Source: Ilumatobacteraceae bacterium
GTDB lineage: Bacteria; Actinomycetota; Acidimicrobiia; Acidimicrobiales; Ilumatobacteraceae
Direction: 5' to 3'
Assembly: GCA_024644465.1 (NCBI GenBank)
Contig: JAHEKY010000010.1
Span: 1 to 56,616, forward strand
Length of the DNA stretch: 56,616 nt
A program made the translations under genes and the position numbers. This document shows positions 1 to 56,616 of the stretch, piece after piece; the stretch's first letter is position 1; every line of letters begins with the position of its first letter. Below the pieces are notes generated by a model, which was given only the letters and a program-made list of their open reading frames with translations, had not been told where the DNA came from and ran no database searches.

Positions 1-553
1 TCGTGTTCGCGAACGCCAGCGCGATCGTGAGCGCACTGACGAGGAGGGCCATGCCGGCGCCGTACGCGACGACGTTGCCGACGCCGGACACGACGCCGTC
101 ACGCGCCGTGGTGCTGAACACCGTGGCGATGAACAACCCGATCGTGCAGCCGATCGACGCCACCGCGTATGCCACGCCGTAGACGAACATCGACCGGACG
201 GTCTGGTCCTTCTGGCCGGTGCTGATCTGCGGTGTCATGAACTTCGGCTTGTATCCGAACAGCATCGCGGCGCCGAGCACGATCAACGCGGCACCGATGA
301 CGCCGGTCGCGTACTTCGAGTTCTCGTTGATGACCTGCGTGAAGTTGTACGAGATCACGCCCGCGATGAAGAAGACCGACAGGAACCCGGTCGACACCGC
401 GGCGCTGACCTTGAGCGCCCGCGCGATCGACGCCCGCTGCGACCCCGGCGCGCCGCCGGAGATGCCCAGGAAGTACATCAGGTACGTCGGCAACAGGATG
501 AACCCGCACGGGTTGACCGCCGCGACGAGCCCGCGGATGAACGACAGGCTCAC
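1..553 (-). CDS. ccdA: CcdA-like cytochrome c biogenesis membrane protein (partial)
   Basis: Integral membrane thiol-disulfide carrier that would pass reducing equivalents from the cytoplasm to an extracytoplasmic thioredoxin-like partner, as in cytochrome c maturation. About 184 codons are visible before the gene leaves the window. The N-terminus has the family hallmark NPCGF and a second cysteine occurs in VASIGCTIGL, giving the expected transmembrane Cys pair. Several hydrophobic helices are evident. The GTG start is set by a 4-base GTGA overlap with the stop of the upstream TlpA-like gene, which strongly suggests translational coupling. The C-terminus is not seen, so length cannot be judged. 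Confidence 0.85.
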   Translation of the reverse strand, partial: MSLSFIRGLVAAVNPCGFILLPTYLMYFLGISGGAPGSQRASIARALKVSAAVSTGFLSVFFIAGVISYNFTQVINENSKYATGVIGAALIVLGAAMLFGYKPKFMTPQISTGQKDQTVRSMFVYGVAYAVASIGCTIGLFIATVFSTTARDGVVSGVGNVVAYGAGMALLVSALTIALAFANT

Positions 554-1137
554 GCTTCGAGCTCCAACAGCTGATCGATCTCGGCGCGGAGCTCGTCGAC
601 GTCGAGCACCCCGGTCTGCTCGACGATCCGGCCCTCGGAGGTGACGAAGATCGTGACCGGGAAGTTGATCGCCCTGATCGCGTCCGTGAGCTCCGCGAAG
701 TCGTCGAGGTACAGCTCGTACTGCACGCCGCGCTCGCCGGCGAAGCGCTCCATCGCCTCGACGGAGTCGTTCGTGTTGACGCCGATGAAGCGGACATCGT
801 CGCCCCGCTCGCCGTGCACGGTCGCGAAGTCCGGGAGTTCCTTCGCACAGGGGGCGCACGTGCTGAACCAGAAGTTGATGACGAGTGGCCGACCGAGGAA
901 CGACGCCGTCGAGACGCTGTTGCCGTCCCGATCGCCGAGGTCGACGATCGGCAGCGGGTCGCCCTCCACATCGGCGTTCGGGGCGATCGTCGGCTGCGTG
1001 ATCACGGCGCCCGGGTCGGTCAGCAGCGCATCCGGCCCGTCGTCCTCGCGGTTGGCGGCGACGATCGCGAATGCGGCGATGATCACCACGGCGACCGCCA
1101 GCGAGGCGGCGAGCAGTCGTGGTCGGGCGATCCTCAC
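550..1137 (-). CDS. TlpA/ResA-like membrane-anchored thioredoxin
   Basis: Extracytoplasmic thiol-disulfide oxidoreductase of 195 residues. An N-terminal signal anchor (about residues 8-28) precedes a thioredoxin fold of the TlpA/AhpC type. The active site is WFSTCAPC with cysteines 94 and 97, followed by the usual KELP stretch; the cis-proline region appears as INFPVTIFV. It overlaps the CcdA-like gene by 4 bases. The likely job is keeping apocytochrome c haem-binding cysteines reduced, which fits the cytochrome-containing oxidase elsewhere in the window. The substrate is inferred, not shown by sequence. Confidence 0.85.
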   Translation of the reverse strand: MRIARPRLLAASLAVAVVIIAAFAIVAANREDDGPDALLTDPGAVITQPTIAPNADVEGDPLPIVDLGDRDGNSVSTASFLGRPLVINFWFSTCAPCAKELPDFATVHGERGDDVRFIGVNTNDSVEAMERFAGERGVQYELYLDDFAELTDAIRAINFPVTIFVTSEGRIVEQTGVLDVDELRAEIDQLLELEA

Positions 1138-1222
1138 GCTCGGAAGGGTAGTGACGAGGTGGGGCGCCGATGCCGGGAGACCGCGAAACGTTCCGTTACA
1201 GAACGAGGTTCAGGACCCGCCG

Positions 1223-1261
1223 GTGAGCGGTGAGTGCCGGGGGGTCACACTCACCGCTCAC
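1223..1261 (-). terminator. Strong hairpin downstream of the WhiB-like gene
   Basis: A 14-base perfect inverted repeat (arms 1223-1236 and 1248-1261, beginning GTGAGCGGTGAGTG) with an 11-base loop lies 16 bases after the WhiB-like stop codon. No U-tract follows, so it is either a U-less terminator of the kind seen in GC-rich actinobacteria or an mRNA 3'-end stabiliser. The 139-base gap it sits in also contains the upstream region of the TlpA-like gene. Confidence 0.5.
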
Positions 1262-1276
1262 GCCCCCGTCCCCGGG

Positions 1277-1639
1277 TCAGGCCACCGTCAAGGCAGCACC
1301 GACCGGGCCCATCTCGTCATAGACGATCTCGGGTCGCGGATGCTTGGGGGGTCGGCCGCACGGTCGCTTGTCGGCGATGATCCGTCCGCCGGACAGCAAC
1401 TCGCCGCCCCAGACGCCCCAGGGCTCCTCGCGCTCGAGTGCACCGGCGAGGCAGTCGGCGCGCCGCGGGCAGAGGGCGCACATCGCCTTCGCCCGGGCGA
1501 TGTCGACGATGTGGTCGGAGAAGAACAGACCGGTCATCGTGCCGTTCCCGTCCGCGCATCTGGCGCGGACGGACGGGGGTTCGTCGGGTGGGCCCTCCTC
1601 GTCGGGGGCCCATGGGTGCAGGGGGGCTGAGCTGTTCAT
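1277..1639 (-). CDS. WhiB-family iron-sulfur transcription factor
   Basis: Actinobacteria-specific regulator that binds a [4Fe-4S] cluster and usually acts with the principal sigma factor. With the start chosen here the product has 120 residues; the four cluster cysteines are 28, 54, 57 and 63 (RCADG, then CALC and a final Cys), and the tryptophan/glycine turn is GVWGG near residue 75. A basic stretch with KRPCGRPPKHPR lies in the C-terminal DNA-contact region. An AGGAA ribosome site 6 bases upstream supports this start. An in-frame ATG at 1726 also has an AGGAC site and would add 29 residues, so the start is genuinely ambiguous. Which WhiB subclass it is cannot be told. Confidence 0.88.
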   Translation of the reverse strand: MNSSAPLHPWAPDEEGPPDEPPSVRARCADGNGTMTGLFFSDHIVDIARAKAMCALCPRRADCLAGALEREEPWGVWGGELLSGGRIIADKRPCGRPPKHPRPEIVYDEMGPVGAALTVA

Positions 1640-1770
1640 GGGAAGTTCCTTTGCGTGGGTGTCGATGTCGGCGGGGGCGACGACGTCGCCGGTGTGGTCG
1701 AAGCAGACGGTGGGTGTGGGGTTCATCGGATGTCCTGTGCTGGTCGGTGGGTGGGTTGGTGGGTGGATGG

Positions 1771-1811
1771 AAAAAGCAAGAGGCCGCCGGGTTCTGGAAC
1801 CCGACGGCCTC
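1771..1811 (-). terminator. Rho-independent terminator between small ORF and WhiB-like gene
   Basis: On the minus strand two 15-base arms (1797-1811 and 1780-1794, one mismatch) form a GC-rich hairpin followed by TTGCTTTTT. This is the most canonical terminator in the window. It lies 24 bases beyond the stop of the 77-codon ORF and about 45 bases before the first possible WhiB start, so it could be a terminator or an attenuator for whiB. Confidence 0.88.
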
Positions 1812-1835
1812 GAAGGAGGTGATCTGACGTGGACG

Positions 1836-2069
1836 TTACGTCAGGACCTCGCCGAGGCTGCCGGTGGTGACTCGCTTGGCGTCGAAGTCGTTCGAGCACG
1901 AACCGTTCGCGCCACCGCTGCCGAGCCACGTCGTCATCGCCGGGGCATACCGCGCGGCAAACGCGTGGCGCGCCGTGGACACGGTGACGGTGGGCATCAC
2001 GCCGGCCGGGCGGGGACGCGTCGCACCGGGAACGCCGTCGCGCTGCGTGATCGGAATGATCGAGCTCAT
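1836..2069 (-). CDS. Unknown 77-residue protein upstream of the WhiB-like gene
   Basis: I do not recognise this product. The reading frame (start MSSIIPITQRDG, end TGSLGEVLT) is preceded by AAAGGGAAA, a good ribosome site 7-8 bases before the ATG, and followed directly by a canonical terminator, so it is probably a real expressed gene. The middle is rich in Ala, Thr, Val and Gly; one cysteine occurs in GGANGSCSNDFD. There is no signal peptide, membrane helix or known motif that I can see. It could be a small structural or regulatory protein, or a peptide precursor; nothing favours one of these. An in-frame ATG 12 codons upstream lacks a comparable ribosome site. Confidence 0.55.
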   Translation of the reverse strand: MSSIIPITQRDGVPGATRPRPAGVMPTVTVSTARHAFAARYAPAMTTWLGSGGANGSCSNDFDAKRVTTGSLGEVLT

Positions 2070-2157
2070 CTGCGTTTCCCTTTCTGTGTGCTTCGTGTCC
2101 GGCACGGGCCGTGCGGTCCGTGATCGGCTGACTCGCGAGCGCGTTCGCTCTCGTGCA

Positions 2158-2187
2158 AGACAACCATGTTCTCGGCCGAGCGGTCAA
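2158..2187 (-). promoter_or_regulatory. Candidate promoter of the 77-residue ORF
   Basis: TTGACC (2182-2187, minus strand) is followed after 18 bases by TTGTCT (2158-2163). The -35 match is good and the -10 is weak. It lies 89 bases before the proposed ATG. This is a visual match only. Confidence 0.3.
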
Positions 2188-2294
2188 GCGGGTTTACGAC
2201 ACACCGGAGCGGCGCGCACTTCGGGACGTTGGACACTGTCCCGGACGACGGCCGTCTGGCTCACTGAGGGGCGTGGAACTCGACGAGGTCGCCC

Positions 2295-2531
2295 ATGTGT
2301 CTCGGTAGGTTCGGCACGATTGCCGAGGTGCTCGACGACGGACGCGCGATCGTCGTCGTCGACAGCGGAGCAGGTGACACGACCGTCGTGTCGTTGGCGG
2401 TGTTGATCGCGGAGGGGACGGCGGTCGAGCCCGGCGACGTCGTCGTGGTCTCGATGGGCATGGCGCTCCGCGTCGTCGACGACGTGCTCGCCGAGCGGGC
2501 ATCCACGCCGTCCACCGAGGTCGTCCGGTGA
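2295..2531 (+). CDS. hypC: HypC/HupF-type hydrogenase maturation chaperone
   Basis: Small chaperone (78 residues) that in known systems carries the Fe(CN)2CO unit with HypD and delivers it to the hydrogenase large subunit. It begins MCLGRFG, with the essential N-terminal Cys2 and the usual short beta-barrel (VVVDSGAGDTTVVSLAVLI, then PGDVVVVSMGMAL). It is followed by an EamA gene in a 4-base GTGA overlap, and the structural hydrogenase genes lie on the other strand within 2 kb. No hypA, B, D, E or F is in the window, so these must be elsewhere if the enzyme is functional. Confidence 0.85.
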   Translation: MCLGRFGTIAEVLDDGRAIVVVDSGAGDTTVVSLAVLIAEGTAVEPGDVVVVSMGMALRVVDDVLAERASTPSTEVVR

Positions 2532-3439
2532 GCGCGGCGTCGGACCGTCGGACCGGTCTCGCGTTCGCGCTGGCAACGGCCGCGGTCAGCGGCGTCGCGG
2601 TGTTCGTCAACGGCATCGCCGTCCGGCGGTTCGGCGACCCGACGGTCTACACCACCGCCAAGAACCTCGTGGCGGGCACACTGCTCGTGATCGTGTTGCT
2701 GGCCGCAGGCTCGGTCCGCGCGACCCGGCCGCCGGTCGCCCGGACGCAGTGGCCGGCGCTCGCCGTGATCGCGGTGATCGGCGGCGCGGTTCCGTTCGTC
2801 CTCTTCTTCGAGGGCCTGGCGAGGGCGACGTCGACCAACGCCGCGTTCATCCACAAGACGCTCGTCGTGTGGGTCGCGATCGGCGCCACCGTCGTCCTGC
2901 GGGAACGGGTGACCGCGATTCATGTCGCCGCGATCGGCTCGCTGCTGATCGGGCACCTGATGCTCGCCGGCGGTGTGGGCGGGGCATCGTTCGGGCGTGC
3001 AGAGGTGCTCGTGCTGGCGGCCACGCTGCTCTGGGCAACGGAGGTGATCCTCGTCAAGCGGCTGCTCGGCCCGGTGCCCGCGCAAATGGCAGCGGCCGTC
3101 CGGATGGCCGGCGGCGGCGCCCTGCTCGTCACCTGGGTGACGGTCAAGGGCGACCTCGGCGTGCTCACCGGCCTCGATCCCGGACAATGGGCGTGGGTCC
3201 TGCTGACCGGCGCGACGCTGGCCGCGTTCGTCACGGTGTGGTACACCGCGTTGTCGCTCGCGCCCGCCGTCGACGTGTCGGCCGTGCTCGTGCTCGGGGC
3301 CGTGATCACCGGCCTCCTCAACAGCGGCTTCCGCGGCGTCCCGCTGACGGCGGACTCGTTCGGTTTCGTCCTGATCACGCTCGGCGTCGCCGCCGTGGTC
3401 GGGCACGCCGCGATCCGACCCGTCGGAGCCGCGGCGTGA
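2528..3439 (+). CDS. EamA/DMT-family membrane transporter
   Basis: Integral membrane protein of 303 residues with about ten hydrophobic helices arranged as two EamA repeats, typical of the drug/metabolite transporter superfamily. The repeat signatures are visible as the stretch around NGIAVRRFGDP in the first half and LLWATEVILVKRLLG at the start of the second. GTG start fixed by a GTGA overlap with hypC, and it overlaps the next gene the same way. The substrate is unknown. Placement between hypC and a hydrogenase-associated gene suggests a link to hydrogenase assembly or to a metabolite of that pathway, but EamA proteins are functionally diverse. Confidence 0.82.
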   Translation: MSAASDRRTGLAFALATAAVSGVAVFVNGIAVRRFGDPTVYTTAKNLVAGTLLVIVLLAAGSVRATRPPVARTQWPALAVIAVIGGAVPFVLFFEGLARATSTNAAFIHKTLVVWVAIGATVVLRERVTAIHVAAIGSLLIGHLMLAGGVGGASFGRAEVLVLAATLLWATEVILVKRLLGPVPAQMAAAVRMAGGGALLVTWVTVKGDLGVLTGLDPGQWAWVLLTGATLAAFVTVWYTALSLAPAVDVSAVLVLGAVITGLLNSGFRGVPLTADSFGFVLITLGVAAVVGHAAIRPVGAAA

Positions 3440-4185
3440 CGGCGCCGATTCCGGCGGTCAGCGGGCCCGTGCGGTTCGCACGCTTCGCGTTCCCCCCGAG
3501 CCGGCTCGGCTACTGCGGGCCGGATGACACCGATGCGCTCTCCGGGTACGCCGCAGGACACGAGGACCCGGGCCTGCGCGAGATCGCAGCTCAGTTCGGG
3601 GGCGCCTACCCCTACCTCGAGTTGCTCGCCGGCTGTGCCCGCCGCCTCGACCCGCTCGATCCGGACGTCGTCGAGGCGTACTGGATCGGCAACCGGCTGC
3701 TCGACACCGTGCCACTCCATGACTTCGGGACGTCGATCGACGACCGCTTCCGGCTGCGGGCCGGCACCGCGTGGCACCGGCTCGACGACGCGATCCCCGA
3801 CGGCGTTCCCCACCACACGTTCCACGTGATGCACGTGATGCCGTGGGCCGGCCTGCTGCGCGACGGCATCATCGACGAACCATTGCGGATCATCGACCGG
3901 TGCCGGATCAGCTGGGCCACCGTGATCGGCCGCTCACAGGACACGACGGACGACCCATCGACGCCGTCCCCCGTGCTCGTGAGGAGGACGCCGCTCGTGT
4001 GGTCCCACGGCCGCCTGCAGTTCGGCGACCCGGTGATCGAGGCCGTCGAGAGCCCGATCGACGTACAGCCGGGTGACACCGTGGCGGTGCACTGGGACTG
4101 GATCTGCGAGCGGCTCGACGCCGCGCAGCTCACCTGGCTCCGCCACGTCACGGAGCGGCAACTGGCAGCCGTGCGCGACGGGTGA
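3436..4185 (+). CDS. Conserved hydrogenase-neighbour protein (possibly DUF6390)
   Basis: Soluble protein of 249 residues beginning at a GTG inside the GTGA overlap with the EamA gene. No catalytic motif is recognised. Features include FPPSRLGYCGPDD near the N-terminus, the stretch PHHTFHVMHVMPWAGL near the centre with a cluster of histidines, and VHWDWICERL near the end. I associate proteins of this look with actinobacterial [NiFe]-hydrogenase loci (I believe DUF6390), but the family number is from memory. The 3' end overlaps the hydrogenase protease gene by 38 bases in convergent orientation. A role in hydrogenase assembly is a context inference. Confidence 0.65.
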   Translation: MTAPIPAVSGPVRFARFAFPPSRLGYCGPDDTDALSGYAAGHEDPGLREIAAQFGGAYPYLELLAGCARRLDPLDPDVVEAYWIGNRLLDTVPLHDFGTSIDDRFRLRAGTAWHRLDDAIPDGVPHHTFHVMHVMPWAGLLRDGIIDEPLRIIDRCRISWATVIGRSQDTTDDPSTPSPVLVRRTPLVWSHGRLQFGDPVIEAVESPIDVQPGDTVAVHWDWICERLDAAQLTWLRHVTERQLAAVRDG

Positions 4186-4621
4186 ACTCGGCGGCCACCC
4201 GCCGGGCCGCTCGTCGCACGGACGGCGTGAGCGGGGCGCCGAAGTCGAACGAGTGGCCCTCGACACCGACGACGTGCAGCGCTGCCGGCAGCCGGCCGAG
4301 GGCCCGCGCCAACTCGATCGCGGCCCCGACGTCGATGGCGTGCGTCGACACCGCTGCCGGACTGGCCAGGCGATCGGCGAGCGCGTCGACGACCGAGACA
4401 CGGCCGGGCTCGCCCGCAGGTTCGGCCGCGTCCACGATCGTCACCTCGTCGGCGACGCCCCACCATGTCGGCAGATCGACGACCGAACCCTCGAACACGG
4501 CGATCCCGAGATCGGCCAACCGTTGTTCCCGGACGAGGTCGCAGACGATCGGGCCGACCGCATCGTCACCGCGATCACGGTTGCCGACACCGATCAGCAG
4601 TCGGCGGGGCGCATGGTTCAC
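4148..4621 (-). CDS. Hydrogenase maturation endopeptidase (HyaD/HycI type)
   Basis: Nickel-dependent protease of 157 residues that clips the C-terminal tail of the hydrogenase large subunit after nickel insertion. It opens with LLIGVGNRDRGDDAVG, where Asp20 takes the place of the metal-binding acidic residue of HybD/HycI; the second acidic ligand is in VTIVDAAEP and the histidine ligand in STHAIDVG. The GTG start is set by a GTGA overlap with hyhL. It is the last gene of the hydrogenase operon. Its presence fits the large subunit, which keeps an 11-residue tail after the final metal-proximal His. Confidence 0.87.
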   Translation of the reverse strand: MNHAPRRLLIGVGNRDRGDDAVGPIVCDLVREQRLADLGIAVFEGSVVDLPTWWGVADEVTIVDAAEPAGEPGRVSVVDALADRLASPAAVSTHAIDVGAAIELARALGRLPAALHVVGVEGHSFDFGAPLTPSVRRAARRVAAEFTRRARLPVAAP

Positions 4622-5931
4622 GATGCGTCCCGGTCGATCGAGAATCGTAGGAAGTGCGTCGCGCACGAGATGCAGGGGTCGTAGTTGCGGATGACCTGTT
4701 CGCACCGATGCCCGAGCGTGTGATCATCGAGATCCAGATGTGATTCGACGAAGTCGCGCAGATCGGTCTCGATCGCGGCCTGGTTCTGCGATGTGGGCGG
4801 CACGATGACCGCATCGGTGATGATGCCGGCGGCGTCGATGTCGTACCGGTGGTAGAGGACGCCGCGCGGCGCCTCGGTGCAACCGTGCCCGGTGCCGGCC
4901 ACCGGCGCGACGTCGACCGCCGGACGGGAAGGGCGACGGTAGGTGGCGATGATGCGTTGCGCCTCCTCGACCGCCCAGAGCACCTCGAGGCCCCGTACCA
5001 GGATGCTGCGGAACGGATTGGTCTCGGTCGCGCCCACGCCGAGCTCGTCGGCGACCGCGCGGATCGAAGCCGGGACGAGGTCGGCATTGTTCATCCACCG
5101 CGCGAGGGGGCCGGTTTGATATCGACGGTCGTCGTCGAGCACGGCGTGGAGTGCGGTCGAATGGGCGACCTGGTACTCGCGCAACCGCTCCCCAAAGGTC
5201 TCGACATCGATGTCGAGACCCCGATTCGACACGATTCGGCCCTCGTTGAACGGGTACTCGCCCGGATGGCGGAGTGAGACGTACTCGGTGTGGTTCGCGA
5301 GACGGACGGGGATCGACGGGAACTCGAAGGTCGATGTCCATTCCAACATCGAGATCGCGCCGGCATGGGCGCGTTCGAGATCGGCGGACAGCGATTCGAG
5401 TTCGTTGCGTGTCGGTGCACGGTAGAACCCGCCGAGCCGCACGTTGACGGGGTGGATCGGGCGGCCACCGACGACGTCCAGGATCCGATTCCCCGTCTTC
5501 TTGAGGTGGAGGACCTCCGCCATCAGCGCAGGGTGCAGTCGGGCGATCTCGATGCCCGAATCGACGCCCACGAAATCCGGAGCGTGCAGGAAGGCGATGT
5601 GCAGGACATGGCTCTCGATCCATTCACCGCAGTAGAGGAGCCGACGCAGCTCACGAATCGCACCCCCGGGCACGACCCCGCCGATCGACTCGATCGCGTG
5701 GGCCGCACTCATCTGATAGGCGACCGGGCAGATCCCGCAGATGCGCGCCGTGATGTCGACCGGTTCGGCGTAGCCGCGGCCACGCAGCAGCGCCTCGAAC
5801 ATCCGCGGCGGTTCGTAGATCTCGAGCTCGACGTTGTCGACGATGCCGTCCTTGACGGTCACGTGCATCGCACCCTCACCCTCGACGCGGGTGAGGGTCG
5901 GCACGTTGAGGTTGAGTGTCTTGTGGGTCAT
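4618..5931 (-). CDS. hyhL: Group 3b [NiFe]-hydrogenase large (catalytic) subunit
   Basis: Catalytic subunit of 437 residues holding the NiFe site. The N-terminal cysteine pair is in [11 protein letters not shown] (Cys65, Cys68) and the C-terminal pair in [10 protein letters not shown] (Cys420, Cys423, His426), the pattern of NAD(P)-linked group 3b enzymes. Eleven residues follow His426, the expected protease-cleaved tail. The ATG is preceded by GAGGAGG at ideal spacing and overlaps the hyhS stop as ATGA. The hyhBGSL order with diaphorase and ferredoxin-like subunits supports a cytoplasmic enzyme that couples H2 oxidation or evolution to NAD(P)H; some relatives also reduce sulfur. Confidence 0.93.
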
Positions 5932-6746
5932 GTCGACCCCTCCTCGACGGCTGTGGCGAACGCGCCGGTGTTGAACGTGTTCAGCAACCGGAAGATCGCA
6001 TCCCCGTCGAGGCCGAGCGTGCCGAGTTGCGCCCGCAGCGCCCCGACGTTCGGGCTCTCCATCGGGCCGAAGCAGCCATAACACCCGCGATGGAACGAGG
6101 GGCACAGCGCATTGCAGCCCGCCTGGGTGATCGGTCCGAGACACGGTGTGCCGTGAGCGACCATGACGCAGCTGGTCGAGCGAGCCTTGCACTCGATGCA
6201 GACACTCGTCGTCGGCAGCCGCAGGGCGTGGCGGTTCAACACCGACGCGAGCATCTGCAGGAGTTGGCCCCGGTCGATCGGACACCCGCGAAGCTCGAGG
6301 TCGACCGGCACGTGGTCGGCGATCGGCGTCGAGGTCGCCAACGTCGAGATGTACTCGGGATGGGCGTAGACGATCGACGTGAAGCCGTCGACGTCGCGCC
6401 CGTTGCGCAGCGCTTGGATCCCGCCGGCGGTCGCACAGGCGCCGATCGTGATGAGCAGTGCGGAGTCGCGCCGGATCTGTCGGATCCGTTCCGCGTCGTG
6501 TTCGCTGGTGATCGAACCCTCGACGAGGGAGACGTCGTAGGGCCCCGCGACCATCGCGGTCGTGGCCTCCGGGAAGTAGGAGATGGACACCCGGTCCGCG
6601 AGGGCGAGGAGCTCGTCCTCGCAGTCGAGCAAGCTCAGCTGGCAGCCGTCACACGACGCGAACTTCCAGACCGCGAGCGACGGCGGTTCGCCGCGTTCGA
6701 TGCGGGCCGGCCAGTCGATGGTCGGTGAGCTGAGTTCGTGTTGCAT
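5928..6746 (-). CDS. hyhS: Group 3b [NiFe]-hydrogenase small subunit
   Basis: Electron-transfer subunit of 272 residues carrying three iron-sulfur clusters. The proximal cluster motif is [13 protein letters not shown] (Cys32, Cys35), with the later cysteines in IGACATAGG and [10 protein letters not shown]. The C-terminal half has [11 protein letters not shown], then [15 protein letters not shown] and GCYGCFGP, which supply the other clusters. There is no twin-arginine signal, consistent with a cytoplasmic group 3 enzyme. It overlaps hyhL by ATGA. Confidence 0.93.
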
Positions 6747-6755
6747 GCTGGCCTC

Positions 6756-7604
6756 CTACCTTCCCGGGACCGCGAACTCCGGGGCGACGGCCGGGTATCG
6801 CACGACCGGGCCGTCGCGGCACACGATCAGACCGCCGAGTTGACAGTGGCCGCACAACCCGTTGCCGCACTGCATGTTGCGCTCGAGTGTGAGCTGGACC
6901 TCCTCGGCCGGCACGCCGCGGGCGACCAGTCCGTCGGCAGTGAGGCGCATCATCACGTCGGGGCCGCACAGCAGTGCACTCGTGTTGCCGGCATCGAGAT
7001 CGAGTTCCTCGACGACCGCCGGTACGAAGCCGACGCGGCCGTCCCAGCCCGGATCCGCGACGTCGACGGTCGTGACGACCTCGATCCCGCGGTCGCGCCA
7101 TGCGTCGTACGCGCCGGCATACAGCAGCAGCGACGCACTGCGCGCGCCGACCACGAGCACGACGCGGCGGTACCGCGCCCGCTGTTCGATCACGCGGTAG
7201 ACGGCGGACCGCAACGGCGCCAACCCGATCCCGCCTGCGGCGATGACGACGTCGCGTCCGTCGAGGTCGAGATCCCACGGGACACCGAACGGGCCGCGCA
7301 CCCAGAGTTGGTCACCGGGACGCAGCCGGGTCAGCGCGGAAGTGATCGCACCGGCGCGCCGGATCGTGTACTCGTGGAACGTCGTTTCCGTCGGCGGGGA
7401 ACTGATCGAGATCGCCGCCTCGCCGACACCGAACGCGCCGACCATGCTCACCTGCGCCGGCAGGAAGCCGAACGGTCTTCCCTCGACCGGCACGACGCGC
7501 AGCGTGACGACATCCGGGATCTCGTCGACGACGGCCACGACCCGCTGCACGTTCGGCTCCAGCAGCGGGTCGACCGGCACTGCGGCCGGTTCGCTCCGGG
7601 TCAT
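6756..7604 (-). CDS. hyhG: Hydrogenase FAD/NAD(P)-binding diaphorase subunit
   Basis: Ferredoxin-NADP reductase-like subunit of 282 residues that exchanges electrons between NAD(P)H and the iron-sulfur chain. An N-terminal FAD domain contains [11 protein letters not shown] (the flavin-binding RxYS-type position is degenerate), followed by the nucleotide domain with [13 protein letters not shown] and [10 protein letters not shown]-terminal [2Fe-2S] site of dihydroorotate dehydrogenase PyrK type is formed by CGNGLCGHC and a final Cys (246, 251, 254, 262). The start forms ATGA with the hyhB stop. Nine bases separate it from hyhS. Confidence 0.9.
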
Positions 7605-8734
7605 CGGGCAGCCTCCGCCGGTGCCGCGAGCGCCGCGATCTCCGCCGTCAGATCGATGCCCACCGGGCACCAGGTGATGCACCGGCCGCAGCCGACACAA
7701 CCGGATTCCCCGAACTGGTCGTGCCACGTCCCGAGCTTGTGCGAGAGCCACTGCCGGTACCGCTCCGTGACGCTCCCTCGAATCGGCGCGGGACCGACGC
7801 GGGAGAACTCCATGCTGAAGCAGGTGTCCCACACCCTGACCCGTGTGGCGCCGTCACCGTCGAGTGACACGACGTCCTCCATGTCCGTGCAGAAACACGT
7901 CGGGCACACCGCCGTGCAGTTGCCGCACGCGAGGCAGCGTTCCGCCACGTCGTCCCACTGCGGGTGTTCGGCGAGCTTGGCGATCAGTGGAGCGTTCGCG
8001 GGCAGGGATCGCGGCTGACCGCGGGCGGCGACACCCGGTTCACGAGCAGCACGCCGAATCAGCTCGGAAGAGGCCCGCTCCAGTTGCAGCTCGTCGATCA
8101 GTGCCCGCCCCCGCTCGCTGCCGGCGCGCAGGACGTAGACGGCGCCGTCTCGGGTCTCCAACTCGGTCATCGCGATGTCGTGGCCATCGCGTGCCGATGG
8201 CCCCGTCCCCGTGTTGGCGCAGAAGCAGGTCGGGGCCGGATGGGTGCAGTCGACCGCGACGACGAACAGCCCGTTGCGGTTGGCGCGGAAGGCGGGGTCG
8301 GCGTGGTCGCCGCCGGTCTGGGTGCGCTCGAGCACCCGCAACCCGTCGATGTCGCAGGCGCGCGCACCGATCACCGCCCGCTCGTGCGTCGGGTGGTGCG
8401 CAGCATCGACCACGAGGGAGCCGTCGCGCCGGCGCATCGTCCACACCGGGCTGCGCGGCGGGTGCACGAGCGACTTCAGCGAGTCGGGCCCGAGCCCGTA
8501 CGAGAAGCGCAGCGCCGAGGCATCCCGCCGGAGCCGGTACGTGGCCGGCGCCTGCTCGTCGGCGATGCCGATCGGAAGGTCATCGGCAGATTCGATCGGC
8601 TGCAGGCGGACCACCCCGTCCAGCACGACGGGGCCGATCACCTCGTCGAATCGCCCGACGAGCGCCTCGATGAGTCGGTCGAGGCCCCGGAGGACCCACC
8701 GGTCGGTCGCCACGTCGGTCTGCACGAGGTCCAT
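7601..8734 (-). CDS. hyhB: Hydrogenase beta subunit with two [4Fe-4S] clusters
   Basis: First gene of the hydrogenase operon, 377 residues. The C-terminal third carries two ferredoxin-type motifs: [11 protein letters not shown] (Cys267, 270, 273, 277) and [11 protein letters not shown] (Cys346, 349, 352, 356). Extra cysteines occur around [10 protein letters not shown] and FCTD, as in the anaerobic sulfite reductase A-like/HydB family. In group 3b enzymes this subunit bridges the small subunit and the flavoprotein HyhG. A divergently transcribed glycosyltransferase starts 62 bases away, so the operon promoter must lie in or near that short gap. Confidence 0.9.
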
Positions 8735-8796
8735 CGTCCGGGTGTGGCGCCTCGTCGAACAGGGTCATTGGTCGATATCCGGACCGGCGGTGACAC

Positions 8797-9900
8797 GTGC
8801 AGTTGGGGACGACGCTCCGGCTCGGGCAGAGTGGACCGGTGCAGCTCGAGCCGGACCTGTGGGATCTGGCGGTCTTCTTCGTCGGGTGGTCCGCTGGTTG
8901 GCTGCTGTTGAGCAGGACCCGGCCCCTTCCCGCCGTCGTCCCCATCCGGCGCCCGGTGCCGATCGCCGTCGTCGTCCCGGCGCGCGACGAGGCCGACGTG
9001 CTGGCCGACCTGCTCGAACCGCTCGTCGACCAGCTCCGCTCCGGGGACGAACTCGTCGTCGTCGACGACCACTCGGCGGACGAGACCGCAGCGGTGGCGG
9101 CACGCTGTGGGGCGCGCGTCGTGGCGTCGGCCCCATTGCCGCCGGGTTGGCTCGGCAAGCCGCACGCCTGCTGGACCGGGGCGAATGCGACGACCGCGGC
9201 GAATCTCGTCTTCATCGACGCCGATGTCCGACCGGCCCCCGACCTCCTCGACCGTCTCCGCGTCACGCTGCGCGCCGACGCCGTCGTGTCGGTCCAGCCG
9301 TGGCATGCAACCGTCCGATTCACCGAGCAGGCATCCGTGTTGTGCAACGTCGTCGCGCTGATGGGCAGCGGCGCGTTCAGCGTGCTCGGTGACCGGATCG
9401 AGACGACGGTCGCATTCGGGCCGGTGCTCGCCGTACCGCGCGCGACATACGAGCGCGTCGGTGGGCACGCCGACGCCAGGATCCGGCAGATGCACACCGA
9501 GGACATCGGCCTCGCACAGGCGGTCGGCCGGTCGCAGCTGTTCACCGGCCGCCCCGACACGACGTTCCGGATGTACCCGCTCGGGCTGCGCCAGACGGTG
9601 CGCGGTTGGACGAGAAGCATCGCCACGGGCGCCCGCTCCACGCGCTGGTGGTTGGCCGTCGCCACGCTGGCGTGGATCTGGTCCCTGGCGGGCGGCTGGC
9701 TGGCGACACCGATCGTGTATCCGCTGAGTGCGTTGCAGGTGTGGGTCCTCGGGCGCCGGGCCGCGTCGATCCATCCGGCGACGGCGATCGCGTATCCGAT
9801 CGCGGTCGCCGTCCTGATCGTCGTCTTCGTGCGCAGCGCCGTCGCGGTCGTGCTCCGCCGCGAGGTCGAGTGGAAGGGAAGACGCGTCGACGCCCGCTGA
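8797..9900 (+). CDS. Family 2 glycosyltransferase, membrane-anchored
   Basis: Processive-type GT2 protein of 367 residues. An N-terminal hydrophobic segment (about 20-40) precedes the GT-A domain: VVVPARDEADVL, the VVVDDHSADE nucleotide loop, GWLGKPHACW, and the metal-binding FIDADVR. HTEDIGLAQ is the acceptor/catalytic acid region. Three C-terminal hydrophobic segments follow. The GWLGK feature resembles carotenoid/hopanoid-type transferases such as CrtQ or HpnB, so a lipid acceptor is plausible but unproven. Start GTG is uncertain; a second in-frame GTG lies at 8839. It is divergent from the hydrogenase operon. Confidence 0.83.
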   Translation: MQLGTTLRLGQSGPVQLEPDLWDLAVFFVGWSAGWLLLSRTRPLPAVVPIRRPVPIAVVVPARDEADVLADLLEPLVDQLRSGDELVVVDDHSADETAAVAARCGARVVASAPLPPGWLGKPHACWTGANATTAANLVFIDADVRPAPDLLDRLRVTLRADAVVSVQPWHATVRFTEQASVLCNVVALMGSGAFSVLGDRIETTVAFGPVLAVPRATYERVGGHADARIRQMHTEDIGLAQAVGRSQLFTGRPDTTFRMYPLGLRQTVRGWTRSIATGARSTRWWLAVATLAWIWSLAGGWLATPIVYPLSALQVWVLGRRAASIHPATAIAYPIAVAVLIVVFVRSAVAVVLRREVEWKGRRVDAR

Positions 9901-9927
9901 CCGTCGTTGTGATGGTTGAATGACCTG

Positions 9928-10437
9928 ATGACGCTCGTCCGCACCACCCGTCTGGCCGCGGCGCTCGCTGCGACGTGTCTGCTCGGGGCGGTTCCGTCCG
10001 GCATCGTCGACGCTCACGACGACATCGAATCGTCCGATCCCGCCCACCAGTCCCAGTTCGACGACCCGATCAGCACCGTCACGATCAACTTCGACGAACC
10101 GGTCGGCAACGTCGAGCTCGCGCTGATCGGGCCCGACGACCGCGACGTGCCGGCGACGGTCACGAAGGTGTCGGACACCGAAGCACAGCTCGACTTCGAC
10201 GAGCTGTCGAAGGAGGGCGAGTACCTCGTGCGCTACCTCGCCGAGGCCGACGGGCACCTCGTGGCCGGCGCGATCACGTTCGTCTACGGCTCTCGCGCCG
10301 GCGCCGGTGCCGGTGCGACGACCTGGGTTCTCTTCGGCGTCGCGGCGATCGCCATCCTCGCTGCCGGCGCGTACGCAACCTTGCGCCGCGCGCGAGGTGT
10401 CGACGATGTGGACCAGGATCCCGCAGTCGTCGGCTAG
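9928..10437 (+). CDS. CopC-domain copper-resistance-like exported protein
   Basis: Protein of 169 residues with a signal peptide (hydrophobic core around 8-25, cleavage near VDAH), then a CopC fold: DAHDDIESSDPA at its start, TVTINFDEPV, and LVRYLAEADGHLVAGAITF at its end. A C-terminal transmembrane helix (TTWVLFGVAAIAILAAGAYA) and a basic stop-transfer segment anchor it with the copper-binding face outside. His1-type and Asp/His residues are present (HDD at the predicted mature N-terminus). It lies 27 bases after the glycosyltransferase. A role in periplasmic copper handling fits the nearby copper-dependent oxidase but is inferred. Confidence 0.8.
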   Translation: MTLVRTTRLAAALAATCLLGAVPSGIVDAHDDIESSDPAHQSQFDDPISTVTINFDEPVGNVELALIGPDDRDVPATVTKVSDTEAQLDFDELSKEGEYLVRYLAEADGHLVAGAITFVYGSRAGAGAGATTWVLFGVAAIAILAAGAYATLRRARGVDDVDQDPAVVG

Positions 10438-10449
10438 AGATTTCGACCG

Positions 10450-11427
10450 TCAGGTCACGTCGATCAGGATCTTGCCGACGTTCGCGTTCGACTCCATGTA
10501 TTCGTGCGCAGCCGGGAGTTGCTCGAACGGGTAGCGCGAATCGATCACGGGCCGCAGGGCGCCGGCCTCGAACAACGGGATGATCTCGTCGATGAAGCGC
10601 TGCATCAACGCGATCTTGCGCTCGACCGGCCGGGACCGCAGCGTCGTGCCGATCCAGGTGACTCGCTTCATCAGCAGCAGGCCCATGTTGACCGGCGCCG
10701 AGCCGCCCCCCATCAAGCCGACCTGCACGATCGTGCCGTCGGTGCGCACCGCTTTGAGGTTGCGATCCGCCTCGTCTCCGCCGACGACGTCGAGGATCAC
10801 GTCGACACCGGCGGGTACGGCGTCGGCGAGAGCACCCAGCCAGTCGGCCGGGCTGCGCTCCAGCACGACATCGGCACCGAGGTCGCGGCACGCATCGGCC
10901 TTGCCGGCCGAGCACGTGACCGCGATCCGAGCCCCGATCGCCTTCGCGATCTGGATCCCCGCAGTGCCGACGCCGGACGCGCCCGCATGGATCAGGCCCC
11001 ATCGGCCCGACGTGAGGCCCCCCTGCACCACGAGTGCGTCCCACGCCGTGAGGAACACCTCGGCGATCGCGGCAGCGTCCGCCAGCGGGACCGTCGACGG
11101 GACGGGGAGCGCCTGGCGGCTGTGGGTGACGACCTTCTCCGCGTAGCACCCGCCGGCTTCGATGCCCATGACCTGGTCGCCGACCGACCAGCCCGTCACG
11201 TCCGCGCCGACCTCGGCGACGGTGCCGGCGTACTCCAGGCCGGGGATCTCGATGTCGCGCTGCCGCGGATCGGCGTACAGGCCCATCCGCTGCAGCGTGT
11301 CTGCCCGATTCAGCGCCGTGTGGGCCACCGCGACGACGATGTCGTCGGGGCCCGGCGTCGGATCCGGCACCTCCTCGATCTGCAGGACATCGGGGCCACC
11401 GTGTTCGCGAAGGACGACTGCGCGCAT
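10450..11427 (-). CDS. NADPH:quinone oxidoreductase, MDR superfamily
   Basis: Medium-chain dehydrogenase/reductase of 325 residues without the catalytic zinc cysteines, of the QOR/zeta-crystallin type. The N-terminal catalytic fold is MRAVVLREHGGPDVLQ and NRADTLQRMGLY; the Rossmann domain has HAGASGVGTAGIQIAKAIG, and the C-terminal strand is KILIDVT. Such enzymes reduce quinones or enoyl compounds with NADPH. It converges on the CopC-like gene with a 12-base gap. Confidence 0.85.
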   Translation of the reverse strand: MRAVVLREHGGPDVLQIEEVPDPTPGPDDIVVAVAHTALNRADTLQRMGLYADPRQRDIEIPGLEYAGTVAEVGADVTGWSVGDQVMGIEAGGCYAEKVVTHSRQALPVPSTVPLADAAAIAEVFLTAWDALVVQGGLTSGRWGLIHAGASGVGTAGIQIAKAIGARIAVTCSAGKADACRDLGADVVLERSPADWLGALADAVPAGVDVILDVVGGDEADRNLKAVRTDGTIVQVGLMGGGSAPVNMGLLLMKRVTWIGTTLRSRPVERKIALMQRFIDEIIPLFEAGALRPVIDSRYPFEQLPAAHEYMESNANVGKILIDVT

Positions 11428-11479
11428 GGAGGCAAGCTAGTGGTTCCGTGCGAATCGCCTGGATTCGGTCGACGGAGGC

Positions 11480-11516
11480 GGCGTCCGGGTTCGGAACCTC
11501 ATCGAACCCGGACGCC
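11480..11516. terminator. Hairpin in the orn-quinone reductase gap
   Basis: Perfect 14-base arms (GGCGTCCGGGTTCG and its complement) with a 9-base loop lie in the 220-base gap between the oligoribonuclease stop and the quinone reductase start. There is no U-tract on either strand. It could end orn transcription on the minus strand. The rest of the gap shows no gene. Confidence 0.4.
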
Positions 11517-11647
11517 GGACCGTGGCCTTGCAGCGCCGGTCCCCCGAAAGACGCACCGCGACCCACCGAAGTCGCGGCGTTCGGTCGGCGGCGTCACGCT
11601 CCGAACGCGGCTCGCGCACGTGCGTCACGCACGCAGACGCGGGGCGG

Positions 11648-12229
11648 TCACTCCGACTCGTCGTCCGCCGCGGCCGCGATCGCGGCCGGATCGACGAAGA
11701 CCATCGTGCGGTAGTACTCCAATTCGCGGATCGACTCCCGGATGTCGTCGAGCGCCCGGTGCAGCCCCTGACCGCGCGGGCGCTGCACGTCGATGTCCGG
11801 GTACCACCGCTTGACGAGCTCCTTGACGCTCGACACGTCGATCGACCGGTAGTGGAGATGGTTCTCGATCTCCGGGAGATACGCCGCCAGGAAGCGCCGA
11901 TCCGTGCCGATCGAGTTGCCGCACAGCGGGACGGTCACCGGTTCCGGCACGTGCTGCTTGATGAACTCCAGCGTGGCCGCGCCTGCATCTTCGAGCGTGA
12001 CCTCCGACGCCTTGATCAGGTCGAGCAGCCCGGAGCGGCTGTGCATCTCGACGACGAACGGATCCATCGAGGCGAGCTGCTCGTCGGTCGCGTGGATCAC
12101 GAGATCCGGGCCCTCGGCGATGATCGCGAGCTCATCGTCGGTGATCAGTGTCGCGATCTCCACGATCGCGTCGCGCGTGTGGTCCAGGCCGGTCATCTCC
12201 AGGTCCATCCACACGAGCATCGGGAGCAT
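11648..12229 (-). CDS. orn: Oligoribonuclease
   Basis: DEDDh 3'-5' exonuclease that degrades di- to pentanucleotides left by other RNases and finishes breakdown of pGpG from c-di-GMP. At 193 residues it is the normal length. The metal-binding residues are in WMDLEMTGLD, GNSIGTDRRFL, the YRSIDVS segment and HRALDDIRESI. The ATG at 12229 is used; another at 12220 would remove three residues. A divergent gene starts 73 bases away. Confidence 0.95.
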   Translation of the reverse strand: MLPMLVWMDLEMTGLDHTRDAIVEIATLITDDELAIIAEGPDLVIHATDEQLASMDPFVVEMHSRSGLLDLIKASEVTLEDAGAATLEFIKQHVPEPVTVPLCGNSIGTDRRFLAAYLPEIENHLHYRSIDVSSVKELVKRWYPDIDVQRPRGQGLHRALDDIRESIRELEYYRTMVFVDPAAIAAAADDESE

Positions 12230-12302
12230 CGTAGAGCACCACCCACCCCGCAGGGCCGGACCCCGACTCGCAGTTCTCCACCCGCTCGGACAGTATGGGC
12301 CC

Positions 12303-12917
12303 ATGGCGGAGTTCGCCGCGATCCTCAATGCGCCGGGCGTCGACGAGACGTGCGAGCTGCGCAGCCAGGTCGGGTTCATGGCGTACCACGGCGGCAACCT
12401 CGAGCTGATGACCGACGTGATCGCGTCCCGCGCCGCGGAACGCGCCGGCGCGTCGTACTACGGCGTCGTGCAGCCGGTGCCGATGCGCCAACACCTGCCG
12501 TCGATCAAGGTCCGACCTGCCGAGTCACCCCGCCTCGCAGCGTTCATCGAGCACATCGACATCGTCGTGACCGTGCACGGCTTCGGTCGGCGGGGGATGT
12601 TCACCTCACTGCTGCTCGGTGGCGGCAACCGTGCGTTCGCGGGCCATGTCGGCGATGCGCTGCGCCGGGTGCTGCCCGCCTACGACATCGTCACCGACAT
12701 CGACGCAATCCCCAAGCCGCTACGCGGGTTGCACCCCCACAACCCGGTGAACCTGCCCCGACAGGGCGGCGTCCAGATCGAGTTGCCGCCGCGCGTCCGT
12801 GGTTCGAGCCCGCTGTGGTGGGACTGGGAGGGGCCAGGGCTGACCCCGCACACCGACGCGCTGATCGACGGTCTCGTCGACGCTGCGACGGCGTGGGCGG
12901 ACGTCGACGCCGGTTAA
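12303..12917 (+). CDS. Poly-gamma-glutamate hydrolase-like (phage PGA hydrolase family)
   Basis: Protein of 204 residues with the zinc-peptidase-like pattern of the Gamma_PGA_hydro family (Bacillus YmaC and phage PghP relatives): MAYHGGNLELMTD near residue 25 gives the His and Glu ligands, and VVTVHGFGRRG supplies a second histidine segment. GLHPHNPVN contributes another pair of histidines. No signal peptide is visible, so a cytoplasmic or lysis-released enzyme is likely. The natural substrate in actinobacteria is unknown. Its stop codon shares a TTAA palindrome with the stop of the convergent histidine kinase gene. Confidence 0.7.
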   Translation: MAEFAAILNAPGVDETCELRSQVGFMAYHGGNLELMTDVIASRAAERAGASYYGVVQPVPMRQHLPSIKVRPAESPRLAAFIEHIDIVVTVHGFGRRGMFTSLLLGGGNRAFAGHVGDALRRVLPAYDIVTDIDAIPKPLRGLHPHNPVNLPRQGGVQIELPPRVRGSSPLWWDWEGPGLTPHTDALIDGLVDAATAWADVDAG

Positions 12918-13996
12918 CGGGGCGCGGTCGGCAGCGAGATCACGATTTCGCCGCCCGGGCCGTTGCCGATCGCCACGTTGCCGTGATGGGCGGTGACGAT
13001 GCCGCGAGCGATCGAGAGCCCGAGGCCCGCGGTGCCGGTGCGTGTGTCGCGGGCCGGGTCGGCTCGGGTGAACGGTTCGAACGCGCGGTCGCGGAACTCG
13101 ACGGGGAAACCGAGGCCTTCGTCGTGGACCCGCAGCACGACGTGATCGCCTTCCCGCACGATCTGGACGAGCACGACCGAGCCATCGGGGGCGTGACGGA
13201 TCGCGTTGTCGAGCAGGTTGCGGATGACGCGGGCGAGCTGGGATCCGTCCGCGTCGACCATCACCCGCTCGGTCGCTTCGAGCAGCAGCTTGATCCCGCG
13301 AGTCTCGGCGAGCGGCCGCACGATCTCCATCGACTCGTCGGCGAGTTCGGTGAGGTCGAGCCGGGCGCGGTCGAGTTGCAGGGTTCCGCTGATCAGCTGC
13401 GTGTGCAACTGGAGGTCATCGACGAGCGACGACAGCGCCCGCACCTGCCGCTCCATGCCCGCGAGATACAGGTCGGGGTCGTCGGCGACGCCGTCACGGA
13501 TCGCCTCGACCGCAGCGCGCAGGGCTGCGAGCGGCGTCCGGAGATCGTGGGAGATCGACGACAGCATCAGCGACCGCTCCCGCTCGACCGCGTCGAGGCG
13601 GTCGACCATCAGGTCGAACATCTCGGCGGCCTCGCCGAGCTCGTCGTTGCGCACGACGCCGGTCCGGGCGGACAGGTCGCCGTCGGCGACGCGCATCGCC
13701 GCGTCGCAGATCCGCTTCGCATCCCGCGCGACCGGGCGCGCCATCAGCATCGCGACCATCGCTGCGCCGAGCACCGCAGGCACGAGGACCTTCATCAGCA
13801 GGTCGAGGTCGTGCGCGTTGATGAACATCGCGTTCGCCGCGACGGCGATCATCAGAATCGCCACGCCGAGCACGGCGAGCGTCGCTCCGACGAAGCGCCG
13901 GCCGAGCCGGTTCATGCGATGGGCCTTGTGGCCGATCGCGCGCATCTCGGCCGCATTGGGCACGAGCGGATCCACGGGACTCGTCGGCGTCGTCAT
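12914..13996 (-). CDS. Membrane sensor histidine kinase
   Basis: Sensor kinase of 360 residues. Two transmembrane helices (about 34-56 and 68-87) bracket a very short extracytoplasmic loop, so sensing is probably within the membrane or internal. A HAMP domain follows, then HisKA with His150 in SSISHDLRTPLA. The ATP-binding domain has the N box NLLDNAIRHA, G1 VHDEGLGF and G2 GTAGLGLSIA, so it looks active. It is coupled to its response regulator by an ATGA overlap. Ligand and regulon are unknown. Confidence 0.92.
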   Translation of the reverse strand: MTTPTSPVDPLVPNAAEMRAIGHKAHRMNRLGRRFVGATLAVLGVAILMIAVAANAMFINAHDLDLLMKVLVPAVLGAAMVAMLMARPVARDAKRICDAAMRVADGDLSARTGVVRNDELGEAAEMFDLMVDRLDAVERERSLMLSSISHDLRTPLAALRAAVEAIRDGVADDPDLYLAGMERQVRALSSLVDDLQLHTQLISGTLQLDRARLDLTELADESMEIVRPLAETRGIKLLLEATERVMVDADGSQLARVIRNLLDNAIRHAPDGSVVLVQIVREGDHVVLRVHDEGLGFPVEFRDRAFEPFTRADPARDTRTGTAGLGLSIARGIVTAHHGNVAIGNGPGGEIVISLPTAPR

Positions 13997-14676
13997 GACT
14001 CGAACCGGTAGCCCACGCCCCAGACGGTGGTGATCCAGCGGGGGTGTTCGGGGTCGCTCTCGATCTTGTTGCGGATGCGGCGGACGTGCACGGTGACGGT
14101 CGCGGGGTCCTGCCAGTCGGGCGACGACTGCCAGACCGACTCGAGGAGCTGGGCGCGCGAGAACACCTGGCGCGGAGAACGCGCGAGGAACAGCAGCACG
14201 TCGAACTCCTTCGGGGTCATCTCGATGACCTTGCCGTCGAGCGTGACGTCCCGGCTGAGCGGGTCGATCTCCAGCCCGTCGAACGTCAGCGTCGCAGGGG
14301 TGTCGTCCTGGCGGCCGACGGTGCGGCGCAGCACGCCGTTGACCCGGGCCGCGAGTTCGCGGGGTGAGAACGGTTTGACGACGTAGTCGTCGGCGCCGAG
14401 CTCCAGCCCGGAGACGCGATCGGATTCTTCGGCCCGCGCAGTGAGCATGATCACGGGAATCGAACTCACCGCGCGGACGCGACGGAGGATGTCCAGCCCG
14501 TTCACACCGGGCAGCATCATGTCGAGCACGACGAGGTCGGGCGGGTCGGCATCGAGCAGTTCGAGCGCGTGGTGTCCGTCGGCGGCCTCGGCGACCTCGT
14601 GGCCGTCACGGCGCAGATATCCGGCGACGACTTCGCGAACGGTTGGTTCGTCGTCGACCACCAGAACCTTCGTCAT
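13993..14676 (-). CDS. OmpR/PhoB-type response regulator
   Basis: Two-domain response regulator of 227 residues. The receiver has acidic residues in VVDDE, phosphoacceptor Asp52 in VVLDMMLPG, the switch Thr in MLTAR, and Lys101 in VVKPFSPRE. The winged-helix DNA-binding domain (about 130-227) ends in VTVHVRRIRNKIE and TVWGVGYRFES, the usual C-terminal hairpin. It is the first gene of the two-component operon and overlaps the kinase gene. Confidence 0.93.
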   Translation of the reverse strand: MTKVLVVDDEPTVREVVAGYLRRDGHEVAEAADGHHALELLDADPPDLVVLDMMLPGVNGLDILRRVRAVSSIPVIMLTARAEESDRVSGLELGADDYVVKPFSPRELAARVNGVLRRTVGRQDDTPATLTFDGLEIDPLSRDVTLDGKVIEMTPKEFDVLLFLARSPRQVFSRAQLLESVWQSSPDWQDPATVTVHVRRIRNKIESDPEHPRWITTVWGVGYRFES

Positions 14677-14791
14677 GGCACCAGCCTCGCTCGTCGGCCC
14701 GTGCGGTTCAACCCGCCCGGTTCCAGTTTCTCGTTTCGTTCGACCGCAGATCGGCGGCCAGCAGGTGGCGATCCGCCGTCGAACGGCTCGA

Positions 14792-15445
14792 TCAGGGTGC
14801 GATTCGCTCGATCACCCACCGGCTTGCGTCGCGCCGATAGCGCAGCCGATCGTGGAGCCGGCTCGGCCGACCCTGCCAGAACTCCCAGGTCTCCGGCACG
14901 AGTCGCCAGCCTCCCCAATCGTCCGGTCGGGGCAGCGCAGTTCGGTCCGCGAACCGCTCCTCGGTGGCGGCGACGAGCCGGTCGAGGGCCGCGCGGTCGG
15001 CGATCACCTCGCTCTGCGGAGATGACCACGCCCCGATCTGCGACCCGCGTGGCCGCGAGGCGAAGTACGCGTCGTTCTCCTCTGCCGACAACCGCTCGAG
15101 CCGGCCGCGGGCACGTACCTGGCGGTGCAGGTCGAGCCATCCGAACGTCGCCGACCCGGCCGGGTGCACGTCGAGTTGGCGGCTCTTCGCCGACCGGTAG
15201 TTGGTGAAGAAGTCGAACCCGAGCCCGCCGGCGCCGCGTACGAGGACGATCCGGGCGTCGGGCACGCCGTCGAGGCCGATCGTCGACAACGTCATCGCGT
15301 TCGGTTCGGCGATGCCGACGGCGAGGGCCTCGTCGTGCCAGCGCTGCCACTGGACGAGCGGATCTGGATCGAGATCGTGGACGTCGATCCCCGCCGTCTC
15401 GTACTGCGTCCGTCGGTCCCGGATCGAGTCACTCATCGCGGCCAT
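14792..15445 (-). CDS. pdxH: Pyridoxamine 5'-phosphate oxidase
   Basis: FMN enzyme that oxidises PNP and PMP to pyridoxal 5'-phosphate. The product has 217 residues, normal for the family. Recognisable pieces are NAMTLSTIG, DARIVLVRG (FMN contacts), FFTNYRSAKSRQL, the segment QVRARGRLERLS, SRPRGSQIGAW and the conserved C-terminus RLHDRLRYRRD. An alternative ATG three codons downstream is possible. A 115-base gap separates it from the response regulator and shows nothing notable. Confidence 0.95.
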   Translation of the reverse strand: MAAMSDSIRDRRTQYETAGIDVHDLDPDPLVQWQRWHDEALAVGIAEPNAMTLSTIGLDGVPDARIVLVRGAGGLGFDFFTNYRSAKSRQLDVHPAGSATFGWLDLHRQVRARGRLERLSAEENDAYFASRPRGSQIGAWSSPQSEVIADRAALDRLVAATEERFADRTALPRPDDWGGWRLVPETWEFWQGRPSRLHDRLRYRRDASRWVIERIAP

Positions 15446-15462
15446 CGTCTCACGACCGCCAC

Positions 15463-15530
15463 CGACAAAGTTGTGTCAGACACAACTTTGTCGTGGGCGG
15501 CCGAACGTCGAAGTTGTGTCTGACACAACT
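15463..15530. repeat. Tandem palindromes at the serS 3' end (REP-like)
   Basis: Two palindromes carry the same core. The first (15463-15493) has 15-base arms around a single A and contains AGTTGTGTCAGACACAACT. The second (15512-15530) is AGTTGTGTCTGACACAACT and its last two bases are part of the serS stop codon. Only 18 bases separate them. The core GTGTCTGACAC resembles the palindrome after cdd at 53210-53247. They could act as bidirectional terminators, REP elements or operator sites for pdxH-distal transcription. Confidence 0.75.
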
Positions 15531-16833
15531 ATGACTCGATCGTCGTGAGGCCGCGCATGTACGGATGGAGCACCTCGGGGATGGTGATGCTGCCGTCCTC
15601 GTTGCGGTGGTTCTCGATGATCGCGGCCCACACCCGCGGCACGGCGAGTGCCGAGCCGTTGAGGGTGTGCGCGAACTCGGTGCCCTTGACCGGGCGACCG
15701 TCGGCATCGTGCCGCCGGAACCGGATGTTGGCGCGACGTGCCTGGTAGTCCCCGAGCCAGCTGATCGACGACACCTCGAGCCACGCGTCGGCGCCCGGCG
15801 CGTACACCTCGACGTCGAAGCTGCGGTAATGGCTCTGGCCGAGGTCGCCGGTGCAGATCTCGATCACGCGATACGGCAGCCCGAGGCCGGCGATCGCGCG
15901 CTCGGCGCGCTGCACCATGTCACCGAGCAGCTCCGGGGCAACCGATGGTGTCGCGTAGGCCATCAACTCGACCTTGTCGAACTCGTGCGTGCGGAGCATC
16001 CCGCGGGTGTCGCGCCCGGCGGACCCGGCTTCGCGCCGGTAGGACGAGCTGGAGGCCATCAGCCGGATCGGCAGCTCGTGGTCGTCGAGGATCTCGTCGG
16101 CGTAGATCGACGTCAGTGGCGCCTCGGCGGTCGGGCTGGCCCAGAGGTCGTCGCGCTCGATCGCGTAGGCGTCGTCCGCGAACTTCGGCAGCTGCCCCGT
16201 CGCGGTCAGCGTCGCGGTGCTGACGAGCGACGGCGCGCGGACCTCCTCGTGCGCGTCGGCGTTCAGGTCGAGCCCGTACTGGCACAGCGCACGCGCGAGC
16301 GTCGCCCCGGCACCGCGCTGCATCGTGAACATCGCACCGCTGATCTTGACCGCCCGCTCGTTGTCGAGGATTCCCAACTGCGTCGCCGCCTCCCAGTGGG
16401 GAACACGCTTCCACTCCGGGAACGAGTCGGGAAGCCCGATCGGCCCGGTGACGACCGGATTGTCGGCATCGGAGGCGCCGTCCGCGGCGTCCGCGTGCGG
16501 CGTGTTCGGGATGCCGAGCAGGAGGTCGTGCAAGCGTTGCGCCAGGTCGTCGTACTCGGTGTCGAGTGCCTTCTCGGCGGCGCCGAATTCACGGCTCTCC
16601 GCCTGGAGCGCCTCCGCCTCCTCGACACGTCCGTCCCGGCGGAGCGCGCCGACCTCCTTCGACACCGCATTGACCTTCGCGCGGAGGTCATCGCGCTCTC
16701 CCTGGATCTCCCGGAGGCGTGCGTCGAGCTCGGCCGCACTCGCGAGGTCGGCGAGGATGGCGGCTGAGCCGCGACGCGCGAGCGAGGCGTGTACCGCGTC
16801 GTAGTCGGTCCGCAGCAGCCGTTGGTCGATCAT
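15529..16833 (-). CDS. serS: Seryl-tRNA synthetase
   Basis: Class II aminoacyl-tRNA synthetase of 434 residues that charges tRNA-Ser. The N-terminal long coiled-coil arm (about 30-105, rich in Arg, Glu and Ala) contacts tRNA. Motif 2 is seen as SSYRREAGSAGRDTRGMLR and motif 3 as NGSALAVPRVWAAIIENH. The start MIDQRLLRTDYDAV is the usual SerRS N-terminus. The stop codon overlaps the downstream palindrome cluster. Confidence 0.96.
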   Translation of the reverse strand: MIDQRLLRTDYDAVHASLARRGSAAILADLASAAELDARLREIQGERDDLRAKVNAVSKEVGALRRDGRVEEAEALQAESREFGAAEKALDTEYDDLAQRLHDLLLGIPNTPHADAADGASDADNPVVTGPIGLPDSFPEWKRVPHWEAATQLGILDNERAVKISGAMFTMQRGAGATLARALCQYGLDLNADAHEEVRAPSLVSTATLTATGQLPKFADDAYAIERDDLWASPTAEAPLTSIYADEILDDHELPIRLMASSSSYRREAGSAGRDTRGMLRTHEFDKVELMAYATPSVAPELLGDMVQRAERAIAGLGLPYRVIEICTGDLGQSHYRSFDVEVYAPGADAWLEVSSISWLGDYQARRANIRFRRHDADGRPVKGTEFAHTLNGSALAVPRVWAAIIENHRNEDGSITIPEVLHPYMRGLTTIES

Positions 16834-16876
16834 GGGCGGTGAGGATACTGCCGGCGGCGCATCGCGGCCCGGCCGG

Positions 16877-17911
16877 TCAGTCGGCCTCGGCGCGGACGTG
16901 ATCGTCGAGGATCGCCAGCTGTTCGACGATCCGGCTCCGCTCCGCCTGCTTGACCGTCGGATTCTCGAGACGCGCCACCAAGCCGGCCCGCACATCGAAG
17001 TGGCAGCAACTCCCACCGAGACCGTCCCGCCCCGCATCCGCCTTCGTGCGGACGACGTAGCGCGGCCGGCCCGGGACCGGTGTTCCCGCGTTGACGAGGC
17101 CGGTCGCGGTGTGCAACGCGTAGCCGCGCGATCGGGCGATGTCGAGCAACGCCCCGACGGCGACGCGCGTCGGTCTGCTCGGGCCACCATCGTGGAAGAT
17201 CGGCATCGAACCGTTCCGCACGTTCGCGGAGAACTGCTTGATGAGGCGCGACGCCGACCATGCCGGCGTGATCGGGTCGGCGATCCGGACGTTCGTGTGG
17301 CACTCGTACACGTTCTGCTCCGCGCACGCGGCCAGGATCGACGCGCCGCGCAGCAGCCCCGGGGCACGATGGACGACGGGCCGCACGCCGGTCTCCTCGT
17401 CGATGATCACCTGGTTCCCGACGAGCTGCTGCGGCAACGATGCTGCCCGGTACGGCACGTGGAAGACGCTGTTGTTGCCGATCTCGTGGCCCTCGTCGAC
17501 GATGTCCCGGGCGATCTGCGGCCACGCCCGCACGTTGATGCCGACGAGGAAGAACGTCGCCGTGACGCCGCGCTCGCGCAGCGCTCGGAGCACGTCGTGG
17601 GTGTTGTCCGGCGACGGGCCGCCGTCGAAGGTGAACGCGAGGTGCCGCCCTTCGACGAGCACGTTCGTCACGAAGTCCCCCGGCGTCCACCGCTCGGGAG
17701 GCGGCGGAGGAGGCGGGGGCACGACCTGCACCTGGACGCCACGCGTCGCACCCTCGAGCGCGCCGGCGCGACGGGTGATCGGCGTCGGCGGCGCTTCGAC
17801 CGGGGCGTCGGCGGGCGGGTCGTCGGCGGACGCGAGCCGACCTCGGCCGATCAACCCGACGCCCGCACCGGCGGACGCCACCAGAAACTGCCGACGCGTC
17901 TGCGCCATCAT
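16877..17911 (-). CDS. Secreted NodB-domain protein with altered metal site
   Basis: Exported protein of 344 residues. It starts with a twin-arginine signal (QTRRQFLVASAGAGVG), then a low-complexity linker with an eight-proline run (about 65-72), then a NodB polysaccharide-deacetylase domain. The motif 1 position reads TFDGGPS, so Asp96 (catalytic base) is kept but the metal-binding Asp is Gly97; in motif 2 (GHEIGNNSVFH) the first metal His is Asn147 while His151 remains. Two of three metal ligands are therefore gone. RAPG and FHDGGP match motifs 3 and 5. It may bind rather than deacetylate glycans, or use another chemistry. It sits between serS and the oxidase operon. Confidence 0.8.
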   Translation of the reverse strand: MMAQTRRQFLVASAGAGVGLIGRGRLASADDPPADAPVEAPPTPITRRAGALEGATRGVQVQVVPPPPPPPPERWTPGDFVTNVLVEGRHLAFTFDGGPSPDNTHDVLRALRERGVTATFFLVGINVRAWPQIARDIVDEGHEIGNNSVFHVPYRAASLPQQLVGNQVIIDEETGVRPVVHRAPGLLRGASILAACAEQNVYECHTNVRIADPITPAWSASRLIKQFSANVRNGSMPIFHDGGPSRPTRVAVGALLDIARSRGYALHTATGLVNAGTPVPGRPRYVVRTKADAGRDGLGGSCCHFDVRAGLVARLENPTVKQAERSRIVEQLAILDDHVRAEAD

Positions 17912-17981
17912 CGCTCTCCCGTCACGCGATCGATGGCGAACCTAGCAGTCGTGGCCGGGCCGACGATCGGCCGCGCCGGCG

Positions 17982-18914
17982 TCAGCCGTGGCGATCGGCC
18001 GGCGCCGGCGACGTCGCGAACTCACGCTCGACGTCGGCCGTCGTCAGCGGGAGGGAGTCACCGTCGTCGTCGAATGGGCGCACGGTGCGCCGATAGTCCT
18101 GCTCGCGGCCGTAGTCCTGCGCGAAGCGCTTGAAGAAGATGAAGACGACGATCGTCCACAGGAAGATCGACCCGCCGGTCTTCATGATCGCGCCGGCGAG
18201 CTGTTGGTCGACGGTGACGCTCCACCCGAAGACGCGTACCGGGATGTCGTAGCTCTCGTAGACGGCCCCGTCGGCGAACGTCAACCACGCGGCGGGGACG
18301 GTCGGCACGACGGATTGGAGGAAGAGATAGATGCACTTGCCGAGCGGGCCGAGATGCCACTCGCGGAACGGGCCGACGACCGGCATCCACATCAGCAGCG
18401 AGAGCAGCACGACGCCCGCATGCAGGCCGTAGTGCAGCGGTCCGCTCTCGACCGACGCGGTGACGACGAGTGGGATGTGCGTCACCATCACGACGACGTT
18501 GAACAGCACGCCCGCGACGATCGGCCTCGCGAGGAACGCGGTCGCGCGGTACAGACGACCGTCGCCGATCAGCACTCGCAGCAGCCATGCCGGCGTCGCC
18601 AGCAGGGCGAGCGGTGGCAGGAAGTAGCTGAGCATCATGTGCTGGAGCATGTGCGCGGAGTAGAGGTACTCCTCGGAGATGTCGTGCAGCGGCCAATCGC
18701 TCGCGACCCACAACATCGCCATGGCACCGACGAATGCGCCGATGTTCCGGCGGGTGATCACCGCGACGCCGGGAGGGACCGCCTTCGGGCCGATCACCCG
18801 CACCATGTACACGAACGCGGCCGTGAGGAACGCGACCAGCACCCACACTTCCGGGTGCCACTGGAATTTCCAGGGGTCGGCGTCGAGCGACGCCTGTGTG
18901 ACCGGGGCCAACAT
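17982..18914 (-). CDS. ctaG: CtaG-type cytochrome c oxidase assembly protein
   Basis: Polytopic membrane protein of 310 residues from the caa3-type CtaG family, needed for oxidase maturation (probably copper delivery). It has about seven hydrophobic helices and the family's conserved histidine-containing stretches: SAHMLQHMMLSYFLPP and LHYGLHAGVVLL. Last gene of the oxidase operon, 35 bases behind the subunit IV-like gene. It is unrelated to the Cox11-type protein also called CtaG in proteobacteria. Confidence 0.88.
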   Translation of the reverse strand: MLAPVTQASLDADPWKFQWHPEVWVLVAFLTAAFVYMVRVIGPKAVPPGVAVITRRNIGAFVGAMAMLWVASDWPLHDISEEYLYSAHMLQHMMLSYFLPPLALLATPAWLLRVLIGDGRLYRATAFLARPIVAGVLFNVVVMVTHIPLVVTASVESGPLHYGLHAGVVLLSLLMWMPVVGPFREWHLGPLGKCIYLFLQSVVPTVPAAWLTFADGAVYESYDIPVRVFGWSVTVDQQLAGAIMKTGGSIFLWTIVVFIFFKRFAQDYGREQDYRRTVRPFDDDGDSLPLTTADVEREFATSPAPADRHG

Positions 18915-18949
18915 GGGCCCTCCTCAGCGGGCGGTGAACGTGGTGGCCG

Positions 18950-19300
18950 TCAGGCTCCGAAGAACCGGAACGTGGTGATCATGATCAGGTACACGGCGGT
19001 CGCCAGCCCGAGGCCGATGTAGAACAGCCGGCCGAAGAGCTGGTGGTCGAACTTGACGTGCATGAAGTACCAGACGACGCCGAAGAACTTGGCGACCATC
19101 AGGAAGAGCAGCACCGGCAAAAACAGCGGCCCGATGTCCGCGTAGCTGACCGCGACTTCGATGCTGGTGACGACCGCGAGGGCGACGAAGATCCCGATGA
19201 ACTGCTTGTCGGTCGGGCCGTGCAGGTTGTCGTGCTTCTCGTCGGCGTGCGGGGTGGCTGCCAGAATCTCGGCATCGCTCGGTGAATGTGTGTCAGTCAT
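18950..19300 (-). CDS. Cytochrome c oxidase subunit IV-like protein
   Basis: Small membrane protein of 116 residues of the prokaryotic COX4 (CtaF/CyoD-like) type. Three helices are visible: QFIGIFVALAVVTSIEVAVS, PVLLFLMVAKFFGVVWYFMH and the C-terminal FYIGLGLATAVYLIMITTF. VVWYFMHVKFD is characteristic. It lies 4 bases after ctaE. Probably assists assembly or stability of the oxidase core. Confidence 0.85.
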   Translation of the reverse strand: MTDTHSPSDAEILAATPHADEKHDNLHGPTDKQFIGIFVALAVVTSIEVAVSYADIGPLFLPVLLFLMVAKFFGVVWYFMHVKFDHQLFGRLFYIGLGLATAVYLIMITTFRFFGA

Positions 19301-19304
19301 GGGT

Positions 19305-20009
19305 TCAGGCCGGAATCAGGTAGACGAGGGTGAAGATGATGATCCAGACGATGTCGACGAAGTGCCAGTACAGGCCGACCATCTCGACCGTTTCGGCGTT
19401 GTCGCCGGCGACCTTGTCCCGCGAGAGCATGCCGACGAGCGCGATCAACATGACGATGCCGACCGAGACGTGGACACCGTGGAAACCGGTCAGCGTGAAG
19501 AAGCTCGACGAGAACAGGCTCGTCGTGAACCCGAGCCCCTCCCGGTAGAACGTCGTGAACTCGTAGATCTGGCCGGCGACGAACAGCCCGCCGAGCAGTG
19601 CGGTCACCGTCAGGAAGATCTTCGTCCGGCGCAGGTCGCCGCGCGTCGCTGCGGAGACGGCGAGCACCATCGTCAGCGATGACGTCAACAGCACGAAGCT
19701 CGACGCGGACGTGAACGGGATGTCCCAGAGCTGATCCGGCCCGAGGTTCGCCGAGTGCCGGTTGCGGTAGAGCATGTACGTCGAGATCAGCCCGCCGAAC
19801 AGCAGGCACTCCGACCCGAGGAACAGCCACATCGCCAACTTCGTGTTGGACAGCCCGAGTGAGGAGTGGTGGCCGCCGTGTGCGCCGTGATCGTCGTGAC
19901 CGGCGGCGACGTCGCCGGCGTGCACGTCGTGGTCGTGGACATCGTCGGCGTGGTCCTTGACGATGTCGACCGCGTCCTTGATCGTGTCGGCGATCACCGA
20001 GTCAGACAT
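19305..20009 (-). CDS. ctaE: Cytochrome c oxidase subunit III
   Basis: Membrane subunit of 234 residues. After a His/Asp-rich soluble N-terminus (VHDHDVHAGDVAAGHDDHGAH region) come five helices of the short subunit III type. WLFLGSECLLFGGL, FTLTGFHGVHVSVG and YWHFVDIVWIIIF are the standard conserved segments, the last containing the usual His and Asp. It overlaps ctaD by 8 bases. The histidine-rich N-terminal tail is longer than usual and could bind metal. Confidence 0.93.
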   Translation of the reverse strand: MSDSVIADTIKDAVDIVKDHADDVHDHDVHAGDVAAGHDDHGAHGGHHSSLGLSNTKLAMWLFLGSECLLFGGLISTYMLYRNRHSANLGPDQLWDIPFTSASSFVLLTSSLTMVLAVSAATRGDLRRTKIFLTVTALLGGLFVAGQIYEFTTFYREGLGFTTSLFSSSFFTLTGFHGVHVSVGIVMLIALVGMLSRDKVAGDNAETVEMVGLYWHFVDIVWIIIFTLVYLIPA

Positions 20010-22002
20010 TGGCCAGCTCCGTTCCGGTCGCAGGATCGGTCGGCGGCGGGTCGAAGTCCGACGGGTCGGCGTCGGCGGGCTCGAGTGCCCAGCCGAACAT
20101 CGCCATCACGGCGACACCGGCACCGGCGACGATCAGCAGCGTGTTGTAGATCACCCCGTACGCCATGATCGGCAACGCCGCGGCGAGCACGATCGGCCAG
20201 TACGACGGTGCGGGGAGGTGGATGTGCGCATCGGCGTTGCGCTCCTCCTCTGCGATCACCTCGGCGCCGGTTGCACGCCGGACGTAGTTGTGTTCCTCGC
20301 CCTCACCGATGTCTTCGTACTTGCGGTGGAAGAACTCGTCGAGATCGTGGACGATCGGCGTGCGGTCGTAGTTGTGCGGCTTCGGCGGCGACGTCGACAT
20401 CCACTCCAGGCTGCGGGCGTCCCACGGGTCCTCCGGTGCGACCGGGGTGGCACTGCCCGGCCGGTGGGTGATCCAGACGTTGATCAGGAAGCAGAGGATA
20501 CCGACCGTCAGCACGGCGGTGCCGATCGTGGCGAACATGTTCCAGAACGCGCCGTTGAAGAACCCCTCGCCGGCGCGGTAGTCGGTCCACGTGTACATCC
20601 GGCGCGGCTGACCCTGCAACCCGAGGATGTGCATCGGACCGAACGTCATGTTCATGCCGATGATCATCAGCCAGAAGTTCCACTTGCCCCAGGTCTCGCT
20701 GAGCATCTTGCCGAACACCTTCGGCCACCAGTAGTAGAACCCGGCGAACAACCCGAGCACCGCACCACCGAAGATCACGTAGTGGAAGTGGGCGACGATG
20801 TAGTAGGTGTCGGTCTGCTGCGTGTCCGACGGGGCGACCGCGTGGGTGACGCCGGACAGACCGCCGATCGTGAACTGCACGATCAGCCCGACGGAGAACA
20901 GCATCGCCGTGGTGAACCACAACTTGCCGCCCCAGATCGTGAGCGTCCAGTTGATGATCTTGACGCCGGTCGGGACGGCGATCGCCATGGTGGCGACCGA
21001 GAAGACCGCGACCGAGACCGGGCCGAGACCGGAGGCGAACATGTGGTGCGCCCACACGCCCCAGCCGACGAAGCCGATCGCCGCGCCCGAGAACACGACG
21101 AACGGGTAACCGAACAGGGGCTTGCGGGAGAACACCGGCAACACCTCGGAGATGATGCCGAAGCTCGGCAAGACGAGGATGTACACCTCCGGGTGCCCGA
21201 AGATCCAGAACAGGTGCTGCCACAGGAGTGGGTCGGCGCCCGCCTCGACCGAGAAGAACGTGGCCCCGTAGGACCGCTGGAACATCAGCAGGAACAGCGC
21301 AACCGTGATGACGGGGATCGCGAACAGCAGCAGCATCTGCACGACGAAGGCCATCCACGTGAAGATCGGCATCCGCATCATCGACATGCCGGGCGCGCGC
21401 ATGTTCAGCACGGTCACGATCAGGTTGATCGCGCCGACGAGGCTGGCGATACCGGTGATCTGCAGCCCGAGGGCCCAGAAGTCGACGCCGTTGCTCGGCG
21501 AGAACGGAACCGAGCTGTTCGGGGCGTACATGAACCATCCGCCGTCGGCCGCGCCGCCGAGGAACCACGACGTGTTGAGGAACACGCCGCCGAAGATGAA
21601 CACCCACAGGCTCAGTGCGTTCAATCGGGGGAACGCGACGTCGCGCGCGCCGACCTGGAGCGGGATGAAGTAGTTGGCGAACGCCGCCGCCATCGGCATC
21701 ACGAACAGGAAGACCATCGTGGTCGCATGCATCGTGAACATCTGGTTGTACTTGTCCGCGGACAGCACCGTTCCGTCGGCCGAGGCCAGCTGGAGCCGGA
21801 TCAGGAAGGCCTCGACGCCACCGACGAGGAAGAAGAACATCGCGGCGACGCCGTACATGATGCCGATCTTCTTGTGGTCGACGGTGAAGGCCCACGACCG
21901 CCAGCCGGTCGTCTCGACCGGGCGGCGCAGGTACCCGAAGTTGGTGGTCGCCGTCGGCGTCGGTGCCACGGGCACGTCGACCGGGCGTTCGATGATGGCC
22001 AT
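20002..22002 (-). CDS. ctaD: Cytochrome c oxidase subunit I (A-type, catalytic) with C-terminal extension
   Basis: Catalytic haem-copper subunit of 666 residues. All metal ligands are present: low-spin haem His92 and His407, CuB His270, 319 and 320, and high-spin haem His405. Glu272 and the cross-linked Tyr274 in GHPEVY mark the A1-type proton pathway. Twelve core helices end near 525. About 140 extra residues follow with two more helices (SYWPIVLAAALPIMAYGV and a second), a block resembling the CtaF module and similar to part of the 404-residue gene in this operon. It reduces O2 to water with proton pumping. Overlaps ctaE by 8 bases. Confidence 0.96.
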   Translation of the reverse strand: MAIIERPVDVPVAPTPTATTNFGYLRRPVETTGWRSWAFTVDHKKIGIMYGVAAMFFFLVGGVEAFLIRLQLASADGTVLSADKYNQMFTMHATTMVFLFVMPMAAAFANYFIPLQVGARDVAFPRLNALSLWVFIFGGVFLNTSWFLGGAADGGWFMYAPNSSVPFSPSNGVDFWALGLQITGIASLVGAINLIVTVLNMRAPGMSMMRMPIFTWMAFVVQMLLLFAIPVITVALFLLMFQRSYGATFFSVEAGADPLLWQHLFWIFGHPEVYILVLPSFGIISEVLPVFSRKPLFGYPFVVFSGAAIGFVGWGVWAHHMFASGLGPVSVAVFSVATMAIAVPTGVKIINWTLTIWGGKLWFTTAMLFSVGLIVQFTIGGLSGVTHAVAPSDTQQTDTYYIVAHFHYVIFGGAVLGLFAGFYYWWPKVFGKMLSETWGKWNFWLMIIGMNMTFGPMHILGLQGQPRRMYTWTDYRAGEGFFNGAFWNMFATIGTAVLTVGILCFLINVWITHRPGSATPVAPEDPWDARSLEWMSTSPPKPHNYDRTPIVHDLDEFFHRKYEDIGEGEEHNYVRRATGAEVIAEEERNADAHIHLPAPSYWPIVLAAALPIMAYGVIYNTLLIVAGAGVAVMAMFGWALEPADADPSDFDPPPTDPATGTELANV

Positions 22003-22036
22003 GATCAGTTACTCGAGTTCCGTGTCGGGTGCGTCA

Positions 22037-23311
22037 TCACTTGCGTTCCAGGAGGTAGGCGATCAACTGGTCGATCTGATCCTCGCTGAGGGCGAGGTAC
22101 GGCATGCCGCGCGGCAGGCTGTTGGTCTCTTCGAGCTTCGTCGGGTCCGTGTACATCGGCTTCTTCGCCGGTGCGTTGCGCAGCCACTCGCGCAGTTCGA
22201 CCTCGTTCAGGCAGTCCGCGGTGACGCCTTCGTTGTACCGCTCACCCACCCGGTCCGACGGCGCCTCCCACACGAGCGGCCGGCACGTCTCGTTGAGCAG
22301 GTCGTACGACGCGCCCGCGAACGTGTTGCGGGTCATCAGGTTGGTGAGGTTCGGTGCCGCACCGGAGTAGACGTTCAGGTCGGGCCGGGCGATCTGCAGC
22401 TCACCGTCGGCGGTCTCGAGGCCGTCCACCTGGTGGCAGCGAGCGCACTGCGAGATGAACGTCGCCTCGCCCTCGGCGGCGAGCGACTCGGGCTCGGGGG
22501 CGGCGTACGCCTCGATCTGATTCGCCTTCCACGCCTCGAAGTCGTCGTGTTCCATCGCGATGACTTCCATGCGCATGTTCGCATGGCTCAGCCCGCAGAA
22601 CTCGGTGCACTGGCCGGCGTAGATGCCGGGCTCATCGGCCTGCAGGCGGTTCGTGTGCACTCGGCCCGGGACCATGTCGCGCTTGCCGTTGAGCTTTGGG
22701 ATCCACCACGAGTGGATCACGTCGCGGCTCGTGCCGCGCACGATCACGTTCGTGCCGACCTCGATGACCATCTGCCCGGACGTGACGATCGGCTGGGAGA
22801 TGCCGCCGCAGCCGTCCTGCACGGGGTAGTCGATCTCCCACCACCACTGCTGACCCGTGACGTTGATGACACAGTCGGTGTCGTCGGTGTCGGCCAACGC
22901 CATCAGGGTGCCGACGGTCGGGATCGCGACGCCGATGAGGATCAGTGCCGGCAGGATCGTGAGCCCGATCTCGAGGGCCGGCTTGCCATGGGTCTGCTTC
23001 GGGATCGGCTGGCCGGTGTCGCGGTAGCGCCACAGCGCGTAGAACAGCACCGAGAACACCGCAACGCCGACGACGCCGGCGATCAGGAAGACCGGCCACT
23101 GCAGATCGTGAATCTTCTGGGCATTGTCGCCGGCCGGTTGCCACGTGTCCTGCGGCGCGTCGTTGGCGCAACCGGCAGCGAGCGCGCCGAGGGTTGCGAT
23201 GGCACCGATCCGGGCGAGACGTCCGTGATGTGTCACTGCGCCGAAGGTACCGGGCGTCGAGGCGCCGTGCATGCTTGTGCGCTCGTTCGCGGTCATTTCC
23301 ACGTCGCTCAC
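22037..23311 (-). CDS. ctaC: Cytochrome c oxidase subunit II fused to cytochrome c (caa3 type)
   Basis: Electron-entry subunit of 424 residues. Lipoprotein-type signal (LGALAAGC, Cys48), two helices (about 70-95 and 112-140), then the cupredoxin domain with CuA ligands His200, Cys235, Glu237, Cys239, His243 and Met246. A C-terminal class I cytochrome c domain follows (CARCH, Cys289, Cys292, His293; a Met axial ligand near the C-terminus). This makes it a caa3-type oxidase taking electrons directly. The GTG start forms GTGA with the preceding stop. ctaD lies 34 bases downstream. Confidence 0.95.
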   Translation of the reverse strand: MSDVEMTANERTSMHGASTPGTFGAVTHHGRLARIGAIATLGALAAGCANDAPQDTWQPAGDNAQKIHDLQWPVFLIAGVVGVAVFSVLFYALWRYRDTGQPIPKQTHGKPALEIGLTILPALILIGVAIPTVGTLMALADTDDTDCVINVTGQQWWWEIDYPVQDGCGGISQPIVTSGQMVIEVGTNVIVRGTSRDVIHSWWIPKLNGKRDMVPGRVHTNRLQADEPGIYAGQCTEFCGLSHANMRMEVIAMEHDDFEAWKANQIEAYAAPEPESLAAEGEATFISQCARCHQVDGLETADGELQIARPDLNVYSGAAPNLTNLMTRNTFAGASYDLLNETCRPLVWEAPSDRVGERYNEGVTADCLNEVELREWLRNAPAKKPMYTDPTKLEETNSLPRGMPYLALSEDQIDQLIAYLLERK

Positions 23312-24522
23312 GGCACCACCAGGTTCAGTTCGGCGTCGGTTCCGGGGACGAAGAACCGGTACGCCTCCGGGTCGTCCTCGTAGATCTGGCTCGGCTCCGC
23401 GATCGTGAAGGTGAGCAGTTGCGCACTGCCGCTCTCGATCAGCGTCGTGCACAGCTGACGGCGATCGAACGGCTCGTGCGACTCGTCGCCGTGGGCCTCG
23501 TCGCCGTGCGCTTCGTCCTCGGCGGCAGCTTCCTCGACGGCGGCGATCTCGTCCTCGGTCAACATGCCGAGGTCGAGGGAGAGTCGCCGGTGTTCACCCG
23601 AGTCGTTGCGGAACAGGATGTTGTTCGGGTTCGCGCGCGGCAGCGTGAGCCCGAGCCCACCTTCTTCGAGCGGCCCGGGAACGTCGAATTCGAGCGTGCC
23701 CGATCTCGTCAGGGTGATCTCGGCCGCGAGGTTGGCCTTGACGGCGACGGTCTGGCTCGCGTTCTCGTCCGGCTCACCCTCCTCGGGGCTCGCGCAGAAG
23801 CCCTCGGCCGCCAGATCAGCGGTCGTCTCGTGCACGTGGATGTCACGTTCGCCGTCGACGCCGGCGGCCACGCCGCCTGCGACGATCGCCACTGCGCCGA
23901 CGGCGAGCGCACCGCCGATCGCGCCACGCGTGACCGACGGCCGGAACGCGAAGAAGAACGCGATTGCCGCGACGATCGCAGCGAGGACGACGAACGCGAT
24001 CACCGTGTTCGTCTTCGACAACCACAGCATCACCCGGCTCAGCGAGAACGCGATCCCGCCGACGGCGACGGCACCGAGCAGCGGGTATTCGAGGGGGTTC
24101 GCGAGCCGGCTGCGCACGGTCTCGTTGACCGCGGGGTCGGCCGAGGCGGCTTCCGCCCACGCCTGGATCGTCCACTGCGCACCGGCCGCGAACAGGATCA
24201 CGATGCCGATCGTGAAGATCGACTGCTGTGTCACCAGCCCGAGCAGGACGGTCGCCGCGCCGACGGCGAACACCATCGGCCAGATGCTGTTGCCGGGCGG
24301 GACGTCCGCAGCCTCGGACGACGCAACGGCGGTGGCATCCATCGCCGAGACGTTGGAGTCACGGGCCCAGACGTTGACACCGGCGAGGAACGACAGCGCG
24401 AGCGCCGCTGACACGAGGCCGACGATGCCGAGCGAGTCGACCTGCGTCACGCCGTAGACGACCGCCGCGAGCGTTGCCAACACCGCCGACCCGATGAGGA
24501 GTTTGGAACCTGTGGTGAACAT
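23308..24522 (-). CDS. CtaF-like membrane protein with cupredoxin-like, His-rich C-terminal domain
   Basis: Unfamiliar 404-residue protein between the subunit III-like gene and ctaC. The N-terminal part has two helices, a linker, then two more beginning NSIWPMVFAVGAATVLLG and ending WTIQAWAEAAS, similar to actinobacterial oxidase subunit IV (CtaF). Two further helices (about 145-225) follow. The extracytoplasmic C-terminal ~180 residues look like a beta-sandwich of cupredoxin type: NNILFRNDSGEHRR, an inserted HGDEAHGDESHE loop, a single Cys in RRQLCTT, then LLTFTIAEP and FFVPGT. The Cys-His-Met copper loop of true cupredoxins is not complete. A copper-binding or structural role in the oxidase is inferred from context. 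Confidence 0.65.
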   Translation of the reverse strand: MFTTGSKLLIGSAVLATLAAVVYGVTQVDSLGIVGLVSAALALSFLAGVNVWARDSNVSAMDATAVASSEAADVPPGNSIWPMVFAVGAATVLLGLVTQQSIFTIGIVILFAAGAQWTIQAWAEAASADPAVNETVRSRLANPLEYPLLGAVAVGGIAFSLSRVMLWLSKTNTVIAFVVLAAIVAAIAFFFAFRPSVTRGAIGGALAVGAVAIVAGGVAAGVDGERDIHVHETTADLAAEGFCASPEEGEPDENASQTVAVKANLAAEITLTRSGTLEFDVPGPLEEGGLGLTLPRANPNNILFRNDSGEHRRLSLDLGMLTEDEIAAVEEAAAEDEAHGDEAHGDESHEPFDRRQLCTTLIESGSAQLLTFTIAEPSQIYEDDPEAYRFFVPGTDAELNLVVP

Positions 24523-24559
24523 TCAGTGACTCAGATCCTGCTGTTTCGCTGCTCGGAGA

Positions 24560-25135
24560 TCATTTCGTGATGTAGACGACGAACCAGATCGCGGCGAAGA
24601 TCGCGGCGACGGTGTACCAGTAGATGGCGTGGGCGGCCACGATCTCCCGATCGCTGCGACCACCGATGAACCGGAACGCGACGACGGCGGAGAAGACGAT
24701 GCCGATCGCCATCAGTGCCATGAACATGCCGGTGACCGCGTAGAACATCGCGGCGTAGGTGCCGTCACCGACGCCGAGGCCCATCTCGGAGTAGACGAAC
24801 GCCTGGGCGTTGATCACCATCACGGCGGTGAGCACGGTGACCCCGAGCGCGAACGCGGCATGACCGCGATCGTTGCGCTTCGCGGCGTACACCGCCCACT
24901 GGGCGAACGTGCAGATACCGATGAACGCGAGGAGCGTGACGTTGACCGGGACCTCGGGGATCGTGACGCCCTCGGGCAGCCAGACCTCACCCACGTCGAC
25001 CGTGCGCCGGCGCTGGAGCGACCAGACCGCCAGCATCCCGCCGGTGAGCATCACCATCGCGACCGACGCGAGCGCGGACCCGACGATCAGTTGGCGCCGG
25101 GGGGCTGGGGCGGGGCCGGCTTCCAGGGCTTGCAT
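24560..25135 (-). CDS. Second subunit III-like oxidase protein
   Basis: Membrane protein of 191 residues with five helices and the C-terminal pattern of subunit III (FYAVTGMFMALMAIGIVFS, then AHAIYWYTVAAIFAAIWFVVY). It is a distinct copy from ctaE and lacks its soluble N-terminal tail. The conserved segment corresponding to WHFVDIVW reads YWYTVAAIF, so the lipid/proton-related His and Asp are missing. Its start overlaps the stop of the metal-free subunit I paralogue by one base, so the two are coupled and probably form a pair. Confidence 0.8.
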   Translation of the reverse strand: MQALEAGPAPAPRRQLIVGSALASVAMVMLTGGMLAVWSLQRRRTVDVGEVWLPEGVTIPEVPVNVTLLAFIGICTFAQWAVYAAKRNDRGHAAFALGVTVLTAVMVINAQAFVYSEMGLGVGDGTYAAMFYAVTGMFMALMAIGIVFSAVVAFRFIGGRSDREIVAAHAIYWYTVAAIFAAIWFVVYITK

Positions 25136-26763
25136 CAGGTATCACTCCCTGAAGTCGTGGCGACGTCGAGCGACGGCTCGGACGACATCACCGTCGGGGC
25201 GTCGACGAAGTTGGCGCGCGGCGCCGGGGAAGCCGTTGTCCACTCCAGCGTGTGGCCGTCGTAGGGGTTGTCGCCCGGCTCGTCGGCGGGAGCCCGCAGC
25301 GTCTTGGCGAGCAACCCGACGAAGGCGAGCACGGTGAGACCCATCAACACGTGGCCGACGAGCACGAGCACGCTGTAGACGTCGCGCGGAGTGTCGAAAC
25401 CCTCGACATAGCTCGGCAGCGACGCGAGCACCGTCGCGAGCAGGCCGAGGCCGGCGAGCGGGAGGAGGTGCGCGGCGGGCAGCGTTCGGCCCCAGAGCTT
25501 CGGCGCCCAGAAGGCGACGCCGCCCATGACGCCGAGCACAGCGCCGTAGACGACGTAGATCAGCGCCCCCTCCTCGAACACCGTGCCCTGGAGCGCGAGG
25601 TCTTCGATCGCGAACAGCGCGGTGCCGAGCATGCCCATCAGCACCATCCCGGCGCCGAGGAACCCGAACGCGAACGCGGGGGTGAGATTCGGCCGCACGC
25701 CCTTCGCGGGCTTGGCGAGGAACAGCGACATCAGGACGACGATCACGAGCCCGAGCAGCGGCAGCAGGTTGAACATCGCCCACGGCAGCGCATCGTCGAG
25801 CTTGGTGCGGACGTCGTTGCTGTCACCGATGAACAGGTCGCTGCCTGCCCACGGCAGGTTGTGGACCGCCTGCTGTGCGACGCCCGTGAATGCCGCGAAG
25901 CCGATCAGGCCGAGGCCGGCGAACATCACGCCACGCGCCGGCGTCCGCAGGCGGAACAGCAGCGGGGCACCTTCGGCGAGGACGCCGATCGCCGGGATCG
26001 CGAACAGGAACGTCGTCGGCTGGGTGAAGACCCACAGCGCCCACTCGTAGATGCCGGTGTTGCCGCCGAAGCCTTGCCGGGCGTTGCGGTGGTCCATGAA
26101 GAGATAGACGAGCGTGCCGAGCAGCACCGGCATCACCAGCAGCAGGCCGAGCGCGGTGACGAGCGCCGACATCGAGAAGAACGGGACCCGGCGCATCGTC
26201 ATCCCCGGCGCCCGGGTCGTCAGCACGCTCGTGGCGACCGCACCGGCGGCGGCGGCCAGACCGATCGCCATCAGGCCGTGCGAAGCGATGAAGAGGTCGA
26301 CCATGTCGGCGTTGCCGCCGAGCCCGCCGCCGTCGTTGGCGAGCGCGATCACGGTGAACACGAGGCCACCGAACCACAGCCAGAAACCGGCCGCGGCGAG
26401 CCGCGGGAACGCGAGCGCTCGGGCGCCGAGTTGCAGCGGGACGATCGCGACGCACAACCCGAGCGACAGCGGCAGCAGCGTGGCGAACACGAGGCTGACC
26501 CGCTGAGCGTCCAGGATCTGGGCGATCGCGTCCTGGTCGACGGTGGCGATGTCGGCGCGCTCGATGCCGAGCACGACGTTGACGACGACGGTCGCCAGCA
26601 GACCGAGCAGGCCACCGCCCAGGAACAGCCGGCCGATCTTCTTGTGATCGGTCGAGGTCGACCAGTCGGCCACGCCCGCCAGCACCGCTTCCAACTTGCT
26701 GTTGTCGTCCACGACGTCGCCGCTGCGAACGATCGTGTCGGAGGTGGGGTCAAGGGTGGTCAT
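25135..26763 (-). CDS. Haem-copper oxidase subunit I paralogue lacking all metal ligands
   Basis: Membrane protein of 542 residues that aligns along its length with CtaD: both share TDHKKIG, PLQLGARALAFPRL and TRAPGMTM segments. None of the six ligand histidines survives. CtaD His92 aligns with Gln87; CuB His270, 319 and 320 with Gln248, Gln297 and Gln298; His405 and His407 with Gly399 and Leu401. Glu272 and Tyr274 of the active site are Thr250 and Phe252. It therefore cannot hold haem or CuB in the usual way. The fold appears intact, with no stop or frameshift. First gene of the operon that contains ctaC, ctaD and ctaE. Probable role is structural or regulatory; not determined. Confidence 0.9.
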   Translation of the reverse strand: MTTLDPTSDTIVRSGDVVDDNSKLEAVLAGVADWSTSTDHKKIGRLFLGGGLLGLLATVVVNVVLGIERADIATVDQDAIAQILDAQRVSLVFATLLPLSLGLCVAIVPLQLGARALAFPRLAAAGFWLWFGGLVFTVIALANDGGGLGGNADMVDLFIASHGLMAIGLAAAAGAVATSVLTTRAPGMTMRRVPFFSMSALVTALGLLLVMPVLLGTLVYLFMDHRNARQGFGGNTGIYEWALWVFTQPTTFLFAIPAIGVLAEGAPLLFRLRTPARGVMFAGLGLIGFAAFTGVAQQAVHNLPWAGSDLFIGDSNDVRTKLDDALPWAMFNLLPLLGLVIVVLMSLFLAKPAKGVRPNLTPAFAFGFLGAGMVLMGMLGTALFAIEDLALQGTVFEEGALIYVVYGAVLGVMGGVAFWAPKLWGRTLPAAHLLPLAGLGLLATVLASLPSYVEGFDTPRDVYSVLVLVGHVLMGLTVLAFVGLLAKTLRAPADEPGDNPYDGHTLEWTTASPAPRANFVDAPTVMSSEPSLDVATTSGSDT

Positions 26764-26887
26764 GTGCAGTGGAGCTCACTCTGTTTCTTCGACGAACACC
26801 GTCTCATTGCGCAGCGGCGGGGCGACGATCTCGATGCGGTGGATCACAACGGCCCGAGACTACTTGCACGCGGCCATTTCGGCAGAA

Positions 26888-26916
26888 ATCATCCGCAGAT
26901 TCGTGAGGCTGTGCAA
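26888..26916 (-). promoter_or_regulatory. Candidate promoter of the oxidase operon
   Basis: On the minus strand TTGCAC (26911-26916) is followed after 17 bases by GATGAT (26888-26893), 125 bases before the first ATG. The 183-base gap between ctaB and the operon contains no gene that I can see. Match quality is moderate and has not been scored. Confidence 0.3.
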
Positions 26917-26946
26917 CGACCGCGTGGTCGTGGCGACGCACCGGTG

Positions 26947-27894
26947 TCACCAGCCGTACTCGACGAGCACGTCCAGCGTCATCGCGCCGAACAGCAACGT
27001 CACGTAGGTGATCGAGAATCCGAACAAGCGCATGCTCGCAGCGGGGCTCGGGCGCCGCTCCAACGCGATCGTGCCGGCGAGGAAGACCCCGCCGAGGACG
27101 ACGGCGGCCACACCGTAGATCCAGCCGAGGTCGGCGACCGGGATCAGGACGAGCGTCGCCACGACGAGCGCGATCGTGTACCAGATCATCTGGCGGACCG
27201 CCTGCGCGAGCGGTACGACCGCCGGCAGCATCGGCACCTCGGCGGCCCGATAGTCGTCTGCGTACTTCACCGCGAGCGCCCAGAAGTGCGGCGGTGTCCA
27301 CAGGAACATCGCCGCGAACAGCACGATCGGCGTCCAGGCGAGCGAGTCCTGCACGGCCGCCCAGCCGACGAGCACGGGCACGGCGCCCGCTGCGCCGCCG
27401 ATGACGATGTTCTGCCGGCTCGTCCGCTTCAGCCACAGCGTGTAGACCCCGATGTAGAAGGCCGCCGCGGACAGCGCGAGCACGGCCGAGAGCAGATTCG
27501 CTCCGGCCCAGAGGACCACGAACGCGCCGACCTGGAGGGCGACGGCGAAGACCAGCGCATTGCGCGGCGCGATCATCCCGGTCACGAGCGGCCGGGTCTG
27601 CGTGCGCTGCATCAACGCATCGATGTCGCGATCGACGTACATGTTGACCGCGTTCGCGCCGCCCGCCGAGAGCGCACCGCCGATCAAAGTGATCACGACG
27701 AGCGAGGTCGGGGGCCAACCGCGGGCCGCGAGCACCATCGTCGGGACCGTCGTGATCAGCAGCAACTCGATGATCCGGGGCTTCGTCAACGCGACGTAGG
27801 CACCGATGACGCTCGTCGGGTTCCGCCGGGACGCATGACCGACGCCGCCCGGCGCGAGCCGGGACGGGACGAGAGGGCGGGAGCCGACGGCCAT
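26947..27894 (-). CDS. ctaB: Protohaem IX farnesyltransferase (haem O synthase)
   Basis: UbiA-family prenyltransferase of 315 residues that farnesylates haem B to haem O for oxidase assembly. Allylic diphosphate/Mg sites are NAVNMYVDRDIDALMQRT and YADDYRAAEVPMLP. Nine helices are apparent, starting with ALTKPRIIELLLI. Transcribed in the same direction as, and just upstream of, the oxidase operon. A divergent gene begins 67 bases from its start. No ctaA (haem A synthase) is in the window. Confidence 0.95.
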   Translation of the reverse strand: MAVGSRPLVPSRLAPGGVGHASRRNPTSVIGAYVALTKPRIIELLLITTVPTMVLAARGWPPTSLVVITLIGGALSAGGANAVNMYVDRDIDALMQRTQTRPLVTGMIAPRNALVFAVALQVGAFVVLWAGANLLSAVLALSAAAFYIGVYTLWLKRTSRQNIVIGGAAGAVPVLVGWAAVQDSLAWTPIVLFAAMFLWTPPHFWALAVKYADDYRAAEVPMLPAVVPLAQAVRQMIWYTIALVVATLVLIPVADLGWIYGVAAVVLGGVFLAGTIALERRPSPAASMRLFGFSITYVTLLFGAMTLDVLVEYGW

Positions 27895-27961
27895 GTTGCT
27901 GGAGTGTACGACTTCGTTGCCGACGCGGCTGCGCCCGCCGCGGCGCCGATAGGTTCACGTC

Positions 27962-28840
27962 GTGGGGCGTCGGTACGAGACAGTGTCGTTTCTGAGCGAC
28001 TTCGGCGTCGAGGACGAGTTCGTCGGCGTCGTCAAGTCCGTGATGCGCGAGATCGCCCCCCATGCGGTGGTCATCGACCTCACCCACGGCATCGCCCCGT
28101 TCGACGTGCGCGGCGGCTCGCTCGCGCTCGCCCGCAGCATCGGCTACGTCGCCTCGGGGGTCGTGATGGCGATCGTCGACCCCGGCGTTGCGTCGGCGCG
28201 CAAGGGTGTCGCGATCGAGGTCGCGGGTGGCGAAGGCGTGTTGGTCGGCCCGGACAACGGGGTGCTCGCGCCGGCGGTGTCGATGGCCGGCGGTGCCGGC
28301 CGCGCCGTCGAGCTGACCAACGCGGAATACCAACTGCACGCCGTCGGCGCCACCTTCGCGGGGCGGGACATCTTCGGCCCGGCCGCCGCCCACCTCTGCA
28401 ACGGTGTCGACCTGATGGAGCTCGGCGACCCGGTGGACGCCGACCTCCTCCTTCCCGGGGTGATCCCCCTCCCGCAGGCCGATGAGGCGACCGTGATCGC
28501 GCAGGTGCTCTGGGTCGACCGGTTCGGCAACGCGCAACTCAACGTCGGCCCCGACGACGTCCCCCGCGGCTTCGGCGAACAGATCACCATCCGGATCCAC
28601 ACGCCGACCGATCCGTCCGGCGGCACGACCCGCAGTGCCCGCCGCGCCACATCGTATGCCGAGCTCAGCGGCGGCGCGATCGGCCTGGTCGTCGACTCGA
28701 GCGGCATGATCGCGGTGGCGATGGACCAGCGATCGGCGGCGAACGAGCTCGGTCTCGACGTCGGTGACCAGGTGACGCTGACCTCGGGTGACGACGATGT
28801 CGCCGCGCACCCGCAGCCGGTATCGATCCGGCCGCACTGA
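27962..28840 (+). CDS. SAM hydroxide adenosyltransferase (DUF62)
   Basis: Cytoplasmic enzyme of 292 residues that hydrolyses S-adenosylmethionine to adenosine and methionine, related to the fluorinase/chlorinase family. Motifs are SFLSDFG near the N-terminus (substrate Asp), VDPGVASARKG (the hydroxide-forming region), VGPDNGVL, and WVDRFGNAQLN. The halogenase-specific insertion loop is absent, so hydroxide is the expected nucleophile. GTG start. It is divergent from ctaB and convergent with proC. Confidence 0.87.
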   Translation: MGRRYETVSFLSDFGVEDEFVGVVKSVMREIAPHAVVIDLTHGIAPFDVRGGSLALARSIGYVASGVVMAIVDPGVASARKGVAIEVAGGEGVLVGPDNGVLAPAVSMAGGAGRAVELTNAEYQLHAVGATFAGRDIFGPAAAHLCNGVDLMELGDPVDADLLLPGVIPLPQADEATVIAQVLWVDRFGNAQLNVGPDDVPRGFGEQITIRIHTPTDPSGGTTRSARRATSYAELSGGAIGLVVDSSGMIAVAMDQRSAANELGLDVGDQVTLTSGDDDVAAHPQPVSIRPH

Positions 28841-28882
28841 CCGCCACCCCCGAGTCGTCGCGAGGTCGCGGACAGATGGCCC

Positions 28883-28912
28883 TTGTCACTGTGGTGGTCG
28901 GTCACCTATCGT
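28883..28912 (+). promoter_or_regulatory. Promoter-like sequence in a convergent gap
   Basis: TTGTCA (28883-28888), 18 bases, TATCGT (28907-28912) on the plus strand, with a small inverted repeat GTCAC-N5-GTGAC overlapping the -10. It sits between two converging genes (178-base gap) and would drive RNA antisense to proC. No plausible plus-strand gene follows. Visual match only. Confidence 0.25.
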
Positions 28913-29018
28913 GACATCCGTGGAAACGCGTTCGTCGGCAACGACGAACAGCGCGTAACGGAGCCGGTGTCATCTGGGGGGTTGGCATCGGCTCTGTCGC
29001 GTCCGGCCGAGCGCGTTC

Positions 29019-29810
29019 TCAGCCGAGTTCGCGACTGCGTTCGGTCGCCGCGCGGACCGCGGCCGCGAAGGCATCGCGCACCGCGCGGTCTTCGAGGACG
29101 CGCACGCCCGCTGCCGTCGTTCCGCCGGGCGACGTCACCTTCGCGCGGAGCCCCGCCGGGTCGCCATCGCGGGCGAGCAATGTCGACGCGCCGAGCAGCA
29201 GTTGCGCGACGACCCGATCCGCGACGTCGGCGGCGATGCCCTCGGCGACGGCGGCCGCTGTCAACGCCTCGGCAACGAAGAAGACGTAGGCGGGTCCCGA
29301 GCCGGCGACGCCGGTGAACGCGTCGAGTTGCTCCTCGGGCAACCGGTCGACGATGCCGACGGCCGAGAGGATCGACTCGGCCCACACGAGGTCGTCCTCG
29401 GTCGCTGCGCCTCCGCCGGCGATCGCGGCGGTGCCGAGGCCGACCAGCGCCGGCGTGTTCGGCATCGCCCGGATGACACTGACGCCGTCGCCCGTCGCGG
29501 CCTCCAGGGCGCGCACGCCGACACCGGCCGCGATCGACAAGATGCGTGTCGCGCCTGCTGCTGCCGCGGCGGCGGCCGCAGTCGTGGCGTCACCCGGCTT
29601 GACCGCCAGCACCGCGGCGTCGGCCGCCGGCATCGAGTCGACGATCGGCACGTCGGGAAACAGCGTCCGCAACTCCTCCCGGCGCGCCTCCAGGACCTCG
29701 ACGACGGCGAGCCGATCGGCCGCGAACGCGTTCGACGCGAGGATGCCGCCGAGCAGCGCGGCGCCCATGTTCCCTCCGCCGACGATCACGAGTTCGCGCG
29801 CGCTGTCCAT
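29019..29810 (-). CDS. proC: Pyrroline-5-carboxylate reductase
   Basis: Last enzyme of proline synthesis, reducing P5C with NADPH; 263 residues, the normal length. N-terminal Rossmann motif LVIVGGGNMGAALLGG, then VIRAMPNTPALVG and the C-terminal signature GSGPAYVFFVAEAL with KVTSPGGTTAAG. The complete set of family signatures is present. The 139 bases before its start show nothing notable. Confidence 0.95.
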   Translation of the reverse strand: MDSARELVIVGGGNMGAALLGGILASNAFAADRLAVVEVLEARREELRTLFPDVPIVDSMPAADAAVLAVKPGDATTAAAAAAAAGATRILSIAAGVGVRALEAATGDGVSVIRAMPNTPALVGLGTAAIAGGGAATEDDLVWAESILSAVGIVDRLPEEQLDAFTGVAGSGPAYVFFVAEALTAAAVAEGIAADVADRVVAQLLLGASTLLARDGDPAGLRAKVTSPGGTTAAGVRVLEDRAVRDAFAAAVRAATERSRELG

Positions 29811-29949
29811 CGCGCCGACGCTACCGGTGCGCCGCGCCCTGCCCGTGGTGCGGCCGCCCGGGCGGGTACGAGGGACCGACTCCCCCGAGACGTACCCACC
29901 CGGACACTCCCCAGTGGGCGCGGCGACGAGTGGAGCGGAACCGCCGCGG

Positions 29950-30417
29950 TCAACTCCCCGGCGCGAACCGGCTCGCGAAGCCGATCCGCAGGAGCGCCTG
30001 GAAACACAGCTCGACCTGCGCGTACAGCGTGCCGATCACCCGGTCGAGTTCGGCGAACGCGACATGGCTCACCGGCATCTCACCGCGCAGGAAGATCGCG
30101 TCCTCGAACCCGATCGAGAAGTGGGCCCCGACGAGGCGGTCGTTGCGACGGAGCAGGTGCTCGTACAGCTCGGCATGTTGCTCCTCGGGCGCGGGCATCA
30201 CGTACGTCTCGTACTTCAGCGTGCGCTGTCCGAGCGTCAGCCACACGGCGGTGAAGTCCTTCTCGTCGCCGCGCATCCGGACGTACCACCGGATCGCATC
30301 GTCGTCGGACCGCTCGACCGCGACGATGTGGTCGTGGGCGCCCTGCAGCTCTGCCAGCCAGCCGTCGACCCGGGCCTCGAGCTCCGCCAGAGCAGCGCTG
30401 TCGTAGGCGTCGGTCAC
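29950..30417 (-). CDS. YbjN-domain protein, mshA neighbour
   Basis: Small soluble protein of 155 residues with the YbjN (type III secretion chaperone-like) fold: WYVRMRGDEKDFTAVWLTLGQ, LKYETYVMPAPEE and the C-terminal helix LDRVIGTLYAQVELCFQALL. It overlaps mshA by ATGA. The same arrangement occurs in Mycobacterium tuberculosis (Rv0486 mshA, Rv0487), so the link to mycothiol metabolism is conserved although the biochemical role is unknown. Confidence 0.8.
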   Translation of the reverse strand: MTDAYDSAALAELEARVDGWLAELQGAHDHIVAVERSDDDAIRWYVRMRGDEKDFTAVWLTLGQRTLKYETYVMPAPEEQHAELYEHLLRRNDRLVGAHFSIGFEDAIFLRGEMPVSHVAFAELDRVIGTLYAQVELCFQALLRIGFASRFAPGS

Positions 30418-31640
30418 GTGGGGTCCTCACAACTGACGAGCGGGCCGGCGGCGATGTCCTCGTACAGCGCGCGCAGCTTCGCGGCCGCGGCGCGCCACGT
30501 GTAGTGCCGCGCCCGCTCGACCGCTGCCGTGCGCATCGCGGCCTGCATCGACGGATCGTCGAGGATGCGCGCCACCGCCTTGGCGTAGTCGGCCGGGTCG
30601 CGCCCCTCGACCAGGAAGCCGGTCGAGCCGTCGTCGACGAGGCTCAGCAGACCGCCGACCGCGCTGGCGACGACCGGGATGCCCGACGCGGCGGCTTCCA
30701 GGGCGACGAGGCCGAAGCTCTCGCTCCGGCTCGGGACGACGACGACATCGGCGGCCCGATACCAGGACGACAGGATGTGGTGGGGCTGCGGCTCGACGAA
30801 GTTCACCTGATCGTGAATGTCGAGTTCGTCGACGAGCGCGCGGGCGTCGGCCGCGTGGTCGTCGCCGTCGTGGCCGCTCGCGCCACCGACGATCGCCAGC
30901 TGGACGTCGGGACGATTGAGCTCGGCGAGCGCCCGGATCGCGAGATCGGGACCCTTCAGCGGTTGCAGTCGCCCGACGAACAGCACCAACGGCCGATCGC
31001 GCGCGTCGCCGATCGCCGTTCTCGCGCCGGCGCGGTCGCCGGGTGCGAAGAAGGCGTGCTCGACGCCCGGCGCGATGATCTCGATCCGGCCGTGGGGGTC
31101 GCCGTACAACCGCCGGAACTGGGACTCCTCCGCCGGGCTGCTGACGCAGATCGCGTCCGAGCACTGGATGATCTCCGCCTCCGCCCGATCCCGCCACACC
31201 GGTTCCGGATCGCCGCCCTCTGCCTTGACGCGCGCCAGTGTGTGGAACGTCGAGACGAACGGCACGTCGAGCACGTGCTTGAGATGGTGCCCGACGACAC
31301 CGCTCAGCCAGTAGTTGCCGTGGATGACGTCCGGGCGACCGTGCTGCTCGATCCAGTGCGTGACGCCGGCACAGAACTTGTCGGACACCTCCGGGAGTGC
31401 CTCCTTCGGCAGGTGGTGCGGACCTGCCTCGATGTGCACCACCCTGTGGCCCGGTTCGACGAGCACCTCGGGGGGCAGACCCTCGCGATCGGCGCGGGTG
31501 AACGTCGTGCACTCGAGGCCGCTCTGGGACAGCGACGACACCAGCTCGCGCACGTAGACGTTCATCCCACCGCTGTCGCCCGAGCCGGGCTGCAGCAGTG
31601 GCGACGTGTGTAGCGAGATCACTGCGACTCGATGCACCAC
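30414..31640 (-). CDS. mshA: D-inositol-3-phosphate glycosyltransferase
   Basis: GT4 enzyme of 408 residues that joins N-acetylglucosamine to 1L-inositol-1-phosphate, the first step of mycothiol synthesis. The N-terminal signature SLHTSPLLQPGSGDSGGMNV is the acceptor loop typical of MshA and sucrose-phosphate-synthase-like enzymes. The donor site has VGRLQPLKGPDL and ESFGLVALEAAASGIPVV. Length and start are normal. No other msh gene lies in the window. Confidence 0.93.
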   Translation of the reverse strand: MVHRVAVISLHTSPLLQPGSGDSGGMNVYVRELVSSLSQSGLECTTFTRADREGLPPEVLVEPGHRVVHIEAGPHHLPKEALPEVSDKFCAGVTHWIEQHGRPDVIHGNYWLSGVVGHHLKHVLDVPFVSTFHTLARVKAEGGDPEPVWRDRAEAEIIQCSDAICVSSPAEESQFRRLYGDPHGRIEIIAPGVEHAFFAPGDRAGARTAIGDARDRPLVLFVGRLQPLKGPDLAIRALAELNRPDVQLAIVGGASGHDGDDHAADARALVDELDIHDQVNFVEPQPHHILSSWYRAADVVVVPSRSESFGLVALEAAASGIPVVASAVGGLLSLVDDGSTGFLVEGRDPADYAKAVARILDDPSMQAAMRTAAVERARHYTWRAAAAKLRALYEDIAAGPLVSCEDPT

Positions 31641-31706
31641 CGCACAGACGCTAACAACGGCCGCCCGGATCTGGCCCGAGACGGTGCGCGGCCGGCCCGC
31701 GGAGGA

Positions 31707-32207
31707 TCAGTCGGCGAGCAGCGAATCGACGCTGGCTTCGCCGCTGCGGTACCGCTTGACGAGTTCTGCGCTGAGCTCGTCGAGCCGGTCGAAGCGCTCG
31801 CGGCGATTCGAGGAGACCTTCGCCTCGAACGCGGCGACCGCGTCCCCCAGGGCAGCGAGCTCTTCGGTGCTCAGCTCCTCGAGCCGGCCGAAGTGGAGTT
31901 CGGCGCAGAGCGTCTCGAGTTCGTCGACCAACGGATTCTCGCTGAGGTCCTCGGTCGGCCGCGGCGGGCGGGCGGGGCCGCCGGTCAGGTGATGCGAGAG
32001 CACTTCGCCGATCTGACCCCCGAGGTCGGCGTCCGGGCCGGCATCGCGGCGCCCCTGCTCGGTCTGCACGAGATCGAGCCGCGCCTGCGCCACGCGCCGG
32101 GCGTACGACACGACGTCGTCCTCGTGCTGCAACCGCTGGCGCAACGCCCGCAGCTCGGTCAGGGAGAGCTCCGCAGGATCTCGGTGTTCGACATCGGTCT
32201 CGGTCAC
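31707..32207 (-). CDS. RsiG-like (AmfC-like) anti-sigma-type protein with c-di-GMP signature
   Basis: Helical protein of 166 residues. In its N-terminal region S-x2-R-x3-Q-x3-D occurs exactly (SYARRVAQARLD), with Asp in place of the leading Glu of the E-x3-S-x2-R-x3-Q-x3-D signature that binds c-di-GMP in Streptomyces RsiG, the anti-sigma of WhiG. The C-terminal half is charged and coiled-coil like. GTG start chosen because it forms GTGA with the upstream MoaD-like stop and has GGAGG 6 bases before it; an ATG two codons upstream would lie directly on that ribosome site. Whether it binds a sigma factor is inferred. No sigma gene is in the window. Confidence 0.72.
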   Translation of the reverse strand: MTETDVEHRDPAELSLTELRALRQRLQHEDDVVSYARRVAQARLDLVQTEQGRRDAGPDADLGGQIGEVLSHHLTGGPARPPRPTEDLSENPLVDELETLCAELHFGRLEELSTEELAALGDAVAAFEAKVSSNRRERFDRLDELSAELVKRYRSGEASVDSLLAD

Positions 32208-32446
32208 AGGCATCCTCCAGATACGGGCGGAAGCACCGCCACTTCGTCGTTCGGCCCGACCGCGGTCTCGAGACCGACGGCATCGCCGTTGACCCAGATA
32301 CGACACGTCGGCAGCACGTCGCTGAACCGTGGGCCGTAGCGTTGCTCGGCCGCCGTCAGTACGTCGGCCACCGTTGCACCGTCGAGCGCGTCGCGGGCCG
32401 TGCCGGCGGCCTCGCGGGCCGAAGCAAACAGTCGCACTCTCGCCAT
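32204..32446 (-). CDS. MoaD/ThiS-like sulfur carrier ending in GGCL
   Basis: Ubiquitin-like protein of 80 residues: MARVRLFASAREAAGTAR, then VADVLTAAEQRYG and the C-terminal run DEVAVLPPVSGG. Canonical MoaD ends at the diglycine, which is adenylated and thiocarboxylated; here Cys-Leu follows, so the diglycine is masked. QbsE and similar carriers end GGCF and are opened by a JAMM peptidase. It may thus need processing before acting in molybdopterin or another sulfur transfer. The two Gly codons also provide the ribosome site of the next gene. No MoaE is adjacent. Confidence 0.78.
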   Translation of the reverse strand: MARVRLFASAREAAGTARDALDGATVADVLTAAEQRYGPRFSDVLPTCRIWVNGDAVGLETAVGPNDEVAVLPPVSGGCL

Positions 32447-32715
32447 CGCCACCAATCTACCGGCCCTGCGAGGCCGGAACCGAGACGCTTGCCCGGGCCG
32501 GCTGGCGACGAGCCGGCACGTCGCGATGGCACCCGGCGATCTCATCGCGTCGTCATCGGCACATTCGGCGCCGGACTTGAGCAGAATCTGGAGAAATTTC
32601 TGGCGATCATCGGCTGCCCGCGCGAACAGCCAGTTCAGAGCCCATTTCTCGGAACGAGACGTCGTGGTGCGCGCCGTCCGACCGACGGGTGCCACCCGTC
32701 TCGGCCGCCTCGAGG
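32447..32715. other. 269-base gap with a small hairpin
   Basis: No credible gene is visible. A 7-base hairpin (GACGGGT, loop gcc, ACCCGTC; 32684-32700) lies 16 bases past the stop of the membrane protein gene (minus strand) and could be its weak terminator, but no U-tract follows. The rest should include the promoter of the MoaD-like gene; no clear -35/-10 pair was found. Confidence 0.35.
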
Positions 32716-33774
32716 TCAGCGCCCGGCCGCGACGGCGTCGGCGGGCAAGACGCCGGCGACGAAACCGATGCCGGCCACGAGCAGGGTCAGCCCGAGCGCG
32801 AGTCGTCGGGCCGAATCCTCTTCGAGCCGGCGAGTTGCTCCGTAGAACCCGACGACCGGTCGGGCCATTCTGGCCAACGCGACGCCGCCGGCGGCCACGA
32901 AGGCGACGGCGAGCGACATCGCGACGATGCGCGCATCACGGTCCATCGGCCCGAGCCCGTGCGTCCAACGGTCGCTGATGCCGCGCAGCGCGACGCCGAG
33001 GTTGAGCGCGACGATCGTGGACATCGTCGCCATCCAGCGGATCGGCAGCCCGGACCGCGAGATGCCGTCGCCGAGACCGGCGCCGATCGACGACATCGAC
33101 CAGATCAGCCGTGAACCGGGCCTGACGTGACCCCAGGACAGCACCCAGTGTCCGATCGCCACGAGCGCGACACCGCCGCCGAGCAGCAGCGCCACCACGA
33201 GTGGTGGGGTCGCGAACGGCGTCGCGCCCGTGAACAGCACGACGATCAACAGTGCAATGGCGGCCACCCTTCGCAGCCCATCGACCGCGACGACCGACCA
33301 TGCAGCATCACGCAGGCCGTCCATCCCCGAACGGCCCGGACGCTGCTCGCCGAGCACCCGGATGCCACGCCGGGCCCATGCGATCTCGCCGGTGTCGTCG
33401 CCGACGGGGCGGCACAAGGATTCGTCCACGACAGCGCCGAGGTCGAGCGCATCGGCGAGCAGCAGCGGCAGCGGCCGTCGCCGGTCGGTCCGACGTCGGT
33501 CGCGGCGGCGCGGGGCGCCCCCCGCGGCGAGGCCCGCGCTGACGACGAGCGCCGCGGCGAATGCGACCAGCTCGAGCAGGAGCACCGAGAACCCGACGAC
33601 ACTCATCATCGGACGAGCCATCCGCCAGCTCAGCCAACCGGCCCATGCCGCGAGGCCGGCCACGGTCAGCAGCGCGCCTGCCCATCGACGGAGCGGGCCG
33701 CCCCGCTCCACCGCCCCGGCGTCGGGGCGCGGCCGACCGTCGGTCGTCGCGTCGTGTTCTGAGAGAAGTGTCAC
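32716..33774 (-). CDS. Polytopic membrane protein of unknown function
   Basis: I do not recognise this 352-residue protein. Helices occur near residues 28-46 and 55-75 (WLSWRMARPMMSVVGFSVLL), then after a basic, Arg-rich cytoplasmic stretch (RRRDRRRTDRRR) and a soluble segment, helix pairs at about 150-200 and near the C-terminus (GLTLLVAGIGFVAGVL). The first two helices resemble those preceding bacterial cellulose-synthase-like domains, but no glycosyltransferase domain follows. GTG start is uncertain because the ribosome site is weak. It is divergent from the cyclophilin gene. Confidence 0.55.
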   Translation of the reverse strand: MTLLSEHDATTDGRPRPDAGAVERGGPLRRWAGALLTVAGLAAWAGWLSWRMARPMMSVVGFSVLLLELVAFAAALVVSAGLAAGGAPRRRDRRRTDRRRPLPLLLADALDLGAVVDESLCRPVGDDTGEIAWARRGIRVLGEQRPGRSGMDGLRDAAWSVVAVDGLRRVAAIALLIVVLFTGATPFATPPLVVALLLGGGVALVAIGHWVLSWGHVRPGSRLIWSMSSIGAGLGDGISRSGLPIRWMATMSTIVALNLGVALRGISDRWTHGLGPMDRDARIVAMSLAVAFVAAGGVALARMARPVVGFYGATRRLEEDSARRLALGLTLLVAGIGFVAGVLPADAVAAGR

Positions 33775-33921
33775 GGTGATCGATTGCTCCGCCGGCGTGG
33801 GCCGATCGGCCCACCTGAATCGCGCATGCCCGTCATGCCCTGCGGCATCATCGGCACGCTGCACCGCATGCTTGAGCCTCGCGGGGCGCCTGCGCCGACT
33901 GACCGATAGCCTCGGCGCACT

Positions 33922-34734
33922 GTGGGAACCGAAAAGCGCGAGCGTCAACGAGCGAACAAGGCACTGAAGGAGCAACAGGCGGCACGCGCGGAGGTGCGTC
34001 ACAAGACGACACGGATCAGCATCATCGTCGTCGGCGCGATCGTCGCGGTCTTCGGCATCGCGTTCATCGCCAACACGTTCATCGGCGACGACGACGGCGG
34101 CGATTCGACGCCGGCCCTCCAGTCGCCCGACACGAGCGCGAGCGGCTCGACGATCGTCGACGACACGACGGGCGAAGTCGTGCCGGACGGGTGCCCACCG
34201 CCGGGCGGCACCGACACCCAGACGCAGACCTTCGACGCTCCTCCTCCAATGTGCCTGGACCCGAACGTCTCGTACCAGGCGCTCGTCGAGACGAGCAAAG
34301 GCGAGATGACGATCGACCTCGATCAGCAGCAGGCGCCGAACACGGTCAACAACTTCGTGTTCCTCGCACGCAACGGCTACTTCGACGACACGACGTGTCA
34401 CCGCATCATCCCGGGCTTCGTCGTCCAGTGCGGCGACCCCAGCGGCACCGGCACCGGTGACCCGGGCTACCGCTTCGCCGACGAACTCCCCATCGCCGGG
34501 GAGTACGTGATCGGCTCGATCGCGATGGCCAACAGCGGCCCGGACACCAACGGCAGCCAGTTCTTCATCATCACGGGCGAGCAGGGTGTCGCCCTGCCGC
34601 CCGCGTACTCGCTGTTCGGGCGCGTCACCGAGGGGTTCGACGACACCGTCGTGCCGATGGAAGCGGCCGGGACACCGCAGGGCACGCCGAGCGAAACGGT
34701 CGAGATCCGGTCCGTGACGATTCTCGTCAGCTGA
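33922..34734 (+). CDS. Membrane-anchored cyclophilin-type peptidyl-prolyl isomerase
   Basis: Extracytoplasmic foldase of 270 residues. A charged N-terminus (KRERQRANKALKEQQ) precedes a transmembrane anchor (about 31-52) and a Ser/Thr/Asp-rich linker to residue 115. The cyclophilin domain follows, with TTCHRIIPGFVVQCGDP, SIAMANSGPDTNGSQFFI and YSLFGRVTEG; the catalytic Arg is in the HRIIPGF segment. GTG start. Its 3' end overlaps the convergent mrpG gene by 8 bases. Confidence 0.9.
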   Translation: MGTEKRERQRANKALKEQQAARAEVRHKTTRISIIVVGAIVAVFGIAFIANTFIGDDDGGDSTPALQSPDTSASGSTIVDDTTGEVVPDGCPPPGGTDTQTQTFDAPPPMCLDPNVSYQALVETSKGEMTIDLDQQQAPNTVNNFVFLARNGYFDDTTCHRIIPGFVVQCGDPSGTGTGDPGYRFADELPIAGEYVIGSIAMANSGPDTNGSQFFIITGEQGVALPPAYSLFGRVTEGFDDTVVPMEAAGTPQGTPSETVEIRSVTILVS

Positions 34735-35068
34735 CGTCGTCGGCGCCGGATGCGCGGTGTTCGGCGAGCGCGTCGCCACGGTCGACGGGCACATCGACCT
34801 GGCCGTGTGATGCGCGGCCGAGGACGTGCGTCGCGACCGGAGACGTCAGCAACTGCAGCGTGACGACGAGCACGAGCGTCGCGATGGCGTGTGCCGTCCC
34901 GATCTCGATCGCGGCACCGATCGCAGCGAGCAACAGCCCCAGGGTCGGCGCCTTCGCTGCCGCGTGCATTCGCGACATCACGTCGCCGAAGCGAACGACA
35001 CCGAGTCCGCCGATCACGGTGAACAGCGAACCCAACACGAGCAGGGCGCCGGCGACGAGGCCCATCAC
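34727..35068 (-). CDS. mrpG: Mrp antiporter subunit G
   Basis: Small membrane subunit of 113 residues of the multisubunit Na+/H+ antiporter. Three helices: GALLVLGSLFTVIGGLGVVR, LGLLLAAIGAAIEIG and IATLVLVVTLQLLTSPVA. RFGDVMSRMHAAAKAPTLG is the family signature. Last gene of the mrp operon and overlapping mrpF by ATGA. Confidence 0.93.
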   Translation of the reverse strand: MMGLVAGALLVLGSLFTVIGGLGVVRFGDVMSRMHAAAKAPTLGLLLAAIGAAIEIGTAHAIATLVLVVTLQLLTSPVATHVLGRASHGQVDVPVDRGDALAEHRASGADDVS

Positions 35069-35316
35069 CCACCCCGCCGTTCGACGAACCGCCCGAGCGC
35101 GGTCGTTCCGACGAACCCGACGAGCGCGACGACGAGCACGGTCGACAGGCTGATGCCGCTGTCGGCCCGAGCGGCGGCGACGATGATGCCGATCACGACG
35201 ACCGACAACAGGCCGTCGAGCGCGACGACGCGATCGGGCACCGACGGACCGCTGACGAGCCGATACAGGAAGAATCCACCGGCGACGACGAGCAACGTGA
35301 GCGCGGCCGCCGTCAT
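35065..35316 (-). CDS. mrpF: Mrp antiporter subunit F
   Basis: Membrane subunit of 83 residues with three helices. The family stretch GPSVPDRVVALDGLLSVVVI includes the conserved Asp in the second helix implicated in cation transport. ATG start sits in an ATGA overlap with mrpE, and its own stop overlaps mrpG. Confidence 0.92.
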   Translation of the reverse strand: MTAAALTLLVVAGGFFLYRLVSGPSVPDRVVALDGLLSVVVIGIIVAAARADSGISLSTVLVVALVGFVGTTALGRFVERRGG

Positions 35317-35888
35317 CGGGCCCGCCCCTTCGTGGCGATCTGCGCGAGCGCCAGGTCGACCGACGCGAGTTCCTCGCTCGAACCGAACGCCTTGATCGCG
35401 AGGCGTTCGAGCTTGAGGATGTCCCTGCTGACCTCCGGGCTGTCGCGGAGTTGGAGGACGTGGATGAACAGGTCGCGACGGACCGTGCCGTCGTCGCCGT
35501 GGATCTCGTGCACGTCGACGGTGACCGTGCCGGGGGTCAGCGTGATCGAGTTCGCCACGAGCGTCACGACGCCCGCCGAGCCCGAGTGCATCGGCACCCT
35601 GATGATGCCGCGCTGCAGATGCGATGTCGGGGTCACGATCTCCCATGCGACGACCAGGTTCGACGTCACGAGCTGACCCAGGAAGTACACCACGTAGTGG
35701 AGCGCGGCGAGCGGGCGGAAGTAGCTGCGCTCGAGACCGGTGACGCCGGTCGCGCGGGCAACGGCGAGGACGCCGATGGCGACTGCGAAGCCGCTGACGA
35801 CGTTGCCGAGCGTCAGGTCGCCCCACAGCGCGACCCACAGGGCGGACAGCCACACCACCAGCATCGGGAGGCGCACGAACCGGTTCAC
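35313..35888 (-). CDS. mrpE: Mrp antiporter subunit E
   Basis: Subunit of 191 residues with two N-terminal helices then a soluble domain. Conserved segments are NLVVAWEIVTP, GIIRVPM and SITLTPGTVTVDV. The GTG start (MNRFVRLP) is set by GTGA overlap with the mrpD stop. The C-terminus overlaps mrpF. Confidence 0.92.
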   Translation of the reverse strand: MNRFVRLPMLVVWLSALWVALWGDLTLGNVVSGFAVAIGVLAVARATGVTGLERSYFRPLAALHYVVYFLGQLVTSNLVVAWEIVTPTSHLQRGIIRVPMHSGSAGVVTLVANSITLTPGTVTVDVHEIHGDDGTVRRDLFIHVLQLRDSPEVSRDILKLERLAIKAFGSSEELASVDLALAQIATKGRAR

Positions 35889-37465
35889 GACGACGCCCCG
35901 AGGACGTGACGGACGTAGATCTGCGGCACGAGGAGATCCGCCGCGGCCCGCTCGGCGAGGTCGTACATCGGGCCGGCGAACACCATCATCGCCAGCGACG
36001 CGACGACGACCGCGACCGTCGCACCGGTCATCAGCAGCGGGACGCTCGTGCGCCCGGGGGCGAGCCGCTCGGCGACCGCCTCGTCCTCGCACGTACCCCA
36101 GAACACGTTCGACCAGATCCGGCCCATCACATACATCGTCAGCAGGCTGACCACGAGGCTGACGGCGACGATCGGCCACTGCTCGACGAGTACGCCGGCG
36201 TCGACGAGCGCGAACTTCGCGACGAAGCCCGAGAACGGCGGCAAGCCGGCGATGCTGAGCGCAGGGAACGCGAACAGCACCGCGATCATCGGCGCGCTGC
36301 GCACCATCCCGCCGATCCGGGAGAGACGGTCCGAGCCCGCCTTGCGTTCGATCAGGCCGGCGACGAGGAACAGTGCCGTCTTCACGATGATGTGGTGCAC
36401 GACATAGAAGATCGCGCCCGCGATGCCGGCGAGCGTGAACAGCGCGAGACCGAAGATCATGTAGCCGATGTGGCTGATGATGTGGAAGGACAGGATCCGC
36501 TGCAGGTCGTCGTTGGCGAGTGCGCCGAGCACGCCCGTGACCATCGTCAACCCGGCGATGATCAACAGCAGCGTGCCCTGCCGCGCGTCATCCGGGAACA
36601 ACAGCAACTGGGTGCGGATGATCGCGTACACGCCGACCTTCGTCAGCAGGCCCGCGAAGATCGCGGTGACCGCGTTGGGCGCCGTCGGGTAGCTGTCCGG
36701 CAGCCAGAAGAAGAGCGGGAACAGGCCGGCCTTGATGCCGAACACGACGATCAGCAGCAGCGAGAATCCGGTCCGGACGCCGCTCGGCAGCTCGGGGATG
36801 CGCTCGGACAGCTCCGCCATGTTCACCGTGCCGGTCGCCGAGTAGATCAGCGCGAGCGCGGTGATGAAGAACGTCGACGCGATCAGGCTGATCACGACGT
36901 ACGACATCCCGGATCGCACCTGGCCCGCCCGGCCGCCGAGCGTCAGGAGCACGTAGCTCGCGACGAGCATCATCTCGAACGCGACGAACAGGTTGAACAG
37001 ATCACCGGTCACGAAGCTCGCCGACACGCCGGCGGCGAGCACGAGGTACACGGGGTGGAACGCGGCGAACCGCCGCTCCTCTGCCTGCTGGCCGATCGCG
37101 TAGACGAGCACGCTGATCAGCATCAACGAGGAGACGACGAGCATGATCGCCGCGAATCGATCGACGACGAGCGAGATCCCGAGCGGTGCCTTCCAGCCAC
37201 CGCCCTGCGACGCGGCGATGCCGTCCGGCGCGTCGTCGACGCGGGCGAGCAGCACGATGTTGCCGACGACGACGGTCAGCAGGGCGCCGAGGCCGATCAC
37301 CCGCTGTGTCGGCCGGTGACCCGCGGCGACGATGCTGAGCGCGGCCGCCACGAGCGGGACGATCACCGGCAACGGGATCAGGACGTCGAACGAACCGCTC
37401 CCCGGCGCGACGACGTCGTCCGCGGTCGGCAGGGCCATCGCAAGGGTGGCGAGGGCGCCGCTCAT
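35885..37465 (-). CDS. mrpD: Mrp antiporter subunit D
   Basis: NuoM/N-like proton-pump-related subunit of 526 residues with about fourteen helices. Key residues of the antiporter family are seen in LFNLFVAFEMMLVASY (Glu of helix 5), FGIKAGLFPLFFWLPDSY (Lys of helix 7) and HIISHIGYM. It overlaps mrpC by ATGA and mrpE by GTGA. Confidence 0.95.
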   Translation of the reverse strand: MSGALATLAMALPTADDVVAPGSGSFDVLIPLPVIVPLVAAALSIVAAGHRPTQRVIGLGALLTVVVGNIVLLARVDDAPDGIAASQGGGWKAPLGISLVVDRFAAIMLVVSSLMLISVLVYAIGQQAEERRFAAFHPVYLVLAAGVSASFVTGDLFNLFVAFEMMLVASYVLLTLGGRAGQVRSGMSYVVISLIASTFFITALALIYSATGTVNMAELSERIPELPSGVRTGFSLLLIVVFGIKAGLFPLFFWLPDSYPTAPNAVTAIFAGLLTKVGVYAIIRTQLLLFPDDARQGTLLLIIAGLTMVTGVLGALANDDLQRILSFHIISHIGYMIFGLALFTLAGIAGAIFYVVHHIIVKTALFLVAGLIERKAGSDRLSRIGGMVRSAPMIAVLFAFPALSIAGLPPFSGFVAKFALVDAGVLVEQWPIVAVSLVVSLLTMYVMGRIWSNVFWGTCEDEAVAERLAPGRTSVPLLMTGATVAVVVASLAMMVFAGPMYDLAERAAADLLVPQIYVRHVLGASS

Positions 37466-37875
37466 TCGGGATCCTCGGCGAGTTCGTTCAGACGGGCGGC
37501 TGCCTCGCCCTCGTCGACGAGTTGGTCGACGCGCCGGGCGATGTAGCGGTCCTCGACGTCGTCTTCGACGACGTCGTCGTGGGTGATCTTCCAGCTGCGG
37601 TATCCGAGCGCGAACAGGAATGCGGTGACGCCGAACGTGATCACGATCGAGGTCAGCGCGAGCGCCTGCGGCAGCGGGTCCGCGAAGTCGGTCGGGTCGG
37701 CGGAGCCGATGATCGGCGGGAGCCCCCGGCCACTGCCGGACGTGAGCAGCAAGATGTTCGAGCCGTGGCCGATCAGGCCGATGCCGATGATGATCCTGGA
37801 CAGCCGGCGTTGCAGCAGCAGGAACGTGCCGGTACCGAACAACGCCGCCGCGGCGAACGCGAGTAGGACGCTCAT
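37462..37875 (-). CDS. mrpC: Mrp antiporter subunit C
   Basis: NuoK-like subunit of 137 residues with three helices (first at 1-20; GIGLIGHGSNILLLTSG; ALALTSIVITFGVTAFLFAL). The acidic C-terminal tail (ITHDDVVEDDVEDR region) is longer than in Bacillus MrpC. ATGA overlaps on both sides show tight coupling. Confidence 0.93.
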   Translation of the reverse strand: MSVLLAFAAAALFGTGTFLLLQRRLSRIIIGIGLIGHGSNILLLTSGSGRGLPPIIGSADPTDFADPLPQALALTSIVITFGVTAFLFALGYRSWKITHDDVVEDDVEDRYIARRVDQLVDEGEAAARLNELAEDPE

Positions 37876-38414
37876 GCCGGACTCGACCGATCGTCGCGAC
37901 CGGCATCTGGTTGGTCGGCACCGGCACCGTCGCCCGGTTCGTCTGACTGGGCGAGCTGGCCGAGGTCGTCGCCGAACGCGGCGAACGCCATCAGCACGAG
38001 CCCGACGACGACGAGGTACACGCCGACGTCGAAGGCCAGCGCGCTGACGAACTTGACGTCGCCGAAGACGGGCAGGTTCGTCTCGTACTCGCCGTGTTCC
38101 AGCACCGCGCCACCGAGCGCGATCGGCAGGAAGGCCGTGCCGGCGGCGACACCGAGCCCGAGCCCGAGGATGACGTGCGACGGCACGCGGAAGGTCGTGC
38201 GGACCGCGGCTGCGCCGCCGGAGACGTACCGCAGCGACACGGCGGCCCCGGCGGTCAACCCTCCCACGAAGCCACCACCGGGCAGGTTGTGTCCTGCGAA
38301 GAGGAAGTACAGCGACAACACGAGGATCGACTGGTAGAGCACTTTGATCGACTGGTCGAGGATCACCAACCGCTGTGGTCCGGCCGACGGGGCCGCCGGC
38401 ATGTCGGCGCTCAT
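37872..38414 (-). CDS. mrpB: Mrp antiporter subunit B
   Basis: Subunit of 180 residues with four helices. The family signature AGHNLPGGGFVGGLTAGAAV is complete. An Asp/Pro-rich hydrophilic tail follows residue 150. It overlaps mrpA and mrpC by ATGA. Confidence 0.93.
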   Translation of the reverse strand: MSADMPAAPSAGPQRLVILDQSIKVLYQSILVLSLYFLFAGHNLPGGGFVGGLTAGAAVSLRYVSGGAAAVRTTFRVPSHVILGLGLGVAAGTAFLPIALGGAVLEHGEYETNLPVFGDVKFVSALAFDVGVYLVVVGLVLMAFAAFGDDLGQLAQSDEPGDGAGADQPDAGRDDRSSPA

Positions 38415-40855
38415 CCCGGCACCTCCTGCCGGCGTTCGTCGGCGGTGCCTGCCGTGTCGTCGTACCCCTCGAGGATCTCCTCGAACGTCGGACCGATCAC
38501 GTCACGGCGGCGGCCGGTCCGGGCGAGGCTCACCGCGCCCGCCGCGGCGACGACGAGGACGGTGATCTCGCCCATCGTGTCCCAGCCGCGGAAGTCGACG
38601 AGGATCACGTTGACGACGTTGTGCCCCTTGCCCTTCGGCAAGGCGTTGTCGACCATCACCTCGGACTGCTGCGGGCCGGCGACCTCGGAGCGGGCGTCGC
38701 TCGCCACGAGGGCGAACACGAAGATCGCCGCGCCGACAGCGACCGACACGCCGATCCGCATCGGCGTCGCGATCGCCGGCGTCCGGTGCGTCCATCCGGC
38801 CGGGAGGTTGCGCAGGACGAGCACGAACAGCACGGTGCTGAGCGTCTCGATCGCGAACTGCGTGAGCGCGAGGTCCGGCGCGCCCTGCGTCACGTACAAC
38901 CCCGCCATCAGATAGCCGACCGCGCCGAGCATCAACGCGCCGGCGATGCGGCGACGCACGATCGAGGCGGCGAGCGCTGCGCCGACCATCCCGCCGACGA
39001 GCGCGACGTGCACCGGTGTCTCCACGAGCTGCGGGAAGCCGTCGAGGTCGCCCGCGAATCCGATCAGCGGGACGACGGTCGCCATCAGCACGATGATCGA
39101 GATGTAGATCGGCAACGACCCGTTCTGCACGGTCGCCGTGATGCGGCGCGCGATGACCCCCGTCCCGCGCAGCAACAGGTTGAACGACCGCTCCGAACTC
39201 GGCACCAGGCGCGTGATCCGCGCGCCGGCGCGCTGCACGGACGCGACGTGTCGGCGCAGCACGGTGAGGACGATGCCGCCGCCGATGATCACGATCGACA
39301 ACGTGAACGCGCCGGTGAACCCGGCCCACAGGTGGAGGTGGACCACGTCGGCCGCCGGGTGCAACGCGCTGGTCGACGCGTCGACGAGGCCGTCCAACCT
39401 CCCCGGTGCGAGCCCGAAACCGACCGTCAGCACGGTGAGCACGACCGAGGGGCCGGCGAACAGCCAACCGGGTGCGTGGGCATCGCGACTGCGCGCCACG
39501 TCGGCGGGGTCGGCGTCGGTCGCGCCGAGCACGCCGAACACCCCGAGGACGAATCGCGCAGAGTACGCGAACGTGAGGATCGACGCGAGGACGATCACGG
39601 TCAGGACCGCCGCCGAGCCGACGAACTCGCCGTGTTCGAGGTAGCCCTCGAGCGCACCCTCCTTCGAGACGAAGCCGAACAGCAGCGGGACACCCGCCAT
39701 CGACCCCGCCGCGACCAGGGCACAGGCCTGGGTCAGCCGCCAGCTCGGCCCGAGCCCGTGCAGTCGGCGGACGTCGCGCGTGCCGACCGCGTGGTCGATG
39801 ATCCCGACGATCATGAACAGCGTCGCCTTGAACGCGGCGTGTGCGAGCAGCAGCACGACACCTGCCTTCGCGATGTCCTCGACACCGGTGCCGAACAGCA
39901 GCATCATGAACCCGAGCTGGCTGACGGTGCCGTAGGCCAGGAGCAGCTTGAGGTCGGTCTGGCGCAGCGCCCGCCATCCGCCGATCACCATCGTCGCCGA
40001 CCCGACGGTCAGGACGAGCACCCGCCAGCTTCCGGTCATCGCGAACATCGGCGCCAACCGCGCCACGAGGTAGACGCCCGCCTTGACCATCGTCGCCGAG
40101 TGCAGATAGGCGCTGACCGGTGTCGGTGCGACCATCGCACCGGGCAGCCAACTGCTGAACGGCGCCTGCGCCGACTTGGTGAACGCACCGACCAGCACAC
40201 AGACCAGCCCCGCGTTCACCGCCCCGCCGGACGGCGCGTCGGCGAGCAGCTCGGACATCCGGTAGGTCCCGCCCGCCTGCCCGATGATGATCAGCCCGAC
40301 GAGCAGGACGAGGCCGCCGAGGCCGGTGACCAGGATCGCCTGGAGCGCGGCCGCCCGTGCCCGGGGGTTCGTGTCGTCGTTGCCGATCAGCAGATACGAC
40401 GTGACCGACGTCAGCTCCCAGAAGATGAACAGCGTGATCAGATGGTCGGCGAGGACGACGCCCAGCATCGCGCCGGCGAACAACGTCATCATCCCGGCGA
40501 GCCGGCCGACCCCGTTCGGCGACTGCGGCACATCGTCCGTGTGGTCGCCGTCGTGGGGCGCGAAGTAGGCGACCGCGTACAGACAGATCAGCAGCCCGAT
40601 TCCGGACACGACGGTGACCATCGCGACGGCGAACCCGTCGAGCTCGAGGTCGACCGCGAGCCCGAGCCGGGAGACCCAGGCGTAGGAATCGAGCACCGAG
40701 TCCCCATCGAGCACGTCGCCGGAGCGCGCCGCCAACCACAGCAGCGTCGCGAGCGGCGCGAGGGCCGCGACGGCGAACGCCTGCCGGCCGAGGCGTCGAC
40801 CCGCCGCGATGATCGCCGTACCGACCACGAGATGAAGGGCGAGAAGGACGAACAT
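38411..40855 (-). CDS. mrpA: Mrp antiporter subunit A
   Basis: NuoL-like subunit of 814 residues, the first gene of mrpABCDEFG. The core of about sixteen helices contains ITLFIFWELTSVTSYLLIG (helix 5 Glu), FTKSAQAPFSSWLPGAM (helix 7 Lys) and AHAAFKATLFMIVGIIDH. The C-terminal MrpB-like/DUF4040 segment includes YVTQGAPDLALTQFAIET. The complete operon should give a Na+/H+ antiporter for sodium and pH homeostasis, consistent with a marine or saline habitat (inference). A divergent fatty-acid-type dehydrogenase gene starts 95 bases away. Confidence 0.96.
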   Translation of the reverse strand: MFVLLALHLVVGTAIIAAGRRLGRQAFAVAALAPLATLLWLAARSGDVLDGDSVLDSYAWVSRLGLAVDLELDGFAVAMVTVVSGIGLLICLYAVAYFAPHDGDHTDDVPQSPNGVGRLAGMMTLFAGAMLGVVLADHLITLFIFWELTSVTSYLLIGNDDTNPRARAAALQAILVTGLGGLVLLVGLIIIGQAGGTYRMSELLADAPSGGAVNAGLVCVLVGAFTKSAQAPFSSWLPGAMVAPTPVSAYLHSATMVKAGVYLVARLAPMFAMTGSWRVLVLTVGSATMVIGGWRALRQTDLKLLLAYGTVSQLGFMMLLFGTGVEDIAKAGVVLLLAHAAFKATLFMIVGIIDHAVGTRDVRRLHGLGPSWRLTQACALVAAGSMAGVPLLFGFVSKEGALEGYLEHGEFVGSAAVLTVIVLASILTFAYSARFVLGVFGVLGATDADPADVARSRDAHAPGWLFAGPSVVLTVLTVGFGLAPGRLDGLVDASTSALHPAADVVHLHLWAGFTGAFTLSIVIIGGGIVLTVLRRHVASVQRAGARITRLVPSSERSFNLLLRGTGVIARRITATVQNGSLPIYISIIVLMATVVPLIGFAGDLDGFPQLVETPVHVALVGGMVGAALAASIVRRRIAGALMLGAVGYLMAGLYVTQGAPDLALTQFAIETLSTVLFVLVLRNLPAGWTHRTPAIATPMRIGVSVAVGAAIFVFALVASDARSEVAGPQQSEVMVDNALPKGKGHNVVNVILVDFRGWDTMGEITVLVVAAAGAVSLARTGRRRDVIGPTFEEILEGYDDTAGTADERRQEVPG

Positions 40856-40920
40856 GCGGGGCGGGCGACATCGGCGCGACGTCGGGTCGAAACGATACGT
40901 GGTCGGGCCCGATTCGTTGC

Positions 40921-40938
40921 GAGTTACCGATCGGTAAC
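40921..40938. promoter_or_regulatory. 18-base perfect palindrome, TetR-type operator
   Basis: AGTTACCGATCGGTAACT is a perfect palindrome ending 12 bases before the 3-hydroxyacyl-CoA dehydrogenase ATG. Palindromes of the form TTACCG-CGGTAA are typical of TetR-family regulators of lipid and CoA-thioester metabolism in actinobacteria. It is positioned to block transcription of this gene and could also affect the divergent mrp operon. No tetR gene lies in the window. Confidence 0.7.
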
Positions 40939-40950
40939 TAGAGTTCGGGC

Positions 40951-41802
40951 ATGGCAGATGTATCGCGCGTCGGAGTCGTCGGGTCGGGGATCATGGGTTC
41001 GGGTCTGGCCGAGGTGATCGCCCGGGCCGGCCTCGAGGTCGTCGTCCGGTCACGGACGCAAGACGGCGCCGACGCCGTGCTCGCCAAGGTCGGCAGCAGC
41101 CTCGCACGGCACGTCGCCAAGGAGCGGATGACCGAAGACGACCGCCAGGCGATCCTCGGTCGGATCACCGTCACCGACCATCTCGGCCAGCTGGCCGACT
41201 GCGATCTCGTGATCGAGAGCATCGTCGAGGACCTCGAGATCAAACGCGCGCTCTTCGCGGAACTGGAGCAGATCGTCAAGCCGGAAGGCATCCTCGCGAC
41301 GAACACCTCGACGCTTCCCGTGATCGAGCTGGCGATGGTGACCCAGCGACCGGACCGGGTCTGCGGCGTCCACTTCTTCAACCCGGCACCGGCGATGTCG
41401 TTGGTCGAGGTGATCAAACCGCTCACCGCCTCCGACGAGACGATCACCGCAGCGATGCACTTCGCGGAGGTGTGCGGCAAGGAGGCGGTGCAGGTCGACG
41501 ATCGCGCCGGCTTCATCGTGAACGCGCTGCTGTTTCCCTACCTCAACAACGCGGTCCGGATGTTGGAGTCGGGCACCGCATCGATGGACTCGATCGACAC
41601 GGCGATGCGCGGTGGCTGCAATTTCCCGATGGGCCCGTTCGAGCTGCTCGACCTCGTCGGCCTCGACACGTCCGTGGCGATCCTCGATGCGCTCTATGCC
41701 GAGTTCCGCGACCCGAACTACGCGGCGGTCCCCCTCCTGCGTCGGATGGTCGTCGCCGGACGACTCGGCCGCAAGACCGGACACGGCTTCCGGCAGTTCT
41801 GA
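40951..41802 (+). CDS. 3-hydroxybutyryl-CoA dehydrogenase
   Basis: NAD(P)-dependent 3-hydroxyacyl-CoA dehydrogenase of 283 residues. The Rossmann motif VGVVGSGIMGSGLAEV opens the protein; the catalytic His is in GVHFFNPAPAMSLVEV, the Glu in VIESIVEDL/NTSTLPV context, and the helical domain has VQVDDRAGFIVNALLFPYLN and GCNFPMGPFELLDLVGLD. Short-chain type (as HbdH/PaaH). It could serve beta-oxidation, storage polymer metabolism or the ethylmalonyl-CoA pathway together with the mutase 1 kb downstream. A perfect palindrome lies just upstream. Confidence 0.92.
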   Translation: MADVSRVGVVGSGIMGSGLAEVIARAGLEVVVRSRTQDGADAVLAKVGSSLARHVAKERMTEDDRQAILGRITVTDHLGQLADCDLVIESIVEDLEIKRALFAELEQIVKPEGILATNTSTLPVIELAMVTQRPDRVCGVHFFNPAPAMSLVEVIKPLTASDETITAAMHFAEVCGKEAVQVDDRAGFIVNALLFPYLNNAVRMLESGTASMDSIDTAMRGGCNFPMGPFELLDLVGLDTSVAILDALYAEFRDPNYAAVPLLRRMVVAGRLGRKTGHGFRQF

Positions 41803-41907
41803 CCAGGAGCGCGACATTTATCACTAAACGTGAGATCGGACGAAACTTCTCGTCAAGATTCGGCCCCTGACATCGAGTCGTGACAAGAAATTTGTCAGCA
41901 TCGGGGG

Positions 41908-42627
41908 ATGGGCGTCGCCGACCGTGAGCGAATCGAGCCCCCGCCGACGCGATTCGCGCTCCCCGACCCGCGATCAACCGCGCCCGGCAACGACCTCGTC
42001 GCACTCGGCGCCGACCTCGAACCCGGCACGCTGCTCGCCGCGTACCGCACCGGGTTGTTCCCGATGCCGGTGGACCCCGGCAAGCGGCGCAGCAAGATGG
42101 CGTGGTACTCGCCGGACCCGCGAGGGGTCATCCCGCTGGACGGTCTGAACGTCAGCCGCTCGTTGCGCCGGAGTTGCGCGCGGTACGAGGTCCGGATCGA
42201 CACGTGCTTCCGCTGCGTCGTCGAGTCGTGCGCCGAGGCGAACCGGGACGGCCGCTGGATCACACCGGAACTGGTCGACGCGTACTGCCGGCTGTTCGAG
42301 CTCGGATGGGCGCACTCGGTCGAGACGTTCCACGACGGCGACTTGGTCGGCGGCCTCTACGGCGTGCGGATCAACCGGTTCTTCGCCGGCGAGTCGATGT
42401 TCTTCCGCAGGGCCGACGCCTCGAAGGTCGCGCTCGTCCACCTCGTCGATCATCTCAACGAGACCGGCGCCGTCCTGCTCGATGCGCAGTGGTGCACGGC
42501 GCACCTCGCGTCGCTCGGCGCCGTCGAGATCCCGCGCGAGCGCTATCTCAGCGAACTCGAGCGGGCAGTGGCGGACTGTGCCGGCGACGGGGAAGCGGGC
42601 CACGAACACGGGGCCATGACGAAGTGA
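41908..42627 (+). CDS. aat: Leucyl/phenylalanyl-tRNA-protein transferase
   Basis: N-end-rule enzyme of 239 residues that adds Leu or Phe to proteins with N-terminal Arg or Lys, marking them for ClpS/ClpAP. Motifs are GLFPMPVDPGKRR, MAWYSPDPRGVIPLD, GWAHSVETF, GGLYGVRINRFFAGESMF and DAQWCTAHLASLGA, all conserved. Its last bases form one arm of a strong hairpin. Confidence 0.95.
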   Translation: MGVADRERIEPPPTRFALPDPRSTAPGNDLVALGADLEPGTLLAAYRTGLFPMPVDPGKRRSKMAWYSPDPRGVIPLDGLNVSRSLRRSCARYEVRIDTCFRCVVESCAEANRDGRWITPELVDAYCRLFELGWAHSVETFHDGDLVGGLYGVRINRFFAGESMFFRRADASKVALVHLVDHLNETGAVLLDAQWCTAHLASLGAVEIPRERYLSELERAVADCAGDGEAGHEHGAMTK

Positions 42628-42658
42628 GCGGAGTGGCCGTTGGCCACTCCGCTCACTT
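42622..42658 (+). terminator. Long hairpin overlapping the aat stop codon
   Basis: Perfect 17-base arms (starting AAGTGAGCGGAGTGGCC at 42622) around a 3-base loop include the aat stop codon. There is no U-tract. It is the most stable simple hairpin I can see here and probably ends aat transcription. A second hairpin follows at 42667-42695. Confidence 0.7.
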
Positions 42659-42875
42659 GCGTCCAGCGCCGGCCGGATCCGCCATCCGGCCGGCGGGTTC
42701 CCGCCAAAAGGGGAAACCTGCGAGCCACGAGCGCCCCGCCAGGGGGGACGGAACGCTCCGGCTGCGACTTCTGAGCGATTGTTGTGGTGTTGCTGCGGTC
42801 TCGCTCGGACATGATTTCTTCGGCCGGTCCGGGGCGAACTTGAGGATTTCTTCCCAAACCCACGACACTCTCCGG
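42659..42875 (+). other. Structured 5' region of the ethylmalonyl-CoA mutase gene
   Basis: Non-coding stretch of about 217 bases between aat and the mutase. A 12-base perfect stem (CGCCGGCCGGAT at 42667-42678, complement 42684-42695) is followed by GGCGGGttCCCGCC-type pairing and a GC-rich block with further self-complementarity (GAGCG...CGCTC). The mutase needs cobalamin, so a B12 riboswitch was considered, but I could not find the conserved B12 box. No clear promoter or ribosome site precedes the mutase ATG. Confidence 0.4.
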
Positions 42876-44855
42876 ATGGACAAGGACTCGCCCGCCGACT
42901 CGACGCCGGCCCACCCGCGCGATCGGCCGTGGATGATGCGGACCTACTCGGGCCACTCGACCGCCACGGCTTCCAACGAGCTGTACCGGACGAACCTCGC
43001 CAAGGGTCAGACCGGTCTGTCGATCGCGTTCGACCTCCCGACGCAGACCGGCTACGACCCCGACTCGCCGATGGCGGCCGGCGAGGTCGGCAAAGTCGGC
43101 GTTCCCGTCGCCCACCTCGGGCACATGCGTGCCCTGCTCGACCAGATCCCGCCCGGCGAGACGAACACGTCGATGACGATCAATGCGACGGCGGCGTGGC
43201 TGCTCGCGCTGTACGTCGCCAATGCCGAGGAGCAGGGCGTCGCGCCGGCGCAGCTCCGCGGCACGACCCAGAACGACATCGTCAAGGAGTACCTCTCGCG
43301 CGGCACGTACATCTTTGCGCCCGTGCCGTCACGCCGGCTGATCGTCGACATGATCGCCTGGTGCGCGGCGCACGCCCCGAAGTGGAACCCGATGAACGTC
43401 TGCTCGTACCACCTCCAGGAGGCGGGCGCGACGCCTGCGCAGGAGATCGCGTACTCGATGGCGACCGCGATCGGTGTGCTCGACGCGGTACGCGAGTCCG
43501 ACCAGGTCCCCGCAGCGTCGTTCGCTCAGGTGTTCGGCTCGATCTCGTTCTTCGTCAATGCCGGAATCCGCTTCGTCGAGGAGGTCTGCAAGCTGCGCGC
43601 GATGACCGCGATGTGGGAGCAGATCGGCCGGGAACGGTACGGCGTCACCGACGACAAGGCGCTGCGTTTCCGGTACGGCGTGCAGGTCAACTCGCTCGGG
43701 TTGACCGAAGCCCAGCCGGAGAACAACGTCCAACGGATCGTGCTCGAGATGCTCGGGGTGACGCTCTCCAAGCGCGCCCGTGCCAGGTCGGTACAGCTGC
43801 CCGCCTGGAACGAAGCGCTCGGCCTGCCGACACCGTGGGACCAGCAGTGGTCGTTGCGGATGCAGCAGGTGCTCGCGTTCGAGTCCGACCTGCTCGAGTA
43901 CGACGACATCTTCGACGGGTCGGTCGTGGTCGAGCAGCGCACCGCCGACCTCCGCGCCGCGGCGCAGGCCGAACTCGACGATGTGCTCTCGATGGGCGGG
44001 GCGTTCGAGGCGGTCGAGACGCTGAAGTCGAGGCTCGTGTCGTCGATGGCGGTCCGCACGCGCCGCATCGAGACCGGCGAGCAGCCGGTCGTCGGCGTCA
44101 ACGACTTCGTCGAGACCGCCGAGTCACCGCTCGGCGGCGCGGGCGCCATTCTGACCGTCGACGAAGCGGTCGAAGCGGAGATGACCTCCGATGTCCGATC
44201 GTGGCGCGAGCGCCGCGACGGACGTGCGGTCGACGCGGCGATCGACGCGCTGCGCCGGGCCGCCGCCGACGGCGGCAACATCATGCCGCCGTCGATCGCG
44301 CTCGCGAAGGCCGGTGGGACGACCGGTGAGTGGGGCGACGTCATGCGCTCGGTGTTCGGAGAGTTCCGCGCGCCGACCGGTGTCGCCGGAGCGAGCGGGT
44401 CGACCGCCGGGCTCGGCGACGTCGTCGAGTTCGTGAAGTCGATCGCGGGCGGTCCGCCGAAGTTCCTCGTCGCGAAGCCCGGCCTCGACGGACACTCGAA
44501 CGGCGCAGAGCAGATCGCCGTGGCGGCTCGAGACGCGGGGATGGAAGTCGTCTACTCCGGCATCCGCTCGACGCCGGACCAGATCGCGGCGTCGGCGCGG
44601 GACGAGGATCCTGACGTGATCGGCCTGTCGATCCTGTCCGGCTCGCACCGCAGCCTCGTGCCGGCGGTGCTCGAGCGGCTGCGGGCGATGGGCGTCGACG
44701 CCCCGGTGGTCGTCGGCGGCATCATTCCGGAGGAGGACCGCACCTACCTCGCCTCGATCGGCGTCGCAGCGGTGTACACCCCGAAGGACTTCGAGATCGC
44801 GAAGATCATGCGCGACGTCGCCGACCTCGCGGTCGCGCATCGATCCGCGGCGTGA
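42876..44855 (+). CDS. ecm: Ethylmalonyl-CoA mutase (MeaA-like, B12-dependent)
   Basis: Single-chain coenzyme-B12 mutase of 659 residues. The substrate domain carries YSGHSTATASNELYRTNLAK, GLSIAFDLPTQTGYD and RGTTQNDIVKEYLSRGTY, all close to MeaA/Ecm sequences as I know them. The C-terminal cobalamin domain has the base-off motif GLDGHSNGAEQIA (Asp-x-His-x-x-Gly), GLSILSGSH and VVVGGIIP. Ecm converts (2R)-ethylmalonyl-CoA to methylsuccinyl-CoA in the ethylmalonyl-CoA pathway. Methylmalonyl-CoA mutase is the main alternative, but those enzymes are usually longer or heterodimeric. Confidence 0.88.
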   Translation: MDKDSPADSTPAHPRDRPWMMRTYSGHSTATASNELYRTNLAKGQTGLSIAFDLPTQTGYDPDSPMAAGEVGKVGVPVAHLGHMRALLDQIPPGETNTSMTINATAAWLLALYVANAEEQGVAPAQLRGTTQNDIVKEYLSRGTYIFAPVPSRRLIVDMIAWCAAHAPKWNPMNVCSYHLQEAGATPAQEIAYSMATAIGVLDAVRESDQVPAASFAQVFGSISFFVNAGIRFVEEVCKLRAMTAMWEQIGRERYGVTDDKALRFRYGVQVNSLGLTEAQPENNVQRIVLEMLGVTLSKRARARSVQLPAWNEALGLPTPWDQQWSLRMQQVLAFESDLLEYDDIFDGSVVVEQRTADLRAAAQAELDDVLSMGGAFEAVETLKSRLVSSMAVRTRRIETGEQPVVGVNDFVETAESPLGGAGAILTVDEAVEAEMTSDVRSWRERRDGRAVDAAIDALRRAAADGGNIMPPSIALAKAGGTTGEWGDVMRSVFGEFRAPTGVAGASGSTAGLGDVVEFVKSIAGGPPKFLVAKPGLDGHSNGAEQIAVAARDAGMEVVYSGIRSTPDQIAASARDEDPDVIGLSILSGSHRSLVPAVLERLRAMGVDAPVVVGGIIPEEDRTYLASIGVAAVYTPKDFEIAKIMRDVADLAVAHRSAA

Positions 44856-44891
44856 CCGCGACCGGGCGACGGCGTTCGCCGACGTAGGGTC

Positions 44892-47800
44892 ATGAGGGTG
44901 GAGATCATCGTGCGGACGACCCACGGCACGGCGGACGTGCTGCTCGAGGTCCACGACGACGATGCCACGCTCCGGGAGTTGATCACCCTCGTCAGCGGCC
45001 GCACCGCACCGCCGGTCGTGCTCGTCGACGGGCGCATCGTCGACACGGCCCGGCCGATTCGCTCCGCCGGCTTGATGGCGGGTTCGGAGATCGACACCGA
45101 CGTCGATCGCGTGCCGGCCCGCGCGGTTTCCCGATCGCGCCTGCTGCAGCTCACCGGCAGCGGAGCGGGCACGATCCGCCCACTCGGCATCGGGACGTAC
45201 CGCCTCGGGCCCGGCGCCCGGGTCAACGTCGACGAGCTCGTCGTCGGTCGCGTCGACCGACCCGCGTTCGAGGTGTCGGTCGGAGCGGATTCGACCGTGC
45301 TGCGTCCCGTACCCCTGATGACACAGTCGGTCACGCACGCCGGCCAGCCGCTCGCCGCGGACGTCGTGTGGACCTCCGGCCTCGTGGTCGCCGGTGGGCG
45401 GACGTTCGCGCACGAGCGGGGGCTGCCTTCCGGCGGACAGGGGCCGGCCGCCATCGATGATGCCGGCCGGATGGTGCACGAACGGCACCCGGTTCCGGAG
45501 GACGTGGAGCAACGGCTCGTGATGATCGACGCGCGGCGGGACGCCGAAATGCGCCGCGCCGCGTTGTGGGCGGCCCGGACCGGCTCCGATGCATCCTGCT
45601 GTCTCGCCGTCGGGCTCCGCACCGACACGATGTGCGAGGTCGACATCGACATCGCCGCGGATCCGGTCGTCGTGCTCGCCGGCGAGGTGAGCGTCGCCGC
45701 CGCCCACGCCCGAGCCCTCGTGCTCGATGCGGTCACCCGCTACGGCCCGGCCGACCTCGACGTCGCGGTCGCCGCGGAGGCGGACGATCTCCATCGATGG
45801 GACTGGGTGAAGTGGCTGCCGCACGCCGTCGGCGGGGGGTCGGTACCGCAGCTGTTCGGCGCGAACGACCCGGCCGACCTCGCAGCGTTCGCCGGCGCCC
45901 GTCTCACCGGACGGGGAACCCACGAGAGTTCGCGCCGCACCCTGCTCGTCGTCGTGGGCGACTCGCTCTGGTCCGCCCCGTGGTCGCCGCTGCACCGTCT
46001 CGTCGCCGAGTGTCCCCGGGATCTCAGCCTGCTGCTGCTGACCGACCGCCGGCGCCATGCCCCCGAGCGCTGGACGACGTTGATCGAACACCCCGAGACG
46101 TCGTCGACGGGGCACGCGGTGCTCTTGCACCGCTCGGCGCCTGACACGCCGCAACCCCTCCTCGCGCCGCTCCCGACGACCGCCACCGCGGCCGACATCG
46201 CCCGCCACCTCGCTGCGCTCGTCGACCCCGAGCTGCCGCAGCCCAGCTCGGCCCGGCCGACCCGCGACCACCCGCGCACGCTCGCCGAGCTCGTCGCCGG
46301 CGGACACCCGACGGCCCGCGTCGGCGTGCGGTGGAACACCCGCGTCGGGGTCGCGACGCCGGCACGAATGCCGATCGGCGTCGCTGACTCGTCGCCGATC
46401 ACGGTCGACCTCGGGCTCGATCGAGGGGTCGTCGTCAGCGGGTCCTCGCTCGCCGACGCCGCCGACGTGGTCCGCACGTTGCTGGCGTCGATGGCGACGG
46501 CATGGTCGCCGCACGAACTCGCGATCGTCTGGGTGGACCATCGCGCGGGCACGCGGCCCGAACCGTTGCGCTCCCTCCCCCACCACGCCGGCACGTTCTC
46601 CGAGACGGGGAGCCGGGCGGGCCGGCGGTTCACGTCGCGCCTCGCGACCGAACTGCTCGCACCGACGCCGACGGCGCGGCGCGTCGCGGTCGTGGTCGAC
46701 AGCCCGGCCGCAACCGAGGCAGCTGCGCCCGGGCTGGTCGACGGGCTGGCGAGGCTGGCGACCGCGGCCGGCGGCATCCATCTGATCCTCGCGACCGACG
46801 AGCCCCTCGCCGCGCTCGACGACCGGCTGCGATCGGTCTGCACGATCGGCGTCACCGTCGACCGGGTGGCAGCAGTTCGGCACGCAACGGTGCAGGAGAA
46901 CCGGTTGCACACGCCCTTCACCCCGTTCGAACCGCCGGCGACGGCGTCTGCGCCGGTCGAGGTCGCGCCATGGGTCTTCGCCCGCCCCCTGACAGCGCTG
47001 GAACGACACGTCGCCCGGCTCGGGGCAGGACACGATGCGGCGAGCCGGGCCGAGCGGGAGTACGAAGGGCTCGTCAGCGAGTTGGCCCGTCGGGCGGCGT
47101 CCGCCGAGCTCCACCCACTCCGGCCGCTCGTACCATCGCCGCTTCCTGCCCGTGTCCCCGCCGAACCGCTGTCGGCCGCCACGACCGGAGCCGGCGTGCC
47201 CCTCGGCCTCGTCGCGCGACCCGATCTCGACGAGCCGGTCCCGTACCGGTGGCGGCCGGATCGGGCCCCGTCGCTGGTCGTCGTCGGCGGGGCGGCCTCC
47301 GGCGTCCACGGGCTCCTCGACGTACTGCTCGTCGGAGTCGTCGAGCGCTACGCCGGGACCGACGTGCAGTTGTTCGTCATCGACGCCGACGACACCCGTC
47401 GATCGGCGTTGCGCGCCCGCGCGCACGTCCACGGCGTGGCGTCGCCCCACGAGGACGACGCCGTGAACGCGTTGTTCGAAGCCGCGGAGGAAGTCGGACG
47501 AACGGGGACGCCGACGCCCGTCGTCGTCGTGCGCGACCTGGACCAGCTCTCCGCGGAGCGGCGCGCCCGGCTGGCCGAGTTGATCGGCGCACACGCGCCC
47601 GCCGGCGTCCACCTGGTCGCTGCGGCGCACGACGTCGCAGCGGCGACCGAGTTCCTCCGCGCGCCGGTGCGCTTCGTCGTCGGCGCGCTCGACGATCCGG
47701 CGGGCTACGCGTCGCTCGGCATCGACGACCACTCCGACATCGTCGGATCGGGCCGATGCCTCGTGGGCCGCGAACAGCTGCTGATGCAGGTCGCCGAAGC

Positions 47801-47897
47801 GGCAGATCCGCTGGTGACCGCCCTCGCGGCCCGCCCGCAACCGCCCGCGACGTTCGCGCCGCCGACGCCGACCGCGGCCTCCGGGGCGCCGGGGTGA
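44892..47897 (+). CDS. FtsK/EssC-like protein lacking both Walker A sites
   Basis: Large protein of 1001 residues. Residues 1-75 look like a ubiquitin-like domain (VLVDGRIVDTARPI), about 95-190 like an FHA domain. Two P-loop-like domains follow. In the first (about 495-650) the Walker A position (near 514-522) reads SGSSLADAA and the Walker B VAVVVDSPA, followed by GGIHLILATDEP as in FtsK/EssC. In the second (about 770-940) the slot (near 796-806) reads GGAASGVHG and the Walker B VVVVRDLDQL. Neither has the GK[S/T] lysine, so ATP hydrolysis is unlikely. Arg-rich and Ala-rich composition is normal for this genome. It precedes an unusual partner gene by 7 bases. Confidence 0.75.
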   Translation: MRVEIIVRTTHGTADVLLEVHDDDATLRELITLVSGRTAPPVVLVDGRIVDTARPIRSAGLMAGSEIDTDVDRVPARAVSRSRLLQLTGSGAGTIRPLGIGTYRLGPGARVNVDELVVGRVDRPAFEVSVGADSTVLRPVPLMTQSVTHAGQPLAADVVWTSGLVVAGGRTFAHERGLPSGGQGPAAIDDAGRMVHERHPVPEDVEQRLVMIDARRDAEMRRAALWAARTGSDASCCLAVGLRTDTMCEVDIDIAADPVVVLAGEVSVAAAHARALVLDAVTRYGPADLDVAVAAEADDLHRWDWVKWLPHAVGGGSVPQLFGANDPADLAAFAGARLTGRGTHESSRRTLLVVVGDSLWSAPWSPLHRLVAECPRDLSLLLLTDRRRHAPERWTTLIEHPETSSTGHAVLLHRSAPDTPQPLLAPLPTTATAADIARHLAALVDPELPQPSSARPTRDHPRTLAELVAGGHPTARVGVRWNTRVGVATPARMPIGVADSSPITVDLGLDRGVVVSGSSLADAADVVRTLLASMATAWSPHELAIVWVDHRAGTRPEPLRSLPHHAGTFSETGSRAGRRFTSRLATELLAPTPTARRVAVVVDSPAATEAAAPGLVDGLARLATAAGGIHLILATDEPLAALDDRLRSVCTIGVTVDRVAAVRHATVQENRLHTPFTPFEPPATASAPVEVAPWVFARPLTALERHVARLGAGHDAASRAEREYEGLVSELARRAASAELHPLRPLVPSPLPARVPAEPLSAATTGAGVPLGLVARPDLDEPVPYRWRPDRAPSLVVVGGAASGVHGLLDVLLVGVVERYAGTDVQLFVIDADDTRRSALRARAHVHGVASPHEDDAVNALFEAAEEVGRTGTPTPVVVVRDLDQLSAERRARLAELIGAHAPAGVHLVAAAHDVAAATEFLRAPVRFVVGALDDPAGYASLGIDDHSDIVGSGRCLVGREQLLMQVAEAADPLVTALAARPQPPATFAPPTPTAASGAPG

Positions 47898-47904
47898 GCG
47901 CGCC

Positions 47905-48879
47905 GTGCTGATCGAACGCGGCGACGGTGTCGGCATCGAGTTGACGCGCGACGTCGTGCGCGGGGTCCGGCTGTCCCACGAGCAGAGCACGGTCGCCGCC
48001 GCGGCGGAAGTGTCGCTGCACGACGCGGACGACGAGCTGTTCCTGCTCGACGCACTCGTCCGTCTCCGCGGGCTGCTCGGCAACCCGCGGCTACCGACGC
48101 GACTCGCGATCTTTCCGTCGGGTGCGGCGACGTTCCGGGTCGACGTCACCGGTCAGACCGGGCCGGAACTGCACGCCGGGCGCGTCGGGCTGGAACGACG
48201 CCACGGCGTCACGTCGACGGTGCTCGTCGACGACGGTGCGCGGCGGTGGATGCATGTCCTGCACTGGCTGGCGCCGGACTTCCGGCGCCTGGAGGACGTC
48301 GCCGAGCGGGCCGGATTCCTCGACGCGGTGATCGAGCCGAGTCCGCTCGCACTCGCGCGTGTCTGTGCTGCCGGCACGACGATCGCGGAGCGATGCGCGA
48401 CGACCGGCGAGCGTTTCGTCGTCGCCTTCGAGGGTGCCCACACGATCGCCGCCGCGACGATCGAATCCGGCGGCGTCGCCCATCCCAGCCTCCGCGTCGC
48501 TGCGGGAGCGATCGGCGGCCAGTCGTTCGCCGGGTTGACCGAGCCCGTCGACGTCGCGCGCCGGCTCGTGTCGATCCGCGACGCCGGCACGGAGCGCGAG
48601 GTCGACCTGCGCCTGAACGGCATCGCCTACCCGCGGTTCCCGCTCGACGATCTCCGGTCTCCCGAACGGCAGTGCGTCGCGCTCGGTGCCGCCGTCGGCG
48701 CCGCCGGACTCGCCGGCCGGTTGCGTCCGATCGACGTCGTCGACGCCGCGGCACAGGTCGAGTGGGCCGTGCCGTGGGCGATCGATCGGGTGTCGACGTT
48801 GCCGCCGCTCGTCATCCAGTCCGCCCCGAGCGCGACGCGCCGACTGACGGCACGGCTCGTGCCGCGCCGCCGACCCTGA
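47905..48879 (+). CDS. Possible actin-fold (PilM/FtsA-like) protein paired with the FtsK-like gene
   Basis: Protein of 324 residues starting at a GTG 7 bases after the FtsK-like stop. It begins GDGVGIELTRDVVRGVRLS, recalling the strand-turn-strand start of PilM-like proteins (GIDIGS-x-VKAV), and later has DAVIEPSPLALARV and VALGAAVGAAGLA in positions that match PilM/FtsA. The phosphate-binding loop is not conserved (LTRD instead of IGSS), so nucleotide binding is doubtful. No transmembrane helix is obvious. The assignment is weak; the coupled pair is likely one system. Confidence 0.5.
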   Translation: MLIERGDGVGIELTRDVVRGVRLSHEQSTVAAAAEVSLHDADDELFLLDALVRLRGLLGNPRLPTRLAIFPSGAATFRVDVTGQTGPELHAGRVGLERRHGVTSTVLVDDGARRWMHVLHWLAPDFRRLEDVAERAGFLDAVIEPSPLALARVCAAGTTIAERCATTGERFVVAFEGAHTIAAATIESGGVAHPSLRVAAGAIGGQSFAGLTEPVDVARRLVSIRDAGTEREVDLRLNGIAYPRFPLDDLRSPERQCVALGAAVGAAGLAGRLRPIDVVDAAAQVEWAVPWAIDRVSTLPPLVIQSAPSATRRLTARLVPRRRP

Positions 48880-48904
48880 CGTCACCGGCGTCGGGCGCCG
48901 CGAG

Positions 48905-49330
48905 TCAGGCGTCGCGGTCGAAGATGCTCGGCCGCTGACCGAACACCGCCACGGCCTGCTTCAACGGCACGAGGTCGCCCCCGGAGGTGCGGCGTTCGCG
49001 ATCGGCGATCGCGTGCAGGGCGATCTCGCGGGCCTGCTCCAGCTCGGCACGCAATTTGGCGTTCTCGATCTCGAGCCGCATCACCCGGCGGATCCCCTCG
49101 AGGTTCATGCCCTCGTTCGTCAGCTCCGAGATCCGACGCAGCAGCGCGATGTCCTCGTCGCTGTACCGGCGGTTGCCGCCCTGCGTGCGGGCCGGCGTCA
49201 CGAGCCCGCGCCGCTCGTAGATCCGCAGCGTCTGGGGGTGCATCCCGGCGAGTTCGGCGGCCACGGAAATCACGTAGACCGCCGATTTCACGGTGCGACT
49301 CGATTCTCCGCTGTCTGCCATTGCACTCAT
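48905..49330 (-). CDS. hspR: HspR heat-shock repressor (MerR family)
   Basis: MerR-like repressor of 141 residues at the end of the dnaK operon. The winged-helix domain reads YVISVAAELAGMHPQTLRIYE, GLVTPARTQGGNRRYS and DIALLRRISELTNEG. HspR with DnaK as co-repressor binds HAIR elements; one lies in front of dnaK in this window (53140-53160), which indicates autoregulation. The start forms ATGA with the dnaJ stop. Confidence 0.93.
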   Translation of the reverse strand: MSAMADSGESSRTVKSAVYVISVAAELAGMHPQTLRIYERRGLVTPARTQGGNRRYSDEDIALLRRISELTNEGMNLEGIRRVMRLEIENAKLRAELEQAREIALHAIADRERRTSGGDLVPLKQAVAVFGQRPSIFDRDA

Positions 49331-50445
49331 CCTCTGCTTCGTACGTCCACCGTACTGGCTCGCGCCAGATCCTCGATGGCCTGTCGTTGTTCTTCGGACA
49401 ACGTCGTCGGGACCTCGACGTTGACGGTCACGATGAGGTCACCCGTGCGACGCTTCGTCGCGATGCCCTTGCCGCGGACCCGATGGCGACTGCCCGGCTG
49501 CGTGCCGGGCTTGATCCGCAACGTGACGGTCGAGCCGTCCAGCGTGGGGACGTCGATGTCGGCACCGAGGGCGGCTTCGGCGAACGTGACCGGCACGGAG
49601 ACGGTCAGGTTGTCACCGCTGCGCCCGAACCGCTCGTGCGGCGTCACGTGCACCGCGACGAGCAGGTCGCCGTTCGGCCCGCCGCTGCGGCCGGGCCCAC
49701 CGCGGCCCTTCAACCGGATCGTCTGGCCGTCGTCGACGCCGGCGGGCAGGCGGGTCTTGACCTCCCTGGGGCGCTTCTCGACGCCGGCACCGCCGCACGT
49801 CGGGCACGGCTCGTCGATGGTCTGCCCGGTGCCCTGGCAGACGTAGCACGGCGAGGAGAACGAGAACATCCCCTGGTTGTCGTCGACGACGCCGCGCCCG
49901 CCGCAGTTCGTGCAGACGCGTGGCGACGTGCCCGCCTTCGCACCCGAGCCGTGACAGGCCGAGCACTGGGCGTCCGTGGTCAGGTAGAGCGTCGTCTCGA
50001 GGCCCGTGACGGCATCCGCGAAATCGATCGTGAGCTCCGCCTCGATGTCCTGGCCGCGGCGCGGTTGCACGCCTGCGCCGGCGTTGGCCCGCCCGCTGCC
50101 GCGGCGACCGAACATGTTGAACAGGTCGTTGAGACCGCCGCCGTCCATGTCGCCGACGTTGAACGAGAACCCGCCGGAACCCGGGCGGGCGCCGCCCATG
50201 TTGACCGGGCCCATCCGCCGGACCTCGTCGTACTCGCTGCGCCGCTCCTCGTTGCCGAGCACGTCGTAGGCCGCGGAGAGCTCCTTGAACCGCTCCTCCG
50301 CGACGTCGTCACCGGGGTTCTTGTCGGGGTGCAGGTCGCGTGCCAAGGCGCGGTACGCCTTCGTGATCTCCTTCTGGGTGGCGGTCGCGCTGACACCCAG
50401 CACCTTGTAGTAGTCCTTGTCGAACCATTCGCGCTGTGCCGTCAT
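49327..50445 (-). CDS. dnaJ: DnaJ co-chaperone
   Basis: Type I J-protein of 372 residues. The J domain (about 8-72) includes the HPD motif in DLHPDKNPGDD. A Gly-rich linker follows, then four CxxCxGxG zinc motifs: CSACHGSG, CTNCGGRG, CYVCQGTG and CPTCGGAG. The C-terminal substrate domains end with dimerisation segments. It stimulates DnaK ATPase. ATGA overlap with hspR. Confidence 0.96.
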   Translation of the reverse strand: MTAQREWFDKDYYKVLGVSATATQKEITKAYRALARDLHPDKNPGDDVAEERFKELSAAYDVLGNEERRSEYDEVRRMGPVNMGGARPGSGGFSFNVGDMDGGGLNDLFNMFGRRGSGRANAGAGVQPRRGQDIEAELTIDFADAVTGLETTLYLTTDAQCSACHGSGAKAGTSPRVCTNCGGRGVVDDNQGMFSFSSPCYVCQGTGQTIDEPCPTCGGAGVEKRPREVKTRLPAGVDDGQTIRLKGRGGPGRSGGPNGDLLVAVHVTPHERFGRSGDNLTVSVPVTFAEAALGADIDVPTLDGSTVTLRIKPGTQPGSRHRVRGKGIATKRRTGDLIVTVNVEVPTTLSEEQRQAIEDLARASTVDVRSRG

Positions 50446-50493
50446 GCGTGCTCACCTCCTCACGGCATCGAGATCATCGTCGGCCGCCGACGT

Positions 50494-51156
50494 TCAATCC
50501 CTCGTCTTGACCATCGCGGGGCGCAGCGTGCGCCCCTTCCACTGGTACCCGCTGCGGAGTACCTCGGCGACGACCGGCTCACCACCGTCGACCGGCTCGT
50601 GATGAACGGCCTCGGCGACTTCCGGGTCGAACGGCTTGCCGTCGAGATCGAGCGTTTCGAGGCCCTGCTTCTTCAACTCGGTCAACATCTGGTTGAGCAG
50701 CGGACCGACCTCCTCCGGGTGGCGGAGGTAGGCGGCTTCGGCCGCGTCGAGCACCGGCAGCAGCGCTTCGGCCAGCCGACCGGTCGCCCGCTCGGCTTCT
50801 GCCCTGGCCTGGGTGACCGAGCGCTTGCGGAAGTTGTCGAAGTCGGCTTGGACGCGTTGGGCGATGTTGCGGTACTCCTCACGCTCCGCGAGGACGGCCG
50901 CGACGTCGATGTCGGCGTCGGCCGCCGTCGTGTCGCCGGGCCGCTGTGCCGACTCGGTGATGTCGTCGACTTCGCCGCCGCGTTCGTCGGCGACGTCGGC
51001 CGGCGACGTGTCGGCGTGGTCGTCGGCGGGCGCCGCGTTGGGCGCGCCCGCCGACTCGGACACGTCGTCGACCGTCCCGATGTCGCCCGGCCCGAAGTCG
51101 CCGGGATCGAAGTCGCCGGGATCGACGAGATCGCCGTCTCCCATGTTGGAGATCAC
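50494..51156 (-). CDS. grpE: GrpE nucleotide exchange factor
   Basis: Exchange factor of 220 residues. An unusually long, acidic, low-complexity N-terminus (DPGDFDPGDFGPGDIG and more, to about residue 85) precedes the GrpE coiled coil (YRNIAQRVQADFDNFRKRS) and beta domain ending HEPVDGGEPVVAEVLRSGY. GTG start at 51156; an ATG four codons later is possible. Seven bases separate it from dnaK. Confidence 0.94.
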   Translation of the reverse strand: MISNMGDGDLVDPGDFDPGDFGPGDIGTVDDVSESAGAPNAAPADDHADTSPADVADERGGEVDDITESAQRPGDTTAADADIDVAAVLAEREEYRNIAQRVQADFDNFRKRSVTQARAEAERATGRLAEALLPVLDAAEAAYLRHPEEVGPLLNQMLTELKKQGLETLDLDGKPFDPEVAEAVHHEPVDGGEPVVAEVLRSGYQWKGRTLRPAMVKTRD

Positions 51157-51163
51157 GGCGACC

Positions 51164-53014
<1,851 letters not shown>

Positions 53015-53096
53015 GCTGTGCTCCTTGATTGAGTTCGCCCCGGCGGGGCCGGGTGGGGGACCGGGGGGGGTGGCGAAGTTGATGATGCTGGACTCA

Positions 53097-53124
53097 AGAT
53101 AGGGAAAAGCGGCCGATCAGACAA
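53097..53124 (-). promoter_or_regulatory. Candidate dnaK promoter
   Basis: Minus strand TTGTCT (53119-53124), 16 bases, CTATCT (53097-53102). The candidate -10 overlaps an ACTCAAG half-site (53092-53098), and the full HAIR element lies 15 bases upstream of the -35. That arrangement would let HspR affect both recognition elements. Visual assignment only. Confidence 0.45.
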
Positions 53125-53139
53125 CCTCAAAACAGAAAA

Positions 53140-53160
53140 CTTGAGTCATTTCGACTCAAC
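53140..53160. promoter_or_regulatory. HAIR element (HspR operator)
   Basis: CTTGAGT, 7 bases (CATTTCG), ACTCAAC: one mismatch to the consensus CTTGAGT-N7-ACTCAAG. An additional ACTCAAG half-site lies at 53092-53098. The element is located upstream of dnaK, and hspR is the last gene of that operon. Confidence 0.85.
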
Positions 53161-53209
53161 ATCTTCGAGCGCTGCGCGACGCACCGGCGCGTCCCGCCGG
53201 CGAGGTGTT

Positions 53210-53247
53210 ACATCTGGTGCCTGGCACCAGATGTAGGCACCAGATGT
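53210..53247. repeat. Palindrome plus half copy just after cdd
   Basis: ACATCTGGTGCC, T, GGCACCAGATGT (53210-53234) is a perfect 12-base-arm palindrome; after one base the arm GGCACCAGATGT occurs again (53236-53247). Wider pairing of GTTACATCTGG with CCAGATGTGAC is also possible. It lies 5 bases past the cdd stop. The central GTGCCTGGCAC resembles GTGTCTGACAC after serS. Confidence 0.75.
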
Positions 53248-53252
53248 GACAG

Positions 53253-53681
53253 TCAGGCGTCGGGGAGGTTCTCGGGGCCGAACGAGTCGGGCAGCAGGTC
53301 GCGCATCGTGGTCGTCGAGACCGCGCCGTCGACGGTTGTCGCGTGGACGCGGGCGTCGGGGCCGGCGAACTCGCGGATCCGCTGGCGGCACCCCCCGCAC
53401 GGCGTGCCGGGCCTGTCGCCGTCGGTCACCGTCACCACCTCGACGATCTCGCGCTCGCCCGCGGCGACCATCGCCGCGATCGCGCCCGCTTCGGCACACG
53501 TGCCGTTCGGGTACGCCGCATTCTCGACGTTGCATCCGGTGTACACATTGCCCGCGGCCGTCCGCACCGCCGCGCCGACCGGGTAGTGGGAGTACGGACA
53601 GTGCGCATTCGCCTGCACCGCGACGGCGGCCGCGAAGAGGCCCGCGAAGTCGGCGCCTCCCGCGCCGTCTCGTTGCGTCAC
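53253..53681 (-). CDS. cdd: Cytidine deaminase
   Basis: Zinc enzyme of 142 residues that deaminates cytidine and deoxycytidine to uridines for salvage. It has CPYSHYPVGAAVRTAAG, GCNVENAAYPNGTCAEAGAI (CAE zinc/catalytic motif of the homotetrameric type) and TPCGGCRQRIREF. GTG start MTQRDGAGG chosen by family length; upstream extension exists in frame. Stops just before a repeat cluster. Confidence 0.92.
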   Translation of the reverse strand: MTQRDGAGGADFAGLFAAAVAVQANAHCPYSHYPVGAAVRTAAGNVYTGCNVENAAYPNGTCAEAGAIAAMVAAGEREIVEVVTVTDGDRPGTPCGGCRQRIREFAGPDARVHATTVDGAVSTTTMRDLLPDSFGPENLPDA

Positions 53682-53874
53682 CGCACCGACCCCGTCGGCG
53701 CCGCGGAGTCCCGTTGTCTCGACCAACCCGTCATCGCGCAATGCTCGCACGAATCGCGTCGGATCGGGTGGTCGCTCTTCCCGGCGGACTCGTCGAGCCC
53801 GGACGGCTCGTTCATTTGACGGTTCTGCGACAATGCACGGTCCGCCGCGACGAAGCTGCAATGATCGACAACCG

Positions 53875-54390
53875 ATGCAGCTCTACCTCCGCGACGCCTT
53901 GCACGACGACATCGAACAGCTCGTCGCCTTGGTGCTCGGCGGGAAGCTGACCATCGACGAGGACGACCAACTCTTCCTCGACGACTACGCCGACGCGCTC
54001 GACGAGATCGACAGCACCGACGGCTCCTACCTGCTCGTCGCCGAACTCGGCGGCCGGATCGTCGGGATGCTGCAATTGATCACGTTCCGCCACTTCCAGC
54101 ATCGGGGTGGCCGGTGCGCAGAGATCGAATCGATGCACGTCATCGACGACGAGCGCGGCCGCGGCATCGGCGGGCGGCTGCTCGGGTACGCGGTCAGCCG
54201 GGCGAAGGACCTCGGGTGCTACCGCATCCAACTCACGAGCAACGCCAACCGCGCCGACGCGCACCGCTTCTACGAGGCCCACGAGTTCGAGCACACGCAC
54301 AACGGCTACAAGCGCTACCTCGATCTCGACTGGACACCGACACGCAGCGCGTCGCGACGACGCCCCGCCGACGGTCGCGTCCCCGTCTAG
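53875..54390 (+). CDS. GNAT family acetyltransferase
   Basis: N-acetyltransferase of 171 residues. Motif A (acetyl-CoA pyrophosphate loop) is VIDDERGRGIGGRLL, preceded by AEIESMHV and followed by YRIQLTSNANRADAHRFYEAHEFEH (motif B). The substrate cannot be told. Its stop codon and that of the convergent M14 gene share the palindrome CTAG. Confidence 0.87.
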   Translation: MQLYLRDALHDDIEQLVALVLGGKLTIDEDDQLFLDDYADALDEIDSTDGSYLLVAELGGRIVGMLQLITFRHFQHRGGRCAEIESMHVIDDERGRGIGGRLLGYAVSRAKDLGCYRIQLTSNANRADAHRFYEAHEFEHTHNGYKRYLDLDWTPTRSASRRRPADGRVPV

Positions 54391-56099
54391 CGCTGCCGCT
54401 CGGCCAGCGTCAGCGCGACCTCGGCGCGTCCCGCCCGTTGGTGCGACGCGACCAGCACGACCTCGGTGCCGGGCGCGGCCCGCAGCGTCCAGGACGCGAG
54501 TGCCCGCTCGGGAAGGCCCCCGGCCCCGCGTGTGAACCGAGCCGCCGACGAACCGGCGAGCTGACCCAACTCCTGACGTGTCGCACCGCCGATGACGTCG
54601 ATCGAACCGGGCGACGACGCGATCACCTCAGCCACGACCGGTCGCACGAGCCGCTCCTTCGCGGCCCGTTCGGACACCTGCGTCGGCAACCACCCGGTGT
54701 TCGAGACGCCGAGTTCGACTCGCCACACGTCGTCGCCGAGCGCGTCGACGGCGGCACGGCGAATCGCGAGGCACGGTGCGGCAAGCGCCTGTGCGACCGC
54801 GAAGTCGGCGTGCCGATCGACCTCGTCGCGCAGCAGGTGCAGCGGTGGGTTCGTCCACGAGAAGAGATGGTTCCAGCCGCCGAGCTCCACTGCTCCGAGC
54901 TGCGGGTGGTCGAACGGGTACCAGTCGACGAACCCCGCCGTGCGCGCGTCACCCGGCTGGCCGTCGAGCCAGCGCACGACAGCGAGCGCTTCATCGTCGG
55001 TCGGCCCGGTGAACCACAGGTGCGTCGACGCCTTCGACCCGGTCGCCGCGTGCACGATGTCCCAGAACTCGGTCGTCCAGCCGAAGATGCCGAGGTGCTC
55101 GTACGCCCAGTCGTCCGATGCCCCGCTCATCGGGTTCGAGCGGTCCCACATGAAGTCCTCGTAGATCGAGTGCGCCGGGTATCCGGTCAGCTCGGTGCCC
55201 CGCTCGGCGAGTCTTTGCCACGTCCAGAGGTCCTGCGCGGGCAGTGTCGAGTCCGCCGCGGTCGACGACGGGCGCAACAGCACGCCGCCGCTCGTGTGGA
55301 AGGCGTTGAACCCGCAGATGTTCGGCCGGGCGACGATCGCGCGGACGAGTGCATCGATCTCCGGTTCCGACAGCGGGTGGTCGCCCGCGCCGGGCACCGA
55401 CGTCGCCCAGCCCGCGGGGTAGTTGCGGTTGAGATCGAGCGCTTCCGGCGGTCCCGGTGCGGGCACGGTGAAACCGTCGTAGTCCTCGACGGTGCCCTCC
55501 CGCAGCAACTGGTAGCGGACGACACCGGGCGGTGGGCCGTCGGGCGGCACCGGCACGAGCAGCCGCTCCTCGTCCGGATGCGGCATCCACGCGCCGTCGT
55601 CGTCCGGCCGCCGCATCTCGAGGATGCGGCCGTCTCCGTCGATGTCCTCCGCATGCAATCCAGGCCACCGACGGCCGTCGGTGTGCGGCCACGCCCTGAC
55701 GCTCGAGCGCCGAAATCGCGGTGTGTCCGCCAGCGCCCACTCCGCACCGTCCGGGTTGACACGCGGGACGATGTAGAACGTCCGCGTCCGCAGCGCGCGC
55801 GTGATCGCCTCGTCGCCAGTGGCGTCGCCGTCGACGAGCCGCTGCAGCAGCCGGCACGCGGCAACGGTCGCCGTCAGTTCGGTGGCGTGGATGCTCGCGT
55901 CCACCCAGTGCGCCGGCTTCGTCTCGTGGGGGCCCGTCGACGTGTCGGTGACGGTCGCGAGCAGGAGGTCACGCCCTTCGTGCGAGGTGCCGTACGAGTC
56001 GATCGCGACGAGGCCGGGGTGCGCGTCCGCGAGCTGGTCGAGCCATGCGGCGAGCTCGTCGTACCGGAGGAAGCGGTCGAAGTCGTAGGTCGCGGGCAC
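54387..56099 (-). CDS. M14-family zinc carboxypeptidase
   Basis: Metallocarboxypeptidase-like protein of 570 residues without an apparent signal peptide. Zinc ligands are in VDASIHATELTAT (His, Glu) and FNAFHTSGG (His); substrate pocket DLNRNYPAG (Arg) and the catalytic Glu in WTTEFWDI fit the family. About 200 residues after the catalytic domain form a beta-rich C-terminal extension. Long insert at 130-200 includes PDEERLLVPVPPDGPPPG. GTG start; a divergent gene begins 51 bases away. Substrate unknown; soluble relatives act on cell-wall or other peptides. Confidence 0.88.
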   Translation of the reverse strand: MPATYDFDRFLRYDELAAWLDQLADAHPGLVAIDSYGTSHEGRDLLLATVTDTSTGPHETKPAHWVDASIHATELTATVAACRLLQRLVDGDATGDEAITRALRTRTFYIVPRVNPDGAEWALADTPRFRRSSVRAWPHTDGRRWPGLHAEDIDGDGRILEMRRPDDDGAWMPHPDEERLLVPVPPDGPPPGVVRYQLLREGTVEDYDGFTVPAPGPPEALDLNRNYPAGWATSVPGAGDHPLSEPEIDALVRAIVARPNICGFNAFHTSGGVLLRPSSTAADSTLPAQDLWTWQRLAERGTELTGYPAHSIYEDFMWDRSNPMSGASDDWAYEHLGIFGWTTEFWDIVHAATGSKASTHLWFTGPTDDEALAVVRWLDGQPGDARTAGFVDWYPFDHPQLGAVELGGWNHLFSWTNPPLHLLRDEVDRHADFAVAQALAAPCLAIRRAAVDALGDDVWRVELGVSNTGWLPTQVSERAAKERLVRPVVAEVIASSPGSIDVIGGATRQELGQLAGSSAARFTRGAGGLPERALASWTLRAAPGTEVVLVASHQRAGRAEVALTLAERQR

Positions 56100-56150
56100 G
56101 GCGCAACACTACGGCGGCCGTCGCGGTGCGTCTCCGTAGACTTCGGCGCC

Positions 56151-56616
56151 ATGTCGTTGCAGCTCGCCCGCCACCCCTCGTTCTCGGGCCGGCCCGGCCC
56201 ACTGCTGATCGTCATCGCGGACGGCGTCGGCGTCGCTCCGCCCGGGCCGAGCAACGCGGTGAGCGAAGCGGCCACACCGCACCTCGACGAATTGATGTCC
56301 GGCGAGCTGTACACCGAGCTCCAGGCGCACGGCCCGGCTGTCGGCCTGCCGAGCGACGACGACATGGGCAACAGCGAGGTCGGCCACAATGCGCTGGGCG
56401 CGGGCCGCATCTTCGCGCAGGGCGCGAAGCTCGTGAACAAGGCGCTGGAAACCGGTGCGATCTTCGAGTCCGACGTCTGGAACGACGCGATCGAACATGG
56501 CCGCAACGGGACGCTGCACTTCATCGGGCTGCACTCCGACGGCGGCGTGCACTCGACGAACGAGCATCTCTACCGCATGCTCCGGCGGGCCGCCGACGAG
56601 GGCGTCACGAGCGTCG
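56151..56616 (+). CDS. gpmI: 2,3-bisphosphoglycerate-independent phosphoglycerate mutase (partial)
   Basis: First 155 codons of a glycolytic mutase interconverting 3- and 2-phosphoglycerate; the gene continues past the window. Asp24 in VIADGVG and catalytic Ser75 in DMGNSEVGHNALGAGR mark the alkaline-phosphatase-type site. FIGLHSDGGVHS provides the metal-binding Asp and His. The DNA-dependent start ATG lies 51 bases from the divergent carboxypeptidase start. Confidence 0.93.
   Translation, partial: MSLQLARHPSFSGRPGPLLIVIADGVGVAPPGPSNAVSEAATPHLDELMSGELYTELQAHGPAVGLPSDDDMGNSEVGHNALGAGRIFAQGAKLVNKALETGAIFESDVWNDAIEHGRNGTLHFIGLHSDGGVHSTNEHLYRMLRRAADEGVTSV

Follow-up and report, generated by a model that had tools for sequence, protein, structure and literature searches.

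The window, by which we mean the whole analysed stretch of 56,616 nucleotides of an Ilumatobacteraceae bacterium, contains a gene (25135..26763, minus strand) that encodes a COX1-fold pseudo-subunit I of 542 amino acids with no metal ligands, as judged from its frame, Pfam and alignment. Haem-copper oxidase subunit I is defined by these ligands. This protein, hereafter I2, is encoded together with III2 and P3 in a cassette ahead of ctaC-ctaD-ctaE, which makes the unit more than a single gene. We give about even chances to the reading that I2-III2-P3, itself without catalytic activity, joins the live caa3 oxidase CtaC-CtaD-CtaE as an oxidase-like second half, forming a single asymmetric complex; the physical association is one that we infer. 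What is new here is an I2 subfamily without a model of its own, within a known fold; an inactive twin subunit is known from elsewhere, and the unusual feature is the accompanying set of pseudo-subunits. The earlier note on this DNA, which had described a ligand-free oxidase subunit I paralogue under selection, was right in this respect.

The I2 frame starts with ATG and has no internal stops, as had been claimed, and its GC3 is 0.93 (range across the seven operon genes, 0.86-0.94). Pfam COX1 (PF00115) matches it at 84.4 bits (cut-off 34.8), which places it in the fold family, and the I2 family profile finds solved cytochrome c oxidase subunits I with a best E-value of 2.5e-113; both support the earlier statement that an oxidase-like core has been kept. 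I2 resembles CtaD/COX1 (A-type) in its whole-length fold, conserved loops, LEW C-terminus and operon setting. It differs in lacking CuB, haem a, haem a3 and the D- and K-channel residues, and in its scores against the NCBIfam CtaD models, which are far below the cut-offs (TIGR02891, 142 against 670.75 bits; NF050116, 133.5 against 880 bits). No model specific to the I2 subfamily is present in Pfam or NCBIfam. The window genome is a draft of 195 contigs with three COX1-family proteins, namely CtaD (511 bits), an 889-amino-acid open frame on contig 151 (487 bits) and I2 (84 bits). Assembly error as the source of I2 was ruled out by two other genomes: an independent Ilumatobacter MAG (L004), the nearest named relative (Acidimicrobiia, Acidimicrobiales, Ilumatobacteraceae in the NCBI taxonomy), carries an I2 that is 83% identical to that of the window, and the single-contig genome G134 of the same genus also carries I2.

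To locate the ligand positions, I2 was aligned with the window CtaD, and with 38 and 45 further CtaDs. The six ligand histidines of the window CtaD correspond in I2 to Q87 (H92), Q248 (H270), Q297 (H319), Q298 (H320), A400 (H405) and I402 (H407). Gln87 (26503..26505, minus strand, as for all codons given here) replaces the helix-II haem a histidine; Gln248 (26020..26022) replaces the first CuB histidine, with the HPEVY motif reading QPTTF; Gln297-Gln298 (25870..25875) replace the second and third CuB histidines; and Ala400-Leu401-Ile402 (25558..25566) replace the His-Phe-His of helix X, which provides haem a3 and haem a ligands. The four glutamines had been listed correctly before, while Gly399 and Leu401, also listed, are really neighbours of A400 and I402; the conclusion stands. 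The active-site Glu and Tyr are absent as stated, the HPEVY Glu being Thr and the Tyr being Phe in I2. The earlier note had also taken four His-to-Gln changes in six as a sign of systematic loss. Glutamine is indeed widespread at the first and second CuB positions (33/43 and 32/43 I2 proteins), but not at the helix-II (5/43) and third CuB (6/43) positions; with just two of the six positions widely Gln, the idea of His-to-Gln replacement as the defining feature was dropped. Judged as a catalytic O2 reductase, the window I2 therefore has none of the three CuB histidines, and neither the haem a nor the haem a3 histidines (Q87, A400 and I402 instead).

The changes extend beyond the ligands. By the usual functional names of these residues, 46 CtaD proteins show no variation in the D- and K-channel residues, the propionate arginines or the Asp that precedes helix X, and 51 I2 proteins nearly always have other residues there. 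The D-channel Asp and Asn are kept in 0/51 each, the K-channel Thr in 3/51, and the K-channel Lys is outside the seven commonest residues at its position (n=51). The first propionate Arg is kept in 4/51 (with 6 gaps), the arginine positions being partly gapped. Other residues are kept in the same 51 proteins: R184, P249 (the Pro of HPE) and W419 of I2 occur in all of them, as does the Arg of the APGM loop, the LEW C-terminal motif in 50 and the Trp of the FWIFG stretch in 49. The best-kept 20-residue blocks are 101-120, 181-200 and 501-520, which should face the cytoplasm given the established topology of this family.

Loss of the O2 site is a property of the I2 family, which we followed in three rounds. 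The first comprised 42 loci (L004, L005 and 40 picked for family spread from the best-scoring matches), which lean towards closer relatives because of the way they were picked; the second (20 stretches, some of them likely canonical controls) added eight I2 and the third (12 stretches) added six, giving 57 with the window. A protein was counted as I2 on the strength of its profile score and its gene neighbours (ctaB and III2/P3), with the ligands ignored, and none was dropped for having ligands. Two loci stand outside the 57 (L132 and L151), in which P3 is present and I2 is off the contig; the P3 of L151 has the copper motif described below. No CuB histidine is kept in 54/57 I2 and one is kept in 3/57, so that the CuB site is lost in all 57, while all six ligands are gone in just 27. 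The low-spin haem pair (haem a) is kept in 17/57; thus, the observation named beforehand as one that would count against the claim, orthologues with histidines, was made in part, for the haem pair and not for the CuB site. In the window's own family (eight loci including the window) there is no CuB site and a single CuB histidine in one locus, and the residue at the helix-II position varies (Q, H, Y, A or E). Every ligand is present in 46/46 CtaD from I2 operons and in six more CtaD beside an I2.

I2 is one of a series of neighbouring minus-strand genes. III2 (24560..25135) encodes a subunit III (COX3) paralogue of 191 amino acids (Pfam COX3, E 9e-12; solved subunit III chains by profile, E 4e-25), and its ATG has one base in common with the I2 stop (TGATG). 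P3 (23308..24522) encodes a membrane protein with a CtaF-like N-terminal part and a C-terminal domain of ~180 residues. The canonical genes follow: ctaC (22037..23452 as listed; subunit II with the CuA motif and a C-terminal cytochrome c domain), for which a candidate GTG start at 23311 overlaps the P3 stop (GTGA); ctaD (20002..22002; canonical subunit I with all ligands intact); ctaE (19305..20009; canonical subunit III); and, after a gap of ~390 bp, ctaG (17982..18914; Caa3_CtaG assembly factor, Pfam E 2e-35). I2 does not head the operon as had been proposed, since ctaB (26947..27894; haem O synthase) is 183 bp upstream on the same strand, and ctaB is present at 42/42 loci. The order ctaB-I2-III2-P3-ctaC-ctaD-ctaE was found at 37 of the 42 first-round loci, and four others are interrupted by contig ends (L005, L038, L052 and L056). 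In L075 (G146), the 2.2 kb examined beyond P3 contain no ctaC, and ctaD sits on another contig; in L122 (G029), P3 and ctaC are ~4.7 kb apart. In an ordinary actinobacterial oxidase locus (such as L117), subunit II is followed by I-III-IV; the cassette has this gene order too and therefore resembles what is left of a second oxidase.

P3 provides a second view of metal loss. Its N-terminus matches solved chains named cytochrome c oxidase polypeptide 4 (E 6e-5 by profile), which we take to be mycobacterial. In this it resembles CtaF, the actinobacterial subunit IV, from which it differs in its greater length, its further hydrophobic segments and the blue-copper domain of its deep relatives. The Pfam model Cyt_c_ox_IV scores the window P3 at 21 bits, below its cut-off of 26.9, and matches 6/39 P3 members at E 0.01. 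Beside 11/57 I2, the terminal domain of P3 carries a C-x2-H-x2/3-M copper motif, and all five such proteins run on Pfam (L075, L122, L150, L153 and L154) match Cupredoxin_1 above the cut-off. The copper motif is absent from the C-terminal domain of the window P3; in the window's family this domain has two Cys in all eight aligned sequences and no copper motif. It is suspected to be a degenerate cupredoxin. In an hhalign comparison with cupredoxin, the alignment covered the preceding membrane helix only, and a Pfam scan of the window domain found no domain. The neighbouring I2 keeps the haem pair in 11/11 cases with the P3 copper motif versus 6/45 without it (Fisher p 8e-8, a value that ignores kinship and is confounded by ancestry; L005 has no P3 in its stretch). 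Metal loss thus looks graded, because all 11 copper-motif P3 adjoin a haem-pair I2. In seven of these 11 (L126, L127, L148, L149, L150, L153 and L154), I2 has RPEVY, RPEVF or a close variant in place of the HPEVY of CtaD; the CuB histidines are lost, the Glu or Asp of the motif is kept, and the haem a3 histidine is kept in five of the seven.

In an unrooted tree built from 53 sequences after removal of 15 functional columns, the I2 proteins form a single group (bootstrap 100). Seen from the canonical proteins, L075, L122 and L152 branch first, the remainder being supported at 99, and the seven RPEVY-type proteins branch next, with a bootstrap of 100 for the other 18. The copper-bearing L056 lies among these remaining I2 without a firm place (bootstrap 49). 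A grouping of I2 with the operon CtaD type was not rejected by the AU test (p 0.36; the program warned that replicates were too few). The simplest reading is that CuB would have been lost first, followed by the copper domain and haems. Independent CuB losses in different I2 groups may also have occurred, because the replacing residues differ between groups.

We also examined how closely the cassette follows the oxidase across genomes, using P3 as marker. Counting I2 by profile score alone gives 127/298 genomes at E <= 1e-131 and was rejected, as the cut-off is not clean: a canonical protein of another order (G375, L120) reaches 442 bits, and the read-confirmed I2 of G014, G009, G019, G054 and G029 score below this cut-off. 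P3 is the better cassette marker and was found in 200/298 Acidimicrobiales genomes. Among 198 genomes of the order (taken as G000-G197), P3 and the operon CtaD type occur together in 119, CtaD only in 2, P3 only in 14 and neither in 63, where absence of CtaD means no match at the cut-off used. P3 is therefore present in 119/121 genomes with the operon CtaD type, so that cassette and catalytic paralogue pair consistently across genomes. Neither of the two genomes with CtaD alone is a clear exception, because both are contig-edge cases: in G025 the contig ends ~200 bases upstream of ctaD, and in G178 I2 is 235 bases from the contig end, so that P3 would fall beyond it.

Of the roles suggested in the earlier note (assembly platform, partner or pump regulator), the co-occurrence favours that of a partner of the same oxidase, and the keeping of a metal-poor set beside a live oxidase points to a "dead" half on which the live enzyme may depend. 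In the proposed complex, I2, III2 and P3 would act as pseudo-subunits I, III and IV pairing with CtaC-CtaD-CtaE, and the dead half would give structure, that is, stability, docking and perhaps contacts to a supercomplex or electron donor, much as the haem-free CydB does for CydA. The ancestor may have been an oxidase-like complex that lost CuB first, kept its low-spin haem and gained or kept a blue-copper domain on P3; such a half may at one time have passed electrons on. In many lineages including that of the window, the metals would later have been lost and the scaffold retained, and the core of I2, now empty, may be occupied by a quinone or a lipid, by analogy with cytochrome bd. The observations that speak for the partnership are the near inseparability of cassette and CtaD type, the stop/start overlaps, the shared operon order, purifying selection and the kept fold determinants. 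Against it, co-occurrence and operon fit an assembly factor too, adjacency of cassette and ctaC is not absolute (L122, L075), the constraint against G134 is looser, and canonical oxidases without a cassette exist, as does a genome of the window's family without matches. The latter (G421, 96% complete) has no I2/COX1 match at 1e-40 and no P3 among the candidates scored (6/16 and 12/15, respectively). The fuller evolutionary account, an asymmetric complex IV in Acidimicrobiales made of a live caa3 and a dead oxidase that arose from an electron-relaying half by stepwise loss of metals (CuB first, blue copper and haems afterwards), with intermediate stages still living, is held more tentatively and falls somewhat short of even chances.

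It is possible, if unlikely, that the cassette acts in biogenesis only, as a platform that holds nascent CtaD/CtaC or hands over haem or copper and is absent from the mature oxidase. The presence of ctaB and ctaG in the operon region would suit such a role, as would the position of the cassette genes ahead of ctaC-ctaD, to which they may be translationally coupled, and the blue-copper domain of the deep relatives would suit copper delivery. However, counterparts of subunits III and IV resemble a structural complex rather than a chaperone, and 45/56 P3 have no copper motif. Genomes outside the order bear on this reading too. A class sample of 244 genomes gave 94 P3 matches, 46 in the order and 48 outside; the latter have E-values of 2.5e-14 or weaker and cover ~55-100 profile positions, and the weakest per-genome best match inside the order is 9.6e-17. 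Outside the order, six related loci (L138, L139 and L144-L147) have ctaC-ctaD-ctaE with a canonical CtaD and no I2 or cassette in the stretch examined, which speaks against this reading; in L144 the P3-like neighbour is a protein of its own that has a Copper-bind domain. In a phylum sample of 396 genomes with three candidates scored in each, all matches above 440 bits are in the order, and deeper I2 are inseparable from CtaD by score. Canonical oxidases without the cassette occur inside the order (such as G022, G032 and G033) and outside it; therefore, caa3-like oxidases in general do not need the cassette.

Less likely again is a separate membrane complex with a role of its own (binding of quinone or small ligands, sensing or, in relatives that bear haem, electron transfer) that is merely co-regulated with the oxidase. 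I2, III2 and P3 make up a nearly complete oxidase-like set, and deep members keep haem ligands. CydB of cytochrome bd has ubiquinone-8 at haem positions (PMC6853902), and empty haem pockets can therefore take other cofactors. Yet a co-occurrence of 119/121 with one CtaD type and a shared operon are hard to explain in this way, and no conserved new ligand site is visible among 51 relatives.

That I2 is instead a cryptic metalloprotein, with haem or another metal held by ligands overlooked in the alignment, is improbable. The low-spin haem pair of 17/57 relatives and the Gln widely kept at two CuB positions would speak for it, but the six window positions hold no usual haem or copper ligand. I2 has seven histidines, of which H40 is the only one conserved at a 70% threshold (46/51). 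Among the 51 relatives, the His, Cys and Met conserved at this threshold are the initiator Met, H40 and M188 only, and each is the commonest residue in CtaD too. No substitute ligand set is therefore visible in I2, its sole conserved His being shared with CtaD, and misalignment that hides ligands was ruled out by the three alignment sets and the absence of conserved spare histidines. NorB-type nitric oxide reductases use three His and a Glu for non-haem iron, plus the haem His; in I2, as aligned with CtaD proteins, the CuB-equivalent positions are without His.

A decaying duplicate heading for loss is very improbable, even though ligand loss is graded across the order and the I2 dN/dS is raised in the more distant comparison. 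Ratios were calculated by the Nei-Gojobori method for the window against L004 and against the more distant G134 (L036). Against L004, they are 0.20 for I2, 0.15 for III2 and 0.19 for P3, compared with 0.22 for ctaC, 0.13 for ctaD, 0.05 for ctaE and 0.11 for ctaB. Against G134, where synonymous changes may be near saturation and dS is probably underestimated because third positions are ~90% G+C, they are 0.54, 0.40 and 0.39 for I2, III2 and P3, and 0.40, 0.21, 0.19 and 0.23 for ctaC, ctaD, ctaE and ctaB. The cassette is thus about as constrained as ctaC and less so than ctaD, and the I2 ratio of 0.54 versus 0.21 for ctaD points to a constraint looser than on the live subunit. Decay or frameshift is disfavoured by I2 frames that stay open for at least 541 codons in the window and in each of the 42 first-round loci, by the dN/dS against L004 and by the breadth of occurrence of P3. 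The least probable alternative is a switch or decoy in which the cassette competes with CtaD for shared subunits and lowers oxidase amount or proton pumping in some condition: the shared fold and kept C-terminal LEW segment would allow it, but in one operon with the oxidase independent induction would need extra control.

For the preferred reading of an inactive oxidase half, cytochrome bd is the best precedent, by analogy, although CydB belongs to a protein family unrelated to I2 and cytochrome bd is not known to have accompanying pseudo-subunits III and IV. CydA and CydB share a fold with haems in CydA only, ubiquinone-8 follows the haem positions in CydB, and CydB, a haem-free paralogue, is encoded alongside the catalytic subunit that bears the haems and mirrors its structure (PMC6853902). 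The association of CydA with CydB is proven, whereas that of I2 with CtaD is a presumed one. Within the haem-copper superfamily, the NO reductase eNOR keeps its metal ligands. Unlike eNOR, I2 has lost the CuB ligands themselves. eNOR shares with I2 the COX1 fold, changed active-site residues and a cupredoxin partner, and is marked by Gln at the Tyr position of O2 reductases (PMC8756737). In the open-access literature, a search by title and abstract start found no description of a CuB-less or ligand-free COX1 paralogue, which is limited evidence of novelty. A paper on COX evolution names Acidimicrobiaceae once in its available part, in a table on another protein (PMC8239418), and an Acidimicrobiia isolate expresses cytochrome c oxidase genes, with nothing on a ligand-free paralogue in the available part of that report (PMC11697166).

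An order-wide family without an O2 site suggests that the oxidase scaffold is itself useful. Since the Pfam COX1 cut-off accepts I2, counts of COX1 genes risk overcounting oxidases in these organisms. The I2 family provides a natural gradation between haem-bearing and empty proteins and predicts an unusual complex IV, and it is now testable whether a haem-copper terminal oxidase can carry an inactive twin, as has been shown structurally for cytochrome bd.

Two cysteines are common to all eight aligned C-terminal domains of P3, the membrane protein with a subunit IV-like N-terminal part, from the window's family (window positions 23311-23850, minus strand), and this pair likely forms a disulfide. 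The domain in this family also carries an acidic, His-containing insert, and a Pfam search with it returned no match. In related loci outside the order Acidimicrobiales (L139 and L144-L147), the P3-like gene is separate and located 3' of ctaE. The P3-like protein of L144 (9910-10683) contains a Copper-bind domain, and those of L145-L147 and L139 have a similar C-x3-G-H-x3-G-M stretch close to the C-terminus.

Residues 596-641 of CtaD (ctaD at window positions 20002-22002, minus strand) align with a portion of the subunit IV Pfam model (7e-6, slightly below the cut-off); the CtaD C-terminus is possibly a built-in subunit IV fragment. About 3 kb from ctaG, a histidine kinase and response regulator pair (12914-14676, minus strand) is a putative regulator.

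The genome that holds the window also encodes a second intact oxidase subunit I (contig 151, 12741-14078) within an 889-aa open frame. Moreover, two matches to the cytochrome b N-terminal domain (bc1-type family; contigs 97 and 151) and one NrfD-family match (contig 36) represent candidate electron-supply complexes.
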